From Formosa haliotis (lineage in GTDB: Bacteria; Bacteroidota; Bacteroidia; Flavobacteriales; Flavobacteriaceae): a stretch of DNA of 64,000 nt. A program made the position numbers and the translations under genes. The notes under the pieces are model-generated. The model saw only the letters and a program-made list of their open reading frames with translations. It did not search any database and was not told where the DNA came from. Location of the stretch: positions 3,631,501-3,695,500 of the forward strand of contig NZ_BDEL01000001.1 of the NCBI RefSeq assembly GCF_001685485.1, written 5' to 3'. Of the stretch, positions 1-64,000 are shown in pieces; within the stretch, counting starts at the first letter, position 1; the number at the start of each line of letters is the position of its first letter.

Positions 1-126
1 TCATTATCAACATTTACTAGTTGTAGAGATCAAAAAACTGCAGGTGAAAAAATTGAAGATGTTGCAGACGATGTTAGCGACGGGGTAAAAGATGTTGCAG
101 ACGATATTGAAGATGCCGTAGATTAG
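1..126 (+). CDS. C-terminal part of a small lipoprotein (5-prime truncated)
   Basis: The window opens inside a reading frame that stops with TAG at 124-126. The visible 41 residues begin with a hydrophobic end and a lipobox-like LSTFTSC, so the cysteine is probably the lipidated residue and the start lies just before the window. The mature part is short, acidic and built from repeats of the type E/K-D-V-A-D-D, which would form an amphipathic helix. No enzymatic motif is visible. A good terminator follows at 174-206, so this ends a transcript. Function unknown. Confidence 0.6.
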   Translation, partial: SLSTFTSCRDQKTAGEKIEDVADDVSDGVKDVADDIEDAVD

Positions 127-173
127 TCGTGTTATAATACACATACTATTCTATTAATTATCTTAATAAGATT

Positions 174-206
174 AGGGCATGTTCTGTTGGAATATGCCCT
201 TTTTTT
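174..206 (+). terminator. Rho-independent terminator after the lipoprotein gene
   Basis: A 7-bp stem (AGGGCAT 174-180 with ATGCCCT 194-200) is followed directly by a run of T to 206. Confidence 0.75.
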
Positions 207-282
207 GTACACTAAATAACTGACTTTTATTTTAATGGAAGATGCGTTTTAACCTATATTTCAATCTAAAAAAAAGTAAATT

Positions 283-627
283 ATGATAATTTCAGACGAA
301 TTCGCTAAGCATGAAAGCGACTTTATAAAAAAATATGAAAAAATAGGCTATACGGCCAATTACCAAGTTGTAGACGGACGTTTAGTCGATTTAGAGACAA
401 AAGAAACCTTTACGCCAGAAGATGTTAAAGTTGTAGCTGAGCATCGCTATGAGGGTATGAGTAACCCGTCAGACATGTCTATACTTTATGTTATAGAAAC
501 AACATCGGGATCTAAAGGTACGTTTTTAACAGCTTACGGACCAACAGCCGATTTAGAGGTGGCCGAATTTTTTAAGGCCATACCAGAATCGAATGTTTCC
601 GAAAGTGGAAATATTTTAAATTCTTAG
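283..627 (+). CDS. Small conserved protein, often labelled phosphoribosylpyrophosphate synthetase-like
   Basis: 114 residues, soluble, no signal peptide. The segment HRYEGMSNPSDMSILYVI followed by KGTFLTAYGPTAD resembles a short Bacteroidota family that databases often call phosphoribosylpyrophosphate synthetase. It is far too short for that enzyme and has no PRPP-binding loop, so the label should not be taken as function. It is flanked by its own terminator at 653-676. I recognise the family from memory only; its role is unknown. Confidence 0.7.
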   Translation: MIISDEFAKHESDFIKKYEKIGYTANYQVVDGRLVDLETKETFTPEDVKVVAEHRYEGMSNPSDMSILYVIETTSGSKGTFLTAYGPTADLEVAEFFKAIPESNVSESGNILNS

Positions 628-652
628 TGATTTCGTATAACCTTATAAATAT

Positions 653-676
653 AACCTGCCTTGAGCAGGTTTTTTT
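653..676 (+). terminator. Rho-independent terminator
   Basis: Stem AACCTGC (653-659) with GCAGGTT (665-671), 5-nt loop, then T residues to 676. It ends the 283-627 gene. Confidence 0.75.
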
Positions 677-758
677 ATGCTTAAAAAAGAAACGATTTAT
701 TATCTTTAATTTTCAGGTTTAATTGGTAATATTGCTCCGACCAAACGTAAGTATCGTT

Positions 759-1313
759 ATGAAATTATTTGTAAAATTTGATTACCAAGTGGTTTGTAAA
801 CGTGTTTTAGAAGCACAATTGGAAGCTCTCGATATTCCCTATACATTAAATGGAATTGGGGAAATTGAGTTTTCGAAAACTTTAAATTCAGATAAAAAAG
901 AAGCGTTAATTAAAGGCTTAGCTTTTTATGGGATTCAGATTATTCAGGATGAAAAGGATGTATTAGTGCAGAGAATTAAAGATGTAATTTCGGAAATGAT
1001 TTTTAATGCCGACGAAAACCAAACCTTTAACACCTCGACCTTACTTAGCAAAAAGTTAAATTATTCATACAATTATCTATCGACAGTGTTTTCTGAAATC
1101 ACCTATACCTCTATAGAAAATTTTGTGATACTAAAAAAGATAGATTACGCCAAGGAATTAATGTCGCAAAACGAGAGTTTAACTTTAACCGAAATTGCAC
1201 ATCGTTTACAGTATAGCAGTGTTGCTCATTTATCGGCACAATTCAAGAAAATAACGGGTTTAACGCCATCTAATTTTCAGAAAATTATGGCCAAGCGCAA
1301 GTCACGTACTTAA
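759..1313 (+). CDS. AraC-family transcriptional regulator, short type
   Basis: I start this gene at the ATG at 759 (MKLFVKFDYQ); the upstream TTG at 723 only adds 12 unlikely residues. The product is 184 residues. The N-terminal ~85 residues form a small domain without a sugar-binding cupin. The C-terminal ~95 residues hold the two AraC helix-turn-helix motifs, ending with a typical second-helix pattern (LTEIAHRLQYSSVAHLSAQF, then KKITGLTPSNFQ). Short regulators of this kind, starting MKLF(V/I)K, are common in Flavobacteriaceae; their ligand is not known to me. It converges on the SYLF gene, with a shared terminator between them. Confidence 0.85.
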   Translation: MKLFVKFDYQVVCKRVLEAQLEALDIPYTLNGIGEIEFSKTLNSDKKEALIKGLAFYGIQIIQDEKDVLVQRIKDVISEMIFNADENQTFNTSTLLSKKLNYSYNYLSTVFSEITYTSIENFVILKKIDYAKELMSQNESLTLTEIAHRLQYSSVAHLSAQFKKITGLTPSNFQKIMAKRKSRT

Positions 1314-1323
1314 TTTTTGACAT

Positions 1324-1360
1324 AAAAAAAGGTCCTAAACATTAATCTAGGACCTTTTTT
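1324..1360. terminator. Bidirectional terminator between convergent genes
   Basis: A-rich arm plus GGTCCTA (to 1337) pairs with TAGGACC plus T run (1348-1360). The A and T tracts on both sides let it work for the AraC-type gene (+) and the SYLF gene (-). Confidence 0.8.
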
Positions 1361-1375
1361 ATATTATTCGGGCAA

Positions 1376-1912
1376 TTATTTAAATGGCTTAAACTTAAAT
1401 TTCTGACCTCCTACAGAAGCTTCAGCCATAAGCCCAGCTTTAGAGTGTGTAAATACAGCAACGCCATCTTTATACTTAGCATCTAAGCTTTCTCCAGATT
1501 TTAATGCTACCGCAGATACTCCTGCGTCAAATTCAAATTTACCTTCTTTAAACTTGTCTACATCTTCTTTCTTTTCAAAAAAGATGACTTCAATTAAGGC
1601 TTGTCCTCCAGCTTGTAATCCTACATTTAGCTCTTTTAAACTAGCCATTCCTTTTTTCTTTCCGTACTCATATAATACGCCATTTCCGGAAGCACCACCA
1701 ACAATAAAGCCTCCTTTACCAACATTTGGAAAAACGGCACATCCAGCAGATTTGTCAAAAAAGGTTTTTAAACCTGGATTCACACTTAAAAGTGTTTTTA
1801 CTGCTTCATCAGATTCTTTAATAATCTTTTTATCTTTTTCACTTTGTGCATTTACAGCAAAAGACATGCTGCAAACCACTAAAAAAACGAATACATTCTT
1901 TAATACTTTCAT
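1376..1912 (-). CDS. SYLF-domain (YSC84-like) lipid-binding protein, secreted
   Basis: 178 residues. An N-terminal signal peptide (hydrophobic VFVFLVVCSMSFAVNAQ) is followed by one SYLF domain covering nearly all the mature protein. Typical features are the glycine-rich segment KGGFIVGGASGNGVLYE and the block LNVGLQAGGQALIEVIFF. SYLF domains bind phosphoinositides in eukaryotes; the bacterial role is not settled, and a periplasmic or envelope lipid-related role is inferred. It is transcribed alone and converges on the AraC-type regulator. Confidence 0.85.
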   Translation of the reverse strand: MKVLKNVFVFLVVCSMSFAVNAQSEKDKKIIKESDEAVKTLLSVNPGLKTFFDKSAGCAVFPNVGKGGFIVGGASGNGVLYEYGKKKGMASLKELNVGLQAGGQALIEVIFFEKKEDVDKFKEGKFEFDAGVSAVALKSGESLDAKYKDGVAVFTHSKAGLMAEASVGGQKFKFKPFK

Positions 1913-2230
1913 AATGATTTTTTAGTTAAAATTATTTATGAAATTAATTTACGATTTTTTTCGTAAACAAATTAACTTAAACGATAAGATGATTAATTTA
2001 AAAGCTTAAGTCTAAATTGAAACACAATAGTTTTAACTGCTTTATAGTCTAAGGTTAACAATTTAGAACCATAGCAATTCGTTGTTTAAAAGCGTTTAAA
2101 ATGATAAAGAGATAATATTTCCAACAGTATATTGTATTAGATTTTTGCTGAGTTGTTTTAGTAAGACACTAGGAAATTGTAGTGCGATTTTGTAACTTAC
2201 TAAGGTTTTATAAAGCTAAAACAAAAGAAC
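1913..2230. other. Intergenic region between divergent genes
   Basis: 318 bases between the SYLF gene (-) and the small membrane-protein gene (+). It is AT-rich and should hold promoters for both directions, but I see no perfect TAnnTTTG box with a spaced TTG, no hairpin terminator and no credible small ORF. Confidence 0.5.
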
Positions 2231-2479
2231 ATGAAAAATATAGTCATTTACTATCTCTGTATTCTTGGGCCCCTTGCATTGGTGTTTTGGATGAATAGTA
2301 CAGATCTAATTTCAAGTAGATTTAGTCTGCTTTTAATTACTCTATATGTGTTTTTCTATCGTCCTTATATCGATGGTAAAAGGTTGTCTGATAAAAAGAT
2401 TATTGCTAAAAAGGATATTTGGAAAATGGTGCTTCCAGGAAGCCATATGAAGTATTTTAGCGAATTGTATCTTAAATAG
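2231..2479 (+). CDS. Small predicted membrane protein
   Basis: 82 residues with two hydrophobic segments (about 4-20 and 31-44), then a basic, probably cytoplasmic tail. I do not recognise a family. The stop is 14 bases before the next gene, so the two are probably co-transcribed and may act together in the inner membrane. Confidence 0.65.
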   Translation: MKNIVIYYLCILGPLALVFWMNSTDLISSRFSLLLITLYVFFYRPYIDGKRLSDKKIIAKKDIWKMVLPGSHMKYFSELYLK

Positions 2480-2493
2480 AACCGCTAATTTCT

Positions 2494-3087
2494 ATGATAA
2501 AATATAAATCTATTTTTAGGTACGTCGTTACAGGAACACTTTTTGTTGTTGTTCCTATCCTCATTATTATTGTTCTATTTGGTAAAGCCTTGGGTATTTT
2601 AATGCCTTTAGGGCATACCTTAACAGAAAAGTTTCATTTAACTTCCTTTTTAGGTCCCGCAGCCGTAATTTTAGTCAGCTGTTTAATACTTTTTATTATA
2701 AGTTTGGTTTGTGGCTATTTTGTAGTGAACGGATTTTTAAAGCAGTGGAGTAATAAATATGAAGCCACTTTATTTTATCATTTTCCGTCATTTCAAATGA
2801 TGAAATATCGCTTTATTGAAGAAGCCGATTATAAAAAACAAAATTTTTGGCAACCCATATTGTTGAAAGAGGACAATGCGTTTAGAATTGCTTTTATTAC
2901 CGATAACAGTCAGCCTAATTTTTTTTCTATTTATGTTCCCGATGCCCCTAAAATGGATGCGGGAGAAGTAAGGTATATGCTGGTTTCTGACTGCGAATAC
3001 ATACCCATAACCATGAAACAAGCTATGAATGGCTTACGTAATTTTGGAAAAGGTATGGAATCTGAAGTATTTAAAGAGTATAAGTAA
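2494..3087 (+). CDS. DUF502-like membrane protein
   Basis: 197 residues. Two transmembrane segments (about 10-32 and 52-78) are followed by a soluble domain. That domain contains FITDNSQPNFFSIYVPDAPKM and ends with a helix beginning MKQAMNGLRNFGKG. The layout, two N-terminal helices and then a domain with a V-P-x-x-P turn, resembles DUF502 proteins, but the match is from memory and not strong. Likely in an operon with the 82-residue membrane protein before it. Function unknown. Confidence 0.6.
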   Translation: MIKYKSIFRYVVTGTLFVVVPILIIIVLFGKALGILMPLGHTLTEKFHLTSFLGPAAVILVSCLILFIISLVCGYFVVNGFLKQWSNKYEATLFYHFPSFQMMKYRFIEEADYKKQNFWQPILLKEDNAFRIAFITDNSQPNFFSIYVPDAPKMDAGEVRYMLVSDCEYIPITMKQAMNGLRNFGKGMESEVFKEYK

Positions 3088-3242
3088 TCCTTTCCCTTTT
3101 ATTAATAGACCGAAGATCAGGTTTTGATGGAAATTTGAGATTTTGACCCATAATTTAATATGTTAAGATTTTATAAGTTGATGTTTTTCTGTTTTTAGTT
3201 CTTATTTTTACAAATTCTAAATTTTTGAAACATTAATTTTTT

Positions 3243-5600
3243 ATGAGGCAGTTGTTCTTTTTTATCATATTTTTTTTAGGTCTTGTTATACATATTCAAG
3301 CACAGGAAATTTCCATTAAAGGTGTTGTTGTAGAAAAAGGGTCTAATTTGGCAGTGCCTTACGCTACCGTTGTAATTGTAGACTCTCAATCTAATCAACC
3401 TATAACGGGAACGACCACCAACGAAGACGGTGCGTTTAACATAGAAACCGATTCTAAAGCGGTGTATTTAAAAATTAGTTTTATAGGTTTTAAAACCTTG
3501 ACTTTTAATAGTATCGATTTTAATTCGTCTAATATCGATTTGGGAACCTTGTATATGGAACAAGATGCCCAAGCTTTAGACGAGGTAGTTGTTCGTGCCG
3601 AAGTGTCTTCAACCCAATTTAAACTCGATCGAAAAATATTTAATGTGGGGCAGGATATCGCGAATACCGGTGCGAGTGCATTAGAAGTTTTAAATAATGT
3701 TCCGTCTGTAAATGTTAATATAGAAGGCCAAGTAAGTTTAAGAGGAAATAGTGGTGTTCAAATTTTAATAGATGGTAAACCTTCGGTATTGGCAGACGAA
3801 AGTAGTAATGCTTTAGGTACTATTACTTCAGATATGATTGAACGTATAGAAGTTATAACCAATCCATCTGCCAAATATGACGCAGAAGGAACAGCGGGAA
3901 TTTTAAATATAATTCTTAAAAAAGAAGAGAAAAAAGGATTAAATGGTTCCATTTCGCTTAATACAGGAATTCCAGATAACCATAGTATTGGAGTGAGTTT
4001 AAATAGAAGAACCGAAAAATTTAACTTATTCACCCAGTTTGGAGGAGGATATCGCTCTTTGCCTAGAGAAAACACTTCAGAAAATACAAATTTTGAAACA
4101 GAATCTACCGTAACAAGTGAAGGAACGGAATATAGAAATGAAACCTTTTTCAACATTACTTTAGGAACAGATTATCATATAAACGATTTAAATGTTTTAA
4201 CGCTTTCAGGAAATTTTGCTTACGAAATTGAAGATCAACCGTCGCGTACAGATTTTAGTTCGTATCAAGGTTCTGTACTAGAATCTCAGTGGTACCGGGA
4301 AGAGGCTACCGATGCTACAAACCCGAAATGGCAATATGAATTGAATTATAAAAAGGAATTCAAAAATAACGAGGAGCATACCTTGCTGTTTAGTGCTTTA
4401 GGAAGTTTCTTCGGAAAAGATCAAGAATCTGAATTTACAAATACAACCACTTATGGCGATATTGTAAATGTAGATCAGCAAACAGAAACCACATTTCAGC
4501 AAGCAGATTATACCTTTAAGTTAGATTATACAAATCCTATTTCGGAAACGTTTACGATAGAAACAGGTGTGCAATACTTAATAAATGACGTTGGTAATGA
4601 TTATGAAGTTCGTGAATTAGAATCGGGAGAGTGGATAGTAAATCCTAACCTAACCAATAATTTTGAATACAACCAGAAAGTGCTCGGCTTTTATGGAACG
4701 GGGTCTTATGAAGCAGACAAATGGGGTGTAAAAATGGGACTTCGTATAGAGGATACAAACCTACACACATTATTAACTAATACCGACGAAGAAAACAACC
4801 AGAAATACACCGATTTTTTTCCAACCGTTCACAGTTCCTATAAATTTAACGACGATTTTTCAATACAAGCGGGGTATTCTAAACGAATTTTTAGACCTCG
4901 TTTATGGGATTTAAATCCGTTTTTCAATATTAAAAACAATTATAATATCCGTGTAGGAAATCCAAACTTACAACCAGAATACACCAATTCTTACGAGCTT
5001 ACAGGAATATTAAAACTAGGGAAAGCAACACTTAATTCTAGTGTGTTTTATCTGTACACTACAGATGTTGTAGAGCGTGTGTCTGTTTTTCAAGATAATG
5101 TTACCGTAACCACGCCTATAAATGTAGGAACAAATGGTGCTGTAGGTTTTGAGTTTAACGGTAAATATGCTCCTTTAAATTGGTTGTCTTTTAATGGTGA
5201 TTTTAATTTCAATTATTTTGAACGTGAAGGAGATTTTGAAGACCAATCTTTCGATTTTACAGGGAATAAATGGAGCGGACGCATAACGTCTAAAATAGGA
5301 TTACCTGCCGATTTTGATTTAGAAATTACTGGGCAGTACGAATCCGATTATCAAACGGTACAAGGCGAAAGCGAAGGTTTTGCTTTTGCCGATATTGGTT
5401 TACGTAAAAAAATATTAAAAGGAAAAGTAGTTGTAAATTTTGCAGTGAAAGATGTTTTTGAATCTCGAATTTATCAGTCTACCATTCTAAATGAAAATAA
5501 CTATAATTATAACCGAAATTTTAGAGGTCGTTTCTTTACGCTTGGCTTTAGTTATGGTTTTGGTAGAGGAGAAGCTATGACCTATTCAGGAAGACGATAA
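3243..5600 (+). CDS. TonB-dependent receptor / outer-membrane beta-barrel family protein
   Basis: 785 residues with a signal peptide (cleavage after about IQAQ, residues 1-21). A carboxypeptidase-regulatory-like beta-sandwich (about 24-105) follows, with the family pattern VPYATVVIVDSQ and the TTNEDGAFNI turn. Next is a plug-like domain (about 125-215; LRGNSGVQILIDGKPS, AEGTAGILNIILKK) and a long beta-barrel ending FTLGFSYGFGRG. The barrel looks like the outer_membrane beta-barrel subgroup and not the SusC subgroup, and no SusD partner follows. The substrate cannot be read from the sequence. It stands alone, far from the alginate genes. Confidence 0.85.
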   Translation: MRQLFFFIIFFLGLVIHIQAQEISIKGVVVEKGSNLAVPYATVVIVDSQSNQPITGTTTNEDGAFNIETDSKAVYLKISFIGFKTLTFNSIDFNSSNIDLGTLYMEQDAQALDEVVVRAEVSSTQFKLDRKIFNVGQDIANTGASALEVLNNVPSVNVNIEGQVSLRGNSGVQILIDGKPSVLADESSNALGTITSDMIERIEVITNPSAKYDAEGTAGILNIILKKEEKKGLNGSISLNTGIPDNHSIGVSLNRRTEKFNLFTQFGGGYRSLPRENTSENTNFETESTVTSEGTEYRNETFFNITLGTDYHINDLNVLTLSGNFAYEIEDQPSRTDFSSYQGSVLESQWYREEATDATNPKWQYELNYKKEFKNNEEHTLLFSALGSFFGKDQESEFTNTTTYGDIVNVDQQTETTFQQADYTFKLDYTNPISETFTIETGVQYLINDVGNDYEVRELESGEWIVNPNLTNNFEYNQKVLGFYGTGSYEADKWGVKMGLRIEDTNLHTLLTNTDEENNQKYTDFFPTVHSSYKFNDDFSIQAGYSKRIFRPRLWDLNPFFNIKNNYNIRVGNPNLQPEYTNSYELTGILKLGKATLNSSVFYLYTTDVVERVSVFQDNVTVTTPINVGTNGAVGFEFNGKYAPLNWLSFNGDFNFNYFEREGDFEDQSFDFTGNKWSGRITSKIGLPADFDLEITGQYESDYQTVQGESEGFAFADIGLRKKILKGKVVVNFAVKDVFESRIYQSTILNENNYNYNRNFRGRFFTLGFSYGFGRGEAMTYSGRR

Positions 5601-5673
5601 TAAGTGTTAGTAAATGTTTCCGACACAGGAATACAATCCTATTCATAAATTCTTTTAATTTTTCTATAAAGAA

Positions 5674-6672
5674 ATGACAGTATTTCCTGTAATAACATCC
5701 ACTATTTCGGCCTCAGCTATAGGTGCGTTTCTAATAGAAACGTATGGCTTCAGTCAATCTGCATCCTGTACTTTGTTTAGAACAGGAATGAATCATACCT
5801 ATATGGTAAGTGACTTTAATTGTAAATATGTGTTTCGTATTTACTGTTACAAATGGCGAACAAAATTAGAAATTATTGAAGAGCTACGGTTGTTAACAGG
5901 CCTTGAGAAAAAAGCCGTAAGTGTATCCTATCCGTTAAAGGATAAAGAGGGTGAATTTATCCAAGATATTCAAGCGCCAGAAGGCTTACGGTATGGAGTC
6001 CTTTTTTCGTTTGCGGAAGGCGATAAAATGAGGTTCTTAGATGAGAAAACCTGTTTTTCAATCGGGCAATTAATGGCGAAGTTTCATAAATCTACACAAA
6101 ATAAATCATTACAACGTAAGGTTTATAATGCCGAAACTCTACTGAAGGCACCATATAGAAAAGCTAAGTCATATTTTAATGAGGCTCTAGACGAGATGCA
6201 ATTTATTAAAACACAAATCGATGAAATATCGAAAACCTTTAATGCTATAAACGAAGAAACTTTAAGAAAGGGTGTGGTGCATTTAGATATTTGGTACGAT
6301 AATATGAGTGTAAAGAACACAAATGATATTACACTCTTTGATTTTGATTTTTGTGGCAATGGCTGGTTTATATTCGATATAGGGTATTTCTGTAAACAAT
6401 TGTTTCATATAGAAATGGATAAGTCCAATTATGAACTGAAGAGAAATAAATTCTTAGAAGGATATAATAGTGTTTTAACATTAAGGCAGGTCGAGTTAGA
6501 TTTACTCCCAAAAGCTGGGCTTGCGGTTTATATTTTTTATTTAGGCATTCAATGTGAACGTTTCGATTGGTCTAACATTTTTCTTTCAGAAAATTATTTA
6601 AAAATGTATGTGGGGCGCATGCATTCATGGAATGCGTATAATCAAGAAAACATCTTAGATAGTTGTGGTTAA
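5674..6672 (+). CDS. Aminoglycoside phosphotransferase-family (APH/ChoK-like) kinase
   Basis: 332 residues. The C-terminal lobe shows the catalytic loop HLDIWYDN (H203, D205, N210) followed by the metal-binding FDFDF segment near 224-228, as in the phosphotransferase enzyme family (APH, homoserine kinase ThrB2, choline kinase). The substrate is probably a small alcohol or amino alcohol and not an antibiotic. The N-lobe carries the LFRTGMNHTYMV nucleotide-binding segment. It stands between the receptor gene and a universal stress protein gene with no operon signal. Confidence 0.75.
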   Translation: MTVFPVITSTISASAIGAFLIETYGFSQSASCTLFRTGMNHTYMVSDFNCKYVFRIYCYKWRTKLEIIEELRLLTGLEKKAVSVSYPLKDKEGEFIQDIQAPEGLRYGVLFSFAEGDKMRFLDEKTCFSIGQLMAKFHKSTQNKSLQRKVYNAETLLKAPYRKAKSYFNEALDEMQFIKTQIDEISKTFNAINEETLRKGVVHLDIWYDNMSVKNTNDITLFDFDFCGNGWFIFDIGYFCKQLFHIEMDKSNYELKRNKFLEGYNSVLTLRQVELDLLPKAGLAVYIFYLGIQCERFDWSNIFLSENYLKMYVGRMHSWNAYNQENILDSCG

Positions 6673-6752
6673 ACCCTTGTTAAGATTTAGAATTTAGTCG
6701 TAGATTTTGTATCTTAGAGAAAGTAAATATGTAATCACTAAATCTGAAAATC

Positions 6753-7190
6753 ATGAAAAACATTTTAGTCACAATCGATTTTGATGGGAAAGAACAGATT
6801 TTATTAGATAAGGCCTATCAATTTGCATCTGTATTTAATTCGAAAGTTTGGATTATGCATATTGCAGCGCCAGATCCAGATTTTGTTGGGTATAGTGTAG
6901 GGCCACAATATATAAGAGATAGCAGGGCCGAAGAGCTGCGTAACGAACATCGTATACTTCAAGATTTTTCTAGAACCTTAAATGAACGCGGTGTAGAAAC
7001 AGATGCTTTATTAGTGGATGGAGCTACTATTGAAATGATTATGAAGGAAGCAGAAAAATTAAATGCCGATTTAATTATCACGGGGCATAATGATCATGGA
7101 TTCTTTTATAAAGCATTTATAGGAAGTACCTCTGAACAAATTATTGCAAAATCTAAAATCCCTGTGCTTTTGGTGCCTTTAGACCGCTAG
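6753..7190 (+). CDS. Universal stress protein (UspA family)
   Basis: 145 residues forming one Usp domain. The N-terminal strand MKNILVTIDFDGKEQ and the C-terminal ATP-binding pattern G-H-N-D-H-G...G-S-T (GHNDHGFFYKAFIGST) followed by IPVLLVPL are typical of ATP-binding Usp proteins. Cytoplasmic, probably in stress adaptation. A near-consensus promoter lies upstream (TTG near 6677, TAGATTTTG near 6701) but its spacing is not ideal. Confidence 0.88.
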   Translation: MKNILVTIDFDGKEQILLDKAYQFASVFNSKVWIMHIAAPDPDFVGYSVGPQYIRDSRAEELRNEHRILQDFSRTLNERGVETDALLVDGATIEMIMKEAEKLNADLIITGHNDHGFFYKAFIGSTSEQIIAKSKIPVLLVPLDR

Positions 7191-7254
7191 TTGATTCTTA
7201 CAATTACATGCGTAATTTACGGTTATTGCCTTATAGAAAACAGATCAATCAATT

Positions 7255-8280
7255 CTAGTTTTTTAATGAAGATTGACGAATAATAAGTTCTGGTGGCAGG
7301 ATTAGATTTTTTTCAATCTTTATTGTTTTAGGGTCGTCCAGTTGCTCTAAAAACACTTGAGCGGCATACTTGCCAATTTCTAACGGACATTGATCTACAG
7401 AAGAAATAGGTGTTTCTAAAAACTTAGTAAAAGGTTCGTTGCTAAAGCCTACAACGGCCATGTCGTTAGGGACATTTATGCCTCTTAATTTTAATTCTTG
7501 AATACCTCCCAGAAGCATAAAATCGCTCGATGAAAATATGGCATCGGGTTGCTGTTTTAATTTTAAAAGGGTTTCTATTGCCAATTTTCCACCTTCTAAA
7601 TCATTTTTTACAGGAATTACAAGGTCTTCATTAAATGGAATATCATAATCTTTTAAAGCTTGTTTGTATCCTTCTAATCGTCCTTGGTATATATTAACAG
7701 ATTGATAGCCTAAAGCGGTTAAGTGGGCAACGTGCTTACATCCTTGTTTTATTAAATGTTCAGTCGCTATATAGCCACCTTTAAAATCGTCTATAGTTAC
7801 AGAACTAACACCTTTTATTTCAATTTTTCTATCAAAAAATATAAGGGGAGTATGTTTTTGTAAAACGCGGTCAAATATAGATGTGTCTTCGGTATTTTTT
7901 GTCACCGAAAGTAAAATGCCGTCAACTTGAGCATTTAAAAGGGCATTAATATTTTCAATTTGTTTTTCTTCTTTTTCATGTGTTTGGCAGATCATAACAT
8001 GGTAGCCTTTTTGTTGTAATTCTTCTTCTATTCCACGTATTATAGAACCAAAAAAATTACTGTCTATACGCGGAACTATAACACCTATATTTTTGCTTTT
8101 ACCACTTTTTAGAGCTAGGGCTAACCTGTTTTGTTCGTAGCCTAATTCTTCAGCTGTTTTTAAAACGAGTTTTTTTGTTTTCTCACTGGTTTTAGAATGG
8201 TCGTTTAGGGCTCTAGAAACGGTTGCTGCAGAGATGTTTAACCTTTTGGCAATATCGTAAATAGTCGCTTTTTCTTTCAT
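7255..8280 (-). CDS. LacI-family transcriptional regulator
   Basis: 341 residues. The N-terminal helix-turn-helix (about 6-26; IYDIAKRLNISAATVSRALN) is followed by the hinge helix (RLALALKSGKSKNIGV, about 52-67) and a periplasmic-binding-protein-like effector domain to the end. It is at the edge of the alginate locus and divergent from the 8569 gene. A perfect palindrome TTGGTTAACCAA lies at 8334-8345, 54 bases before its start codon. The same palindrome precedes PL17, SusC and the GntR regulator, so this protein either belongs to the same regulon or binds that site itself. The effector is unknown, probably a sugar or uronate. Confidence 0.88.
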   Translation of the reverse strand: MKEKATIYDIAKRLNISAATVSRALNDHSKTSEKTKKLVLKTAEELGYEQNRLALALKSGKSKNIGVIVPRIDSNFFGSIIRGIEEELQQKGYHVMICQTHEKEEKQIENINALLNAQVDGILLSVTKNTEDTSIFDRVLQKHTPLIFFDRKIEIKGVSSVTIDDFKGGYIATEHLIKQGCKHVAHLTALGYQSVNIYQGRLEGYKQALKDYDIPFNEDLVIPVKNDLEGGKLAIETLLKLKQQPDAIFSSSDFMLLGGIQELKLRGINVPNDMAVVGFSNEPFTKFLETPISSVDQCPLEIGKYAAQVFLEQLDDPKTIKIEKNLILPPELIIRQSSLKN

Positions 8281-8568
8281 AATTTTTTAAGTATTAACGT
8301 ACAGGAATATTAAAATATTATACTAAGAGCTGTTTGGTTAACCAATTTAGGCAAATTATTTTCTAATAGCTTGGGATTACTAGTTTTAATGAAAAATTTA
8401 TCGTTTTAGCAATGTCTACAAGTAATTTATAATATTGGGATAGTCTTTATTATAAAATTTTTTATCATTTTAAGTTACGGTGGGTTAGGGTGTTACGATA
8501 TAATTATTTTCGAAATATGTTTTGAAAGTAGCATTGTTGTATTTTTACTTCAATAAACCCGCGAATAC
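8281..8568. promoter_or_regulatory. Divergent control region with a TTGGTTAACCAA operator
   Basis: 288 bases between the LacI gene (-) and the 8569 gene (+). The palindrome at 8334-8345 is perfect over 12 bp. Read on the minus strand, it covers the place of a -33 element for a weak TA-rich box about 20 bases further toward the LacI gene. No terminator or extra ORF is visible in the rest. Confidence 0.6.
8334..8345. promoter_or_regulatory. Palindromic operator, LacI-gene copy
   Basis: TTGGTTAACCAA, perfect 12-bp palindrome. It is one of seven related sites in this window (others at 10511, 10524, 14133, 14146, 14159, 21110), all intergenic and all next to alginate-locus genes. Confidence 0.7.
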
Positions 8569-8928
8569 ATGAAGGTAGATGATTTAGTAGGACAGTATAC
8601 TGTAATTGGAAGCAATCAAAACGATAGCGATGTGATGTATAAAGGTATACTTGACTTGACGTTAGATCTTAATAACAGAATACAAGCAAAATGGTTAATT
8701 AACAATGAACAGGAGCAGTTTGGAGCAGGCTTTTTTAAAAATAATATTTTAGTGATAAATTTTTATTACTTAGGAGAATCGGGAGATAGATTTGACGGCG
8801 TTGTGGTATATAAAGTGATAAATCAAGATATTTTGGATGGTTTCTGGTCAGAAGAATTTGGCGATCCTTTATTTCTTGGGGAAGAGCGTTGCTTTAGAAT
8901 TAAGGATGATGATGAGTTTGTAGATTAA
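8569..8928 (+). CDS. Hypothetical small cytoplasmic protein
   Basis: 119 residues, acidic, no signal peptide or membrane segment. The pattern of alternating strands (LTLDLNNRIQAKWLI, LVINFYYLG, GVVVYKVINQDILDGFW) suggests a small beta-sheet or barrel protein. I recognise no family. It is divergent from the LacI gene and shares its control region. Confidence 0.55.
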   Translation: MKVDDLVGQYTVIGSNQNDSDVMYKGILDLTLDLNNRIQAKWLINNEQEQFGAGFFKNNILVINFYYLGESGDRFDGVVVYKVINQDILDGFWSEEFGDPLFLGEERCFRIKDDDEFVD

Positions 8929-9223
8929 TTTATTGTTTTTTAATTAGGTAATGTTGGGTTTGTTTTGTTCTGGTTAAAATTTTAGTTAACTTAGTTATTG
9001 TTTTATTCTGATACATTAAAACACTAAGACTCTTGTCCCTAAGAGCACATATAATAGCAAATATTTTTAATACAATTACTGAGAGGTAGTCTGGCTGTTT
9101 CGATCCATATTTTATAGGTCTTCAGGTTAATTTGCTATATGAATTATCATCTTTCAATAAGTGTAATTCCCAATAACATAGCAGTTGTATTTTACTGATT
9201 CATTAACACATAAAATAATAATT

Positions 9224-9658
9224 ATGAAAGCAATTCTATGTACTATCATTTTAGCGGTATTAGCGCTAGGTTGTCAAGAAAAGAAAGAAAAACAACTAGT
9301 TGAAAACAATTCCGTAACTTCTGAAAAATCTGTAAAAGATAAAAGTATTTTTAAAGCAACTTTAGGAGATAAAACTTACGAAGTCGAGATTCAATGTTCC
9401 TATTTTAATGAGGATTATTTTCAGTTTAAATCTGATAAATTTGATGTCGGAGATTCTAACGGTGACGGTATAAATATCTCTGGATTTCAGGATGGAAAAA
9501 AGCTTATATTATCTATTGAAGACCAAGGGGTGCATTACAGCTCTCCTGGGGTTTTGACTTGGAAAAAAATGAATGATTCGTTTACAGGAGAAGGCGAACT
9601 TTATGAAGAAGGTTCTGTAAAAAAGATTAAAGTAAAGTTTTCTGGCGAATGTAAATAA
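9224..9658 (+). CDS. Small lipoprotein of unknown function
   Basis: The start chosen is the ATG at 9224 (MKAILCTIILAVLALGC); the upstream TTG at 9185 would bury the signal peptide. The lipobox LALGC gives a mature protein starting at C17, then a lysine/glutamate-rich linker and a beta-rich domain of about 100 residues, 144 residues in all. No family recognised. It precedes another lipoprotein by 35 bases, so the pair is probably an operon. It lies between the LacI regulator and the PL17 lyase, but no alginate operator is seen upstream. Confidence 0.65.
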   Translation: MKAILCTIILAVLALGCQEKKEKQLVENNSVTSEKSVKDKSIFKATLGDKTYEVEIQCSYFNEDYFQFKSDKFDVGDSNGDGINISGFQDGKKLILSIEDQGVHYSSPGVLTWKKMNDSFTGEGELYEEGSVKKIKVKFSGECK

Positions 9659-9693
9659 TTATCTTAGTGTTTTCAACCTAAAATAATTCAACA

Positions 9694-10311
9694 ATGAAAT
9701 TAGCAAATGTCATTATAGTTTTGATATTATGCCTTTGTTTTGGCTGTAAAGATAAACCTGAGAACAAAGAGGTTATAGACTTTATTAAAGATATTGATAT
9801 TACACATGGTATTGCAGATGACGAGTTAGATACATCTAGAAAGCAACCAATATTTAATGTAGATGTTTCTTTAAATGGGAAAAAAGTAGATTTTACGCAG
9901 CTTAGCACTAAAGAAAATGTGGTGTTTATGGATGCCGGACTAAATATTAAGTTAGTGAATAAAAATAAAAATGTATGCATGCTTAATTTTATAAGCGATG
10001 ATTTGTATACCACTATACCAAATTCGTTTACATTTCAATCTGTAAACTTACCAATGAATCAGCAATTAATTTCCGAAAGAAAACGTTCCCATATTCAGGT
10101 TTATATTCCGGAAACAAATACAAATAAGGATGTGAAAATTCTGTATACAGGGGAAGCTATTATTCAAAAATTAACAGAAGACGAAATAGAAATCACTTTT
10201 CAAGGTAAAGCTAGAACCCCAGGTGAAACTGAACCAGAAAAGTTATACGATTTTGAGGGACATATAAACATCCAAGATTACAACATATACGATATACGTC
10301 ATAATAAGTGA
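9694..10311 (+). CDS. Lipoprotein of unknown function
   Basis: 205 residues. Signal peptide with lipobox CLCFGC (lipidated C near 18), then a predicted beta-rich domain. The segment YIPETNTNKDVKILYTGEAIIQKLTE reads like antiparallel strands. No known family. Probably co-transcribed with the 9224 lipoprotein. Whether it serves alginate use is only suggested by position. Confidence 0.65.
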   Translation: MKLANVIIVLILCLCFGCKDKPENKEVIDFIKDIDITHGIADDELDTSRKQPIFNVDVSLNGKKVDFTQLSTKENVVFMDAGLNIKLVNKNKNVCMLNFISDDLYTTIPNSFTFQSVNLPMNQQLISERKRSHIQVYIPETNTNKDVKILYTGEAIIQKLTEDEIEITFQGKARTPGETEPEKLYDFEGHINIQDYNIYDIRHNK

Positions 10312-10673
10312 AACCGGAGATAAATTTGGTTTGCCCATAATAAGGTGTTCTAGATAAAAAGGTTGTCTATAAAGGCAGTATAGACTCGGTAATTTTGTGA
10401 TTTCCATTTTATATAGAAATAGTATTTAGGAGGTGTTTTTAATTCGCTTTGTTGTGAAATTCGTTAATATTTTCCTTATAATTTTTCTAATCCTAAAATT
10501 TTATCTATTTTTGGTAAACCAATTTGGTAAACCAATTTAATGGTGTTTTTGAATGCTTTTTAAGTTAAAAAAATAAGGTTAAACCAAAATTTATACATTA
10601 ATATAGTAGAAAACGCTTAAATAAGAATAATCGTAATTATTAGATTTCATAAAAAGAAAGCGAAATAAAAAAT
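10312..10673. promoter_or_regulatory. PL17 promoter region with two tandem operators
   Basis: 362 bases. A perfect TAnnTTTG box lies at 10506-10513 and runs directly into two tandem palindromes at 10511-10522 and 10524-10535. Transcription should start near 10520, leaving a leader of about 150 bases. No clear TTG at -33 and no hairpin terminator for the preceding lipoprotein gene are seen. Confidence 0.65.
10511..10535. promoter_or_regulatory. Two tandem 12-bp operators before the PL17 lyase
   Basis: TTGGTAAACCAA occurs at 10511-10522 and again at 10524-10535, a 13-bp period. The first copy overlaps the -7 box TATTTTTG (10506-10513), so a bound protein would block the polymerase. Confidence 0.7.
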
Positions 10674-12665
10674 ATGTTATATTTAAAAAGATTCATTTTA
10701 ATCTGTTGTGTCATGTTGGTTCAGAACGGATTTTCTCAAGACCACCCCAATTTAATTCTTACCAAGCAAGGGGTAAAGGATATCAAATCACAATTAGGAA
10801 AAGTGCCTTTGTTTGATGCCACTTTAGCTCAAGTTAAGGCCGATGTAGATGCTCAAATTCTTGAAGGAATAGATGTTCCTATTCCTAAAGATATGGCTGG
10901 GGGGTATACCCATACTAGACATAAATTAAATTATCTTACCATGCAAGAGGCTGGTGTTTTGTACCAAATTTTAGGTGACGAAAAATATGCTATTTATGTA
11001 CGTGATATGTTAAATGAATACGCTAAGATATATAAAGGTTTGCCAAGACATCCACAAGAGCGTTCTTATGCTAGAGGAAAATTATTTTGGCAAGCATTAA
11101 ACGATTCTAACTGGTTGGTGTATACAAGCCAGGCTTACGATTGTATTTACACCTTCTTGTCTAAAAAGGAAGTTAAATATTTAGAAAAAGAATTGTTTAA
11201 ACCTATGGCAGATTTTCTGTCTATAGATACACCTCAGTTTTTTAACAGAATTCATAACCATAGTACTTGGGGTAATGTTGCCGTAGGTATGATAGGGTTA
11301 GTTATGGATGATGATGTTTTAATTGATAGAGCATTATACGGAATTAAAGGTTTAAAATTAGATGCCGGTAAAGATAACGATGGTGGCGATATTTTTGTAG
11401 AAGGACAAAAAGCTGGTTTTTTAGCTAATTTAGAAGAGCCTTTTTCTCCAGACGGTTATTATACCGAAGGTCCTTATTACCAACGTTACGCCATGTATCC
11501 GTTTATGATTTTTGCAGAAGCATTGCAAAATGTAAGACCAGAAACAAAACCATTTGAATATAAAAATGGCGTGTTATTAAAAGGTGTAGATGCTTTATTG
11601 AATTTAACAGATAAGAATGGCGATTTTTTTGCCTTAAATGATTCGCAAAAAGGGATGTCTTATTACTCGGGTTCTTTAGTGTCTGCAGTAGATATTGCTT
11701 ATTTTTATGGTAAAAAAGATCCAGCATTATTATCGATAGCAAAAGAGCAAGGGCGTGTACAATTAGATCAAACAGGTTTGGCTGTAGCGATGGATATTCG
11801 AGATGGAAAAGCAAAACCATTCGATAAAAAATCTATTTTACTTACAGATGGAGCTAAAGGCGATGAAGGTGCGGTTGGAATATTGCGTTCAACAAAACAG
11901 GATGCACTTACTTTAGTTATGAAAAATGCTGCTCAAGGATTAAGCCATGGGCATTACGATAAATTATCCTATTCTTTATTTCATGAAGGAAACGAAGTTT
12001 TACAAGATTATGGTTTAGCTCGTTTTGTAAATATTGAACAAAAAAATGGAGGAGGATATTTAAAGGAAAATAAAACTTGGGCAAAGCAAACTATCGCACA
12101 TAATACAATTATTCAGGATGAAACCTCGCACTTTAACGGCGACTATGATACAGGAAGTAAGCATCATTCAGATATGTATGTTTTTAATGTTGAAAATCCA
12201 GACATCCAAATTGTAAGTGCAAAAGAAAAAAATGCATATCCAGGTACACTTTTACAGCGCACCATGGTGATGTTGAATCATTCAGATTTTGAGCAACCTG
12301 TTGTTCTGGATCTTATGCAGGTGAATTCAGATAAAAAACATCAATTCGATTTACCGTTTTACTATTTAGGCCAAGTGATTTCTACTAACTTTGATTATAA
12401 GAAAGAAGAAACCTTGCATACTTTAGGTAAATCTCACGGGTATCAGCATTTATGGAAAGAAGGCGAGGGTACTTCAACATCTGGAGATGCGGCCTTAACC
12501 TTTAGGAATAATAATACCTTTTATACGATAACTACGACGGTTTCAGATAAAGATCATTTAATTTTTGGTCGTATAGGTGCCAACGATCCGGAATATAATT
12601 TAAGACCAGACCCGGTATTAATTGTTAGAAAAATACAGACGCAGCTTTATTTGCCTCGGTCATAG
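10674..12665 (+). CDS. PL17 alginate lyase (oligoalginate lyase), C-terminus cut by a frameshift
   Basis: The readable frame gives 663 residues: a signal peptide (to about GFSQ, 22), an alpha/alpha-barrel alginate-lyase domain, then a heparinase II/III-like beta-sandwich. Active-site features of PL17 are the N195-H196 pair in IHNHSTWGN, the tyrosine-rich GYYTEGPYYQRY (261-272), and SHGHYDKLSYS. PL17 enzymes remove unsaturated monouronates exolytically from alginate oligomers, usually in the periplasm. The frame breaks in the A5 run at 12629-12633. Adding one A would continue to a stop at 12905-12907, giving about 744 residues, the normal family length. The last six readable residues (QLYLPRS region) are out-of-frame sequence. 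Either a real inactivating mutation or a sequencing error. Confidence 0.9.
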   Translation: MLYLKRFILICCVMLVQNGFSQDHPNLILTKQGVKDIKSQLGKVPLFDATLAQVKADVDAQILEGIDVPIPKDMAGGYTHTRHKLNYLTMQEAGVLYQILGDEKYAIYVRDMLNEYAKIYKGLPRHPQERSYARGKLFWQALNDSNWLVYTSQAYDCIYTFLSKKEVKYLEKELFKPMADFLSIDTPQFFNRIHNHSTWGNVAVGMIGLVMDDDVLIDRALYGIKGLKLDAGKDNDGGDIFVEGQKAGFLANLEEPFSPDGYYTEGPYYQRYAMYPFMIFAEALQNVRPETKPFEYKNGVLLKGVDALLNLTDKNGDFFALNDSQKGMSYYSGSLVSAVDIAYFYGKKDPALLSIAKEQGRVQLDQTGLAVAMDIRDGKAKPFDKKSILLTDGAKGDEGAVGILRSTKQDALTLVMKNAAQGLSHGHYDKLSYSLFHEGNEVLQDYGLARFVNIEQKNGGGYLKENKTWAKQTIAHNTIIQDETSHFNGDYDTGSKHHSDMYVFNVENPDIQIVSAKEKNAYPGTLLQRTMVMLNHSDFEQPVVLDLMQVNSDKKHQFDLPFYYLGQVISTNFDYKKEETLHTLGKSHGYQHLWKEGEGTSTSGDAALTFRNNNTFYTITTTVSDKDHLIFGRIGANDPEYNLRPDPVLIVRKIQTQLYLPRS

Positions 12666-12907
12666 AAACACATGGAAGCTACAGTACTGTTAGTGAATTA
12701 GCGCATAACGCTTTTTCAAGTATCAAAAACGTAAGTGTTTTAGAAAGTTCTGAAGCATATTCTGGAGTCACTATAACAATGAAGAACGGGGACACGTTTG
12801 TTTTTATAATGTCGAACTCAAATTCGGCTAAAACAGAAAAACATAATATAAATATTAATGGCAAAACCTATAATTGGAACGGTGTTTGTTATTTCAAGAA
12901 ACAATAA
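12634..12907 (+). pseudogene. Out-of-frame C-terminal end of the PL17 lyase
   Basis: In the -1 frame relative to the main PL17 ORF, the sequence reads without stops as ...DAALFASVIETHGSY... up to TAA at 12905-12907. This is the expected end of the heparinase II/III-like domain, including the conserved LFASVIEPHG-type strand. About 90 residues are therefore detached from the enzyme by the missing base in the A run at 12629-12633. Confidence 0.85.
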
Positions 12908-13031
12908 CTATTAGAATAAGAGCAACATTTAAACACCTATAAAATTGATTAAGATTGAGTTTATAATTTTAATTTCTCTAATTTTATAGTTTAAATACGA
13001 CTTATACATTATCAAATAAAAATTAAACAAA

Positions 13032-13406
13032 ATGGAAAGATTTAGTCAAAAGTACGTTATCACAAAAGACATGGAATGGGAAGAACTTGGTGGAGGAGTG
13101 TCAAGAAAATTCTTAGGTTACGATAACCAAATTATGATGGTACAAGTAAAATTTGAAAAAGGGGCATTAGGTTCTCCTCACCAACATTTTCATACCCAAG
13201 CAACTTATGTTGTTTCAGGTAAATTCGAATTTGAAATTGATGGCGTAAAGCAAATCGTTGAAGGAGGAGATGGTGTTTATATCGAGCCAAATTTATTACA
13301 TAGTGCAGTTTGTTTAGAAGAAGGAATGTTAATTGATACCTTTAGCCCAGTAAGAGAAGATTTCTTGTCTGGTGGTGGAGTATCTTATTTCGGAGACAAA
13401 GAGTAG
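13032..13406 (+). CDS. kdgF: KdgF-type cupin, unsaturated uronate linearising enzyme
   Basis: 124 residues, one small cupin domain. Metal ligands are visible as H50 and H52 (with H54) in PHQHFHTQ, Q56, and H90 in PNLLHSA, the KdgF arrangement. KdgF speeds opening of the unsaturated monouronates released by PL17 and PL7 into linear 4-deoxy-L-erythro-5-hexoseulose uronate (DEH). It follows PL17 by 124 bases, consistent with one transcript, and is ended by the terminator at 13511-13537. Cytoplasmic, no signal peptide. Supports the alginate assignment of the locus. Confidence 0.9.
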   Translation: MERFSQKYVITKDMEWEELGGGVSRKFLGYDNQIMMVQVKFEKGALGSPHQHFHTQATYVVSGKFEFEIDGVKQIVEGGDGVYIEPNLLHSAVCLEEGMLIDTFSPVREDFLSGGGVSYFGDKE

Positions 13407-13510
13407 AACCTTATTATATTAACTAGAAAGAATTTATTTCTTCTGGTTACTTAAACGCATAACGTTACCAAAGCCAAAGATATCTTTGTTTGTTGGTAAT
13501 ATAACACATA

Positions 13511-13537
13511 AAAACCGTCTTTTTAGGCGGTTTTTTT
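13511..13537 (+). terminator. Rho-independent terminator after kdgF
   Basis: Stem AAAACCGTCT (13511-13520) with AGGCGGTTTT (13525-13534, one G-T pair), TTTT loop, T run to 13537. Confidence 0.8.
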
Positions 13538-14127
13538 AGTTTATAATAGATACGGTGTATGGTAAAGTTTAGTTTTTTACATTGCTGAACAGGGGGGTAG
13601 GCTTGTCTGTTTTTGGTCTCTTTATTTAACTGAAATCTATTTTAATTTTTCGCGTAAAATTGTGGTGTTTTTTTGTGTAACCACGTGAATAAATCACCTT
13701 GTTTTTCTCTCAATTTTCCATAAATAAATAAAATTTTTGAGTTTAGTATTAAAAAATAATATACTATGCTGAAGATTTAATTTTATGGCATATTATTTTT
13801 TCAATAATTATGTTAAAGTTTTTAGTTTATTTTAAAAATGATATGGAAATTGTTTTATATTTTTTTTAATAAAAAGACGCCAAAAGATGTTAAATAATTA
13901 AGATAATTTAGAGTTAAAATATGGGTTTATTTTAGAGGAATTCTATGTTTTTTAATGAAAATATGGTGTTTTAATTGCGGAGAGGCTAATATGGTAAACC
14001 GCTTATAACTCAGTAATTTATTGCTTAAAGATTGTGAAATTAATTGTTAATTGAGCAGATTTTTCATAATTAACATTAAAACGCATATTTTTTTATCCAA
14101 TTATTTTTTTTTAACAGGAAATTGGCA

Positions 14128-14170
14128 TATATTTGGTCAACCAAACTGGATAACCAATCTGGTTTACCAA
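14128..14170 (+). promoter_or_regulatory. SusC promoter -7 box with three tandem operators
   Basis: TATATTTG at 14128-14135 matches TAnnTTTG. It overlaps the first of three 12-bp near-palindromes with an exact 13-bp period: TTGGTCAACCAA (14133-14144), CTGGATAACCAA (14146-14157) and CTGGTTTACCAA (14159-14170). A half-site follows at 14183. No good TTG at -33. The arrangement fits a repressor covering the start of the main alginate operon. Confidence 0.75.
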
Positions 14171-14457
14171 AGAAACAAAAAATTGGTTAGTTCATGCTTT
14201 TACTGTTAAGAAAAAGACGAATAGAAAGGGTAGTTGTGCGTCTACCTTTTTAACTACTATTTATTGAAGTTTAATTTATAAAAATACTTGTATAGTAGCT
14301 TATGTTATTATAAAAGTAAGGAAAAAAAGTTATAAACAAAACAATTTAAATATTAGTTATAATAAAATATTCTGTTTTTCTATGATAGTAAGGTGTGGTT
14401 AGTAATAACATGCTGGCCAATAAATAGTTCTAATTATTTATTATTAAAACAAAACAA

Positions 14458-17400
14458 ATGGATTTGAAAAAACAATTAGTATTGTATGTAGTTCTGTTGC
14501 TAAACACAGCTTTGTTTGCGCAGGATCTCGTTTCAGGGGTCGTTTCTGACGAGAATGAAGTTCCTATACCGGGGGTAAATGTCTTGATTGTAGGGACAAC
14601 TAAGGGAGCTTCTACTGATTTTGACGGAAAGTATGAGCTTTTAGTTGAAAAAGGAGATATATTACAATTCTCTTATTTAGGTTATGTTACTCAGGTTATC
14701 ACTGCCACAGGTAATCAGGTAATTAATGTAGTGTTAAAAGAAGACTTAAGTGAATTAGATGAAGTAGTTGTAATTGGATACGGTACTCAGAAAAAATCAC
14801 ACGTAACTGGAGCGGTTTCAAAAGTTGTTAACGACGATCTAGATCAAATTGCAGTATCAAGGGTTGATGATGCCTTAGTAGGTCAGGTTTCTGGGGTTAA
14901 CATTCAGCAAACAGATGGTGAGGCGGGTGCAGCACCAAGTATTACAATTAGAGGGGTTGGATCTATGGCAGGTGATTCTACTCCATTAATCGTTGTAGAT
15001 GGTGTTATAGTAGATTCTAGTTTCTTAGGATCTTTAAATATGAACGATGTAGAATCTTTTGAGATATTAAAGGATGCGGCATCTTCTTCTATTTTCGGTT
15101 CTAAAGGATCTAATGGTATTATCCAAATTCAAATGAAAGCGGGTGTAGCAGGTAAAACAAGAATTAACTATTCTACGTTTACTGGTATGAAAACTGCTAG
15201 AAAAAGTGATGCTTACGGATATACTACAAGAGCATGGGCAGATCAACAAATGAGAGATGTAGGTGAGTTATCTATTTATACTCAAGCACAACTACAAATT
15301 GGTACAGACCGTTCTTGGCAAGATGTATTCTTTGAATCAGGTATCATTAATAACCACTCTTTATCTTTAAGAGGTGGTAACGACAATACTAAGTATGTTG
15401 TGAGTTTAAACTATGCTAATGACGAAGGTGTAATGTTAAAAGATAATTACACAAAGTATGGTGCCAGAGTTAAAGTGGATAGTAAAATTAACGATAAATT
15501 TAAAATTGGTGCTAGTTTAAGCCCTTCTTATACAGATAGAACACGTTTTTCTGAAAACATTCATAACGTAGCAAGACACCAACCTTGGTTGCCTATCTAT
15601 CATACAGAAGAAACACTTAAATTTATTGATCCAAATGGAGCATATAAAGACATTGAAGTAGGGGATTACGCTAGACAAGATCACTTTACTATGTTCGATT
15701 TTAATGGTGATGGTGTATACGATGAGCAATTATTAAATATTGGTAACAGTAATAACTCTAACCCTTACGCTAGAATTGTAGAACGTGATAGAGAAGATAA
15801 AACATTCCAATTATATGGTAGTTTTTACGGACAATACGATATTATAGATGGATTAAGCTTTAAGAGTTCATTATCTGGTTCTTATACACAAAGAAGAAGA
15901 ACAGATTACATGGGAACACTTGCGAGAGAAGTGCCTACAGATGCTTATATGGAAGAGATTTCTCAAGGAGACAACTATATGCTTTTTGATAACTTCTTCA
16001 ACTATAACAAATCTTTTGGAAAACATGACTTAGGTGTAACTGCGGGTGCATCTGTTGAGAGTAGAAATTATTTCTTCTCTGGATTCACAGGAACAGGATA
16101 TACTAACGATGAGGTAAAAGAAATTACAAACGCAACTGCAATTTCTCAATTTGATGGATTTACATGGCAAAAAAGAGGTATCTCTTACGTAGCTAGAGCA
16201 ACTTATGCATTCGATAATAAATATTTAGCGTCTTTCAGTTTCAGACGTGATGGTAGTTCAATCTTCGGTTTAGATTATAAATACGGTAATTTCCCTGCAG
16301 GTTCTGTTGGTTGGAATATTGCTAAAGAAGATTTCTTAGTAGAAAGTAATGTGGTAAGTAACCTTAAGTTAAGAGTTAGTTATGGTGTTACTGGTAACGA
16401 CCGTTTAAATACAGGTGCGGTAGATTTAGATGCTAATGGTGGTGGATCTACATTAAGTACTGGTAATATCTTAGTAGATTACTATCCTCACTTAGCCTTA
16501 TTAAGTGCTTCTGGTAACAGTTACCCAGTAGATGGTAATATTACAGCAGGTTTCTCTCCGGTAAATATTGCTAACCCAGATTTAAGATGGGAGCGTTTAA
16601 TAGAGATTAACCCTGGTATTGACTATGGTTTCTTAAACAATAGAATTACAGGTTCTGTAGACTGGTACCAAAGAACAAGTGACCAGTTATTACTTAACAA
16701 CCCAATTTCTGTAACTACAGGTTTCGACGGAGCATTAGTAAACTTAGGAGAAGTAACTAACGAAGGTTGGGAAATTGAATTAAGAACTAAGAATATTACT
16801 TCTGAGAAATTTAGATGGAGTACAACAGTTATCGCAACTACAAACCAAAATACATTAGTAGATTTCGCAGATTCTAACGGTCAAATTACAAGTTTAGATC
16901 CTGCTAGACCAGCAGAATGGATTAACTTAGAAGGACAACCAATATCTCAGTTCTACGGATATGTAGTAGATAAAGAAATTCCTTTTGAATATAGAGATAG
17001 ACCTTACAGACACGTTGGTGCTGAATCTGGTTTAGTATATGTAAAAGATTTAAATGGTGATGGTGTTTTAGATGATGATGATAAAACAGTATTAGGTAAC
17101 CCTTACCCAGAATTAATTTGGAGTTTTACAAATGAGTTTTCTTTCGGAGATTTCGATTTCTCTTTCATGTTCCAAGGTTCTCATGGTGCAGAAGTAAGAA
17201 ACATTGCAGATCACTACTTATTTAGTAACAACAACAACAGAGCATTAATTCCAAACTCAGAAGGTATGGAAGCGCCTAATCAAGAATTCTTGGTAGATAA
17301 ATTCTTTACAAACAGTATTGTTCAAGATGCATCTTATATCGCATTAAGAAACGTTAATATTGGATATAACTTACCAAGCGATGTGTTAGATAAATTTAAG

Positions 17401-17577
17401 ATCTCAGGATTAAGAGTGTATGCTACAGGTCAAAACCTATTGTATTTCACTGCAGACAACTATACAGGATGGAATCCAGAGGCTGTAGATAAAACGAACC
17501 CAACACAATATGGATACCAAAGAGGAGGATCGCCAATTTATAGCACCGTATCTCTTGGATTAAATTTAGATTTTTAA
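14458..17577 (+). CDS. SusC-like TonB-dependent outer-membrane transporter (alginate oligomers)
   Basis: 1039 residues. Signal peptide (to about LFAQ, 22), a carboxypeptidase-regulatory-like domain (about 24-95), a TonB-box region LDEVVVIGYGT (100-110), plug (about 115-225) and a beta-barrel ending in an aromatic residue (LGLNLDF). Length and the following SusD gene identify the SusC class. It should import alginate oligosaccharides across the outer membrane. First gene of SusC-SusD-PKD-PL7-GntR-MFS-SDR, whose order and content are those of flavobacterial alginate loci. It has three operators upstream, so it is probably the most tightly controlled gene. Confidence 0.93.
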   Translation: MDLKKQLVLYVVLLLNTALFAQDLVSGVVSDENEVPIPGVNVLIVGTTKGASTDFDGKYELLVEKGDILQFSYLGYVTQVITATGNQVINVVLKEDLSELDEVVVIGYGTQKKSHVTGAVSKVVNDDLDQIAVSRVDDALVGQVSGVNIQQTDGEAGAAPSITIRGVGSMAGDSTPLIVVDGVIVDSSFLGSLNMNDVESFEILKDAASSSIFGSKGSNGIIQIQMKAGVAGKTRINYSTFTGMKTARKSDAYGYTTRAWADQQMRDVGELSIYTQAQLQIGTDRSWQDVFFESGIINNHSLSLRGGNDNTKYVVSLNYANDEGVMLKDNYTKYGARVKVDSKINDKFKIGASLSPSYTDRTRFSENIHNVARHQPWLPIYHTEETLKFIDPNGAYKDIEVGDYARQDHFTMFDFNGDGVYDEQLLNIGNSNNSNPYARIVERDREDKTFQLYGSFYGQYDIIDGLSFKSSLSGSYTQRRRTDYMGTLAREVPTDAYMEEISQGDNYMLFDNFFNYNKSFGKHDLGVTAGASVESRNYFFSGFTGTGYTNDEVKEITNATAISQFDGFTWQKRGISYVARATYAFDNKYLASFSFRRDGSSIFGLDYKYGNFPAGSVGWNIAKEDFLVESNVVSNLKLRVSYGVTGNDRLNTGAVDLDANGGGSTLSTGNILVDYYPHLALLSASGNSYPVDGNITAGFSPVNIANPDLRWERLIEINPGIDYGFLNNRITGSVDWYQRTSDQLLLNNPISVTTGFDGALVNLGEVTNEGWEIELRTKNITSEKFRWSTTVIATTNQNTLVDFADSNGQITSLDPARPAEWINLEGQPISQFYGYVVDKEIPFEYRDRPYRHVGAESGLVYVKDLNGDGVLDDDDKTVLGNPYPELIWSFTNEFSFGDFDFSFMFQGSHGAEVRNIADHYLFSNNNNRALIPNSEGMEAPNQEFLVDKFFTNSIVQDASYIALRNVNIGYNLPSDVLDKFKISGLRVYATGQNLLYFTADNYTGWNPEAVDKTNPTQYGYQRGGSPIYSTVSLGLNLDF

Positions 17578-17607
17578 TAATTTTTCAACGATAAATAAAA
17601 TAATATT

Positions 17608-19077
17608 ATGAAATATTTTAAATATATCGCTTTTATTTTGGTGGGAAGTCTTTTCACGGGATGTAGCGACTTTTTAAACCCAACTCCAAGTTCTGGTATT
17701 ACTACGGATTCGTATTATAAAAATGCCGACGAATTAGAAACAGGTTTAATTGGAGTATATGCTGGTATTAAAGGAATAAACAGTACTAGTAAAGAAGATA
17801 ACCATGGTGTACAATGGGAGTTTTACGTAACAGAAATGCGTACTGATAATACGTCGACTAAAACGCCAGATTCGGAAGATGCATCTGATGCTGGGCAATT
17901 AGAAAGTTTTGCAGTACTGCCAACTAACAACTTCGTATTAAATTACTTTTCAAGTTATTTCCAAATTATATACAGAGCTAACATTATTTTAGCTAATATG
18001 GATGTTGTAGATGACGAAGTAAGAGCAGCAGAACTAGAAGGTGAAGCTAGATTTATTAGAGCTTATGCTTATTTTAACTTAGTACGTTTATTTGGTGATT
18101 TACCATATATTGATCGTGTTGTTACTCCAGATGAAACTGAAGTACAATTTACAAGAGTTCCTACAAGTGTAATCTACGAAGATTTAATTATTCCAGATTT
18201 ATTAAGTGCTGTAGCAGGAATCAATCATAACTATACTACAAGAGCAAACAAAAATGCTGCAAAAGCATTATTAGCTAAGGTATACTTATCTTTAGAGTCG
18301 CCAGAGTATAATAAGGCACAAGTACTATGCGAAGAGATTATTAACAGTGGTAAATACCAATTACAATCTAATTTTAGTAATGTATTTTACTCTGAGTTAA
18401 ACTCTGAAGTTATTTGGGCTATCGGTTACAACAGCCAATTACAAGACAACAGTCAGTTATTTTCTGCAGAATTTATGAATGCTGTAGGTAACTCAAGTGG
18501 TGTAAACTACGTTACAACAGATTTAAAAGCCGCTTTAGATGAAGAAGGTGGATTAAGAACGCCTGTGGCTTATAGAGAAGATCCGCTTACAATTTTTGGA
18601 GGAACTATTAGATACCAAACAGCTAAGTACTTCCCTGATGGTGATTCAGGAGGAGCAGACGGTCAAACTTTCGAAGGTGTACCTACTTTAGCAGGTAACG
18701 ACTGGATTGTATTACGTTATGCAGATGTATTATTAATGCATACAGAAGCCATTTTAGCAGGTGCTACAGAAACGTCAAATGCTAATGCTATTAATTCCTT
18801 TATGGAAGTGAGAAGAAGAGCTTGGCCAGATTCGGCTACGCCTGGAAAAGTAACTAGAGATGAGTTGTTATTAGAGAGACGTGTAGAATTTTCTTCAGAA
18901 AACCAAAGGTTCTTCGACTTGTTACGTTTTAAAGTAGCAAATTCAGTATTATCTGCATTTGCAGCTGCGAACAACTTTAATTTTACCGCTAACGATTTAT
19001 TATTGCCTATACCGCAAAACGAAATCAACTTAAGTAAAGCTAGTGGTACAGAGATGAGACAAAATCCTGGATACTAA
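17608..19077 (+). CDS. SusD-like surface glycan-binding lipoprotein
   Basis: 489 residues. Lipoprotein signal (SLFTGC, lipidated C19), then the all-helical TPR-rich SusD fold. Recognisable blocks are the early ADELETGLIGVYAGIKG, RAYAYFNLVRLFGDLPY in the middle, and the C-terminal end LLPIPQNEINLSK...QNPGY typical of RagB/SusD proteins. It caps the SusC barrel and binds alginate oligomers. It starts 30 bases after SusC and is surely co-transcribed. Confidence 0.93.
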   Translation: MKYFKYIAFILVGSLFTGCSDFLNPTPSSGITTDSYYKNADELETGLIGVYAGIKGINSTSKEDNHGVQWEFYVTEMRTDNTSTKTPDSEDASDAGQLESFAVLPTNNFVLNYFSSYFQIIYRANIILANMDVVDDEVRAAELEGEARFIRAYAYFNLVRLFGDLPYIDRVVTPDETEVQFTRVPTSVIYEDLIIPDLLSAVAGINHNYTTRANKNAAKALLAKVYLSLESPEYNKAQVLCEEIINSGKYQLQSNFSNVFYSELNSEVIWAIGYNSQLQDNSQLFSAEFMNAVGNSSGVNYVTTDLKAALDEEGGLRTPVAYREDPLTIFGGTIRYQTAKYFPDGDSGGADGQTFEGVPTLAGNDWIVLRYADVLLMHTEAILAGATETSNANAINSFMEVRRRAWPDSATPGKVTRDELLLERRVEFSSENQRFFDLLRFKVANSVLSAFAAANNFNFTANDLLLPIPQNEINLSKASGTEMRQNPGY

Positions 19078-19104
19078 TTAATTGTAATTGATTAACTAAA
19101 ACAC

Positions 19105-20070
19105 ATGAAAACAATGATTAATTTAAAAAAATACGCTTTTGGAATCTCGGCAAGTGCTTTGCTTATTACGGCCGCGATCTCAATGACATCTTGCGACCCG
19201 AGTTTAAGCGCTTTTGAGTTTGAATTGCCAGAGGCAAATTCAAAACCAGATACTACACCTCCAACTGCAGGGTTTACAGCAACGGCAGAAGCGACAGATT
19301 ATTTAACATACACGTTCGCTAATAACTCAGATAACGCAACAGATTTTGTTTGGGATTATGGTGATGGGAATACCTCTACAGGTTACGATGGGGTTAATAC
19401 CTATCCAGGTGAAGGAAACTTTTTAGTAACCTTAACTGCAACAGATAAATTAGGAGCGGTATCTGTAGATACTTTAACTGTAAGTGTTGTAGAACCTGAA
19501 ATTCCACCAACAATTAACCCAGATGTTGTTAATGGTAACTTCGATGAAGGTACTGCAGGTTGGAAACCAAGCAATTGTACAGGTTGTAATACTAATGCTT
19601 TCAATGCAAGTTCAGATGGTTCACCAAATAATTACGATGGTACACCTTCAGGAGCTAGTAAAACACCAGGTGCTAAGTACACTAGTTCTACATCAACTAA
19701 ATCAGATGGTTCACCTAAAGATGATGGTAGTACACGATATGGTTTACAAACTCTAACAGTTACACCTAATGCGGTTTATGTTATAGAATATGAATATGCT
19801 ATTGAAAATGATGCAGCTGATATTGATGCTGAAGGTGATCGTGCCGTAGTTAGAATTACAGATGGTTGGTATTCTGATGCAGCAGAAGCAGCAGCTTCTG
19901 AGCCATTAGTACGTGTTGCTGGAGCTAAAGCAGATGGTAAAGGAGCCTTTAATATTGCTAGAGGTGTATTTACTTCAAATGCAAGTGGTCAAGTAACGAT
20001 CCTTATGTCTGCAGCTACAGCTGAAGATGAGTTATGGATAGATAACCTTAAAGTTTATCCAGTAGAATAA
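19105..20070 (+). CDS. PKD-domain surface lipoprotein, probable alginate-binding protein
   Basis: 321 residues. Lipobox ISMTSC (C30), a short linker, one PKD domain (about 50-130, with the signature FVWDYGDGNTSTG and the closing VTLTATDKLGAVSVDTLTVSVV). A C-terminal beta-sandwich module (about 140-320) resembles carbohydrate-binding modules (VNGNFDEGTAGW at its start, LWIDNLKVYPVE at its end). It occupies the position of SusE/SusF-type surface glycan-binding proteins. Serine/glycine/aspartate-rich repeats (SDGSP occurs twice) fill about 175-215. Binding of alginate is inferred from context. Confidence 0.85.
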   Translation: MKTMINLKKYAFGISASALLITAAISMTSCDPSLSAFEFELPEANSKPDTTPPTAGFTATAEATDYLTYTFANNSDNATDFVWDYGDGNTSTGYDGVNTYPGEGNFLVTLTATDKLGAVSVDTLTVSVVEPEIPPTINPDVVNGNFDEGTAGWKPSNCTGCNTNAFNASSDGSPNNYDGTPSGASKTPGAKYTSSTSTKSDGSPKDDGSTRYGLQTLTVTPNAVYVIEYEYAIENDAADIDAEGDRAVVRITDGWYSDAAEAAASEPLVRVAGAKADGKGAFNIARGVFTSNASGQVTILMSAATAEDELWIDNLKVYPVE

Positions 20071-20081
20071 AATCAAATAAA

Positions 20082-21008
20082 ATGAAAAACTTCCGAAAAG
20101 AAATATTAGGATTATTAGTAATAGTTTTTCTTTCTGTTAACGCTACTTGTCTTGCACAGACAGGTAGCGCTACAGATTCGGATTCTAAAGTCGAGAAAAA
20201 AGACAAAAAGAAGAAGAAAAAGAAGAAGAAAAAATATAAACTACCAAATGTCGATTTAAGTCATTGGAGTGTTACTACTCCAGAACTTAACGCCAAAGGT
20301 AGAGCTATGAATATTGAGCCACCAGCGATCTTGGATTATGCTACAGATGAAAGGTTAATTCCATACATGTACAACGATTCTTCTATTGGAGCTTTAGTCT
20401 TTTATTCTTTTCCGAGTAATGCCACAACGGCAAATACAAAGTATACCAGATCTGAGTTAAGAGAACAAATGGTTCCAGGCGATAATAATACGAACTGGAA
20501 ATTCGCCGATGGTGCTTATATGAAAGGTAGATTGTCTATGGGCGATGTGTCTAAAAGTTCAGATGGTAAATACCATAAAGTTATTATCATGCAAATTCAC
20601 GGTAGATTGTCTAATGAACAACGTGAATTAATTGGTCAAAAAGATAATAATGCACCACCAATCTTAAAAATTTATTGGCAAGATGGTAAAATTCGTGTAA
20701 AAACTAAAGAGCTTAAAGACTTAGCAGCAAGTAATGAAGAAATCCTTCATGAAGATGCTTGGGTAGACGATAAGGGATTTACGTTTGAACAAGAAGTAGG
20801 TTTTGGTAAATTTTATTTAGAAGTAAAAGTAACAGACGGTAAAATGGTTGTTATTTTAAATAAAAACGAATACGCAGTTTACGATAATGTCCACATGAGA
20901 AGATGGGGTGTTTTCGAAAACTATTTTAAAGCAGGTAACTATTTTCAGTCTAGAGACGAAGGGTCTTTTGCAAAAGTTAACTTCTACGATTTAGAAGTTA
21001 GTCATTAA
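20082..21008 (+). CDS. PL7 alginate lyase
   Basis: 308 residues. Signal peptide (to about TCLAQ, 26), then a strikingly basic linker (about 38-50, almost all lysine) and one PL7 jelly-roll domain. The three PL7 signatures are present: R123-S-E-L-R127, Q171-I-H173, and Y281-F-K-A-G-N-Y-F-Q289. QIH-type enzymes usually favour guluronate-containing alginate. It cuts alginate by beta-elimination, probably in the periplasm or at the surface. It starts 11 bases after the PKD gene. The lysine tract is AAG/AAA-rich and unusual for a secreted enzyme. Confidence 0.92.
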   Translation: MKNFRKEILGLLVIVFLSVNATCLAQTGSATDSDSKVEKKDKKKKKKKKKKYKLPNVDLSHWSVTTPELNAKGRAMNIEPPAILDYATDERLIPYMYNDSSIGALVFYSFPSNATTANTKYTRSELREQMVPGDNNTNWKFADGAYMKGRLSMGDVSKSSDGKYHKVIIMQIHGRLSNEQRELIGQKDNNAPPILKIYWQDGKIRVKTKELKDLAASNEEILHEDAWVDDKGFTFEQEVGFGKFYLEVKVTDGKMVVILNKNEYAVYDNVHMRRWGVFENYFKAGNYFQSRDEGSFAKVNFYDLEVSH

Positions 21009-21087
21009 CAAATAATTACAATTATTATTAGGTTTATTTAACATACAAAAAAAGGGTTTGTTAATACAGAAATAGCTCATTTTTTTG

Positions 21088-21121
21088 TACTTTTGCACAC
21101 AGAAAAAAACTGGTTAACCAA
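21088..21121 (+). promoter_or_regulatory. Internal promoter and operator before the GntR gene
   Basis: TACTTTTG (21088-21095) is a perfect TAnnTTTG box. CTGGTTAACCAA at 21110-21121 lies just downstream, about where transcription would begin, and 20 bases before the ATG. This would make the GntR gene autoregulated and give GntR-MFS-SDR a second promoter. Confidence 0.7.
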
Positions 21122-21141
21122 TTTTAATTTTTTAGAAATTT

Positions 21142-21849
21142 ATGAAGTTAGAGGTACTTTCAAAAAGCGATAACCAAGAAATTTTAAATCGAGTAATGTT
21201 TTTAATTGGAGAATTAATAAACGTTAAGAATTTAGAACCAGGGGATAAGCTACCTTCAGAACGAATGTTAGCCGAGAAGTTTAATGTTAGTAGAAGTCTT
21301 GTTAGAGAGGCTATTAGCAAATTAGAGTTTTTTGGTTTATTAAAATCGATTCCTCAGAGTGGTACGTTTGTAGCCGATATTGGTGTTGTTGCCATGAACG
21401 GAATGATCGATTTTATTTTAAAACTCGATGATCCAGATTTTAAAGCTTTGGTAGAAACACGTATTCTACTTGAATTAAAAATTGTTAAGTTGGCTGCTCT
21501 TCGTAGAACAGAAGAGGATTTAGTTCAAATAGAAAATGCCTTAAAAGCTTACGAAGATAAAGTTAAAAATGGTAATCAACCTGCAGTTCAGGAAGATTTA
21601 CTATTTCATTTGGCCATTGCCAATGCTAGTGGTAACAGTACTTTAAATCTTTTTATGCTAAAAATTACACCAGAAATTATTACAAATTTCAAAAAGTATC
21701 ACGTGTGCTCAAATAATTTAACTGGGCAAGCTGCAGATGAGCATAGAGAAATTTATAATGCTATAAAATTGCAAGATCCACAATTAGCAAAAACAAAAAT
21801 GAAAGAGCATTTTAAAATGTTATATCAGTATTGTTATAATATTTTATAA
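21142..21849 (+). CDS. FadR-subfamily GntR regulator of alginate use (AusR-like)
   Basis: 235 residues. The N-terminal winged helix (about 15-80; KLPSERMLAEKFNVSRSLVREA) is followed by an all-helical FCD effector domain (about 95-230) with metal-site histidines in LLFHLAIANAS and DEHREIYNAI. As I recall, a GntR repressor named AusR controls the alginate system of Zobellia galactanivorans; this gene has the same position. It has a palindromic operator upstream and is the prime candidate to bind all seven sites. FadR-group operators often read TGGT-N-ACCA, close to what is seen. The ligand is likely an alginate breakdown product such as DEH or KDG. Confidence 0.88.
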   Translation: MKLEVLSKSDNQEILNRVMFLIGELINVKNLEPGDKLPSERMLAEKFNVSRSLVREAISKLEFFGLLKSIPQSGTFVADIGVVAMNGMIDFILKLDDPDFKALVETRILLELKIVKLAALRRTEEDLVQIENALKAYEDKVKNGNQPAVQEDLLFHLAIANASGNSTLNLFMLKITPEIITNFKKYHVCSNNLTGQAADEHREIYNAIKLQDPQLAKTKMKEHFKMLYQYCYNIL

Positions 21850-21922
21850 ACGTTCAAATAATACATGCAAATGTTGATTTTGACATTTGTGTACTAATGA
21901 TTTTAATAATTAAATAAATAAA

Positions 21923-23206
21923 ATGAAGGTAAAAGGATTAAGGTGGTTTATTATTGGGCTTATATTTTTAGCATCTGTAATTAACTACATCGACAGAAGC
22001 GCATTAGCAGTTATGTGGGGAAGTGAAAGTCTTCCAGGGTCAATTTCACACGATTTAGGCCTAACAAAAGAGCATTATAGTTATATCCTTAACATCTTTA
22101 TGGTGGCTTATGCTTTAGGACAATTATTTTCGGGTAAATTGTTCGATAAAGTTGGAACACGTATCGGATACGTAATTAGTATTGGAGTTTGGGGATTATC
22201 ATCTTTCTTACACTCTACCGTTAGAGGATTCGTAGGACTTGCTTTTTTTAGAAGTACTTTAGGTTTATCAGAAGCTGGTAACTGGCCAGGAGGAGTTAAA
22301 AGTAATGCAGAATGGTTCCCTATTAAGGAACGTGCTATCGCACAAGGACTATTTAATGCAGGAGCATCTATAGGTTCTGTAGTTGCACCACCATTTATTG
22401 CTATGCTATTTGTTGCCTTTGGATGGAAAATTACCTTCATGGTAGTAGGTTCTTTTGGTATATTGTGGATTATTCCATGGTTACTTATCAATAAAGCAGG
22501 ACCAAAGAAACACCCTTGGATTACAGAAGAAGAACAAAAATACATTTTAGATGGTCAGTCTCAAGCAGATCGTGATGCTGAAGACGATGTTAAAGGTTTA
22601 AGTTTAAAAGAAATTTTATCTCACAAAGAAGCTTGGTCTATCGTTGTAGGTCGTTTCTTCTTAGAACCAATCTGGTGGTTATTTGTGGGTTGGATGCCAA
22701 TTTACTTATTCGATGTTTACGGATTTGATGTAAAAGAAGTAGGTATGTTTGCTTGGGTACCTTACGTTGGTGCCGCTATTGGTAGTATTGCTGGAGGATA
22801 TGTTTCTGGGCAAATTATTTCTAAAACAAACTCGATAGATAAAGGTAGAAAAACGACTATCTTAATTGGTGGTATCATCATGTTCTTAGGTTTAGTGGCT
22901 ACTGTATTATATGGTAACACACCAGAACGTTTTGTAGGTATCGTATTCGTAGTATTATTCGGATTCCAGTTCGCTATTGGTAACGTACAAACTTTACCAA
23001 GTGATTTCTTCAATGGTAAAAACGTTGGTTCTTTAGCTGGATTAGGAGGAATGGTTGGTGTATTCTCTGTTATTATCATGAACTTTATTGTTCCTATTGT
23101 TGCAGAGGTATCTTACACCCCTATATTTATTGCCATTGCAGTATTTGTTCCGCTAGGAATTGGAGCAATCTACTATTTCGCAAAAGAAATTAGAAACGTA
23201 GAGTAA
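21923..23206 (+). CDS. MFS transporter, hexuronate (ExuT/GudP)-type
   Basis: 427 residues with about 12 transmembrane segments. The early motif NYIDRSALAV and LGLSEAGNWPGGVKS are typical of the anion:cation symporter group that includes ExuT. It should move unsaturated uronates or DEH from periplasm to cytoplasm for KdgF and the SDR. It lies between the GntR regulator and the SDR in the alginate operon. Confidence 0.9.
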   Translation: MKVKGLRWFIIGLIFLASVINYIDRSALAVMWGSESLPGSISHDLGLTKEHYSYILNIFMVAYALGQLFSGKLFDKVGTRIGYVISIGVWGLSSFLHSTVRGFVGLAFFRSTLGLSEAGNWPGGVKSNAEWFPIKERAIAQGLFNAGASIGSVVAPPFIAMLFVAFGWKITFMVVGSFGILWIIPWLLINKAGPKKHPWITEEEQKYILDGQSQADRDAEDDVKGLSLKEILSHKEAWSIVVGRFFLEPIWWLFVGWMPIYLFDVYGFDVKEVGMFAWVPYVGAAIGSIAGGYVSGQIISKTNSIDKGRKTTILIGGIIMFLGLVATVLYGNTPERFVGIVFVVLFGFQFAIGNVQTLPSDFFNGKNVGSLAGLGGMVGVFSVIIMNFIVPIVAEVSYTPIFIAIAVFVPLGIGAIYYFAKEIRNVE

Positions 23207-23249
23207 AATAAAAAACAGAGTAAAAATTAATAATATAAATTAAATTAAA

Positions 23250-24002
23250 ATGAGTAAAGTAGCAGTAATAACCGGTGCAACCGGTGGAATTGGTTTTGAA
23301 GTAGCAAAAAGACTAGGAAAAGATGGATATACTGTTGTATTAAACGGTATTGAAGATGAAGTAGGAGCTCAAAGAGTTGCAGAATTAACTGCAGAAGGCA
23401 TCACTGCTGAATATATTGGGTTCGACATGACTAAAGACGAAGCAGTTACTGAAAACATTACTAAAATTGGTGAAAAATACGGGAAAATTGATCTTCTTGT
23501 AAATAATACTGGTGGTATTGGAGTTAGAGCTAGATTTGAAGAAATGACAACTGAGCAATACAGATTTGTTATGGCTTTAAACCTTGATTCAGTATTTTTT
23601 GCTTCAAGAGCTGCTATTCCTTTCCTTAAGAAAGGTGAAGATGCTTCTATCATTAACTACACGTCTAACGCAGCTTGGAATGGTGCAGGACCTGGTGCTG
23701 GAATTTATTCAGTATCTAAAGGTGGAGTACAATCTATCACTAGAGCTTTAGCTAAAGATTTAGCTGAATACGGAATTAGAGTAAACGCAGTATCTCCTGG
23801 TACTATCGATACACCTTTCCATGCTCAAATTAAAGCTACTAAGCCAGAAGTTTTTGCTTCTTGGGCAAATAGTGTATTATTAGGTAGATTAGGTCAGCCA
23901 GAAGAAGTTGCAGGTGTTGTTTCTTTCTTAGCAAGTAAAGATGCTTCTTTCATTACAGCTGAAACTATCCAAATTGGTGGTGGTCAAGCTTTAGGTATCT
24001 AA
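23250..24002 (+). CDS. SDR oxidoreductase, probable DEH reductase (DEH to KDG)
   Basis: 250 residues, classical short-chain dehydrogenase. The NAD(P)-binding loop TGATGGIG is at 9-16, NNTGG replaces the usual NNAG, and the catalytic Y153 and K157 are in YSVSKGG. In alginate loci such an enzyme reduces 4-deoxy-L-erythro-5-hexoseulose uronate to 2-keto-3-deoxygluconate. It is the last gene of the operon and is followed by a very strong terminator. KDG kinase and KDPG aldolase are not in this window. Confidence 0.88.
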   Translation: MSKVAVITGATGGIGFEVAKRLGKDGYTVVLNGIEDEVGAQRVAELTAEGITAEYIGFDMTKDEAVTENITKIGEKYGKIDLLVNNTGGIGVRARFEEMTTEQYRFVMALNLDSVFFASRAAIPFLKKGEDASIINYTSNAAWNGAGPGAGIYSVSKGGVQSITRALAKDLAEYGIRVNAVSPGTIDTPFHAQIKATKPEVFASWANSVLLGRLGQPEEVAGVVSFLASKDASFITAETIQIGGGQALGI

Positions 24003-24061
24003 TTGAAAGTGATGTATAAATTATAAAGGCTTAGCCTTTAATTTTAAACCACTATATAATT

Positions 24062-24099
24062 AAAGCCACTTCTGTTTAAATAACAGAAGTGGCTTTTTT
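24062..24099 (+). terminator. Strong terminator of the alginate operon
   Basis: Perfect 15-bp stem (24062-24076 with 24082-24096), 5-nt loop and T run to 24099. Confidence 0.9.
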
Positions 24100-24408
24100 G
24101 TTTTAACTATTTCTTATTTTGAGTTCCATTTTGTTAGCTGCCCGAAGCCAAACTCTGTATTGTATTTTCTTCCTTTTGTGTATTTATCTTTTAAAACTTA
24201 TCAGGTTCTGTTCTTGTTATGCTTTGTAAGATAGCTGTGAAACGCTATATTTTTTATATTATTATAAGAACCAATTAGTATCTCTTAAAATATTACAAAA
24301 ACATTGAAGTTATTTCACTTTTTTGTTTCTTAAGTTCCAATTTAACTCAAATCGAATAATCGAAAAATTTTCATTTATAGTAGTAGTACTATTATTAAAT
24401 AGATTAAA

Positions 24409-24452
24409 AAATATAAACAAAACATACTAATCGGTATGTTTTGTTTATATTT
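24409..24452. promoter_or_regulatory. Large palindromic operator at the TetR gene start
   Basis: Perfect inverted repeat with 19-bp arms (24409-24427 and 24434-24452) around the 6-nt spacer TAATCG; the inner core is ACATAC-N6-GTATGT. The right arm overlaps TATATTTG (24446-24453), a perfect TAnnTTTG box only 4 bases before the ATG at 24458. A TetR dimer bound here would shut off its own gene. Confidence 0.8.
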
Positions 24453-24457
24453 GTTTT

Positions 24458-25060
24458 ATGGAACAAGAATTAAAGTCGGAATTAACCAAACAAATTATTA
24501 TAGATAATGCCTTTAAGTTGTTTTACGAACATGGATTTAAAACAACGAGTGTCGATAAAATAATGAAAGCATCTCTGCTTACAAAAGGAGCGTTTTATCA
24601 TCATTATAAAAATAAAAAAGAATTGGGCCTTGAAGTTATTAGTTTAAAACTTCAAAAACGTGTGTTCGAAAGTATGATTGCCCCTTTATACGAACCGGGA
24701 AATGCGATCGACATTTTAAAATCTACATTTTTAAACCGAATACAATCTTTTCCTGTTTACGATAAACAACACGGTTGCCCAATGAATAATTTTATAAATG
24801 AAATTGGCGATTTAGAATTAGCCTACCAGTTGGCTTTAAAACAGATTATAGAAACTTGGAAATCTGCATTAGTGGCTTTAATAGAACGCGGTAAAACAGA
24901 ACTGACCATAAAACAAGAAGTGTCCAGCCAAGCTGTTGCCGTGTATTTAATAAGTGCTTTTGAGGGGGTTCGTGGCATTAGAAAACTATATACAGACGAT
25001 ACAATTCTAGACGAATATGTTTTAGGATTGTCAGCTTATATATCGCAATTAGAATATTAA
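24458..25060 (+). CDS. TetR/AcrR-family repressor
   Basis: 200 residues. N-terminal TetR helix-turn-helix (about 11-55; IIDNAFKLFYEHGFKTTSVD, then the recognition helix in LLTKGAFYHHYKNKKELG) and a helical ligand-binding domain with CPMNNFINEIGD, seen in the YcdC/NemR-like group. It is autoregulated by the palindrome that abuts its start and probably also controls the dehalogenase operon behind it, which carries a related operator. Confidence 0.9.
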   Translation: MEQELKSELTKQIIIDNAFKLFYEHGFKTTSVDKIMKASLLTKGAFYHHYKNKKELGLEVISLKLQKRVFESMIAPLYEPGNAIDILKSTFLNRIQSFPVYDKQHGCPMNNFINEIGDLELAYQLALKQIIETWKSALVALIERGKTELTIKQEVSSQAVAVYLISAFEGVRGIRKLYTDDTILDEYVLGLSAYISQLEY

Positions 25061-25071
25061 TTTTTTATCAT

Positions 25072-25095
25072 AAAACATACCGTTTAGGATGTTTT
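25072..25095. promoter_or_regulatory. Second TetR-type operator, before the dehalogenase operon
   Basis: AAAACATAC (25072-25080), 6-nt spacer, GGATGTTTT (25087-25095): the same arms and spacing as the core of the palindrome at 24409-24452, with one mismatch. It lies 16 bases before the 25112 start codon. Confidence 0.7.
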
Positions 25096-25111
25096 TAAAA
25101 CAACCAAAATT

Positions 25112-25912
25112 ATGATTAATAACAGAAGAGATTTTATTAAAAGAACAGCAATATTTAGCTTGGCAAGTACAGCAATTCCTCAATTTGGATTTGCAGGAAA
25201 TGAAGTTCCAAGAGACAACAAGAAAACAGAAGGCAACAGACCAAAAGTGCTTTTTTTCGATGTTAATGAAACGTTGTTAGATTTAACGACCATGAAAGCA
25301 AGTGTAGGTAAAGCCCTGGACGGACATTCAGAGTTATTACCGTTGTGGTTTACTACTATGCTTCAATATTCATTAGTGTCGACCGTTGGAAATCAATATA
25401 ACGATTTTGGTATTATTGGAGCAGCAGCTTTACAAATGGTAGCTTTGAATAATGGAATTACTTTATCAGAAACCGAAGCCAAAGAAGCTATTCTTGGTCC
25501 GATTAGATCTTTGCCGGCACATCCAGAAGTTAAAGAGGCGCTGCAAAGTTTAAAAGATGCAGGATACAAATTAGTGTCGTTTACAAACTCCTCGAATAAA
25601 GGGGTTGAAACACAATTTAAAAATGCAGGATTATTAGATTATTTTGAAGAGCGGTTAAGTGTAGAAGATGTAGGTAAATTTAAGCCACATGCAGATACCT
25701 ATGCTTGGGCAGCTCGTAAAATGGGTGTACAACCCAAAGAGTGTTTGTTAGTTGCAGCTCATGGATGGGATATTGCAGGTGCGCTTTGGGCTAATTGGAG
25801 AGGGGCTTTTGTTAGTCGACCAGGTGCTCAATTATATCCTTTGTCACCAAGCCCAGAAATAAATGAACCGAATTTAAAACGGATTGCAGAGCGATTAATT
25901 GCTTTAAAATAA
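25112..25912 (+). CDS. Haloacid dehalogenase type II (HAD superfamily), exported
   Basis: 266 residues. It begins with a Tat-like signal (NRRDFIKR followed by a hydrophobic stretch to about 28), which is unusual for this enzyme class. The HAD core has motif I FFDVNETLLDL with nucleophile D50 and Asn in place of the second Asp, as in L-2-haloacid dehalogenases. It also has FTNSSNKG (motif II), K191 in GKFKPHADTY, and AAHGWDIAGA (motif IV). The likely reaction is hydrolytic removal of halide from 2-haloacids. First gene of a three-gene unit under the TetR operator; brown algae are rich in halogenated compounds. Confidence 0.8.
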   Translation: MINNRRDFIKRTAIFSLASTAIPQFGFAGNEVPRDNKKTEGNRPKVLFFDVNETLLDLTTMKASVGKALDGHSELLPLWFTTMLQYSLVSTVGNQYNDFGIIGAAALQMVALNNGITLSETEAKEAILGPIRSLPAHPEVKEALQSLKDAGYKLVSFTNSSNKGVETQFKNAGLLDYFEERLSVEDVGKFKPHADTYAWAARKMGVQPKECLLVAAHGWDIAGALWANWRGAFVSRPGAQLYPLSPSPEINEPNLKRIAERLIALK

Positions 25913-25921
25913 TTCATCGCA

Positions 25922-26296
25922 ATGAAGAACATAATAAATCAAATTTTAAATGTCATCGCCATGGTGGCCATGGTTTTTTTTGCCACCCCCAAATTATTAG
26001 GAAAGCCGCAAAGTGTAGCCGGTTTCAAGCAGTTTGAATCTGCTTTGGGTATAGATGCCGACTTTTTTATGTTATTTACAGGGATTTCAGAATTAGTTTT
26101 AGCTGTTTTATTGTTACTCTTTACAGTAACTCATAAGAAGGTTTTAGGAAAAATTGCTTTCGGATTTTTGCTAATAACCATGATTACAGCGTTAGGATTA
26201 GAGTTTTTTGCAAGACCAGAGCCCAAAATGCTACTTGTCGTTATCGCTATAGGCTTAGCGTCGATTTCGATTTACAAATTAAAAACCATTAGATAA
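25922..26296 (+). CDS. DoxX-like membrane protein
   Basis: 124 residues with four predicted transmembrane helices (about 8-22, 46-66, 74-92, 99-118). The start matches DoxX-like proteins (FATPKLLGKPQSVAGFKQF). These small inner-membrane proteins often accompany redox or detoxification genes; molecular function unclear. It begins 9 bases after the dehalogenase gene and is surely in its operon. Confidence 0.75.
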   Translation: MKNIINQILNVIAMVAMVFFATPKLLGKPQSVAGFKQFESALGIDADFFMLFTGISELVLAVLLLLFTVTHKKVLGKIAFGFLLITMITALGLEFFARPEPKMLLVVIAIGLASISIYKLKTIR

Positions 26297-26314
26297 ATTT
26301 TAAAACTATAACTT

Positions 26315-27049
26315 ATGACATTAGAAAACAAAGTTATTATAGTAACAGGAGCTTCCAGAGGAATTGGCCAGGCGGTTGCCTTTCTATTGGCTAAAAATGG
26401 AGCAAAAGTTGTTGTGAATCATTCTAATAGTGTAAAAGAAGCGCAGGAAACGGTCGATACCATTATAGAAATGGGCGGACAGGCTATTGCTGTTAAAGCC
26501 GATGTAAGTAATAGAGAAGACGTTACTAAGCTGTTTGATAAAACCATTGAAACATTTGGCCAGATAAACGTTTTAGTAAACAATGCTGGCGTAATGATTT
26601 CTAAACTTATTGCCGATAATACACAAGACGATTTTACAAAACAATTTGATGTGAATGTAAGAGGTGTGTTTAATACCCTTCAAGAAGCACAACTAAAATT
26701 GGCAGATAACGGAAACATCATTAATTTTTCTTCAAGTACCGTAAAATTAATGTTTCCAACATATGCCTTATACTCTGCTTCGAAAGCTGCGGTGGAGCAA
26801 ATGACCCGTATTTTTTCAAAGGAAATTGGGCGTGGTATTTCGGTAAATGCATTGGCACCTGGACCAACAGAAACCGAGCTGTTTTTAAAAGGAAAATCTA
26901 CCGAAATTATTGAAAAATTAAGTGCGATGAATGCGTTTAATCGCTTGGCAAAACCTTTAGATATCGCGCAGGTTGTATTGTTTTTAGCTAGCGATGAATC
27001 TAAATGGATTTCGGGTCAAGTTATTGGTGCTAACGGAGCTATGGTATAA
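26315..27049 (+). CDS. SDR-family oxidoreductase
   Basis: 244 residues. Cofactor loop TGASRGIG (10-17), NNAG near 88-91, catalytic Y153 and K157 in YSASKAAVE, and a C-terminal VIGANGAMV end. A classical NADP(H)-type short-chain dehydrogenase whose substrate cannot be told. The TetR / dehalogenase / DoxX / SDR unit looks like a detoxification operon for a reactive or halogenated compound. Confidence 0.85.
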   Translation: MTLENKVIIVTGASRGIGQAVAFLLAKNGAKVVVNHSNSVKEAQETVDTIIEMGGQAIAVKADVSNREDVTKLFDKTIETFGQINVLVNNAGVMISKLIADNTQDDFTKQFDVNVRGVFNTLQEAQLKLADNGNIINFSSSTVKLMFPTYALYSASKAAVEQMTRIFSKEIGRGISVNALAPGPTETELFLKGKSTEIIEKLSAMNAFNRLAKPLDIAQVVLFLASDESKWISGQVIGANGAMV

Positions 27050-27120
27050 ATTATAGCATCTTATTTTTTGTAGGGTTATATTAGGTATATTACCATTCTA
27101 AAATTTAGGAATCGGTATAT

Positions 27121-28002
27121 ATGAAATCAAAATTATTTTACATTTTAGTATTGTTTAGTCAGTTATTTTATGCTCAAGAAAAAGTGTATTTCTCAGCTTC
27201 TGGGAAAGTAGTTAAAGAGCGTCAAGCCGATTATTACCGAGTACTAACTAAAACCGATGATAATGTATGGAAAATGGAACGCTTTTCTATGTCGGGTGCA
27301 TTACAAACAGAAGGGTATGCTTTAAAAAAGAATGGTAAAGAGAAAGTTGGCGAGTATAAAACATACTATGCTTCTGGAGAATTACGAGAAAAGAGAGTGT
27401 TCGACTCCGATGTTTTAATGGAATTTGAGTCGTATTATAAATCAGCTAACTTGAAGCGCAAAAGTATTTATGAGCATGGAGACCTTGTTACTTTAAAAGA
27501 TTATTATGACTCCGGACAACTTAAAAATGATGTTTTATATTCGGGAGAAGAACAAAATAGAGCGCTTAAGGCAAAATCTTATTATGAGTCCGGTGCTTTA
27601 AAAAGAGACGATCAATATCTTGTTCAGGAAGGGAATAATACGAAAACATATAAGCTGATAAAAGGTGTTTGCTTTTCAGAAGAAGGCGCTGCGATACCTC
27701 ATACTACATTTATGCGTTATCCTGAATTTGTAGGAGGAAAAGAGGTTATGAATATGTATATAAAAGCAAATTTTAAACAGCCAAAAAAGGTTAAAAAACA
27801 AGAAATAAAGGGAACAGTAATTGTAAGATTTGTAGTGGGTAAAAATGGGGCGATTAAAAGAGCTAAAGTTATAAAATCGCTTAGTGTCGACTTAGATAAA
27901 GAAGCACTACGCGTTGTAAACAATATGCCAAATTGGACTCCGGGAATGGAATATGGCGAGATAACTGATATGACGTTTCAATTACCAATGGTTCTTCATT
28001 AA
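27121..28002 (+). CDS. MORN-like repeat protein with C-terminal TonB domain
   Basis: 293 residues. Signal peptide (to about LFYAQ, 19), then four to five antitoxin-type MORN_2 repeats (YYASGELREKRVF, YYDSGQLKND, YYESGALKRDD) over about 75-170. A TonB C-terminal domain covers about 225-290 (GTVIVRFVVGKNGAIKRAKV). It lacks the N-terminal membrane anchor and proline-rich spacer of a true TonB, so energy transduction is doubtful and an envelope interaction role is more likely. Monocistronic as far as can be seen. Confidence 0.8.
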   Translation: MKSKLFYILVLFSQLFYAQEKVYFSASGKVVKERQADYYRVLTKTDDNVWKMERFSMSGALQTEGYALKKNGKEKVGEYKTYYASGELREKRVFDSDVLMEFESYYKSANLKRKSIYEHGDLVTLKDYYDSGQLKNDVLYSGEEQNRALKAKSYYESGALKRDDQYLVQEGNNTKTYKLIKGVCFSEEGAAIPHTTFMRYPEFVGGKEVMNMYIKANFKQPKKVKKQEIKGTVIVRFVVGKNGAIKRAKVIKSLSVDLDKEALRVVNNMPNWTPGMEYGEITDMTFQLPMVLH

Positions 28003-28041
28003 AACAATTAGCCCAGCTAAACTTTCTTACACAATTTAATA

Positions 28042-28632
28042 ATGACTTCAAAAATGCATACACCCGAAATACAAAGTGTTTGTCCGTCTAACACACAGGA
28101 ATGGCGAATTTGGTTAGAGAAAAACCATAAAACAAGCGATGCCGTTTGGGTTATTATGTATAAGAAAAAAACCGAAATACCTTCTATTACATGGAGCGAA
28201 GCCGTAGATGAAGCACTCTGCTTTGGCTGGATTGATAGTACAAAACGTGCGATTGATGACGAAAAATACATGCAATATTTTGGAAAGCGAAAAGCAAAAA
28301 CTACCTGGTCTAAAATCAATAAAATAAAGGTTGAAAATTTAATAGCTCAGAATTTGATGTTCGAAGCTGGTCTTGAAAGTATCGAAATTGCTAAACAAAA
28401 TGGCTCTTGGTCTATTCTAGATACTGTTGAAGCGCTAATCGTTCCGGATGATTTAGAACAAGAACTTAGTAAATATCCAAACGCTAAAGATTTCTTTTTA
28501 AGTTTAAGTAAGTCTGCCAAAAAAGGCATTTTACATTGGATTTTTATGGCCAAACGCCCAGAAACTCGTGAAAAACGTATAAAAGAAATTGCTCTGCAAG
28601 CTAGCAAGGGCAAGAAGCCAAAACCGTTTTAG
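28042..28632 (+). CDS. YdeI/OmpD-associated family protein
   Basis: 196 residues, cytoplasmic. The block DEALCFGWIDSTKRAIDDE followed by RKAKTTWSKINK is typical of the YdeI family (a bacteriocin-protection label inherited from Salmonella). The basic C-terminal end, RIKEIALQASKGKKPKPF, is also usual. Function in Bacteroidota is unknown. The ATG at 28042 is used; a second ATG four codons later (MHTPEIQS) is also possible. Confidence 0.8.
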   Translation: MTSKMHTPEIQSVCPSNTQEWRIWLEKNHKTSDAVWVIMYKKKTEIPSITWSEAVDEALCFGWIDSTKRAIDDEKYMQYFGKRKAKTTWSKINKIKVENLIAQNLMFEAGLESIEIAKQNGSWSILDTVEALIVPDDLEQELSKYPNAKDFFLSLSKSAKKGILHWIFMAKRPETREKRIKEIALQASKGKKPKPF

Positions 28633-28903
28633 AATCTAAATATTCATCAATCTGAACTCCCGACTACGTACAGTTATGGTAATTCATGTTTTTTCATAAT
28701 TGGATAACAATTAGAGGAGAGTGTTTGGCGAATTAAGAATAACGGATTTTAATACGTTCTAGTCAGTCTTTAATTTGATACCTGCAGATACCTAATTCCA
28801 ACTTATAACTCTTTTGTGGGATAGAAATAAAACGATAAGATGTTTTTTATGTGCTTGTATATTTATAGTGCTTATTTTAGAATAAAATTTTAGAGTTACC
28901 ATT

Positions 28904-30043
28904 ATGAACATAAAAATAACCCAAGACCACTTTAAAATCTGTCGTCTATCTTTTCGGTTTTTTCTGCTTTTAGCTATTACAGTTTCATGTAAAAAAGAAA
29001 AGCAGGAAAGTGTTGCATCTAGTCCAGCAACAGAATCGGGCTTAGAAATTGTCGATTCAAATTCAATAGAACATCAATCACTAGATGAAGATTTAACATC
29101 ACCTTTTGTAATGTTGAATAAAGATGAAAAAATTAGCAATGTAATTCGCAAAATTTTTCAAGATAAAAAAGGGCGTATTTGGATTGGGGCAGAAAATGGT
29201 GCTTATTATTATGATGGTACTATGCTAAGGTATTTAGATGACATCAAAGATCAATACGGAAAACAAGTCACCATTAAATATATTGCAGAAGATAACATTG
29301 GGAACATTTGGTTTGGGCATACTGCCGGAGTGAGTAAATTTGATGGTAGTACAATTATCAATTTTTCCAGAAAAGATGGGTTAATAGACAACGATGTTTG
29401 GTGTTTAGCAGTCGATAAAAACAACACAATTTGGATAGGTACGCTACAAGGCGCTTGTTATTTTAATGGCGATACGTTTTCTAGTTTCGAGATTCCTGAA
29501 GGCCAAAAAGATAAAACACGAGGCGTGTCTAGCACCAAGATTGTGCATAGTATTATGGAAGACAGTAAAGGTAATATGTGGTTTGCTACCAATGGAGGAG
29601 CTTATGTTTTTGATGGTAAAACGTTGACAAATATTTCGGAAACCGATGGTTTATGTAGTAATTATGTGAGTAAGGTTTTAGAGGATAGAAACGGAGGTTT
29701 TTGGTTTGGAACCGTACATAATGGATTGTGTTATTTTGATGGTGAGAAGTTTACCAATATTACCAATCAGTTTGGGGTGCAAGGAAAAGAAGTATGGGAT
29801 GTTTTTCAGGACAAGAAAGGAGATATATGGTTTTCGGTGAAAAATTATGGTGTGTTTTCATTCGACGGGAAATCAATCATTAATTATAATAAAGTCCACG
29901 GACTTCAAAGTCATGCAATTATGGATATCTTTCAGGATAATTCTGATCGGTTTTGGTTCGGAGGTTTTAACGGTCTAACACGTTATAATGGCCAAGATTT
30001 TGTAAATATTACAAAGCAAGGACCATGGAGTAATTCAAAGTAA
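28904..30043 (+). CDS. Lipoprotein with two-component-regulator beta-propeller repeats
   Basis: 379 residues. Lipobox-like ITVSC (lipidated C near 29), a low-complexity linker, then about seven Reg_prop repeats of the form D-x-x-G-x-I/F-W-F/I-G (DKKGRIWIGAENGAYYYDG, DNIGNIWFGHTAGVSKFDG and so on) from about 85 to the end. Such propellers are normally the sensor part of hybrid two-component systems; here no membrane helix, kinase or regulator follows. It therefore looks like a stand-alone surface or periplasmic propeller. One full 7-blade propeller fits the length. Confidence 0.8.
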   Translation: MNIKITQDHFKICRLSFRFFLLLAITVSCKKEKQESVASSPATESGLEIVDSNSIEHQSLDEDLTSPFVMLNKDEKISNVIRKIFQDKKGRIWIGAENGAYYYDGTMLRYLDDIKDQYGKQVTIKYIAEDNIGNIWFGHTAGVSKFDGSTIINFSRKDGLIDNDVWCLAVDKNNTIWIGTLQGACYFNGDTFSSFEIPEGQKDKTRGVSSTKIVHSIMEDSKGNMWFATNGGAYVFDGKTLTNISETDGLCSNYVSKVLEDRNGGFWFGTVHNGLCYFDGEKFTNITNQFGVQGKEVWDVFQDKKGDIWFSVKNYGVFSFDGKSIINYNKVHGLQSHAIMDIFQDNSDRFWFGGFNGLTRYNGQDFVNITKQGPWSNSK

Positions 30044-30158
30044 CATTATATCTTTATTATATAACAGTTCCCTTTAGTATAGATTAAATTCTTATTTTTA
30101 TAACCATGGGCTTAAGGAAGCTTTATAGACCATTGTAATAATTAAAAACAGACGTAAA

Positions 30159-30320
30159 ATGAATACCGTAAGACTAATTGGACTATTACTATTAATTGTG
30201 GGCGTGGTGTTACACTTTACTTTCGAAGGAAGTATAATAGATTTTTTTAAAGGTCTTCTTTTTGGCGCAGGTTTTATCATGCTTGTCGTAGGTAGAATTG
30301 GGAAGAGGAAATTACAATAA
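30159..30320 (+). CDS. Small two-helix membrane protein (53 residues)
   Basis: ATG at 30159, stop 30318-30320. Two hydrophobic segments (about 4-20 and 33-46, GLLFGAGFIMLVVG) separated by a short loop, with a basic tail RIGKRKLQ. It looks like a small inner-membrane hypothetical protein common in Flavobacteriaceae. Its stop lies 50 bases before the next lipoprotein start. Confidence 0.6.
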   Translation: MNTVRLIGLLLLIVGVVLHFTFEGSIIDFFKGLLFGAGFIMLVVGRIGKRKLQ

Positions 30321-30370
30321 TGCAAACAGTTAAGTATTTGTGCTTTATTTATTATTTAAAAGAAATCTGT

Positions 30371-30856
30371 ATGAAACCTGTATCATTAGTATTGCTAATT
30401 GCTTTTTTGATGTCTTGCCAACAAACCAAAAAAGAAAATTTAAAAACGGAAACCGTAAATGTTTTAGAAACTGAAGAAAATTTTGATTGGTTGTTGGGAG
30501 AATGGGAACGTTTGGACGAAGAGCCGGGCATGCAAACATTCGAAAAATGGACAAAAGTATCAGCTTCAGAATATTTGGGGATTGGATTTACCATGCAGAA
30601 TGGGGACACGCTTAGACAAGAAAATATAAGGTTAGTGAATAAAAATAGCGATTGGAATTTGCTTGTAAAAGCTCCTGAAGAAGCAGAATTTACAAGCTTT
30701 AATTTGATAAATCATTCCGATAGAGAATTTACTTTTCAGAATACCCAAATAGACTTTCCAAACAAAATTAGGTATTGGAGGAAAGCAGATACGTTAAAAG
30801 CATCAGTTTCAAACGCGGAACTAGAAATTCCATTCAACTTTATAAAATCCCATTAA
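30371..30856 (+). CDS. DUF6265-like lipoprotein
   Basis: The start chosen is the ATG at 30371 (MKPVSLVLLIAFLMSC), which opens directly with a lipoprotein signal (LMSCQQ); the track ORF from 30320 adds an unlikely leader. 161 residues. The motif NFDWLLGEWERLDEEPG and the IRLVNKNSDWNLLVKAP strand fit the small beta-barrel DUF6265 family as I remember it. Function unknown. Confidence 0.7.
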   Translation: MKPVSLVLLIAFLMSCQQTKKENLKTETVNVLETEENFDWLLGEWERLDEEPGMQTFEKWTKVSASEYLGIGFTMQNGDTLRQENIRLVNKNSDWNLLVKAPEEAEFTSFNLINHSDREFTFQNTQIDFPNKIRYWRKADTLKASVSNAELEIPFNFIKSH

Positions 30857-30927
30857 AAACCTTACTTTTATTAGCTTTAAAACTTGTAGAACATAGGTTT
30901 CAATAAACTATGAGTTAAATTGTAATT

Positions 30928-31161
30928 ATGAAAAAGGTAACCCAATATAAGATATTTACGTTCGTTATTTTTATTATCCTCTTTTTTTTGATTTGGGCAT
31001 TTTTTAATCATTTTTTTGAAAGTTTAAACGAGGCCTTTAGAGCTATTCTTACCGGAGGAATTACGGCACTTTTAGCCCCTCGTGTTCAGAATGTTAAAAC
31101 AGCAACTGGTGAAGAACATCAGCTACGATGGATTTTTCTAAAAAAGCCAATTACTATTTAA
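30928..31161 (+). CDS. Small membrane protein, unknown
   Basis: 77 residues. One strong transmembrane segment (about 8-27), a short amphipathic part and a second weaker hydrophobic stretch (AILTGGITALLAP), then a basic tail. No family recognised. It stands alone between the lipoprotein and the permease. Confidence 0.55.
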   Translation: MKKVTQYKIFTFVIFIILFFLIWAFFNHFFESLNEAFRAILTGGITALLAPRVQNVKTATGEEHQLRWIFLKKPITI

Positions 31162-31228
31162 CTTTAAGATTCTCGACAAACGTCTAGTATTCTATATATA
31201 ATTTCTTAAAAGAAATGAAAGCGCATTC

Positions 31229-32512
31229 ATGGATAAAAAAATAGGATTAAGAGAAGCGATATCTATAGGCATTGGAGGTATGGTAGGTGGTGGTATTTTT
31301 GCCGTGCTTGGCCTGGCTGTTTCCTTGGCAAAAGGCGCTACACCTTTAGCTTTTTTGTTTGCCGGTCTTATCGCATTATTAACAGCGTATTCTTATGCTA
31401 AATTGTCTAAGAAATTTCCAGAGAATGGTGGCACCGTAAAATTTATTCATCAACAATTTGGGAATGGAATTTTTGCTGGTGGCCTAAATAATTTATTGTG
31501 GGTGAGTTATATTGTTATGCTTGCTTTATACGCGTCTGCCTTCGGGTCTTACGGTGCAGAACTCATAACTATTACCGGCGATAAAAATATCGACACTAGA
31601 ATATTTCAAACGGCCATTATTGTTGTTGCTCTCTTAGTAAATTATCTTAGTGTAAAAGCAGTGGGCGAAATAGAATCGGTTTCTGTAATTATAAAATTAC
31701 TCATTTTATTAGCTTTTATAGGAGTTGGTTTTTACGGGTTCTCTATAAACCCAAAGCATTTAGGACAGCTTGCTCCAACAGATTGGGAAAATCCATTTTT
31801 AATTCTAGCCGGAGGGATGGTGATTTTTGTGGCTTATGAAGGCTTTGAATTAATTGCGAACTCTATTTCCGATTTACGGGATCGTGAGAAGAATACCGAA
31901 AAAGCATATTTTGGTGCCGTAGGATTTGTAGTCGTACTTTATGTTTTAATTGCTATCATTACCGTGGGATCTTTATCGTTTACAGATATTGCTGGAGCCG
32001 AAGATTATGTGTTGGCTAAAGCTGCCGAACCTACATTAGGAAAAATAGGATTTAAAATTATTACAGTTACTGCACTAATCTCTACGTTTTCGGCTATTAA
32101 CGCCACATTATTAGGAAGCGGTCGAGTAAACTACGATATTGCTGAAGACGATGAACTACCAGAATATTTTTGTCATAAATTTTGGGGCAAACCTTCGGGA
32201 CTGTTAATCACCGCTATTTTTTCTATAACCCTAGTTAATCTATTTAATTTGCAAAGCATATCTACTGCTGGGAGCGCTGGTTTTTTGTTGATTTTTGGTA
32301 TCGTAAATTATATTGGATATGAGAAATACCAGGAATTAAAGTCGAAAAGATGGATTCATCTATTGGCAAGCGTGTTGTGTATTCTTGCTTTTTTTACTTT
32401 ATTAATTCAGCAATATTCAGAAAATACAACAGGTGTTCTGGCTGCGATGGGTATTATTATATTGTGTTTCCTTTTTGAATGGTTTTATAAAAGGCACGAA
32501 GCTAATACATAG
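31229..32512 (+). CDS. APC-superfamily amino acid permease
   Basis: 427 residues with about 12 transmembrane helices. The N-terminal GIGGMVGGGIFAVLG is the substrate/ion-binding helix signature of the APC family, and VAYEGFELIANSISDLRDRE after helix 6 is typical of amino acid/polyamine antiporters. Substrate not predictable. Monocistronic; it converges on the ferredoxin gene. Confidence 0.85.
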   Translation: MDKKIGLREAISIGIGGMVGGGIFAVLGLAVSLAKGATPLAFLFAGLIALLTAYSYAKLSKKFPENGGTVKFIHQQFGNGIFAGGLNNLLWVSYIVMLALYASAFGSYGAELITITGDKNIDTRIFQTAIIVVALLVNYLSVKAVGEIESVSVIIKLLILLAFIGVGFYGFSINPKHLGQLAPTDWENPFLILAGGMVIFVAYEGFELIANSISDLRDREKNTEKAYFGAVGFVVVLYVLIAIITVGSLSFTDIAGAEDYVLAKAAEPTLGKIGFKIITVTALISTFSAINATLLGSGRVNYDIAEDDELPEYFCHKFWGKPSGLLITAIFSITLVNLFNLQSISTAGSAGFLLIFGIVNYIGYEKYQELKSKRWIHLLASVLCILAFFTLLIQQYSENTTGVLAAMGIIILCFLFEWFYKRHEANT

Positions 32513-32540
32513 TTGGTTTAATTCAATCTAATAGAAAAGG

Positions 32541-32876
32541 TTACATACTTAATCTGCTATCTACAATTTCCCAACAGGTTTGTTCTAAATCGCTATTAAT
32601 TAAAATTTGACAAGATAATCGAATAGGCGAGTGCTCTGGATTGGGATATTGATTCAATAATTTTTGTTCATCAAGACTTAAAGGAGCTTCTATGATGTGC
32701 CCTTTTACTTGTCTAACTATACATGTGCCACACCAAGCTCTACCTTTGCAATCACCGATGGTTTCATAAAGTTCGTTAACAATTAACGCCATTAAAGATT
32801 CGTAACTATTTGGTTTAGTTTCAATGTAGTGTGTTTCCCCAATACTATCAATCAAGGTAAAAGTTATCGACTTCAT
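32541..32876 (-). CDS. [2Fe-2S] ferredoxin, adrenodoxin/putidaredoxin-type
   Basis: 111 residues. Four cluster cysteines C43, C49, C52 and C89 have the spacing C-x5-C-x2-C-x36-C, the adrenodoxin-type pattern (GDCKGRAWCGTC ... RLSCQI). Cytoplasmic electron carrier; no partner reductase or P450 is nearby, so the redox partner is unknown. Divergent from the outer-membrane protein gene. Confidence 0.88.
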   Translation of the reverse strand: MKSITFTLIDSIGETHYIETKPNSYESLMALIVNELYETIGDCKGRAWCGTCIVRQVKGHIIEAPLSLDEQKLLNQYPNPEHSPIRLSCQILINSDLEQTCWEIVDSRLSM

Positions 32877-33232
32877 TTAGAATTATGTAAATGTTTTACC
32901 TTATAAATGTAAAGAAGATTTATTACTACTGTGTTGTTTGTCAATTCTAATTTATAAAATAGATTGGTTGCATGTTGCGATATATAATTTAAGAAATAAA
33001 TGTAGGATTCGTAATCTGAAAAAACCATGTTTTAAAACGGGTCTTGTGTCTTGTTTATAAGTCTGAGTTCCAAAATATTGACTAAGGGTTGTTTTGTTAT
33101 ATTGAAAATTTAAGCCTTAATTACAGGTGGTTTTTTAGATAATTCGTAATAAATACGACTTCAAATTTATAAATTTATTTTGCCATGTTCTATTTTAGAT
33201 TTATTTTTAAAAAAATATTAAAAAAAATTAAA
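32877..33232. other. Intergenic region between divergent genes
   Basis: 356 bases between the ferredoxin gene (-) and the beta-barrel gene (+). AT-rich; I see no hairpin terminator, repeat or credible small ORF. Confidence 0.45.
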
Positions 33233-34099
33233 ATGAATAAAGTATTACTATCATTTGTTATTGTATTAATTAGTACGGTAACTTATGGACAATTTCAAAT
33301 TTCGGCGAGTACAGGTTATGCCATTGGAAGTGCCGGAATGAAAACAGGAACAGAAATAAATTCTACTGAAACCAAAAACGCTTATGGTAGTTATGGTGAA
33401 GGTGCCAATTTTCAATTAAGAGGGACTTATTTCTTTAACGAAACATTCGGACTTGATTTAGGATTTGGTTATTTACACGGTGCAGACCAAACAATTTCTA
33501 TGGTCGATTTACCTAACGAACAAGTTGATGCTATTGCAAGAGCTAGAGCTTATGGAGCATCTTTGGCTGTAGTATATAAATTTACTAATAATGTTTACGG
33601 ACGTTTTGGGGCTTTAATAAAAGTAGCAGGTAAAACAGAAGCTGTTGTTAGCAGTAGTTCTGTGTTTTCTTCAGAGGAAGCGAATGCTTTGGGATTACCA
33701 GAAGGATCATATTCAGACACAAATTATGTAGAAGATTTTCACGGACACTTTCCACTTGGTTTTGTGGGAGCATTGGGGTATAGATTTGACTTAAACTCTA
33801 ATTTTAGCTTATTTGTAGAAGCTGAATATTATGGTATTAGTTTAAAAAGGAAAGATTCTGAAATTACAGAGTTTAACACAGATATCGTATTACCAAATGG
33901 TGATGTTGCTGTTAAAGGATTCTACAGTTTAGATAATTTACCTGCAGGTTATGTGTTAAAAACTACCTATGTAGATGAATTATCTCATGAAGATAGTTTA
34001 GACCCATCTAAGAAACTTGCTGAAAAAGTACCATACTCTTCTTTCGGATTAAACTTTGGTGTTACTTATAAGTTTACAAATTCATCAAAATCTAAATAA
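33233..34099 (+). CDS. Outer-membrane beta-barrel protein (OmpA-like barrel)
   Basis: Start at the ATG 33233 (MNKVLLSFVIVLISTVTYGQ), which begins a clean signal peptide; the upstream in-frame ATG at 33185 adds a lysine-rich leader. 288 residues. Alternating hydrophobic strands with glycine/aromatic ends (NETFGLDLGFGYLHG, GFVGALGYRFDLNSNFSLFVEAEYYG, FGLNFGVTYKF) describe an 8- to 10-stranded porin-like barrel. Terminated at 34181-34208. Confidence 0.75.
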   Translation: MNKVLLSFVIVLISTVTYGQFQISASTGYAIGSAGMKTGTEINSTETKNAYGSYGEGANFQLRGTYFFNETFGLDLGFGYLHGADQTISMVDLPNEQVDAIARARAYGASLAVVYKFTNNVYGRFGALIKVAGKTEAVVSSSSVFSSEEANALGLPEGSYSDTNYVEDFHGHFPLGFVGALGYRFDLNSNFSLFVEAEYYGISLKRKDSEITEFNTDIVLPNGDVAVKGFYSLDNLPAGYVLKTTYVDELSHEDSLDPSKKLAEKVPYSSFGLNFGVTYKFTNSSKSK

Positions 34100-34180
34100 A
34101 TTGTAGTTTAAAAAGAAGGTTGTTAAAGCGAGTTTTACTTGTTGAAAGACCAGAAAAATAAATACAGTTTTAGAAATAAT

Positions 34181-34208
34181 AAAAAGACCACAATTAGTGG
34201 TCTTTTTT
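34181..34208. terminator. Bidirectional terminator overlapping the end of the ABM gene
   Basis: Stem AAAAAGACCAC (34181-34191) with GTGGTCTTTTT (from 34197), loop AATTA. The loop and right arm lie inside the last codons of the minus-strand ABM gene, whose stop is at 34194-34196, so both convergent genes end in the same hairpin. Confidence 0.8.
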
Positions 34209-34502
34209 CATTTCAAATCGAGTCTCATAATGTTCAACCGTTGGAAATGGATCGTAATAAGGATGCAAAAGTGCTTTCCAAGAATTATAGTTATCTGAAG
34301 TTCTAAAACCTATAGTGTGATCTTCCAAGGTTTCCCATTCTACTAATAAAATATATTTATTAGGCTGCTCTATACATATGTTTAATTTATGATTTAAATA
34401 ACCCGGAGTTAAAGCGATATATGCACTCGCTTTTTTAAAATCTGTTTCAAAGGTGTCTTCCATGCCTTTTTTTACTTCAAGAATTGCAACTTCTAAAATC
34501 AT
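34194..34502 (-). CDS. Antibiotic-biosynthesis-monooxygenase (ABM) domain protein
   Basis: 102 residues, one ferredoxin-like ABM domain: VAILEVKKGMEDTFETDF at the start, YIALTPGYLNHKL, then ILLVEWETLEDHTIGFRTS. These small dimeric proteins include quinol monooxygenases and heme-degrading enzymes; the substrate is not predictable here. Its last codons form the arm of a terminator. Confidence 0.85.
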   Translation of the reverse strand: MILEVAILEVKKGMEDTFETDFKKASAYIALTPGYLNHKLNICIEQPNKYILLVEWETLEDHTIGFRTSDNYNSWKALLHPYYDPFPTVEHYETRFEMKKDH

Positions 34503-34676
34503 AAGTTTATATCTGTTACTGATTAGTAGAATAAAATTACAGGTTTTAATTTATAAGGACGGCTAATAATTAAGTAAAACACTTGATTTTTTATGTTTTT
34601 TTGTGACCTGTATCCTTAGTTTTTTCCCTAGAGGTGAAGGTTTTAAGGGCTTTTAAAAAATATTTTATTTTTTTGA

Positions 34677-34706
34677 TTGCTAGATTTAAATTACTTTTTA
34701 TATTTG
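34677..34706 (+). promoter_or_regulatory. Consensus promoter of rpsU
   Basis: TTG (34677-34679), 19-nt spacer, TATATTTG (34699-34706). Matches the Bacteroidota major-sigma promoter. A GGAGG-like ribosome site (about 34727-34731) precedes the ATG at 34742, which is unusual here because most starts lack one. Confidence 0.8.
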
Positions 34707-34741
34707 CAGCCCGAATGCTAAAAGAGAGGAGGTTAAGGACT

Positions 34742-34936
34742 ATGTTAATAATACCAATTAAAGAAGGAGAGAATATAGATAGAGCGCTAAAGCGTTACAA
34801 AAGAAAGTTTGATAGAACTGGAACTAAGCGTCAATTACAATCACGTAAGCAGTTTTTAAAGCCTTCTGTAGCTAACAGAGCTCAAAAGCAAAAAGCACAA
34901 TATATTCAAAGACTAAGAGATTTAGAAAACATTTAA
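34742..34936 (+). CDS. rpsU: 30S ribosomal protein S21
   Basis: 64 residues from the ATG at 34742 (MLIIPIKEGENIDRALKRYKRKFDRTG); the longer upstream frame from 34634 includes the promoter and is not real. The family core ENIDRALKRYKRKFDRTG and the basic QLQSRKQF tail are clear. S21 helps the 30S subunit start on mRNA. It begins the conserved rpsU-xer-hpf-tRNA-tuf block and has its own promoter and terminator. Confidence 0.93.
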   Translation: MLIIPIKEGENIDRALKRYKRKFDRTGTKRQLQSRKQFLKPSVANRAQKQKAQYIQRLRDLENI

Positions 34937-34960
34937 TCTTAGTTGTTTTGACACATATTA

Positions 34961-34988
34961 AAAAATCCTGCATGTAGCAGGATTTTTT
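34961..34988. terminator. Terminator after rpsU, probably bidirectional
   Basis: Perfect 11-bp stem AAAAATCCTGC (34961-34971) with GCAGGATTTTT (34977-34987), 5-nt loop. It also serves the convergent lipoprotein gene on the minus strand. Confidence 0.85.
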
Positions 34989-35082
34989 TGTTTTATAGCG
35001 TATGATATTTTGGTTTCGAAGTAAGACTGTTTTTATACATATTGCAATTTACTGTTGTAAAGCAAATTATTTTTAAAAGAGA

Positions 35083-35499
35083 TTATGGTGCTGCTTGAGT
35101 AAGGATTATGCTGTCGAAATAGTTTCCAGCTTGTAAACCTATAAATAAAACTCTTTCGGTATCGGTTGGGTTTGCTGTCATTGTAATTTGAAGTTCGGTA
35201 GCATTTTTTCTTTCAATCATAAATTCAGAAGATTCTAAAATAAACTGTTTGTCTGCAGTGTTTACATCTTGTCGATCTAATTCAGCGTTTCCGTTAAGCA
35301 TAACTTCATTAATCCACCACCATTCACCTTTAGTTGTAATAACTATCGAATCGCGATCTGCAGAAAAAGGAACTTTCTTTTGCGAGAGTTTTATATTATC
35401 ATCCCAATCCCCGTCTGGACGATCCTTTTCTGAACAGGAAAAAAATGTTATCAGGAATAGAAAAATGCTTAAGGATTTTATGAGTTGTAATTTTTTCAT
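35083..35499 (-). CDS. Lipoprotein with BACON-like domain
   Basis: 138 residues. Lipoprotein signal (LFLITFFSC, C near 22), then a single beta-sandwich. The start KKVPFSADRDSIVITTKGEW and the end FIGLQAGNYFDSIILTQAAP resemble the BACON/immunoglobulin-like modules of Bacteroidota surface proteins. It is inserted between rpsU and xerC on the opposite strand. Function unknown. Confidence 0.7.
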   Translation of the reverse strand: MKKLQLIKSLSIFLFLITFFSCSEKDRPDGDWDDNIKLSQKKVPFSADRDSIVITTKGEWWWINEVMLNGNAELDRQDVNTADKQFILESSEFMIERKNATELQITMTANPTDTERVLFIGLQAGNYFDSIILTQAAP

Positions 35500-35701
35500 G
35501 GTGTAGGTTTATTTTACTTCTCATTAACGCTCATAATTTGAAGTAGGTGAGAAAAAACCTAGGTTTCAAGTAGAGGTTACAATGATGTGTTAAAGATATT
35601 AGTTTCAGATAAATAATAAACTACTAATAGTTAAAAAGCTATAACTATTGTCTTCCATCTTTTAAACTTATTATATTAGCAACAATACAGCCGCGATTAT
35701 T

Positions 35702-36592
35702 ATGTTAATAGCTCCCTTTTTAGATTATTTGTTACTAGAGAAGCATTATTCTGCTTTAACCGTAAATGCTTATAAAAAGGATTTGGGCGATTTTGCCGAT
35801 TTTATTGCTGCAGAATATCAAACAGAAACATTGCAAGATGTACATTATTCGCAAATTAGAAGTTGGATTGTTTGTTTAGTAGAAAGTGGTTTAAGTAACC
35901 GAAGTATAAATAGAAAGGTATCGGCTTTAAATTCGTATTACAAGTTTTTATTAAAAACAGGAGATATCGAAGTTAATCCGCTTGCAAAGCATAAAGCTTT
36001 AAAAGTTAAAAAGAATATTCAGATTCCTTTTTCGGAAAAAGAAATGAAAACCGTTTTAGATGATTTTCCTCATGAAGATGATTTTGAAGGGTTAAGAAAT
36101 CGACTGATAATAGAATTGTTCTATTCTACCGGAATTCGGCGTATAGAGTTGGTACAGCTACAATTAGAAGATTTTAATTTGTCTGGTAAAACTTTAAAAG
36201 TTTTAGGGAAACGTAATAAGGAACGATTGGTGCCTTTGTTACCATCTGTATCAGAGCTTGTTAGGTTGTATGTAAACAAACGAGATACCTTAACATTTAT
36301 AAAAGACAAGGAGTATATGTTTTTAACCCAAAAAGGCGTTAAAATTTATGAAACACTTGTTTACAGAATAATAAATAACTATTTTAGTTTGGCATCTTCA
36401 AAAGTAAAAAAGAGCCCGCATATATTACGGCATTCTTTTGCAACTCATTTGCTAAATCAAGGTGCCGATTTAAATGCCGTAAAAGAACTTCTGGGCCATG
36501 CAAGTTTAGCATCAACACAAGTTTATACGCACAATAGTATATCAGAATTAAAAAAGGTGTATTTAAATACACATCCAAGAAATAAGAAATAG
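35702..36592 (+). CDS. xerC: Tyrosine recombinase XerC/XerD
   Basis: 296 residues. N-terminal SAM-like core-binding domain (about 1-85) and a C-terminal catalytic domain. The active-site set is R146 (STGIRRIELVQ), the lysine in LGKRNKERLVPL, H/R in HILRHSFATHLL, H in LGHASLAST, and nucleophile Y275 (QVYTH). It resolves chromosome dimers at dif. Its place between rpsU and hpf is the usual chromosomal one, so this is the housekeeping recombinase and not a phage or integron integrase. XerC versus XerD cannot be decided here. Confidence 0.92.
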   Translation: MLIAPFLDYLLLEKHYSALTVNAYKKDLGDFADFIAAEYQTETLQDVHYSQIRSWIVCLVESGLSNRSINRKVSALNSYYKFLLKTGDIEVNPLAKHKALKVKKNIQIPFSEKEMKTVLDDFPHEDDFEGLRNRLIIELFYSTGIRRIELVQLQLEDFNLSGKTLKVLGKRNKERLVPLLPSVSELVRLYVNKRDTLTFIKDKEYMFLTQKGVKIYETLVYRIINNYFSLASSKVKKSPHILRHSFATHLLNQGADLNAVKELLGHASLASTQVYTHNSISELKKVYLNTHPRNKK

Positions 36593-36631
36593 TACGAAAC
36601 CACCTATTGTTTAATTATAAATTTTAGAAGT

Positions 36632-36934
36632 ATGAAAGTAAACATGCAATCAGTGAATTTTAATGCAGACCAAAAATTGATAGATTTTGTTCAAAAGCGT
36701 ATGGATAAGTTAGATCAGTTTTATGATAAGGTAATAAGTGCCGATGTTTATTTAAAATTAGATAACACGAGCGACAAAGAGAATAAAATCTTTGAAGCTA
36801 GAGTAAGTGTACCGGGAGATAGTTTTGTTGTTAAGAAACAATGTAAGACTTTTGAAGAAGGAGCAGATTGTGCCGCTTCGTCGTTAGAAAGACAACTTAA
36901 AAAGCGAAAAGAAAAGTTAAAATCATATTTATGA
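36632..36934 (+). CDS. hpf: Ribosome hibernation-promoting factor (HPF/RaiA family, short form)
   Basis: 100 residues. beta-alpha-beta fold with KVNMQSVNFNADQKLIDFVQKRMDKL at the start and the basic C-terminus KKRKEKLKSYL. It binds the 30S decoding centre of resting ribosomes. 39 bases behind xerC, probably in its transcript. Confidence 0.9.
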   Translation: MKVNMQSVNFNADQKLIDFVQKRMDKLDQFYDKVISADVYLKLDNTSDKENKIFEARVSVPGDSFVVKKQCKTFEEGADCAASSLERQLKKRKEKLKSYL

Positions 36935-36956
36935 TAAAAATATTTGAAAAAATGTT

Positions 36957-36985
36957 TTGAATAAAAGAATAAATATATACATTTG
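36957..36985 (+). promoter_or_regulatory. Consensus promoter of the tRNA-tuf operon
   Basis: TTG (36957-36959), 18-nt spacer, TACATTTG (36978-36985), about 50 bases before the first tRNA. It should drive the four tRNAs and tuf, perhaps through secE-nusG. Confidence 0.8.
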
Positions 36986-37035
36986 CAGTCCGTTAGAAAT
37001 AGCGGACTTTTTTTGTGATGAAAAAAGTTTAAAAA

Positions 37036-37109
37036 GCCGATGTAGCTCAGCTGGCTAGAGCAGCTGATTTGTAATCAGCAGGTCGTGGGTTCGAGTCCCT
37101 CTATCGGCT
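37036..37109 (+). tRNA. tRNA-Thr (anticodon TGT)
   Basis: 74 nt cloverleaf. Acceptor GCCGATG pairs with TATCGGC, anticodon stem CTGAT/ATCAG around TTTGTAA, T-arm GTGGGTTCGAGTCCCTC. Identical to the copy at 55991-56064. First of a four-tRNA cluster before tuf. Confidence 0.97.
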
Positions 37110-37198
37110 CATTAAATTCTTGCAAAGCAAGGGTCTTAAAACAGGAAAGTAATTGCTGGTTTAAGTAAGTTCTTTTAAAGAGTGAATAATTTATAATT

Positions 37199-37280
<82 letters not shown>

Positions 37281-37347
37281 CATTATTTTTACAATGTAAT
37301 ACATAGTAAAGGTTGTGGTAATTATAAATACAGGAATTTAAAATAAT

Positions 37348-37420
37348 GCGAGAGTAGCTCAGTTGGTAGAGCGTCAGCCTTCCAAGCTGAATGTCGCCGG
37401 TTCGAACCCGGTCTCTCGCT
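37348..37420 (+). tRNA. tRNA-Gly (anticodon TCC)
   Basis: 73 nt. Acceptor GCGAGAG pairs with CTCTCGC; anticodon stem CAGCC/AGCTG-type pairing around the TTCCA loop with TCC. Confidence 0.95.
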
Positions 37421-37429
37421 CAATTTTAA

Positions 37430-37501
37430 GCCGGTGTAGCTCAGGGGTAGAGCGTTTCCTTGGTAAGGAAGAGGTCACGGGTTCAATTCCCGTCATTGGC
37501 T
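37430..37501 (+). tRNA. tRNA-Thr (anticodon GGT)
   Basis: 72 nt. Acceptor GCCGGTG pairs with CATTGGC (two G-T pairs), anticodon stem TTCCT/AGGAA around TGGTA, T-arm CGGGTTCAATTCCCG. Confidence 0.95.
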
Positions 37502-37563
37502 CATTTTTAAAGTATATAGAGTAAATTGAACACTAATATAAATAAGATTAAAATAAAATAAAC

Positions 37564-38751
37564 ATGGCAAAGGCAACTTTCGATCGTTCAAAACCACACT
37601 TAAACATAGGTACTATTGGACACGTAGATCACGGTAAAACAACTTTAACTGCTGCTATTACTAAAGTATTAGCTGATGCAGGTTATTCAGAAGCAAAATC
37701 TTTTGATCAAATTGATAATGCTCCAGAAGAAAAAGAAAGAGGTATCACAATTAATACTTCTCACGTAGAATATCAAACAGCTAACCGTCACTATGCTCAC
37801 GTTGACTGTCCAGGTCACGCGGATTACGTAAAGAACATGGTAACTGGTGCTGCACAAATGGATGGTGCGATCTTAGTAGTTGCTGCTACTGATGGTCCAA
37901 TGCCACAAACTCGTGAACACATCTTATTAGGACGTCAAGTTGGTATTCCTCGTATCGTTGTTTTCTTAAACAAAGTAGATATGGTGGATGATGAAGAGCT
38001 TTTAGAGTTGGTTGACATGGAAGTTAGAGACTTATTATCTTTCTATGAGTACGATGGAGATAACGGACCTGTTGTATCTGGTTCTGCTTTAGGTGCACTT
38101 AATGGTGAGCAAAAGTGGGTTGACACTGTGTTAGAATTAATGGAAGCATGTGACAACTGGATCGAAGAGCCTGTACGTGATATGGATAAGCCTTTCTTAA
38201 TGCCTATCGAAGATGTATTCTCTATTACTGGTCGTGGAACTGTAGCTACAGGTCGTATCGAAACTGGTGTTGCTAAAACAGGAGATCCTGTAGAAATTAT
38301 TGGTATGGGAGCTGAAAAGTTAACATCTACTATTACAGGTATCGAAATGTTCCGTCAAATCTTAGATAGAGGTGAAGCTGGAGATAACGCAGGTATCTTA
38401 TTAAGAGGTATTGATAAGGAGCAAATTAAAAGAGGAATGGTAATTGTTAAGCCAGGATCTGTAACTCCACACGCTAAATTTAAAGCTGAGGTTTATATCC
38501 TTAAGAAAGAAGAAGGTGGACGTCACACTCCATTCCACAATAACTACCGTCCACAATTCTACGTACGTACAACAGATGTAACTGGAACTATCCAATTACC
38601 TGACGGAGTAGAGATGGTTATGCCAGGAGATAACTTAACTATTACTGTTGAGTTACTTAACACTATTGCAATGAATGTAGGTTTACGTTTCGCAATTAGA
38701 GAAGGTGGTAGAACTGTTGGTGCAGGTCAAGTAACTGAAATTTTAGACTAA
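37564..38751 (+). CDS. tuf: Elongation factor Tu
   Basis: 395 residues. G1 [10 protein letters not shown]2 [10 protein letters not shown]3 [10 protein letters not shown]4 [10 protein letters not shown] and the two C-terminal beta-barrel domains are intact. It delivers aminoacyl-tRNA to the ribosome. It follows the tRNA cluster by 62 bases in the standard Bacteroidota order. Codon use is strongly biased, as expected for high expression. Confidence 0.98.
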
Positions 38752-38775
38752 TTAAAGTTTAATAATATAAGGTTG

Positions 38776-38799
38776 AGGTATTTCAATTTTGAAATACCT
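38776..38799 (+). other. Hairpin between tuf and tRNA-Trp
   Basis: A 10- to 11-bp A/T-rich stem (38776-38785 with 38790-38799) with a tiny loop and no good T run behind it. It may be a processing site or weak attenuator before the tRNA and not a full terminator. Confidence 0.45.
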
Positions 38800-38809
38800 T
38801 GACTTTTAT

Positions 38810-38882
38810 ACGGGCGTAGCTCAGTTGGTAGAGCACTGGTCTCCAAAACCAGGTGTCGGGAGTTCGAGTCTCTCCGCCCGTG
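38810..38882 (+). tRNA. tRNA-Trp (anticodon CCA)
   Basis: 73 nt. Acceptor ACGGGCG pairs with CGCCCGT, discriminator G, anticodon stem CTGGT/ACCAG around CTCCAAA. The tuf-trnW-secE order is standard. Confidence 0.97.
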
Positions 38883-38904
38883 CTAATAAAGTTTTGAAAA
38901 AATA

Positions 38905-39099
38905 ATGGCTGGATTTGTAAATTACGTAAAAGAATCATTCGGAGAGTTAAAGCATAATGTAACTTGGCCAACTATGGCAGAAGGACAAAGCTTAACTATT
39001 TTGGTTGCTGTGTTTTCTACACTGTTCTCTTTAGCTATATGGGGAGTAGATACAGTATTCAGCAAAGTCATATCATTTTACTTTCATTTGATAAACTAA
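38905..39099 (+). CDS. secE: Preprotein translocase subunit SecE
   Basis: 64 residues with a single C-terminal transmembrane helix (about 30-52) after the amphipathic helix YVKESFGELKHNVTWPT, the SecE signature. Part of SecYEG. Follows tRNA-Trp by 22 bases; nusG follows 19 bases later. Confidence 0.95.
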   Translation: MAGFVNYVKESFGELKHNVTWPTMAEGQSLTILVAVFSTLFSLAIWGVDTVFSKVISFYFHLIN

Positions 39100-39118
39100 A
39101 CAATAAAAAGAAGTTTTT

Positions 39119-39673
39119 ATGTCTGAAGGAAATGCTAAAAAGTGGTATGTTGTTAGAGCTGTAAGTGGTCAAGAAAATAAAATTAAAGCATATATAGAGA
39201 ATGAAATTTCTCGTTTAGGCTTAGATGATTATGTAGACCAAGTACTTGTTCCTACAGAAAAAGTTATTCAAATCCGTAACGGAAAGAAAATAAGCAAAGA
39301 AAAAGTTTATTTCCCAGGTTACATCATGGTTCAAGCTAATTTAACTGGAGAGGTACCTCACATTATTAGATCGGTTACTAACGTAATTGGTTTTTTAGGT
39401 GAAACAAAAGGTGGAGATCCAGTGCCATTAAGACAATCTGAAGTAAACAGAATGTTAGGTAAGGTAGACGAGTTAACTGTAGATACAGAAACCAATGTTG
39501 CTATTCCTTATACAATTGGCGAAACTGTAAAAGTTATTGATGGTCCATTTAATGGATTCGATGGTACTATTGAAAAGATAAACGAAGAAAAGCGTAAGCT
39601 AGAAGTAATGGTAAAGATTTTTGGAAGAAAAACACCATTAGAGTTAAGCTATATGCAGGTTGAAAAAGTATAA
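39119..39673 (+). CDS. nusG: Transcription termination/antitermination factor NusG
   Basis: 184 residues. NGN domain (WYVVRAVSGQENKIKAYIE; FPGYIMVQANLTGE) and a C-terminal KOW domain (GETVKVIDGPFNGFDGTIEKIN). It binds RNA polymerase and couples it to other factors. Same transcript as secE and the ribosomal protein genes. Confidence 0.97.
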   Translation: MSEGNAKKWYVVRAVSGQENKIKAYIENEISRLGLDDYVDQVLVPTEKVIQIRNGKKISKEKVYFPGYIMVQANLTGEVPHIIRSVTNVIGFLGETKGGDPVPLRQSEVNRMLGKVDELTVDTETNVAIPYTIGETVKVIDGPFNGFDGTIEKINEEKRKLEVMVKIFGRKTPLELSYMQVEKV

Positions 39674-39746
39674 ATAGTGTTACAACGATACCGATGTGTC
39701 ATACTGCTTCCAACTGTAGAAGCACATCAAAATTAAATTATTAAAA

Positions 39747-40184
39747 ATGGCAAAAGAATTAGGTAAAGTAGTTAAGTTACAAGTTCGGGGAGGTGCAGCG
39801 AATCCGTCGCCACCGGTTGGACCCGCTTTAGGAGCTGCAGGTGTTAACATCATGGAGTTCTGTAAGCAATTCAATGCTAGAACGCAAGACAAAGCTGGTA
39901 AAGTATTACCAGTTGTGATCTCTGTTTACAAAGATAAATCATTTGATTTTGTAATCAAGACACCACCAGCGGCAGTTCAGTTATTAGAAGCAGCCAAGGT
40001 GAAGAAAGGTTCAGGTGAACCAAACCGAAAAAAAGTAGCTAAAGTTTCTTGGGATCAGATTAAAACTATTGCTGAAGACAAAATGCAAGATTTAAATGCA
40101 TTTACTATCGAATCGGCAATGAAAATGATCGCAGGTACCGCAAGGTCTATGGGAATTACCGTAACCGGAAACGCGCCAAATTAA
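39747..40184 (+). CDS. rplK: 50S ribosomal protein L11
   Basis: 145 residues. [24 protein letters not shown] at the N-terminus and the rRNA-binding C-terminal domain ending [12 protein letters not shown] are intact. It shapes the GTPase-associated centre. 73 bases after nusG. Confidence 0.97.
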
Positions 40185-40204
40185 TCTAGAAAAAGACATT
40201 TAAA

Positions 40205-40894
40205 ATGGCAAGATTAGCAAAAAAGCAAAAAGAAGCTTTAGCAAAAATAGAAAAAGGAAAACTTTATTCTATTAATGAAGCATCTTCATTAGTAAAAGAC
40301 ATTACAAATGCAAAATTTGATGCGTCTGTAGATATCGCTGTTCGTTTAGGAGTAGATCCTAGAAAAGCAAACCAAATGGTTAGAGGTGTAGTATCTCTTC
40401 CTCATGGTACAGGTAAAGACGTAAAAGTTTTAGCATTAGTAACTCCAGACAAAGAAGCAGAAGCTAAAGAAGCTGGAGCAGATTATGTAGGTTTAGATGA
40501 ATTTCTTGATAAAATCAAGAGCGGATGGACAGACGTAGATGTAATTATCACTATGCCAAGTGTAATGGGTAAATTAGGACCATTAGGACGTATTTTAGGT
40601 CCTCGTGGATTAATGCCTAACCCAAAAACTGGTACTGTAACTATGGACGTTGCAAAAGCAGTAACTGAAGTGAAAGCTGGTAAAATTGACTTTAAAGTTG
40701 ATAAAACTGGTATCGTTCACGCTGCTATTGGAAAAGTATCTTTTAGTGCAGAGCAAATAGCTGGTAACGCAAACGAATTATTACAAACTTTAATGAAATT
40801 AAAGCCAACTGCGGCAAAAGGAACTTACGTTAAGAGTATCTTCTTATCTAGTACTATGAGTCCTAGTATAGCTGTTGAGTCTAAAATTGGTTAA
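40205..40894 (+). CDS. rplA: 50S ribosomal protein L1
   Basis: 229 residues. Conserved blocks include [33 protein letters not shown] and [11 protein letters not shown]. Forms the L1 stalk. L1 often represses this operon by binding its leader; I do not see a clear binding site here. Confidence 0.97.
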
Positions 40895-40912
40895 TTAGTT
40901 AAAACTTTTATT

Positions 40913-41434
40913 ATGACAAGAGAAGAAAAATCACAAGTAATTGAAGAACTAACTGCACAATTAGCCGATAACGCAAATATCTACGTAGCAGATATTTCTG
41001 GGTTAAACGCAGCGAAAACTTCGGAATTACGTCACGCTTGCTTTAAAGCTAACATTAAATTAGCTGTAGTAAAAAATACATTACTTGAAAAAGCAATGGA
41101 AGCTTCAGATAGAGACTTTGGTGACTTACCTAGTATTTTAAAAGGTAACACTTCAGTTATGTATTCTGAAACAGGAAACGCTCCTGCAAAAGTAATTAAA
41201 GCCTTCAGAAAGAAAGCAGAAAAACCTTTATTAAAGGGAGCTTTTATTGAAGAAACTGTTTACTTAGGAGACGACCAATTAGATGCCTTAGTAGATATCA
41301 AATCTCGTGAAGAGTTAATAGGAGATATCATAGGATTATTACAATCGCCTGCTAAGAACGTTATTTCTGCACTTCAATCAAGTGGAGGGAAACTTTCAGG
41401 TATCTTAAAAACTTTATCTCAAAAAGAGGGATAA
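40913..41434 (+). CDS. rplJ: 50S ribosomal protein L10
   Basis: 173 residues. N-terminal rRNA-binding part (LADNANIYVADISGLNAAKTSELR) and a C-terminal helix that docks L7/L12 dimers. Base of the stalk. 18 bases after rplA. Confidence 0.96.
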   Translation: MTREEKSQVIEELTAQLADNANIYVADISGLNAAKTSELRHACFKANIKLAVVKNTLLEKAMEASDRDFGDLPSILKGNTSVMYSETGNAPAKVIKAFRKKAEKPLLKGAFIEETVYLGDDQLDALVDIKSREELIGDIIGLLQSPAKNVISALQSSGGKLSGILKTLSQKEG

Positions 41435-41497
41435 ACAAAACAGTACGCACTATTACACAATTATATTACAATTAAAAATTTATTAAAACGATAGAAA

Positions 41498-41869
41498 ATG
41501 GCAGATTTAAAAGATTTCGCAGAACAATTAGTTAACTTAACAGTAAAAGAAGTTAATGAATTAGCAACTATATTAAAAGATGAGTACGGTATCGAACCTG
41601 CTGCTGCTGCTGTAGCTGTAGCTGCTGGACCTGCTGCTGGTGAAGCTGCAGAAGAGCAAACAGAATTCGACGTAATTCTTAAAGCTGCTGGTGGTTCTAA
41701 ATTAGCTGTTGTTAAATTAGTTAAAGAATTAACTGGTTTAGGATTAAAAGAAGCTAAAGAATTAGTTGATGGTGCTCCAAGCGCTATTAAAGAAGCTGTA
41801 TCTAAAGACGAAGCAGAAGCTTTAAAAACATCTTTAGAAGAGGCGGGAGCTGAGGTTGAGCTTAAGTAA
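41498..41869 (+). CDS. rplL: 50S ribosomal protein L7/L12
   Basis: 123 residues. N-terminal dimerisation helix, an alanine/glycine-rich hinge (about 35-52), and the C-terminal factor-binding domain ([20 protein letters not shown]). Followed by a strong hairpin before rpoB. Confidence 0.97.
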
Positions 41870-41891
41870 GCTTATCAACCAAACAATACAA

Positions 41892-41929
41892 AGGTTTAGG
41901 TCTGGAGTGCTACTCTAAGACCTAAACCT
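41892..41929 (+). other. Intercistronic hairpin rplL-rpoB (attenuator or processing site)
   Basis: Perfect 12-bp stem (41892-41903 with 41918-41929) with an inner GAGT/ACTC pairing, then ATTTTGCG, too poor in T for a full terminator. It sits where the ribosomal and polymerase genes must be expressed at different levels, so partial termination or RNase cleavage is likely. Confidence 0.65.
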
Positions 41930-41993
41930 ATTTTGCGTATATATTAGTAAGATACGCTGTCAATTTTATTTTTAATCAAAATTTCGTCCATTG

Positions 41994-44900
41994 ATGTTAG
42001 TAACACAAGCTGAAAGATTAAATTTCTCGTCTATTATCAATAGAACAGATTATCCAGATTTCTTGGATATTCAGATTAAATCCTTCCAGGATTTTTTCCA
42101 ACTAGAAACAAAATCTGAAGAAAGAGGTAATGAAGGTTTATATAACACCTTCATGGAAAACTTCCCAATAACAGACACACGTAATCAATTTGTTTTAGAA
42201 TTTTTAGATTACTTCATTGATCCACCAAGATACGCCTTAGAAGAATGTATCGAGAGAGGACTTACTTATAGCGTTCCGCTTAAAGCAAGGTTAAAACTGT
42301 ACTGTACAGACCCTGAACATGAGGATTTCGAGACTATTGTTCAAGATGTGTACTTAGGTACAATTCCTTACATGACTCCTTCTGGCACCTTTTGTATCAA
42401 TGGTGCAGAGCGTGTAGTCGTTTCTCAATTACACCGTTCTCCGGGGGTTTTCTTTGGTCAATCATTCCACGCTAATGGGACCAAATTATACTCTGCTAGA
42501 GTTATTCCATTTAAAGGATCTTGGATTGAATTTGCTACAGACATTAACAGTGTTATGTATGCATATATCGATCGTAAGAAAAAGTTACCTGTAACTACCC
42601 TGTTTAGAGCCATTGGTTTTGAACGTGATAAAGATATTCTAGAAATTTTTGATCTTGCCGAAGAAGTTAAAGTTTCAAAATCTGGACTTAAAAAATACTT
42701 AGGGCGTAAATTAGCTGCTCGTGTACTTAACACTTGGCACGAAGATTTTGTTGATGAAGATACTGGAGAAGTTGTTTCTATAGAGCGTAACGAAATTGTA
42801 TTAGATCGTGATACAGTTTTAGATAAAGATAATATTGAAGAAATTCTTGAAGCTAATGTAAAGACTGTCCTTTTACATAAAGAAAGTGCGCAACAAGGAG
42901 ATTATGCTATTATTCATAACACGCTTCAAAAAGATCCAACAAACTCTGAAAAAGAAGCTGTTGAGCATATCTATCGTCAATTACGTAATGCCGAACCGCC
43001 AGATGAAGAAACGGCTAGAGGTATTATAGACAAATTATTCTTCTCAGACCAACGTTACTCTTTAGGAGAAGTTGGACGTTATAGAATGAACAAAAAATTA
43101 GGTCTTGATATTGGAATGGATAAGCAAGTGCTTACCAAAGAAGATATCATTACCATCATAAAATATTTAATCGAGCTTATCAACTCTAAAGCAGAGATTG
43201 ATGATATTGACCACTTATCTAACCGTCGTGTACGTACAGTAGGTGAACAATTATCTCAACAATTTGGTGTTGGTTTAGCCCGTATGGCACGTACTATTCG
43301 TGAGCGTATGAACGTTCGTGATAACGAAGTATTTACTCCAATCGATTTAATTAATGCTAAGACTTTATCGTCTGTAATTAATTCATTCTTTGGTACGAAC
43401 CAGTTATCTCAATTTATGGATCAAACCAATCCACTTGCAGAAATTACGCACAAGCGTCGTTTATCTGCTCTTGGGCCAGGAGGTTTATCTAGAGAAAGAG
43501 CAGGGTTCGAGGTACGTGACGTTCACTACACACACTACGGTCGTCTTTGTCCGATTGAAACTCCAGAAGGACCAAACATTGGTTTAATTTCTTCACTTTC
43601 TGTATATGCAAAAGTGAATTCAATGGGATTCATCGAAACACCGTATAGAGCCGTAACAGATGGTGTAGTAGATATTCAAAATCCTCCAGTATATTTAAGT
43701 GCAGAAGAGGAAGAAGAAAAATTAATTGCACAAGCAACAGTAACAATCGATGAAAATGCTAAGATTGTTCATGATAAGGTAATTGCTAGAATGGAGGGTG
43801 ATTTCCCTGTTATAGAACCTACAGCATTACATTATACAGATGTTGCACCAAATCAAATTTCGTCAATATCGGCTTCATTAATTCCGTTCTTAGAACATGA
43901 TGATGCGAACCGTGCCTTGATGGGATCTAACATGATGCGTCAAGCTGTACCATTATTACGTGCTCAAGCACCTATTGTTGGAACAGGTTTAGAGCGTCAA
44001 GTAGCTACAGACTCTCGAGTATTGATTAATGCAGAAGGAAGCGGAGTTGTAGAATATGTAGATGCAAACGAAATTACAATTAAATACGACCGTACAGTCG
44101 ATGAGGCTGCAGTAAGTTTTGATAGCGATATTAAAACCTATCCGTTAGTTAAGTTTAGAAAAACTAACCAAGGAACCTCAATCAACTTAAAACCTATTGT
44201 TCGTAAAGGTGATAGAGTTCAAAAAGGTCAAGTACTTTGTCAAGGTTATGCAACCGAAAACGGTGAATTAGCATTGGGTAGAAACATGAAAGTAGCCTTT
44301 ATGCCTTGGAAAGGGTATAACTTTGAGGATGCCATCGTGATTTCTGAAAAAGTAGTTCGTGAAGATATCTTTACATCTATCCATATCGATGAGTACTCTT
44401 TAGAAGTTAGAGATACTAAATTAGGTAACGAAGAGTTAACTAATGATATTCCTAACGTTTCTGAAGAAGCGACTAAAGATTTAGATGAAAATGGTATGAT
44501 TCGCGTAGGTGCGGAAGTTAAGCCTGGTGATATCCTTATTGGAAAAATTACACCAAAAGGTGAAAGCGATCCTACTCCAGAAGAAAAATTATTACGTGCT
44601 ATTTTTGGTGATAAAGCAGGAGATGTAAAAGATGCATCTTTAAAAGCTTCTCCATCCTTAAATGGTGTAGTAATCGATAAAAAATTATTTGCTCGTGCGG
44701 TTAAAGATAAGCGTAAGAGAGCTAAGGATAAAGAAGATATTTTACAATTAGAAGGTATTTACTCTTCAAAATTTGAAGAATTAAAGAATGTTTTAATTGA
44801 TAAATTATTCACTTTAGTTGGCGGTAAAACAGCTCAAGGTATCTTTAACGATTTAGGTGAAGAAGTATTACCAAAAGGTAAGAAATACACGCTTAAAATG

Positions 44901-45806
44901 TTAAACGCTGTAGAAGACTATACCCACTTAACATCTGGTGTATGGACTACAGACGATCATACTAATAAACTTGTTGCCGATTTAATTCACAACTACAAGA
45001 TTAAAGAAAACGACTTACAAGGGTCTTTAAGACGTGAGAAGTTTACGATTTCTGTAGGAGATGAATTACCAGCAGGAATTATTAAATTAGCTAAAGTTTA
45101 TATCGCTAAAAAACGTAAACTAAAAGTAGGAGATAAAATGGCAGGACGTCACGGTAACAAAGGTATTGTTGCTCGTATCGTGCGTCAAGAAGATATGCCA
45201 TTCTTAGAAGACGGAACACCTGTAGATATAGTATTAAATCCATTAGGGGTACCATCTCGTATGAACATTGGACAAATTTATGAAACTGTTCTTGGTTGGG
45301 CAGGTCAAAACTTAGGACGTACGTATGCGACTCCTATTTTTGATGGTGCAACTATCGATCAAATCAACGAATTAACAGACGAAGCTGGAATTCCACGATA
45401 CGGTCATACCTATCTTTATGATGGTGGAACAGGAGATCGTTTTGACCAACCTGCAACTGTTGGAGTTATCTATATGTTAAAATTAGGACATATGGTAGAC
45501 GACAAAATGCACGCACGTTCTATCGGGCCATACTCTTTAATTACACAACAACCATTAGGTGGTAAAGCACAATTTGGAGGTCAGCGTTTTGGAGAGATGG
45601 AAGTTTGGGCACTTGAGGCATATGGTGCTTCTGCAACCTTAAGAGAAATATTGACAGTGAAATCTGATGATGTTATTGGTAGAGCTAAAACTTACGAAGC
45701 AATCGTAAAAGGAGAGCAAATGCCAGAACCTGGATTACCAGAATCATTCAACGTACTTATGCACGAATTGAAAGGTTTAGGACTAGACATTAGATTAGAG
45801 GAATAA
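41994..45806 (+). CDS. rpoB: RNA polymerase subunit beta
   Basis: 1270 residues, starting at ATG 41994 ([11 protein letters not shown]); the track start at 41991 is a TTG one codon earlier. The rifampicin-region block [25 protein letters not shown] looks wild type (no typical resistance change at the serine, histidine or aspartate positions). Also present are GPNIGLI, the C-terminal [22 protein letters not shown], and the flap. Core catalytic subunit; rpoC follows 71 bases later. Confidence 0.98.
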
Positions 45807-45812
45807 TATATT

Positions 45813-45843
45813 GTTCGTCAGGTTTATTATAAACCTGACGAAC
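45813..45843 (+). other. Intercistronic hairpin rpoB-rpoC
   Basis: Perfect 13-bp stem (45813-45825 with 45831-45843) with loop ATTAT and no T run, so it is not a terminator. Probable RNase processing or mRNA-stability element between rpoB and rpoC. Confidence 0.6.
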
Positions 45844-45877
45844 TAAGTTTACAAATAATTCGATATCACCATATATT

Positions 45878-48800
45878 ATGGCAAGAAAACAAGATAAGAA
45901 TACAGTAAAGAGGTTTAACAAAATCTCAATTGGTTTAGCATCACCAGAGTCTATATTAGCAGAGTCTAAAGGGGAAGTGCTTAAGCCAGAAACTATCAAT
46001 TATCGAACTCATAAACCAGAACGAGATGGTTTATTCTGTGAGCGTATTTTTGGTCCTGTAAAAGACTACGAATGTGCCTGTGGAAAATATAAGCGTATTC
46101 GCTACAAAGGTATTGTATGTGACCGTTGTGGTGTTGAAGTAACAGAAAAGAAAGTACGTCGTGATCGTGTAGGACACATTAATCTTGTTGTTCCTGTAGC
46201 ACACATTTGGTATTTCCGTTCTTTACCAAACAAAATAGGGTATTTATTAGGTTTACCTTCTAAGAAATTAGATATGATTATTTACTACGAACGCTATGTA
46301 GTAATTCAGCCAGGTAATGCTAAAAATGCCGAAGGAGAACCATTACAAAAAATGGATTTCCTAACAGAAGAAGAGTATTTAAATATTTTAGAAACGCTTC
46401 CTCAAGACAATCAATATTTAGAAGACACAGACCCAAATAAATTCCTTGCGAAAATGGGTGCTGAGTGTTTAATAGAGCTTTTAGCACGTATCGATTTAGA
46501 TGCTTTATCTTATCAATTACGTCATAAAGCAAATACAGAAACATCTAAGCAACGTAAAACAGAAGCTTTAAAACGTTTACAGGTTGTTGAAGCTTTACGT
46601 GAATCTAACGAGAACAGAGAGAATCGTCCAGAATGGATGATTATGAAAGTGGTTCCTGTAATTCCACCAGAATTACGTCCGTTAGTGCCATTAGATGGAG
46701 GTCGTTTTGCGACTTCAGATTTAAATGATTTATACCGTCGTGTAATTATTCGTAACAACCGTTTAAAGCGTCTTGTTGAGATTAAAGCACCAGAAGTTAT
46801 TTTACGTAACGAAAAACGTATGTTACAGGAATCTGTAGACTCGTTATTCGATAACACACGTAAAGCATCTGCGGTTAAAACAGATTCTAACAGGCCTTTA
46901 AAATCCTTATCAGATTCATTAAAAGGTAAGCAAGGACGTTTCCGTCAAAACTTATTAGGTAAGCGTGTTGATTATTCTGCACGTTCTGTAATTGTTGTAG
47001 GACCAGAATTGAAATTATTCGAATGTGGTTTACCTAAAAATATGGCTGCAGAGCTTTACAAACCTTTCGTAATTAGAAAATTAATTGAAAGAGGTATTGT
47101 AAAAACGGTTAAGTCTGCTAAAAAGATTATAGACAAAAAAGAACCAGTGGTTTGGGATATCTTGGAAAATGTGCTTAAAGGACATCCAGTATTGCTAAAC
47201 CGTGCGCCTACATTACACCGTTTAGGTATTCAAGCATTCCAACCAAAATTAATTGAAGGAAAAGCGATTCAATTACACCCATTAGTATGTACGGCATTTA
47301 ACGCCGATTTCGATGGTGACCAGATGGCGGTGCATTTACCACTAGGGCCAGAAGCTATTCTTGAAGCGCAAATGTTAATGTTAGCGTCTCACAATATCTT
47401 AAACCCAGCAAACGGTTCTCCTGTAACGGTACCTTCTCAAGATATGGTACTTGGTCTTTATTATATGACCAAGCTACGTACATCTACTCCAGAAGTGCCA
47501 ATTAAAGGAGAAGGTTTAACATTCTACTCTCCAGAAGAAGTTGTTATTGCTTTCAACGAGAAGCGTGTAGACCTTAACGCAGGTATTAAAGTTAGAACTT
47601 ACGATTTTAACGATGCAGGCGAAATTGTATTACAAATTATAGAAACTACTGTAGGTCGTGTTTTATTTAACGATAAAGTACCTCATGCAGCTGGATATAT
47701 CAACCAAGTTTTAACTAAAAAATCGTTAAGAGATATTATTGGTAATATCTTAAGAGTTACTTCTGTTCCAGAAACAGCTGCTTTCCTTGACGAAATTAAA
47801 ACTTTAGGTTACAAATTTGCATTCCAAGGTGGACTATCATTTAGTTTAGGTGATATTATTATCCCACCAGAAAAGCAAGGTATGATCGATAAAGCTAACG
47901 GCTTAGTTGAAGGTATTACGGGTAACTATAACATGGGACTTATTACTAACAACGAACGTTATAACCAAGTAATTGATATTTGGACATCGACAAACGCGGA
48001 ATTAACCGAGTTGTCTATGAAGCGTATTCGTGAAGACCAACAAGGGTTTAACTCGGTATTTATGATGCTTGATTCTGGAGCACGTGGATCTAAAGAACAG
48101 ATTCGTCAGCTTACAGGTATGCGTGGATTAATGGCGAAACCTAAAAAATCGAATGCAGGAGGAGGAGAAATTATTGAAAACCCAATTCTTTCTAACTTTA
48201 AAGAAGGTCTTTCAATTTTAGAATACTTTATCTCTACTCACGGTGCTCGTAAAGGTCTTGCCGATACGGCTCTTAAAACTGCCGATGCGGGTTACTTAAC
48301 ACGTCGTCTGGTAGATGTATCTCAAGATGTTATTATTAATAGCGAAGATTGTGGTACTTTAAGAGGTGTAGAAGTTACGCCATTAAAGAAAAACGATGAA
48401 GTTGTAGAATCTTTAGGAGAACGCGTAATTGGACGTGTATCGTTATACGATGTTACAAATCCATTAACGGATGAGTTATTAGTGTCTGCAGGCGAACTTA
48501 TTACTGAAGATATCGCCGATACCATAAACCAATCACCTTTAGATACTGTAGAAGTACGTTCTGCATTAACTTGTGAAGCGAAAAAAGGTATTTGTGCTAA
48601 ATGTTACGGACGTAACCTTGCAACCAATAAAATGGTTCAATTAGGTGAAGCTGTTGGTGTTGTTGCTGCACAATCTATTGGAGAACCTGGTACACAGTTA
48701 ACACTTCGTACGTTCCACGTTGGAGGTATTGCAGGTAACATTTCTGAAGATAATAAGCTAATCGTTAAATTTGACGGTATTGCAGAAATCGAAGATCTTA

Positions 48801-50182
48801 AAACGGTTAAAGGTGAAGATAACGAAGGAAACCCAATTGATATTGTAATTTCTCGTACATCTGAATTAAAACTTATAGATAAGAAAACAGGAATCACGTT
48901 AAGTACAAATAACATTCCTTACGGTTGTACAATTAATATTGAAAACGGCCAGGAGTTAAGTAAAGGTGATGTAGTTTGTTCATGGGATCCATATAACGGT
49001 GTAATTATATCAGAATTTGCTGGTAAAGTGCGTTATGAAAACATTGAGCAAGGTGTAACTTACCAAGTTGAAATTGACGAGCAAACTGGTTTCCAAGAAA
49101 AAGTAATTTCTGAATCTAGAAGCAAAAAATTAATTCCAACATTACATGTCGATGACGCTCAAGGAAACGTAATCCGTTCTTATAACCTACCAGTTGGAGC
49201 GCATTTAATGATTGATGATGGTGAAAAGATTATTGTTGGTAAAATTTTAGTTAAAATTCCACGTAAATCTGCAAAAGCAGGGGATATTACTGGAGGTTTA
49301 CCTCGTGTAACAGAATTATTCGAAGCACGTAACCCGTCTAACCCAGCTGTAGTAAGTCAAGTTGATGGTGTTGTTTCTTTCGGAAAAATTAAGCGTGGTA
49401 ACCGTGAAATTATCGTAGAATCTAAATTAGGAGACATTAAGAAATACCTAGTTAAATTATCAAATCAGATTCTTGTACAAGAAAATGATTTCGTTAAAGC
49501 AGGTATGCCACTTTCTGATGGTTCTATTACACCAAACGATATTTTAAATATTAAAGGCCCTTCAGCTGTACAACAATACTTAGTGAACGAAGTTCAAGAA
49601 GTATACCGTTTACAAGGGGTGAAAATTAACGACAAGCATTTTGAAGTTGTTGTAAGACAAATGATGCGTAAAGTTCAAATAAAGGATTCTGGAGATACGA
49701 TTTTCTTAGAAGATCAATTAGCTCATAAAGCTGACTTTATTGAAGAAAACGATAAAATATTTGGCTTAAAAGTAGTTGAAAATGCAGGTGATTCTACAAA
49801 CCTTAAAGAAGGACAATTAATAACACCGTTCACTTTAAGAGATGAGAACTCATTATTACGTCGTGAAGATAAAGAGCTTGTAACAGCAAGAGATGCTCAG
49901 CCAGCAACGGCTACGCCAATCTTACAAGGTATTACAAGAGCGTCATTACAAACTAAATCGTTTATCTCTGCTGCTTCTTTCCAAGAAACAACAAAAGTTC
50001 TTAACGAAGCTGCCGTAGCAGGTAAAGTAGATAGTCTTGAAGGTCTTAAAGAAAATGTAATTGTAGGACACAAAATTCCAGCTGGTACTGGTATGCGTAA
50101 GTACGATCATATTATCGTAGGATCTAAAGAAGAGTTCGACGAAATGATGCAAGCTAAAAGACAAGAAGTGAATTATAACTAA
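45878..50182 (+). CDS. rpoC: RNA polymerase subunit beta-prime
   Basis: 1434 residues. N-terminal zinc site [23 protein letters not shown], the catalytic [14 protein letters not shown] with three magnesium-binding aspartates, the trigger-loop/bridge region (MRGLMAKP), the second zinc site ([15 protein letters not shown]), and the [25 protein letters not shown] block. Intact; ends with a terminator at 50266. Confidence 0.98.
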
Positions 50183-50265
50183 ATGAAACTAAAATTTTGC
50201 AAGCCGAAGGGACGCAAAAGGGAAGTTGAATTTATGCTGAGCTTAGTCTAAGCATTTTATAACAT

Positions 50266-50304
50266 AAAAGCCTTCATGTATATTTTATACTTGAAGGCTT
50301 TTTT
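50266..50304 (+). terminator. Terminator after rpoC
   Basis: AAAAGCCTTCA (50266-50276) pairs with TGAAGGCTTTT (50292-50302), loop partly closed by GTA/TAC, then T run. Confidence 0.85.
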
Positions 50305-50367
50305 AATTAAAACAGATTACTAATTAGGTCTTCCGCTATCGTGGAACTCCAAAACAAATAAAATTCT

Positions 50368-50685
50368 ATGGCAAACGAAAAAGACAACCCAAAACAAGGC
50401 CAAATTAATATTGAATTAGATGAAAAAATTGCCGAAGGTACCTACTCAAACTTGGCCATTATTAATCATTCGGTATCAGAATTTGTAGTAGACTTTGTTA
50501 GTATTATGCCTGGAACACCTAAAAGTAAGGTGAAATCTAGAATTATATTAACACCACAGCATGCAAAACGCCTGCTTAAAGCTCTGGCCGATAATGTAAA
50601 CAGATTTGAAAATGCCCATGGTGAAATTAAAGATTACGAGCAACCACCAATACCATTAAATTTTGGTCCTACTGGTGAAGCATAA
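50368..50685 (+). CDS. DUF3467-domain protein
   Basis: 105 residues, a single DUF3467 domain: INIELDEKIAEGTYSNLAII, SEFVVDFVSIMPGTPKSKVKSRIILTP and QHAKRLLKALADNV. It normally follows rpoC in Bacteroidota. Its C-terminus QPPIPLNFGPTGEA is the start of a tandem repeat: the same coding tail reappears twice downstream. Function unknown. Confidence 0.88.
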   Translation: MANEKDNPKQGQINIELDEKIAEGTYSNLAIINHSVSEFVVDFVSIMPGTPKSKVKSRIILTPQHAKRLLKALADNVNRFENAHGEIKDYEQPPIPLNFGPTGEA

Positions 50686-50882
50686 CCTATGCTTTTAAAA
50701 TTTATATAGGTATAAGGTTGCTCGACATGTTTTTCTCAGCAACCACCAATACCATTAAATTTTGGTCCGACTGGTGAAGCATAACGTATGCTTTTAAAAT
50801 TTATATAGGGAAAAGGTTGCTCGACATGTTTTTCTCAGCAACCACCAATTCCATTAAATTTTGGGCCAACCGGAAAAATATA
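50641..50882 (+). repeat. 99-bp tandem repeat of the DUF3467 gene end
   Basis: Unit 1 (50641-50739) and unit 2 (50740-50838) differ at 4 of 99 positions. Each starts with the codons for QPPIPLNFGPTGEA plus stop and ends with a 54-base spacer. A third partial unit (50839-50882) codes for QPPIPLNFGPTGKI plus stop and differs by synonymous changes. Only unit 1 is joined to the gene; the others follow stop codons. It is not a CRISPR: period 99, only two full units, no spacer variety. Confidence 0.85.
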
Positions 50883-50916
50883 AAAAAGCCCTTTGACATT
50901 GTCAAAGGGCTTTTTT
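50882..50916 (+). terminator. Terminator after the DUF3467 repeats
   Basis: Perfect 16-bp stem (50882-50897 with 50901-50916) with loop ATT and A/T tracts on the two sides, so it could work in both directions (also for prfC). Confidence 0.9.
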
Positions 50917-50942
50917 ATGCGATTATATGATGATCTAAATCA

Positions 50943-51019
50943 CCTCATTCTGAACTTGTTTCAGAATCTCATTACATTGATAACAAATTGAGTATCCTCA
51001 ATCAAGTTCAGGTTGACGA
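50943..51019. repeat. Composite imperfect inverted repeat, probably dispersed
   Basis: ATTCTGA (50947-50953) pairs with TCAGAAT (50961-50967) around ACTTGTT. A second arm (50992-51017) repeats related words such as CAAGTTCAGGTTGACG. Elements built on TTCTGAACTTGTTTCAGAAT are scattered through flavobacterial genomes in my memory. Rest of 50917-51169 shows nothing else. Confidence 0.45.
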
Positions 51020-51169
51020 CAATTTAACTTTTCAGAAATTCTCTTTTTATATAATGTTGAGTGATGTTGTTTTATTGGTTTTAACCTTTTAACGCTGTAC
51101 GTGTTTCAAAACCTCACAACTATGCTAACCTATTTTCTTAAATTTCTCTACAAGTTAAAAATATCCGCA

Positions 51170-52759
51170 TTAATCAAACTCCGAAGTTAAATGGAATTTA
51201 ATATTCGGGAATTTTTGTTCCGTCATTTGTAAAGAGAATTGAGAATCTGCTAAAAACACCAATTGGTTTCTTTTGTCTTTGGCTAGAAAACGTTGTTTCA
51301 CACGTAAAAATTCTTTAAACTCTTCACTCTTTTTATCTTTTGGCTCAACCCAACAAGCTTTATAAACATTTAAGTTTTCGTAAGTACATTTTGCACCATA
51401 TTCATGCTCTAAACGATATTGAATTACCTCGTATTGTAGGGCTCCCACGGTACCAATAACTTTTCTTCCATTAAGTTCTAAAGTGAATAGCTGGGCTACT
51501 CCTTCGTCCATTAATTGGTCTATACCCTTATAAAGTTGTTTAGATTTTAATGGGTCGGCATTATTAATATATCTAAAATGCTCTGGCGAAAAGCTTGGTA
51601 TACCTTTATAGTGAATAAGTTCTCCTTCGGTAAAGGTATCTCCAATTTTAAAACTTCCGGTATCTTGTAATCCTACAATATCTCCAGGGTAAGAAATATC
51701 GACAATTTCTTTCTTTTCAGCAAAAAAGGCATTCGGACTAGAGAACTTTACTTTCTTATTAGTTCTAACATGCAAGTAAGGTGCATTACGTTTAAACTCA
51801 CCAGATACTATTTTAACAAAGGCTAAACGGTTTCTATGATTAGGGTCCATGTTAGCATGAATCTTAAAAATAAAGCCTGTAAATTTATTTTCATCTGGTA
51901 GTACTAAACGTTCTTCACTTTGTTTTGGTCTAGGTTTAGGAGCAATTTCTACAAAACAGTCTAATAATTCACGAACTCCAAAATTATTTAAAGCCGACCC
52001 GAAAAATACAGGTTGCACATGGCCTTCTAAATAGGCTGCTTTGTCAAATTCAGGATAAATGCCTTCAACTAATTCTATTTCCTCACGTAGTGTATTTGCA
52101 GATTTTTCACCTACTAATTTATCTAATTCTGGCGATGATAGGTCTGATATCTCAATAGTTTCTTCAATATCTTTTCTACTATCCCCGCTAAATAAATTTA
52201 CATTCTTTTCCCAAATGTTGTAAATCCCTTTAAACTCGTAACCCATTCCAATTGGGAAACTTAACGGTACAACTTTTAATCCTAATTTTTGTTCAACTTC
52301 ATCTAATAAATCAAAAGCATCTTTACCCTCACGATCCATTTTGTTTATAAAAACAATCATAGGTATGTTTCGCATACGGCAAACTTCAACTAATTTCTCA
52401 GTTTGTTCCTCAACCCCTTTTGCAACATCAATAACTACAATAACACTATCTACAGCAGTTAGTGTACGGTAAGTATCTTCAGCAAAATCCTTGTGTCCTG
52501 GGGTGTCTAAGATGTTAATTTTTATGCCATCGTATTCAAAAGCTAAAACAGATGTCGCTACAGAAATTCCACGCTGACGTTCAATTTCCATAAAGTCACT
52601 TGTAGCTCCTTTTTTTATTTTATTACTTTTTACAGCTCCGGCTTCTTGAATAGCACCACCAAAAAGAAGTAATTTTTCGGTTAGTGTTGTTTTACCAGCA
52701 TCGGGATGCGATATAATTCCGAAGGTACGACGTCTGTTTATTTCACTTTTAAAACTCAT
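51170..52759 (-). CDS. prfC: Peptide chain release factor 3
   Basis: 529 residues. GTPase motifs SHPDAGKTT (G1), RQRGISVATS (G2), DTPGHKDF (G3) and NKMDREGKD (G4), followed by the RF3-type domains with RLEHEYGAKCTYENLNVY. It recycles RF1/RF2 after termination. A minus-strand box TATCTTTG at 52792-52799 is its probable -7 element. Confidence 0.95.
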   Translation of the reverse strand: MSFKSEINRRRTFGIISHPDAGKTTLTEKLLLFGGAIQEAGAVKSNKIKKGATSDFMEIERQRGISVATSVLAFEYDGIKINILDTPGHKDFAEDTYRTLTAVDSVIVVIDVAKGVEEQTEKLVEVCRMRNIPMIVFINKMDREGKDAFDLLDEVEQKLGLKVVPLSFPIGMGYEFKGIYNIWEKNVNLFSGDSRKDIEETIEISDLSSPELDKLVGEKSANTLREEIELVEGIYPEFDKAAYLEGHVQPVFFGSALNNFGVRELLDCFVEIAPKPRPKQSEERLVLPDENKFTGFIFKIHANMDPNHRNRLAFVKIVSGEFKRNAPYLHVRTNKKVKFSSPNAFFAEKKEIVDISYPGDIVGLQDTGSFKIGDTFTEGELIHYKGIPSFSPEHFRYINNADPLKSKQLYKGIDQLMDEGVAQLFTLELNGRKVIGTVGALQYEVIQYRLEHEYGAKCTYENLNVYKACWVEPKDKKSEEFKEFLRVKQRFLAKDKRNQLVFLADSQFSLQMTEQKFPNIKFHLTSEFD

Positions 52760-52791
52760 AATATTTGTTGAAAATAGGACGCAAAGATACT

Positions 52792-52799
52792 ATTATTAG
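52792..52799 (-). promoter_or_regulatory. -7 promoter box for prfC
   Basis: Minus-strand TATCTTTG, a match to TAnnTTTG, 33 bases upstream of the prfC ATG. No clear TTG at -33. Confidence 0.55.
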
Positions 52800-52885
52800 T
52801 ACGAAATGCTATAAATGAAGTCGAGCCTTTTTATTTTTATCTCTACATTAACGTATTTTATAATTTTACTTGGTATTTTTACATT

Positions 52886-53410
52886 ATGATAGAAGAAAAC
52901 GTAATATTAGTTAACGAAAATGATGAGCCAATTGGGCTTATGCCAAAATTAGAAGCACACGAAAAAGGGGTTTTACATCGCGCTTTCTCGGTATTTGTGT
53001 TTAATGAAAAAAATGAGTTAATGCTGCAACAACGCGCATTAGATAAATATCATACGCCTGGATTATGGACCAATACCTGTTGTAGCCATCAACGCGATGG
53101 GGAGTCAAATATCGTTGCTGGTAGACGCCGTTTACAAGAAGAAATGGGATTTGTAACGGCCTTAGAAGAAACCACGTCGTTTGTATATAAATCACCTTTC
53201 GAAAATGGTTTAACCGAACATGAATATGACCATGTTTTAATAGGGTATTACGATGGCGAACCTAATATAAACCCAGAAGAGGTTGCCGATTGGAAATGGA
53301 TGTCTTTAAATGATATTAAAGCAGATATTAAATTGCACCCAGAGTTATACACGTCTTGGTTTAAAATTATTTTCGATAAGTTTTACGAATTTATAAATGT
53401 CTCTAAATAA
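52886..53410 (+). CDS. idi: Isopentenyl-diphosphate isomerase, type I
   Basis: 174 residues, Nudix fold. Type I markers: TNTCCSHQR with the catalytic cysteine, GESNIVAGRRRLQEEMGF (Nudix-like helix) and LTEHEYDHVLIG. It interconverts IPP and DMAPP, usually for isoprenoid or carotenoid synthesis. The next gene starts directly after its stop, so they are translationally coupled. Confidence 0.93.
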   Translation: MIEENVILVNENDEPIGLMPKLEAHEKGVLHRAFSVFVFNEKNELMLQQRALDKYHTPGLWTNTCCSHQRDGESNIVAGRRRLQEEMGFVTALEETTSFVYKSPFENGLTEHEYDHVLIGYYDGEPNINPEEVADWKWMSLNDIKADIKLHPELYTSWFKIIFDKFYEFINVSK

Positions 53411-53821
53411 ATGATAGCTAAAGTAAGTAGGCAAGGGTATTTTAATGCCGCGCACAGATTATATAGAAAAGATTGGAGCGACGAAAAAAATCAATTAATA
53501 TTTGGGCGTTGCAACAATGCCAACTATCACGGCCATAATTATGAGGTTATAGTTAGTGTAACGGGAGAAATAGACCAAGAAACAGGTTTTGTAATTGATT
53601 TAAAAATTTTAAAACAGTTAATAAAAGACGAAGTAGAAGAAGCTTTCGATCATAAAAACTTAAATTTAGATGTTGCCGAATTTAAAGATCTTAATCCTAC
53701 TGCCGAAAATATAGCCGTTATTATTTACAATAAATTGAAACCAAAAATAGGAAAGCATTTAGAGTTAGAAATAACACTTTATGAAACCCCTAGAAATTTT
53801 GTAACCTACTCAGGAAAATAG
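53411..53821 (+). CDS. 6-pyruvoyl-tetrahydropterin synthase family protein
   Basis: 136 residues, one T-fold domain. Zinc ligands H15, H40 and H42, catalytic C34. The spacing C-x5-HGH (CNNANYHGHNY) is the PTPS form; E. coli QueD has C-x3-HGH. So tetrahydropterin synthesis is favoured, with queuosine/folate-type roles possible. Its ATG follows the idi stop with no gap, and manA follows after 7 bases. Confidence 0.85.
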   Translation: MIAKVSRQGYFNAAHRLYRKDWSDEKNQLIFGRCNNANYHGHNYEVIVSVTGEIDQETGFVIDLKILKQLIKDEVEEAFDHKNLNLDVAEFKDLNPTAENIAVIIYNKLKPKIGKHLELEITLYETPRNFVTYSGK

Positions 53822-53828
53822 CAACCAC

Positions 53829-54800
53829 ATGAAAAATTTAATTTACCCATTAAAGTTTGAACCGATTTTAAAAGAAAAAATCTGGGGAGGAGAAAAGCTC
53901 AATACACTTTTAAATAAAAAAAGTACTTTACCTAATATAGGTGAAAGTTGGGAAGTAAGCGATGTAGATGGCGAACCTTCGGTAGTTGCCAATGGTAGTT
54001 TAAAAGGAAAAACCTTAAAGGAGCTTTTATTAGAATATAAAGAAGATTTTATTGGTGTTCAAAATCACAGGATTTTTGGCGAAAAGTTTCCTTTACTTAT
54101 AAAATATATCGATGCTAAGGAAGATTTATCTATACAATTGCATCCAAATGACGAACTTGCCGGTAAACGCCATAACTCTTTTGGGAAAACCGAAATGTGG
54201 TATGTTATGCAAGCCGATGAAGACTCTAAGTTAATTATAGGGTTTAAAGAAAATATGAGTCCAGGTATTTATTTAGAACATCTAGAAAATAAAACCCTAC
54301 CAGAAATATTAAATACAGAACGTGTTAAACCTGGCGATGCTTTTTTTATAGAAGTAGGGAGAGTGCATGCTATTGGTGCAGGAGTTATGTTGGCAGAAAT
54401 TCAACAGACTTCAGATATTACCTACCGTGTTTATGATTGGGAACGTGTAGATGCCGAAGGAAATGAGCGCGAATTGCATACCGAATTAGCTTTAGATGCG
54501 ATAGATTTTGAAATGACGGGCGATTTTAAAATGCCTTACGAAAAAATACAAAATGAATCTAGCGAAATGATTAGTTGTCCGTATTTTACAACTAATTTCT
54601 TAGAGGTTACAGATACGGTAACCAAAGAAAATTATCACGATTCGTTTATAATATATATGTGTGTTGAAGGGGAAGCAGAAATTACTACCAATGGAAACTC
54701 AGAAACGATAAAAACAGGAGAAACCATTTTGCTTCCAGCCGCCGCAAAATCCTACGAAATTACAGCAAAACAAGCCAAACTTTTAGAAGTTTATGTATAA
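53829..54800 (+). CDS. manA: Mannose-6-phosphate isomerase, class I
   Basis: 323 residues, two cupin-like domains. Metal-site motif SIQLHPNDELAGKRHNSFGKTE, then GRVHAIGAGV. It links fructose-6-phosphate and mannose-6-phosphate. Last gene of the idi-PTPS-manA unit; terminated at 54803-54832. Confidence 0.92.
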   Translation: MKNLIYPLKFEPILKEKIWGGEKLNTLLNKKSTLPNIGESWEVSDVDGEPSVVANGSLKGKTLKELLLEYKEDFIGVQNHRIFGEKFPLLIKYIDAKEDLSIQLHPNDELAGKRHNSFGKTEMWYVMQADEDSKLIIGFKENMSPGIYLEHLENKTLPEILNTERVKPGDAFFIEVGRVHAIGAGVMLAEIQQTSDITYRVYDWERVDAEGNERELHTELALDAIDFEMTGDFKMPYEKIQNESSEMISCPYFTTNFLEVTDTVTKENYHDSFIIYMCVEGEAEITTNGNSETIKTGETILLPAAAKSYEITAKQAKLLEVYV

Positions 54801-54802
54801 AA

Positions 54803-54832
54803 AAAATCCCGGGTGTAACACTCGGGAATTTT
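54803..54832. terminator. Bidirectional terminator between manA and the 54835 gene
   Basis: AATCCCGGGTGT pairs with ACACTCGGGAATT (one G-T pair), small AAC loop, A run before and T-rich after. Confidence 0.8.
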
Positions 54833-54834
54833 AT

Positions 54835-55206
54835 TTAACAAGCAGTTTTAGACTCCTTATAATAGGCTTCATCTAGGGTGAATCCAAATAGCGCACTACA
54901 AATAGTTTCATGATGATTTGTAATTGGCTTAGGTTTAGTAACAATAATGTTTACTAAATAACCATGATCAGCTTTTTTAATTAATTGGGCCTGAATGGTT
55001 AATTCATCATTTAGAAATGCGTTTTTATGCATTTTAAATTTAAAGTCAGCAAGATCGTTGACATCTTGTAAATAAAATTCTTTTATTGGGTAAGTAGCAA
55101 CCGTTTTTATTTTGCTATAAAGTATATGTGGTAATAAAAATCCGTTAGCGTTGCTTACATTTTTTGTTACAGTAAAAGGTACGTTGGTGTTTATATGTGT
55201 ATTCAT
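54835..55206 (-). CDS. Hypothetical protein, possible hot-dog fold
   Basis: 123 residues, no signal peptide. The strand pair FLNDELTIQAQLIKKADHGYLVNIIVTK is like the closing sheet of hot-dog acyl-thioester proteins, but no catalytic motif is visible. I do not recognise a family. Two tiny ORFs lie just upstream on the same strand, with an ATG only 13 bases beyond the stop of the nearer one. Confidence 0.55.
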   Translation of the reverse strand: MNTHINTNVPFTVTKNVSNANGFLLPHILYSKIKTVATYPIKEFYLQDVNDLADFKFKMHKNAFLNDELTIQAQLIKKADHGYLVNIIVTKPKPITNHHETICSALFGFTLDEAYYKESKTAC

Positions 55207-55218
55207 GATGTTATTTTT

Positions 55219-55341
55219 TTATGGATATATTAAAGCGGGTCTCAATTTGTAATTATGATAAGTACAATACATGACGTTTGTACGAATGGAAAAAGGTTTA
55301 AGCTTCTGATTGTCCTGTTTAATTGAATTTACATTTTTCAT
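55219..55341 (-). CDS. Possible 40-residue small protein
   Basis: ATG at 55339-55341, stop at 55219-55221, 13 bases before the ATG of the 123-residue gene. The peptide is basic and tyrosine-rich at its end, without signal peptide or family. It has a TA-rich, SD-less start region typical of the organism. Could equally be leader sequence. Confidence 0.35.
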   Translation of the reverse strand: MKNVNSIKQDNQKLKPFSIRTNVMYCTYHNYKLRPALIYP

Positions 55342-55380
55342 AATATTAAAATTTAAAATTAGTAATGGGTTAAAAATAAA

Positions 55381-55406
55381 AAAGGTGCTTTAAAAAAAGC
55401 ACCTTT
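55381..55406 (-). terminator. Minus-strand terminator or attenuator
   Basis: AAAGGTGCTT (55381-55390) pairs with AAGCACCTTT (55397-55406). Read on the minus strand it is followed by a T-rich run. It lies between the two small minus-strand ORFs. Confidence 0.6.
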
Positions 55407-55433
55407 AGAGTTTATCGTTATATTATATAATAG

Positions 55434-55550
55434 TTAACTTGATTCAAGATGCACAGATAGTTTACGCTTAAGCATACAAATGACATTAGTGTTCCACTGT
55501 TGTGAAATACTATGGTTTACTTGCTTATATTGTGCATTGATTGTATTCAT
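55434..55550 (-). CDS. Possible 38-residue small protein or leader peptide
   Basis: ATG at 55548-55550, stop at 55434-55436, followed by the minus-strand hairpin at 55381-55406. It begins MNTINAQYKQVNHSIS and has no family. A short ORF followed by a terminator-like stem is what a leader-peptide attenuator looks like, but this is only a possibility. Confidence 0.35.
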   Translation of the reverse strand: MNTINAQYKQVNHSISQQWNTNVICMLKRKLSVHLESS

Positions 55551-55659
55551 AGGATAAATCTAATAATATTTTTTTAATTGAACAATATTTAAATGTAATT
55601 ATAACAAATTTTGTTTCGGATTAATGTAATTTTGCAGCAAATAAATACAATTTTATATT

Positions 55660-55929
55660 ATGGCAAATGTTAGAGATTTAAAAAAGGACATTAATTACGT
55701 TTTAGGAGATATTATTGAAGCTGTTTACATTTGGGAATATGCCAACACAGACAAGGATACTAAAAAGAGTGAAGCAATTATCGATGAAGCAATCTCAACT
55801 TTTGATACATTAATTGCAAAAGTAAATGATAAGAAGGTAGACGATAAAAAAGCTCATTTTAAAGCGATTAACCAAGAATTGGAAACTAAGGGTCGTGCAT
55901 TGATTGAAAAAATCAATAATTTAAGCTAA
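55660..55929 (+). CDS. Small conserved helical protein
   Basis: 89 residues, highly charged and probably all-helical (VRDLKKDINYVLGDIIEAVYIWEY then KSEAIIDEAISTFDTLIAKV). Flavobacteriaceae carry similar short cytoplasmic proteins near tRNA genes; no function known. A TAATTTTG box lies 26 bases upstream. Confidence 0.7.
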   Translation: MANVRDLKKDINYVLGDIIEAVYIWEYANTDKDTKKSEAIIDEAISTFDTLIAKVNDKKVDDKKAHFKAINQELETKGRALIEKINNLS

Positions 55930-55946
55930 ATTATTTTGAAAAAGTT

Positions 55947-55976
55947 TTGCAGATATAAAAAACACTCTTATATTTG
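55947..55976 (+). promoter_or_regulatory. Consensus promoter of the second tRNA-Thr
   Basis: TTG (55947-55949), 19-nt spacer, TATATTTG (55969-55976), 14 bases before the tRNA. Confidence 0.8.
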
Positions 55977-55990
55977 CACTCGATTTTCAG

Positions 55991-56064
55991 GCCGATGTAG
56001 CTCAGCTGGCTAGAGCAGCTGATTTGTAATCAGCAGGTCGTGGGTTCGAGTCCCTCTATCGGCT
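55991..56064 (+). tRNA. tRNA-Thr (anticodon TGT), second copy
   Basis: All 74 nt are identical to 37036-37109. This copy is a single-gene transcript with its own promoter and terminator. Confidence 0.97.
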
Positions 56065-56066
56065 CT

Positions 56067-56103
56067 AAAAAAGTTCAATGTTTACGCATTGAACTTTTTT
56101 TTT
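56067..56103 (+). terminator. Terminator after tRNA-Thr
   Basis: 14-bp stem AAAAAAGTTCAATG (56067-56080) with CATTGAACTTTTTT (56087-56100), T run to 56103. Confidence 0.9.
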
Positions 56104-56142
56104 GATTTGATTTTAAAACCTCAATAATTTTAAAATTAAGCC

Positions 56143-57567
56143 GGATCAAGTCTAAAAGTTGTGGGATTTATATATTACGCATAAATAGATGCTAGTCTAA
56201 ATAAGAAAAAATCTATATTTCTGACACCTCTAAATTGTGCTCTAAAAGCTTTTATTTTAGCATTGAAAGATTCAGCCGATGCGTTTGTACTTCTGTTATC
56301 GAAATAATTTAGTATATTTTTGTAATGAATAGACATGGTTCTTGCTATTGTATTAAAGCTTTTAAACTCCGCTTTTCTTACTTTTTCATCCCATTTCGCT
56401 AGTCTAATTAATGCAGATGTTTTATCTTTTGAATTATTAAATATCCATGATAAGTTCTGACATAGATTATATGCCTTTTCTAAATCTGGATATCTCTGAA
56501 ATAGAACTTCCGCTCTTTGAGATTGATTTTTAGTCCATTTTGAACTTGATTTGTATAGTAAATATCTGCTTCTAGCGAGTAACTGTTTGAGTGTATCTCC
56601 ATTTTTAAGGAGTTCAGGGGTAAACTTCAGGGATTTACTTCTTGCTTTTTCTATAGCATCGTTTTCTAGGTCTATAGCATCCCATCTATGCTTAATTCTA
56701 ATCTCTTGTAATGCATCTAGTGCTAATTTTTGAACATGGAAACGATCTATAACCAATGTCGCATTGGGGAATGATTTCTTAACTATCAGTCCCATATTTC
56801 CAGCCATATCTAAAGTTACTTCCTTAACCTTACTTCTTTGTTTTAGAGGGATTTTGCGTAGTATATTAATAACCGTTTCAGCTTTGGTTCCTTTTACCAT
56901 TGCTATTATAGCTCCTGTCTTTCCTTTTGCGGATTTATTTGTTATTATGGTATATAAATCACCATTGGAGAAAGCTGTTTCGTCCAATGAAAGGTAACCC
57001 CCGATGTTTTGAGGAAATAACATCCAATTTCTTGCATGCGACTTTTGATCCCAAGATTTAAAGTCACTTAAATAATCTTTATATTGTCTTTGCATACTTC
57101 TAGGGTTTACTCCATAGAATTTAGCGACCAGAGTTGTGCAAGAAGCATTATTACTAATAGAGTTCTTTTAAAAAAGCAGCAAATTCACTAGTCATTCTAG
57201 TGCCTTTTGCTACTAATTTCCAATCCCTTGTAACCACTTTATTAGTGTCTTGATTAATCCATCTTCGTCTAGTGATATGTAAGAAAACATTCTTACCTCT
57301 TATGGGGAAATCCTGAATACTAGCTTCTGGAAAAAACCTTTAGAGTGTAGTTTTTCATCTTTATGATCCAATGGTGCATTGTTTAGTTCTGTGAAATAAA
57401 AATGAATTTCTTCAGCTTTAACCTCATGCTTAGTTAAGTCAAAATAGGTTACTAAAACTTCTGGAAGTAATAAATTAGCAATTGATAATAGAGTGTCTGA
57501 GGACATGTATTTCTTTTATTCAAAGGTCTTCCAATTTTTTGTACTCCACAACTTTTTGTGTTGAGCC
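56143..57567 (-). mobile_element. ISL3-family insertion sequence, degenerate
   Basis: 1425 bases. Ends start GG(A/C)TCAA and carry imperfect 25-bp inverted repeats: positions 56143-56167 and the reverse complement of 57543-57567 match at 19 of 25 positions, with an unbroken core AAAAGTTGTGG. An 8-bp direct repeat ATTAAGCC flanks it at 56135-56142 and 57568-57575, the target duplication expected for ISL3. The transposase inside is broken (56175-57506). The right duplication contains the stop codon of the transglutaminase gene, which stays whole. Confidence 0.88.
56175..57506 (-). pseudogene. Transposase of the ISL3-family element, frameshifted twice
   Basis: The N-terminal part is 57300-57506 (MSSDTLLSIANLLLPEVLV...). 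The frame then shifts at the A6 run 57331-57336 (plus strand), where one more base would continue the protein through FPIRGKNVF to about 57170. A second net shift near 57165-57170 leads into 56175-57095, where the DDE catalytic domain (SLDETAFSNGDLY, VIDRFHVQKLALDAL, NASAESFNAKIKAF) is intact for 306 residues. Without both repairs no active transposase is made. Identified as an ISL3 transposase by these motifs. Confidence 0.88.
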
Positions 57568-57568
57568 A

Positions 57569-58465
57569 TTAAGCCTCCTTAGCAGGTCTAATATCTACTG
57601 CTACGGTCATTTTATTTTTTCCTGTACTGTATACTACACCTTTTAAGGGAGGAACATCGTAATAATCACGTCCCCAAGACACGGTTATGTGTTGGTTTTT
57701 AGGAATTTGGTTATTTGTAGGGTCGAAATCTACCCAACCAAAACTAGGTATAAACACAGAAAACCAAGCATGAGAGGCATCTGTACCTACTAATTTTTCC
57801 TTTCCTGGAGGTGGTATAGTTTCAATATATCCGCTTACATATCTAGCAGGTAAACCTATAGAGCGTACGCAGGCAATAGCAATTTGTGCAAAATCTTGGC
57901 AAACTCCTTTTTTCTCTTTTATTACTTCGTGTATAGGGGTTGCAATAGTGCTAAATTCCGAATCAAATTTAAATTCTTTGAAGATACGTTGCATGAGTTC
58001 GAATGCGGCTTCAAAAACGGGACGTTTAGGCTTAAAAGATTGCTCTGCATAGGCTTTGATGTCTGGCGTTAACTTAGCAATAAAAATAGATTCTAAAACA
58101 AACTGTTTAACATCTATATATTCGGGATTATTTGTTTTTAATTCTAATAAAGCTTCTTCTAAAGTGATAGTTTTACCTTTTTCCGATGTTTCTATATTAG
58201 GTTGTTCCGTGTAATCTCTTTCTATTATGCTCTTAGCTTTTACTTCTAATTTGTTGTGTTGTTTCTGAATTGAAAACCTAGTAATGGTATTCCCGAAAAA
58301 ATCGAGACGTTCGGTTATTTCTGTTGGCGTTGGATTAATTTCAAGTTCATAGTCTATAAGCGTTTGTCCAGGCATATTTTTGGGTTTCAATGTGGCAATA
58401 TTATGGCAAAATGAAACACCACTTTCATAATCGTAACGTGTGGTATGAGAAACTTTAAATTTCAT
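57569..58465 (-). CDS. Transglutaminase-like protein
   Basis: 298 residues. An N-terminal beta domain (VSHTTRYDYESGVSFCHN) and a transglutaminase-like catalytic domain with C189 (GVCQDFAQ), H232 (TDASHAWF) and D in WVDFDPTNN, the complete Cys-His-Asp triad. Such proteins act as peptidases or transamidases. Last gene of an operon with the ATP-grasp/alpha-E gene and a larger transglutaminase. The IS target duplication includes its stop codon. Confidence 0.88.
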   Translation of the reverse strand: MKFKVSHTTRYDYESGVSFCHNIATLKPKNMPGQTLIDYELEINPTPTEITERLDFFGNTITRFSIQKQHNKLEVKAKSIIERDYTEQPNIETSEKGKTITLEEALLELKTNNPEYIDVKQFVLESIFIAKLTPDIKAYAEQSFKPKRPVFEAAFELMQRIFKEFKFDSEFSTIATPIHEVIKEKKGVCQDFAQIAIACVRSIGLPARYVSGYIETIPPPGKEKLVGTDASHAWFSVFIPSFGWVDFDPTNNQIPKNQHITVSWGRDYYDVPPLKGVVYSTGKNKMTVAVDIRPAKEA

Positions 58466-58467
58466 AA

Positions 58468-59721
58468 TTACAAGGTGAAATTTTGATTAACCAACTGCTT
58501 TTGTTGGTATGCATGATTAAAATAGGTGTCGGAAATCGCTAAGGAGGTTTCATGAAGTAAATCGCTTAATTCTGTTAAAGCATCATCTAAATTTTGCCTA
58601 ATTATTACGGCATCTGTTCCCAACTCTAAAAGTGAAGTTATTTCTAAATTTTTAATTTTATGATAAGCTTCAGAAATAAATTCCTGACAATCGGTGGATT
58701 GATTAACTGCGTCAGAATGTGGAAGTTTATTTATGTCTTTTTGAATGCGTTTAATTTGATATGTTAAGGACTTTGGATATTCTTTATCTAGTAAAATGAG
58801 GTTTATAACATTCTCTGTACTTAAATAAGACCTGTAACTGTATCTGTAAATATTTAAACTTTCATGACTTGTTAAAAGTGCTTCTAAAATTTCATATTGA
58901 GCTTGTTTTTCATGATTTATAACTAGAAGGGAGCGGCATTTCGAGATATTCATCATGGCTTGCTCGGTCTGTAAACCTATAAAATATAACAACAATCCTT
59001 GTTCTACCAGGATGCTTTCCTCAATGAGTCCCATAAAAGCAATAAGTCTTGTGATGATTTTATCTAGTATTTTTATAAGCGATTGGGGAGTATCTTTGCT
59101 GTCTTCTTCTACAAACTTTGTCCAATTCTTCTGAATACCATCAAAAACACGCCACATGTCTTTAGACCATAAATTTCTTAAGGTGTAATACGAATTATTG
59201 AAACTAGAAAGCGTTTGTGCAAAACTTCCAATTCTATCTTGATCAATCAATAAAGATAGAATTTCTTTTAAAGGATCTTTAAGTGCTTTTTCGCCTTCTT
59301 TCCCAATAAATCCAGGGAACGTAGAAGTTAAGTGTGTTACAGCTTGAAATAAGCTAAGCAAGCCTTCAGATTGTGTTTTTTGTTCGTTATACTGCTCATT
59401 ACTCATTTTGTTAAGGACGGTGCGTAAAAAACGAGCCGTAACAAGAGCTCTACCTAAGTATCGTCCCGACCAATATAAATTTTCGGCCGTATTGCTTGGT
59501 AAATCTTTAATTCCGGAGATAGAAATTCTACACGTATTATCCCAAGAGTAATTTTGAATATTAGTCTGTTGTTCATCGGTAACAATCCAGAAATCTTTAC
59601 TTACTCCACCACGTTGATTAGAGACAAATAAGTTTTCTCGTTCTGCAGCTACACGAACCAAGCCACCAGGCATGACAGCATATCCTTCTTGTGTGGCTAT
59701 AGAAAATGTTCTGCACATCAC
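58468..59721 (-). CDS. Alpha-E domain protein, C-terminal half of the split ATP-grasp/alpha-E gene
   Basis: The 417-residue frame starts with MCRTFSIATQEGYAVMPGGLVRVAA, which is the end of a circularly permuted ATP-grasp domain, and continues with the helical alpha-E domain (NLYWSGRYLGRALVTARFLR). In the same frame the sequence stays open upstream through ANPFIFVAQEKISFS to about 59817. So this is not a natural start but the second half of a fused protein of about 850 residues, cut off by a one-base deletion in the run at 59818-59823. If real, translation could begin inside at the GTG-ATG pair, but without the ATP-binding half. Confidence 0.85.
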   Translation of the reverse strand: MMCRTFSIATQEGYAVMPGGLVRVAAERENLFVSNQRGGVSKDFWIVTDEQQTNIQNYSWDNTCRISISGIKDLPSNTAENLYWSGRYLGRALVTARFLRTVLNKMSNEQYNEQKTQSEGLLSLFQAVTHLTSTFPGFIGKEGEKALKDPLKEILSLLIDQDRIGSFAQTLSSFNNSYYTLRNLWSKDMWRVFDGIQKNWTKFVEEDSKDTPQSLIKILDKIITRLIAFMGLIEESILVEQGLLLYFIGLQTEQAMMNISKCRSLLVINHEKQAQYEILEALLTSHESLNIYRYSYRSYLSTENVINLILLDKEYPKSLTYQIKRIQKDINKLPHSDAVNQSTDCQEFISEAYHKIKNLEITSLLELGTDAVIIRQNLDDALTELSDLLHETSLAISDTYFNHAYQQKQLVNQNFTL

Positions 59722-59810
59722 TTTTCGCGGTTCTAATTTATCTTTAACAAGATCTGGAGCGGTAGAAAAGGATATTTTTTCTTGTGCTACAAAAATAAAC
59801 GGATTGGCAA

Positions 59811-61028
59811 TTATTTCTTTTTTAGCTGATCTAATTGTTTTGGTTTAAGAAATTCACAGAAAAAGATGCTTTCTCTGTTAGACCTATCAATACGTTTTAC
59901 AACCAAGTTAGTGAGGTTGTTTAAAACATAATTACGTTCTTTTTCCTGGCCACACCACCAAGAGCCTATTTGCGGTAGAATTAAATCCTCTTTAAAAAAG
60001 TACTTACAAATGGCATTCATAAAAGGAATTAATCCGGAGTTTTCCAGAATACCGCTACCTATAGGGTTTACTATAGTTACCTTTTGTTCTCTTACCACAT
60101 CAAGTAAACCGGCAACTCCTAAATACGAGTCTTCACGAAGCTCTAAAGGGTCCATAAACACATCGTCTACACGTCTTAAAATAACATCGACTTGTTTCAG
60201 TTCTTTTAATGATTTCATCCAAACTTTACCGTTTCTTACCACTAAATCGTTACCTGTAACTAATGGGTAACCTAGGAAGGAGGATAGATAGGCATGCTCA
60301 AAATAGGTCTCGTTTAAAGGCCCAGGTGTTAAAATAACAATATTGGGATTTTCTTTGTTTTGAGGCGCAGCATCGATAAGCATTTTATTAAACTCGTAAA
60401 AGAAATGTGTTGGAGGTTTAACATGAATATCTTTATAAAGATCGGGTAAAATACGACTTGTAGAATATCTGTTTTCTAAAGCATATCCCATGCCCGAAGG
60501 GGCTTGCGTTCTGTCGTTAACTACCCACATACGGCCATCTGGACCGCGTGCTAAATCGGTAGAATGAATTAATAAGTTTTTAGCGGTTTTATATTGAATT
60601 TGATCGCATTGTCTTAAAAATCCACGGTGCGCATAAATGACTTCCAGCGGAATAATGCCATTTTTTATAAGCTCACGTTCGCCATAAATATCTTTTAAAA
60701 TTAGGTTTAGTAATTCTGAACGCTGCTGAATACCTTTTTCAACAGTGTCCCATTCTTTTTCATGAATTATAAAGGGCACTATGTTTAATTGCCAAGCGCG
60801 GTGCATACCTTTAGGGTCGTTATACACATTGTAGGTCACACCATTTTCATCCATTAACCAATCGATCTCGTTTTGTTTAGAGATTAAGGTTTCTGTACCC
60901 ACTTGGGTAAGATTATAAAGTAATTTTTCCCAATTGGGATTCACAGACAAATTAGATTTAAATACTTCGTCGTAATTTCTAAGGTCTGAAAAATAACTTC
61001 CAAACAGGGTATTTTTATCAATCGACAT
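59811..61028 (-). CDS. Circularly permuted ATP-grasp protein (type 2), C-terminus frameshifted
   Basis: 405 residues. MHRAWQLNIVPFIIHEKEWDTVEKGIQQRSEL is the family start, followed by LLIHSTDLARGPDGRMWVVNDRTQAPSGMGYALENR (nucleotide region) and VNPIGSGILENSGLIPFMNAICK. It stops at 59811-59813 because one A is missing from the A/T run at 59818-59823; with it restored the frame joins the alpha-E ORF. The COG2308-type enzymes are predicted to form amide bonds. Operon with two transglutaminase-type proteins. Confidence 0.88.
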   Translation of the reverse strand: MSIDKNTLFGSYFSDLRNYDEVFKSNLSVNPNWEKLLYNLTQVGTETLISKQNEIDWLMDENGVTYNVYNDPKGMHRAWQLNIVPFIIHEKEWDTVEKGIQQRSELLNLILKDIYGERELIKNGIIPLEVIYAHRGFLRQCDQIQYKTAKNLLIHSTDLARGPDGRMWVVNDRTQAPSGMGYALENRYSTSRILPDLYKDIHVKPPTHFFYEFNKMLIDAAPQNKENPNIVILTPGPLNETYFEHAYLSSFLGYPLVTGNDLVVRNGKVWMKSLKELKQVDVILRRVDDVFMDPLELREDSYLGVAGLLDVVREQKVTIVNPIGSGILENSGLIPFMNAICKYFFKEDLILPQIGSWWCGQEKERNYVLNNLTNLVVKRIDRSNRESIFFCEFLKPKQLDQLKKK

Positions 61029-61035
61029 TAATCGT

Positions 61036-64000
61036 TTATTTTTTTCGTAAATCTAAGGTATAAGGAAATTCGAAATTAATTGGTAATTCTGCGTATCTAA
61101 ATTTTTTCGAACTACCTTGTTTTTTTACATTTCGCCTTGATTTGTTGTCGTCTTGTTCGATTTTTTCAACCTCAAATACCTCACCCTGAGTATGTCCCTG
61201 ATCCCAAAAACGATTAATACGTCTAGATTCTGCTTCGTAACTATTTATAGGATAAGTTTCATAAGAACGTCCGCCAGGATGAGCCACAAAATAAGTGCAG
61301 CCTCCAATAGAGCGTCTATTCCATGTGTCAATAATATCGAAAACTAATGGAGTATCTACATCTATAGTGGGGTGTAAGGACGAATGTGGGTTCCATGCTT
61401 TATACCTAATACCCGCTACATATTCGCCTTTAACACCTGTATTATTTAAATTGATTTTTACGCCATTACAGGTTAAAACAAAGCGCTCTTCTATAAAATG
61501 AGAGACTTTAACTTGAATACGTTCTACCGATGAGTCTACATATCGAGCCGTACCACCCCCCGTCATTTCTTCTCCTAAAACATTCCAGGGTTCTATAGCA
61601 GCTCGTAATTCTAGATGGATATTATTTATTTCGATCATACCGTGTAAAGGAAATCTAAATTCGAAAAAGGGATTAAACCAATCTTCTTTAAAACGGTAAC
61701 CTGCTTTATTAAGTTGAGCCACAATATCTTTTATATCTTCTCGTACATAATGTTCTATTAAAAACTTATCGTGTAATTCTGTACCCCAACGGACTAATTC
61801 GTGCTCGTATGGTTTTTTCCAGAACCAAGCCACTAATGTTCTAACCAGCAAGTTTTGCATTAAACTCATTTGCGGGTGCGGAGGCATATCGAAGGCACGT
61901 AATTCTAAAATTCCTAAGCGTCCAGACGATGAATCTGGCGAGTATAATTTATCTATACAGAATTCTGCACGGTGGGTATTTCCAGTTAAATCGGTTAATA
62001 AATGGCGAAAAAGCCTATCTGTTAACCAAAACGGAACTTTACCGTTTTTAGGAATTTGGCTGAATGCAATTTCAAGTTCGTATAAGTTTTCCATACGAGC
62101 TTCATCTATACGAGGTGCCTGACTTGTGGCTCCTATAAATGCTCCAGAAAATAAATAAGATAAACCAGGATGGTGTTGCCAAAACGTTAGTAAACTACGC
62201 AATAAACTTGGTTTACGCAATAACGGACTATCGGCAGGGGTAACACCACCTAAAGTCACGTGATTTCCACCACCAGTTCCAGTGTGTTTACCGTCGAGCA
62301 TAAACTTTTCGGTACCTAAACGCGACTCCTTAGCTAGTTCGTATAGTTTTAAGGTGTTGTGAGTCAGTTCTTCCCAGTTTTTAGCTGGTTGCACATTAAC
62401 CTCAATAACACCTGGGTCTGGCGTGATTTTTAGCGATTCTAATCGATTGTCTTTAGGAGGGTCGTAGCCTTCTAAAACAACAGGAATTTTAAGTTCTTTT
62501 GCGGTAGCTTCTATAGATGCTACTAAATCCAAAAATATTTCGGCAGAATCTAGAGGAGGTAAAAATAAATGCAATTTTCCATCTCTAATTTCGGCACATA
62601 ATGCAGTTCTTATAAAATAATTCGAGTTATCTTCTTCTAGACCATGTTCTGTAATGTGTTTAACACGTTTTGATACCAAATTTCTGTAACTCGGTAGTTT
62701 TTTCTTTTTAGTAAAATTATCGGGGATATATTTTGGGAATTCACCATGTTCGGGTTCTAAAATAAGCGAATCTAAAGGGAGTCTTAATCCAATAGGTGAG
62801 TTTCCAGGAATTAAAAACAAATGATTTCGTCTAAAGCGCCAGGCATTAGTGTACCATTTATTAGCGGTATTATTTAATGGCAAAACATACCCCACAGCTT
62901 TCGACTTGCCATCATTTAGAATTTGCTTCAGTTTGTCTTTTACTAAAAGTGCACTATCGTCTTGTGTAGGGTCTACATCTATAGGGAGTTTACCTTCTTC
63001 CCAAAGGAAATAAAATGCATCTTCATAGGTGGGGATAATGTTCTTGTTAGATACTCCAAGATATTTTGTTAAGGTTTCTAGAAATACTTTGTCGGCATCA
63101 TCGGGTATCGAATTCTGATCGGCAAAAAGGGCAAATAGTTTTTTATTGTGCCATATCTTTTTACCGTCTTTTCTCCAGCAGATTTCAATTTGCCACCGAG
63201 GGAGAGGCTCTCCAGGATACCATTTTCCTTGAGCCTGATGTAAAATACTACCGTTATTAAAATCGTCATATAATTTAGCCGAGAGCGTTTTTGCCAGTTC
63301 ACGTTTATGCGGACCATCTGCAGCTGTATTCCATTCGGGAGATTCCATATCGTCTATGGAGACGAAAGTTGGTTCCCCTCCCATAGTTAGTCGAACATCT
63401 CCTTTTTGTAATTCCTTTTCAACTTTAAAACCAAGTTTATAGATAGCCTTCCATTGCTCTTCGGTATATGGTTTTGTTACACGTGGTGATTCAAAAATAC
63501 GTTTTACAGAATTCTCGAAAAAGAATTCAGTTTCACAAATATCTGTCATTCCAGACACAGGAGCAGCACTTTCAAACGAAGGTGTACATGCCAAAGGGAT
63601 ATGCCCTTCACCTGCTAAAAGGCCGGAAGTAGCATCGAAGCCAATCCATCCTGCTCCCGGGAGGTAAACTTCGGCCCAAGCATGTAAATCGGTAAAATCT
63701 TCTTCGGGACCAGAAGGACCATCTAGAGATTTTTCATCTGATTTTAATTGAACCAAATAGCCAGAAACAAATCGAGCTCCAAATCCTAAATGGCGTAACG
63801 TTTGCACAAATAACCATGCATAGTCGCGGCAAGACCCTGTTTTAAGTTCTAGTGTTTCTTCGCAAGATTGTACACCTGGATCTAAGCGTATGTTGTAGTT
63901 TAAATATTCGTATATTTTTCGGTTTATATCTATTAAAAAATAGATGGTTTTTCTAGGTGTTGTGTCTATGGTTTTAATGAAATCTTTTAAAAGTTGGCCT
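61036..64000 (-). CDS. Transglutaminase-family / DUF2126 protein (5-prime truncated by the window)
   Basis: The frame is open to the window edge, giving at least 988 residues. The GTG at 63807 is not the start, because the same frame continues upstream with ELKTGSCRDYAWLFVQT, the catalytic cysteine block of a transglutaminase domain. Then come LHAWAEVYLPGAGWIGFDATSG (histidine and aspartate) and a long DUF2126 region (GGEPTFVSIDDMESPEWN, GNHVTLGGVTPADSPLLRKPS, ending GGRSYETYPINSYEAESRRINRF). First visible gene of the operon; its stop is 7 bases before the ATP-grasp gene. Family members are about 1,100 residues. Confidence 0.9.
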   Translation of the reverse strand, partial: GQLLKDFIKTIDTTPRKTIYFLIDINRKIYEYLNYNIRLDPGVQSCEETLELKTGSCRDYAWLFVQTLRHLGFGARFVSGYLVQLKSDEKSLDGPSGPEEDFTDLHAWAEVYLPGAGWIGFDATSGLLAGEGHIPLACTPSFESAAPVSGMTDICETEFFFENSVKRIFESPRVTKPYTEEQWKAIYKLGFKVEKELQKGDVRLTMGGEPTFVSIDDMESPEWNTAADGPHKRELAKTLSAKLYDDFNNGSILHQAQGKWYPGEPLPRWQIEICWRKDGKKIWHNKKLFALFADQNSIPDDADKVFLETLTKYLGVSNKNIIPTYEDAFYFLWEEGKLPIDVDPTQDDSALLVKDKLKQILNDGKSKAVGYVLPLNNTANKWYTNAWRFRRNHLFLIPGNSPIGLRLPLDSLILEPEHGEFPKYIPDNFTKKKKLPSYRNLVSKRVKHITEHGLEEDNSNYFIRTALCAEIRDGKLHLFLPPLDSAEIFLDLVASIEATAKELKIPVVLEGYDPPKDNRLESLKITPDPGVIEVNVQPAKNWEELTHNTLKLYELAKESRLGTEKFMLDGKHTGTGGGNHVTLGGVTPADSPLLRKPSLLRSLLTFWQHHPGLSYLFSGAFIGATSQAPRIDEARMENLYELEIAFSQIPKNGKVPFWLTDRLFRHLLTDLTGNTHRAEFCIDKLYSPDSSSGRLGILELRAFDMPPHPQMSLMQNLLVRTLVAWFWKKPYEHELVRWGTELHDKFLIEHYVREDIKDIVAQLNKAGYRFKEDWFNPFFEFRFPLHGMIEINNIHLELRAAIEPWNVLGEEMTGGGTARYVDSSVERIQVKVSHFIEERFVLTCNGVKINLNNTGVKGEYVAGIRYKAWNPHSSLHPTIDVDTPLVFDIIDTWNRRSIGGCTYFVAHPGGRSYETYPINSYEAESRRINRFWDQGHTQGEVFEVEKIEQDDNKSRRNVKKQGSSKKFRYAELPINFEFPYTLDLRKK

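Follow-up and report, generated by a model that had tools for sequence, protein, structure and literature searches.

The alginate locus and its repeated palindromes

The window, the whole 64,000-nucleotide stretch of Formosa haliotis DNA analysed here, comes from a genome assembled as a single contig of 4,305,801 bases. It holds an alginate PUL (SusC/D, PL7, PL17) with a gene for a GntR-family protein inside it (Table 1). An earlier reading of the sequence alone had pointed to seven sites as the operators of an alginate regulon; all seven (8334, 10511, 10524, 14133, 14146, 14159 and 21110) were recovered, each between listed ORFs. Their proposed consensus stood only in part: matches to TTGGTWAACCAA are exact at 8334, 10511 and 10524, and the other four are imperfect, with one mismatch at 14133 and 21110, two at 14146, and at 14159 two on the plus strand and one on the minus strand. 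The statement that the motif precedes only the LacI, PL17, SusC and GntR genes is likewise true for intergenic sites alone, because three further one-mismatch matches to TTGGTNNACCAA in the window (19616, 42217 and 58483) lie within ORFs. The arrangement in arrays of one, two and three was confirmed, the 13-bp period being exact at 10511/10524 and at 14133/14146/14159.

The sites also have a relation to promoters, as had been suggested. TAnnTTTG boxes overlap the first site before PL17 and before SusC, and the GntR site lies just past such a box. At the lacI promoter, only a box with one mismatch was found (TAAATTGG, 8349-8342).

Table 1. Genes, promoter boxes and predicted operators in the window, and sites elsewhere in the genome
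Feature	Position	Strand	Remarks
LacI-type regulator adjoining the PUL	7255..8280	-	considered, unsupported as binder
Lone perfect palindrome	8334..8345	-	53 bp before lacI; role doubtful
-7 box TATTTTTG, PL17 promoter	10506..10513	+	shares its last three bases with the start of unit 1
Two predicted operator units, PL17 promoter	10511-10522, 10524-10535	+	138 bp from PL17 ATG
PL17 oligoalginate lyase gene	10674..12665	+	reading frame shifts near 3' end
-7 box TATATTTG, SusC promoter	14128..14135	+	overlaps unit 1
Three predicted operator units (14133, 14146, 14159), SusC promoter	14133..14170	+	287 bp from SusC ATG
SusC, SusD, PKD protein and PL7 alginate lyase genes	14458..21008	+	
-7 box TACTTTTG, GntR promoter	21088..21095	+	14 bp before GntR site
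Single predicted operator unit, GntR promoter	21110..21121	+	20 bp from GntR ATG
GntR/FCD repressor, AusR-like, proposed binder	21142..21849	+	Pfam GntR and FCD; co-occurrence
MFS transporter and SDR reductase genes	21923..24002	+	downstream of GntR
Two arrays	window		before PL17 and before SusC
Array	genome 215028		before PF14592 (PL6) gene
Orphan array	genome 1835813 (L017:6814)		beside ffh
Lone site	genome 2299051		start of further PL7 gene
Array	genome 2339939		before second PL6, its pieces in three frames
Array	genome 2732551		before secreted PL7
Lone site	genome 2735370		neighbouring secreted PL7
Array	genome 3710688		before type IX-secreted protein, weak CBM match

Arrays rather than lone sites exceed chance

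Matches with up to two mismatches occur 39 times in the window against 22.7 expected, a count reached by 1 of 100 shuffles. Genome-wide, the lone YTGGTNNACCAR motif was found at 37 places, compared to 36 for the reversed control. Single matches carry little weight, and the lone motif was rejected as a regulon marker. In contrast, 13-bp pairs with up to three mismatches gave 9 matches against 1 in the control, and exact pairs allowed a free gap of 1–30 gave 4 against 0, all four fitting the 13-bp register. Arrays at 13 bp are thus far above chance, and a motif common at unrelated genes describes the lone sites but not the arrays. Chance matching in AT-rich DNA, which would account for the control-level count of lone sites, is already refuted for the arrays by this excess and by a period and promoter register that are conserved in 79 related loci (see below); as an explanation of the sites it has practically no probability left, and the lone site at 8334 may be a chance match.

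Seven TTGGTnnACCAA arrays with an exact 13-bp period are present in the genome; one is an orphan, and the other six precede genes for lyases, SusC or secreted proteins. The regulon reaches beyond the window, with five further arrays (the orphan included) and a lone site at each of two additional PL7 genes; the other lone sites that were inspected fall within ORFs or next to genes not known to be linked to alginate. An alginate regulon, as first proposed, is supported by arrays at PL17, SusC, two PL6 genes, a secreted PL7 and a secreted protein.

A small RNA was considered at the orphan array because the 160 nt behind it fold with a z of -3.06. This candidate was rejected: the downstream stretch gave no Rfam match at the gathering score and no terminator-like site, and in the Formosa relative G013 a PL6 gene lies there, between the same neighbours. 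We read the orphan as an operator remaining after gene loss; a gain of the PL6 gene in G013 is a possible alternative.

Period, promoter register and array size are conserved among relatives

We analysed 79 named loci around GntR relatives (1,515,273 bases), a set in which, as among the 120 listed proteins, no locus named Zobellia occurs. Sites with at most one mismatch number 355 there, against 58 matches to the reversed pattern; L069 and L128 are the two loci without any site. An array needed one unit with no more than one mismatch, to which units with up to two were then added, and 149 arrays were kept after leaving out 69 single clusters inside ORFs and 13 intergenic clusters without a recognised target. 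Of 105 multi-unit arrays, 100 stand before a recognised system gene, and four of the other five lie within 0.8 kb of a locus end. Picking the loci for GntR in part predetermines this nearness to PUL genes, but not the period, register or size.

Within 60 bp, site pairs are spaced by 13 (117 pairs), 26 (35), 33 (1) or 39 bp (1), and a middle unit with at most two mismatches is recognisable in all 35 pairs at 26 bp. Across 253 array units, the TGG and CCA bases stand at 0.98–1.00, the inner T at 0.80 and the inner A at 0.95, around a 2-nt centre. Such units agree with the FadR-type half-sites suspected from the sequence, since FadR-subfamily operators consist of TKGT/ACMA half sites with 2–3 nt between GT and AC (PMC4494728). 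The 2-nt gap is shared with GntR, UxuR and others in that survey, which covers no FadR-subfamily regulators of Bacteroidetes and whose account of these operators mentions no 13-bp arrays.

The arrays keep a register with the promoter. In 93 of 149, the array starts exactly 5 bp after the start of a TAnnTTTG box, a register held by 67 of 70 SusC arrays and 9 of 46 GntR arrays; the box lies elsewhere in 8 arrays, and the scanned stretch contains no exact box in 48. Because the described Flavobacterium psychrophilum box spans -12 to -5 (PMC9723704), unit 1 would extend from about -7 to +5, and the units behind it would fall on the first transcribed bases.

Array size follows gene class. SusC arrays mostly have three units (43 arrays; 2 units in 22, 4 in 4 and 1 in 1), lyase arrays mostly two (PL17: 2 units in 8 and 1 in 3; PL6: 2 in 5 and 3 in 1; PL7 types: 2 in 6/6) and GntR arrays mostly one (1 unit in 40 and 2 in 6). 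The difference between SusC and GntR arrays has a Mann-Whitney p of about 1e-19, relatedness not being corrected for. Among SusC arrays of three, unit 1 comes closest to the consensus (mean mismatches of 0.40, 0.98 and 1.05 for units 1, 2 and 3). In 44 of the 79 loci, the 200 bp before GntR contain a site with no more than one mismatch, compared to 53 of 1580 random pieces, which makes the single 21110 site credible and autoregulation of the GntR gene likely; by the same measure, 35 of the 79 loci have none.

The arrays track the GntR protein

Which protein binds the arrays? We compared the occurrence of arrays (13-bp pairs, at most two mismatches) with that of candidate proteins in 299 Flavobacteriaceae genomes (GntR E <= 1e-20, PL17 E <= 1e-20, LacI E <= 1e-60), 90 of which have arrays. 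These were found in 89/89 genomes with GntR and 1/210 without, in 73/73 with PL17 and 17/226 without, and in 66/134 with LacI and 24/165 without. Arrays thus track GntR better than PL17 or LacI, although the sampled genomes are related and the co-occurrences not independent events. The sole array genome without a detected GntR (G054) is at noise level, because its one array match is accompanied by one control match. Among 382 genomes of the phylum, 14 have the GntR protein (E <= 1e-40) and 13 have arrays; arrays occur in 11/11 GntR-positive Flavobacteriaceae and 0/3 distant GntR-positive genomes, and two genomes without a detected GntR (G477 and G464) have one match each. The co-occurrence in the 299 genomes indicates that the GntR/FCD protein at 21142 is almost certainly the binder of the arrays, in line with the sequence-only reading. 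An AlphaFold model of this protein (25 sequences, mean pLDDT 74.4, pTM 0.60; TM-scores around 0.4–0.5 in structure comparison) supports its GntR/FCD class only.

The LacI-type protein could bind in place of GntR: an even palindrome would suit a LacI-type protein too, its gene adjoins the PUL in this and three further Formosa genomes, and the site before it is a perfect palindrome. However, arrays do not follow LacI across genomes as they follow GntR, and the site itself is not conserved. It is missing in 3/3 syntenic Formosa orthologues beside the alginate locus and in all 16 LacI genes inside the 79 relative loci. Of 29 further LacI loci, a single one has a site, at a distance of 183 bp (G013 counted both here and among the orthologues). 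LacI as the binder was therefore rejected and is very improbable, and because the 8334 site is absent from the three syntenic orthologues, the earlier inclusion of LacI in the regulon has become doubtful.

The predicted core operator is found with distant GntR relatives

Three distant GntR proteins with 48–50% identity are encoded in loci that carry SusC/D and PL6 or PL7 relatives, in genomes without 13-bp arrays. All three loci have exact TTGGTNNACCAA sites before or near GntR and two have them as pairs 15 bp apart; the predicted core operator thus accompanies the GntR protein down to about 50% identity, but at an altered spacing. A second GntR (58% identical) is found beside SusD2 and SusC2. 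Upstream of SusC2 are five units at 13 bp, TTGG(A/G)nnnCCA(G/A), which start on the box TACATTTG. That this layout recurs with a shifted operator points to a trait of the repressor clade, not of a single PUL.

Relation to known repressors

AusR of Zobellia galactanivorans is described as a GntR-family alginate repressor with single, double or triple operators (Dudek et al. 2020, doi 10.1093/nar/gkaa533) that, according to citing papers, is released by alginate intermediates. The window protein resembles it in its GntR and FCD domains, in a gene placed within an alginate PUL and in single, double and triple sites at alginate promoters, a likeness drawn from the descriptions of AusR in citing papers. 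Because of this match, the core of the system, an AusR-type repressor, is known since 2020. The citing accounts, as far as they describe AusR, mention no 13-bp period, fixed overlap with the -7 box or size by gene class, nor four- and five-unit arrays or a 15-bp variant. Literature searches on alginate and GntR operators, with the 2020 AusR paper outside their scope, found no paper printing this operator, and among the matches listed in a search by operator letters none is on alginate regulation by title. One sugar-regulon paper holds the operator letters, within a primer.

E. coli NanR offers a further comparison, since its GntR/FCD dimers lie side by side on a repeated operator and are released by a sugar acid (PMC8012715). 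Its operator consists of direct GGTATA repeats separated by roughly half a turn of the helix, whereas here palindromes lie 13 bp apart. NanR cooperativity requires a 32-residue N-terminal extension (PMC8012715), which is absent in the window protein, where the GntR domain match begins at residue 21 (profile position 8).

A proposed mechanism of graded repression

How could arrays of different size act? With high confidence, we predict that the GntR/FCD protein acts as an AusR-type repressor of alginate use and that the TTGGTnnACCAA units serve as its operators. In the absence of alginate, a GntR dimer would occupy unit 1, whose first TTG ends the -7 box, so that repressor and sigma factor would compete for the same bases. 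Further dimers on the 13-bp units downstream, at the start of the transcribed stretch, would reinforce the block. Repression would be tighter with more units, from one at the repressor gene to two at the lyases and three at the SusC operon. The DNA would be freed once alginate breakdown products occupy the FCD domain. Both cooperativity and graded repression would be compatible with the data, and a first unit anchored on the promoter, followed by graded units downstream, is plausible. That the sites are operators of an AusR-type GntR repressor is very probably the right explanation.

Alternatively, GntR may bind while the units are filled independently, the 13-bp period reflecting duplication or packing and array size not grading repression. 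The missing NanR-type extension and the 15-bp spacing of distant relatives speak for this possibility, to which we give a serious but minor chance. In the 79 loci, however, spacings other than 13 and its multiples are limited to the single pair at 33 bp, every 26-bp pair retains its middle unit, and array size varies by gene class.

Starting again from the preferred mechanism, with sigma factor and repressor sharing the TTG, the promoters may be tunable, each 13-bp unit raising the induction threshold stepwise: one unit at the repressor, two at the lyases, three to four at the transporter and five at the paralogous PUL with its own GntR. The deeper GntR branch keeps the core at 15 bp, so spacing and dimer contacts would have co-evolved. 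We propose this extension tentatively, as a conjecture that may well prove wrong.

Alginate is a major marine polysaccharide, and the GntR switch decides the timing of its digestion by flavobacteria. A rule based on sequence only (TAnnTTTGGTnnACCAA plus further units every 13 bp) would call the alginate regulon in unannotated flavobacterial genomes and would reach lyases far from the PUL. The series of arrays would also be a clean natural set for asking whether operator number sets the order of induction.

Further operator arrays and lone sites

Two alginate lyase genes of this genome have divided reading frames. The last ~100 residues of the PL17 lyase, as present in a Formosa relative (G013), lie in a different frame from the remainder of the gene; either the frame changes there or the sequencing introduced an error. 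A PL6-type gene preceded by a three-unit operator array is spread over three frames, compared with an uninterrupted relative in another genome (G210). Another array of three units, whose -7 box is perfect, is an orphan: no ORF was found downstream of it, and G013 carries a PL6 gene at the matching place. SusC2, in the neighbourhood of a second GntR gene, is preceded by five units of a shifted operator at 13-bp spacing.

At two distant loci of alginate type, the operator core upstream of GntR is unchanged and the spacing is 15-bp. Among the relative loci around GntR (L058-L136), 16 ORFs encode a second LacI type (41–46% identity to the window LacI) on the opposite strand, 2–4 kb behind GntR; the operator is absent at all 16.

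At three lone sites the motif TAnnTTGG sits right on the site. This motif is shorter by one base than the usual -7 box and, save for its last base, resembles the F. psychrophilum motif TAnnTTGY (PMC9723704). One of the three sites, a perfect one, lies immediately upstream of a gene whose 274-aa product had no match in Pfam or NCBIfam; this gene is a possible further target.

Coordinates of the genes, arrays and lone sites described
Feature	Locus position	Strand	Genome position
PL17 C-terminal part	window 12599-12901		
Stop of main PL17 frame	window 12665		
Three-frame PL6-type gene	L018:6029-8615		about 2340028-2342614
Orphan array	L017:6814-6851		1835813-1835850
SusC2 array	L056:13312 downwards	minus	about 1556311
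15-bp-spaced operators	L199:10636-10689; L200:10126-10152		
Second LacI type (example)	L062:13931-14950		
Lone sites	window 8334; L024:5052; L020:5021		
274-aa gene	L020:4186-5010	minus	about 3091509
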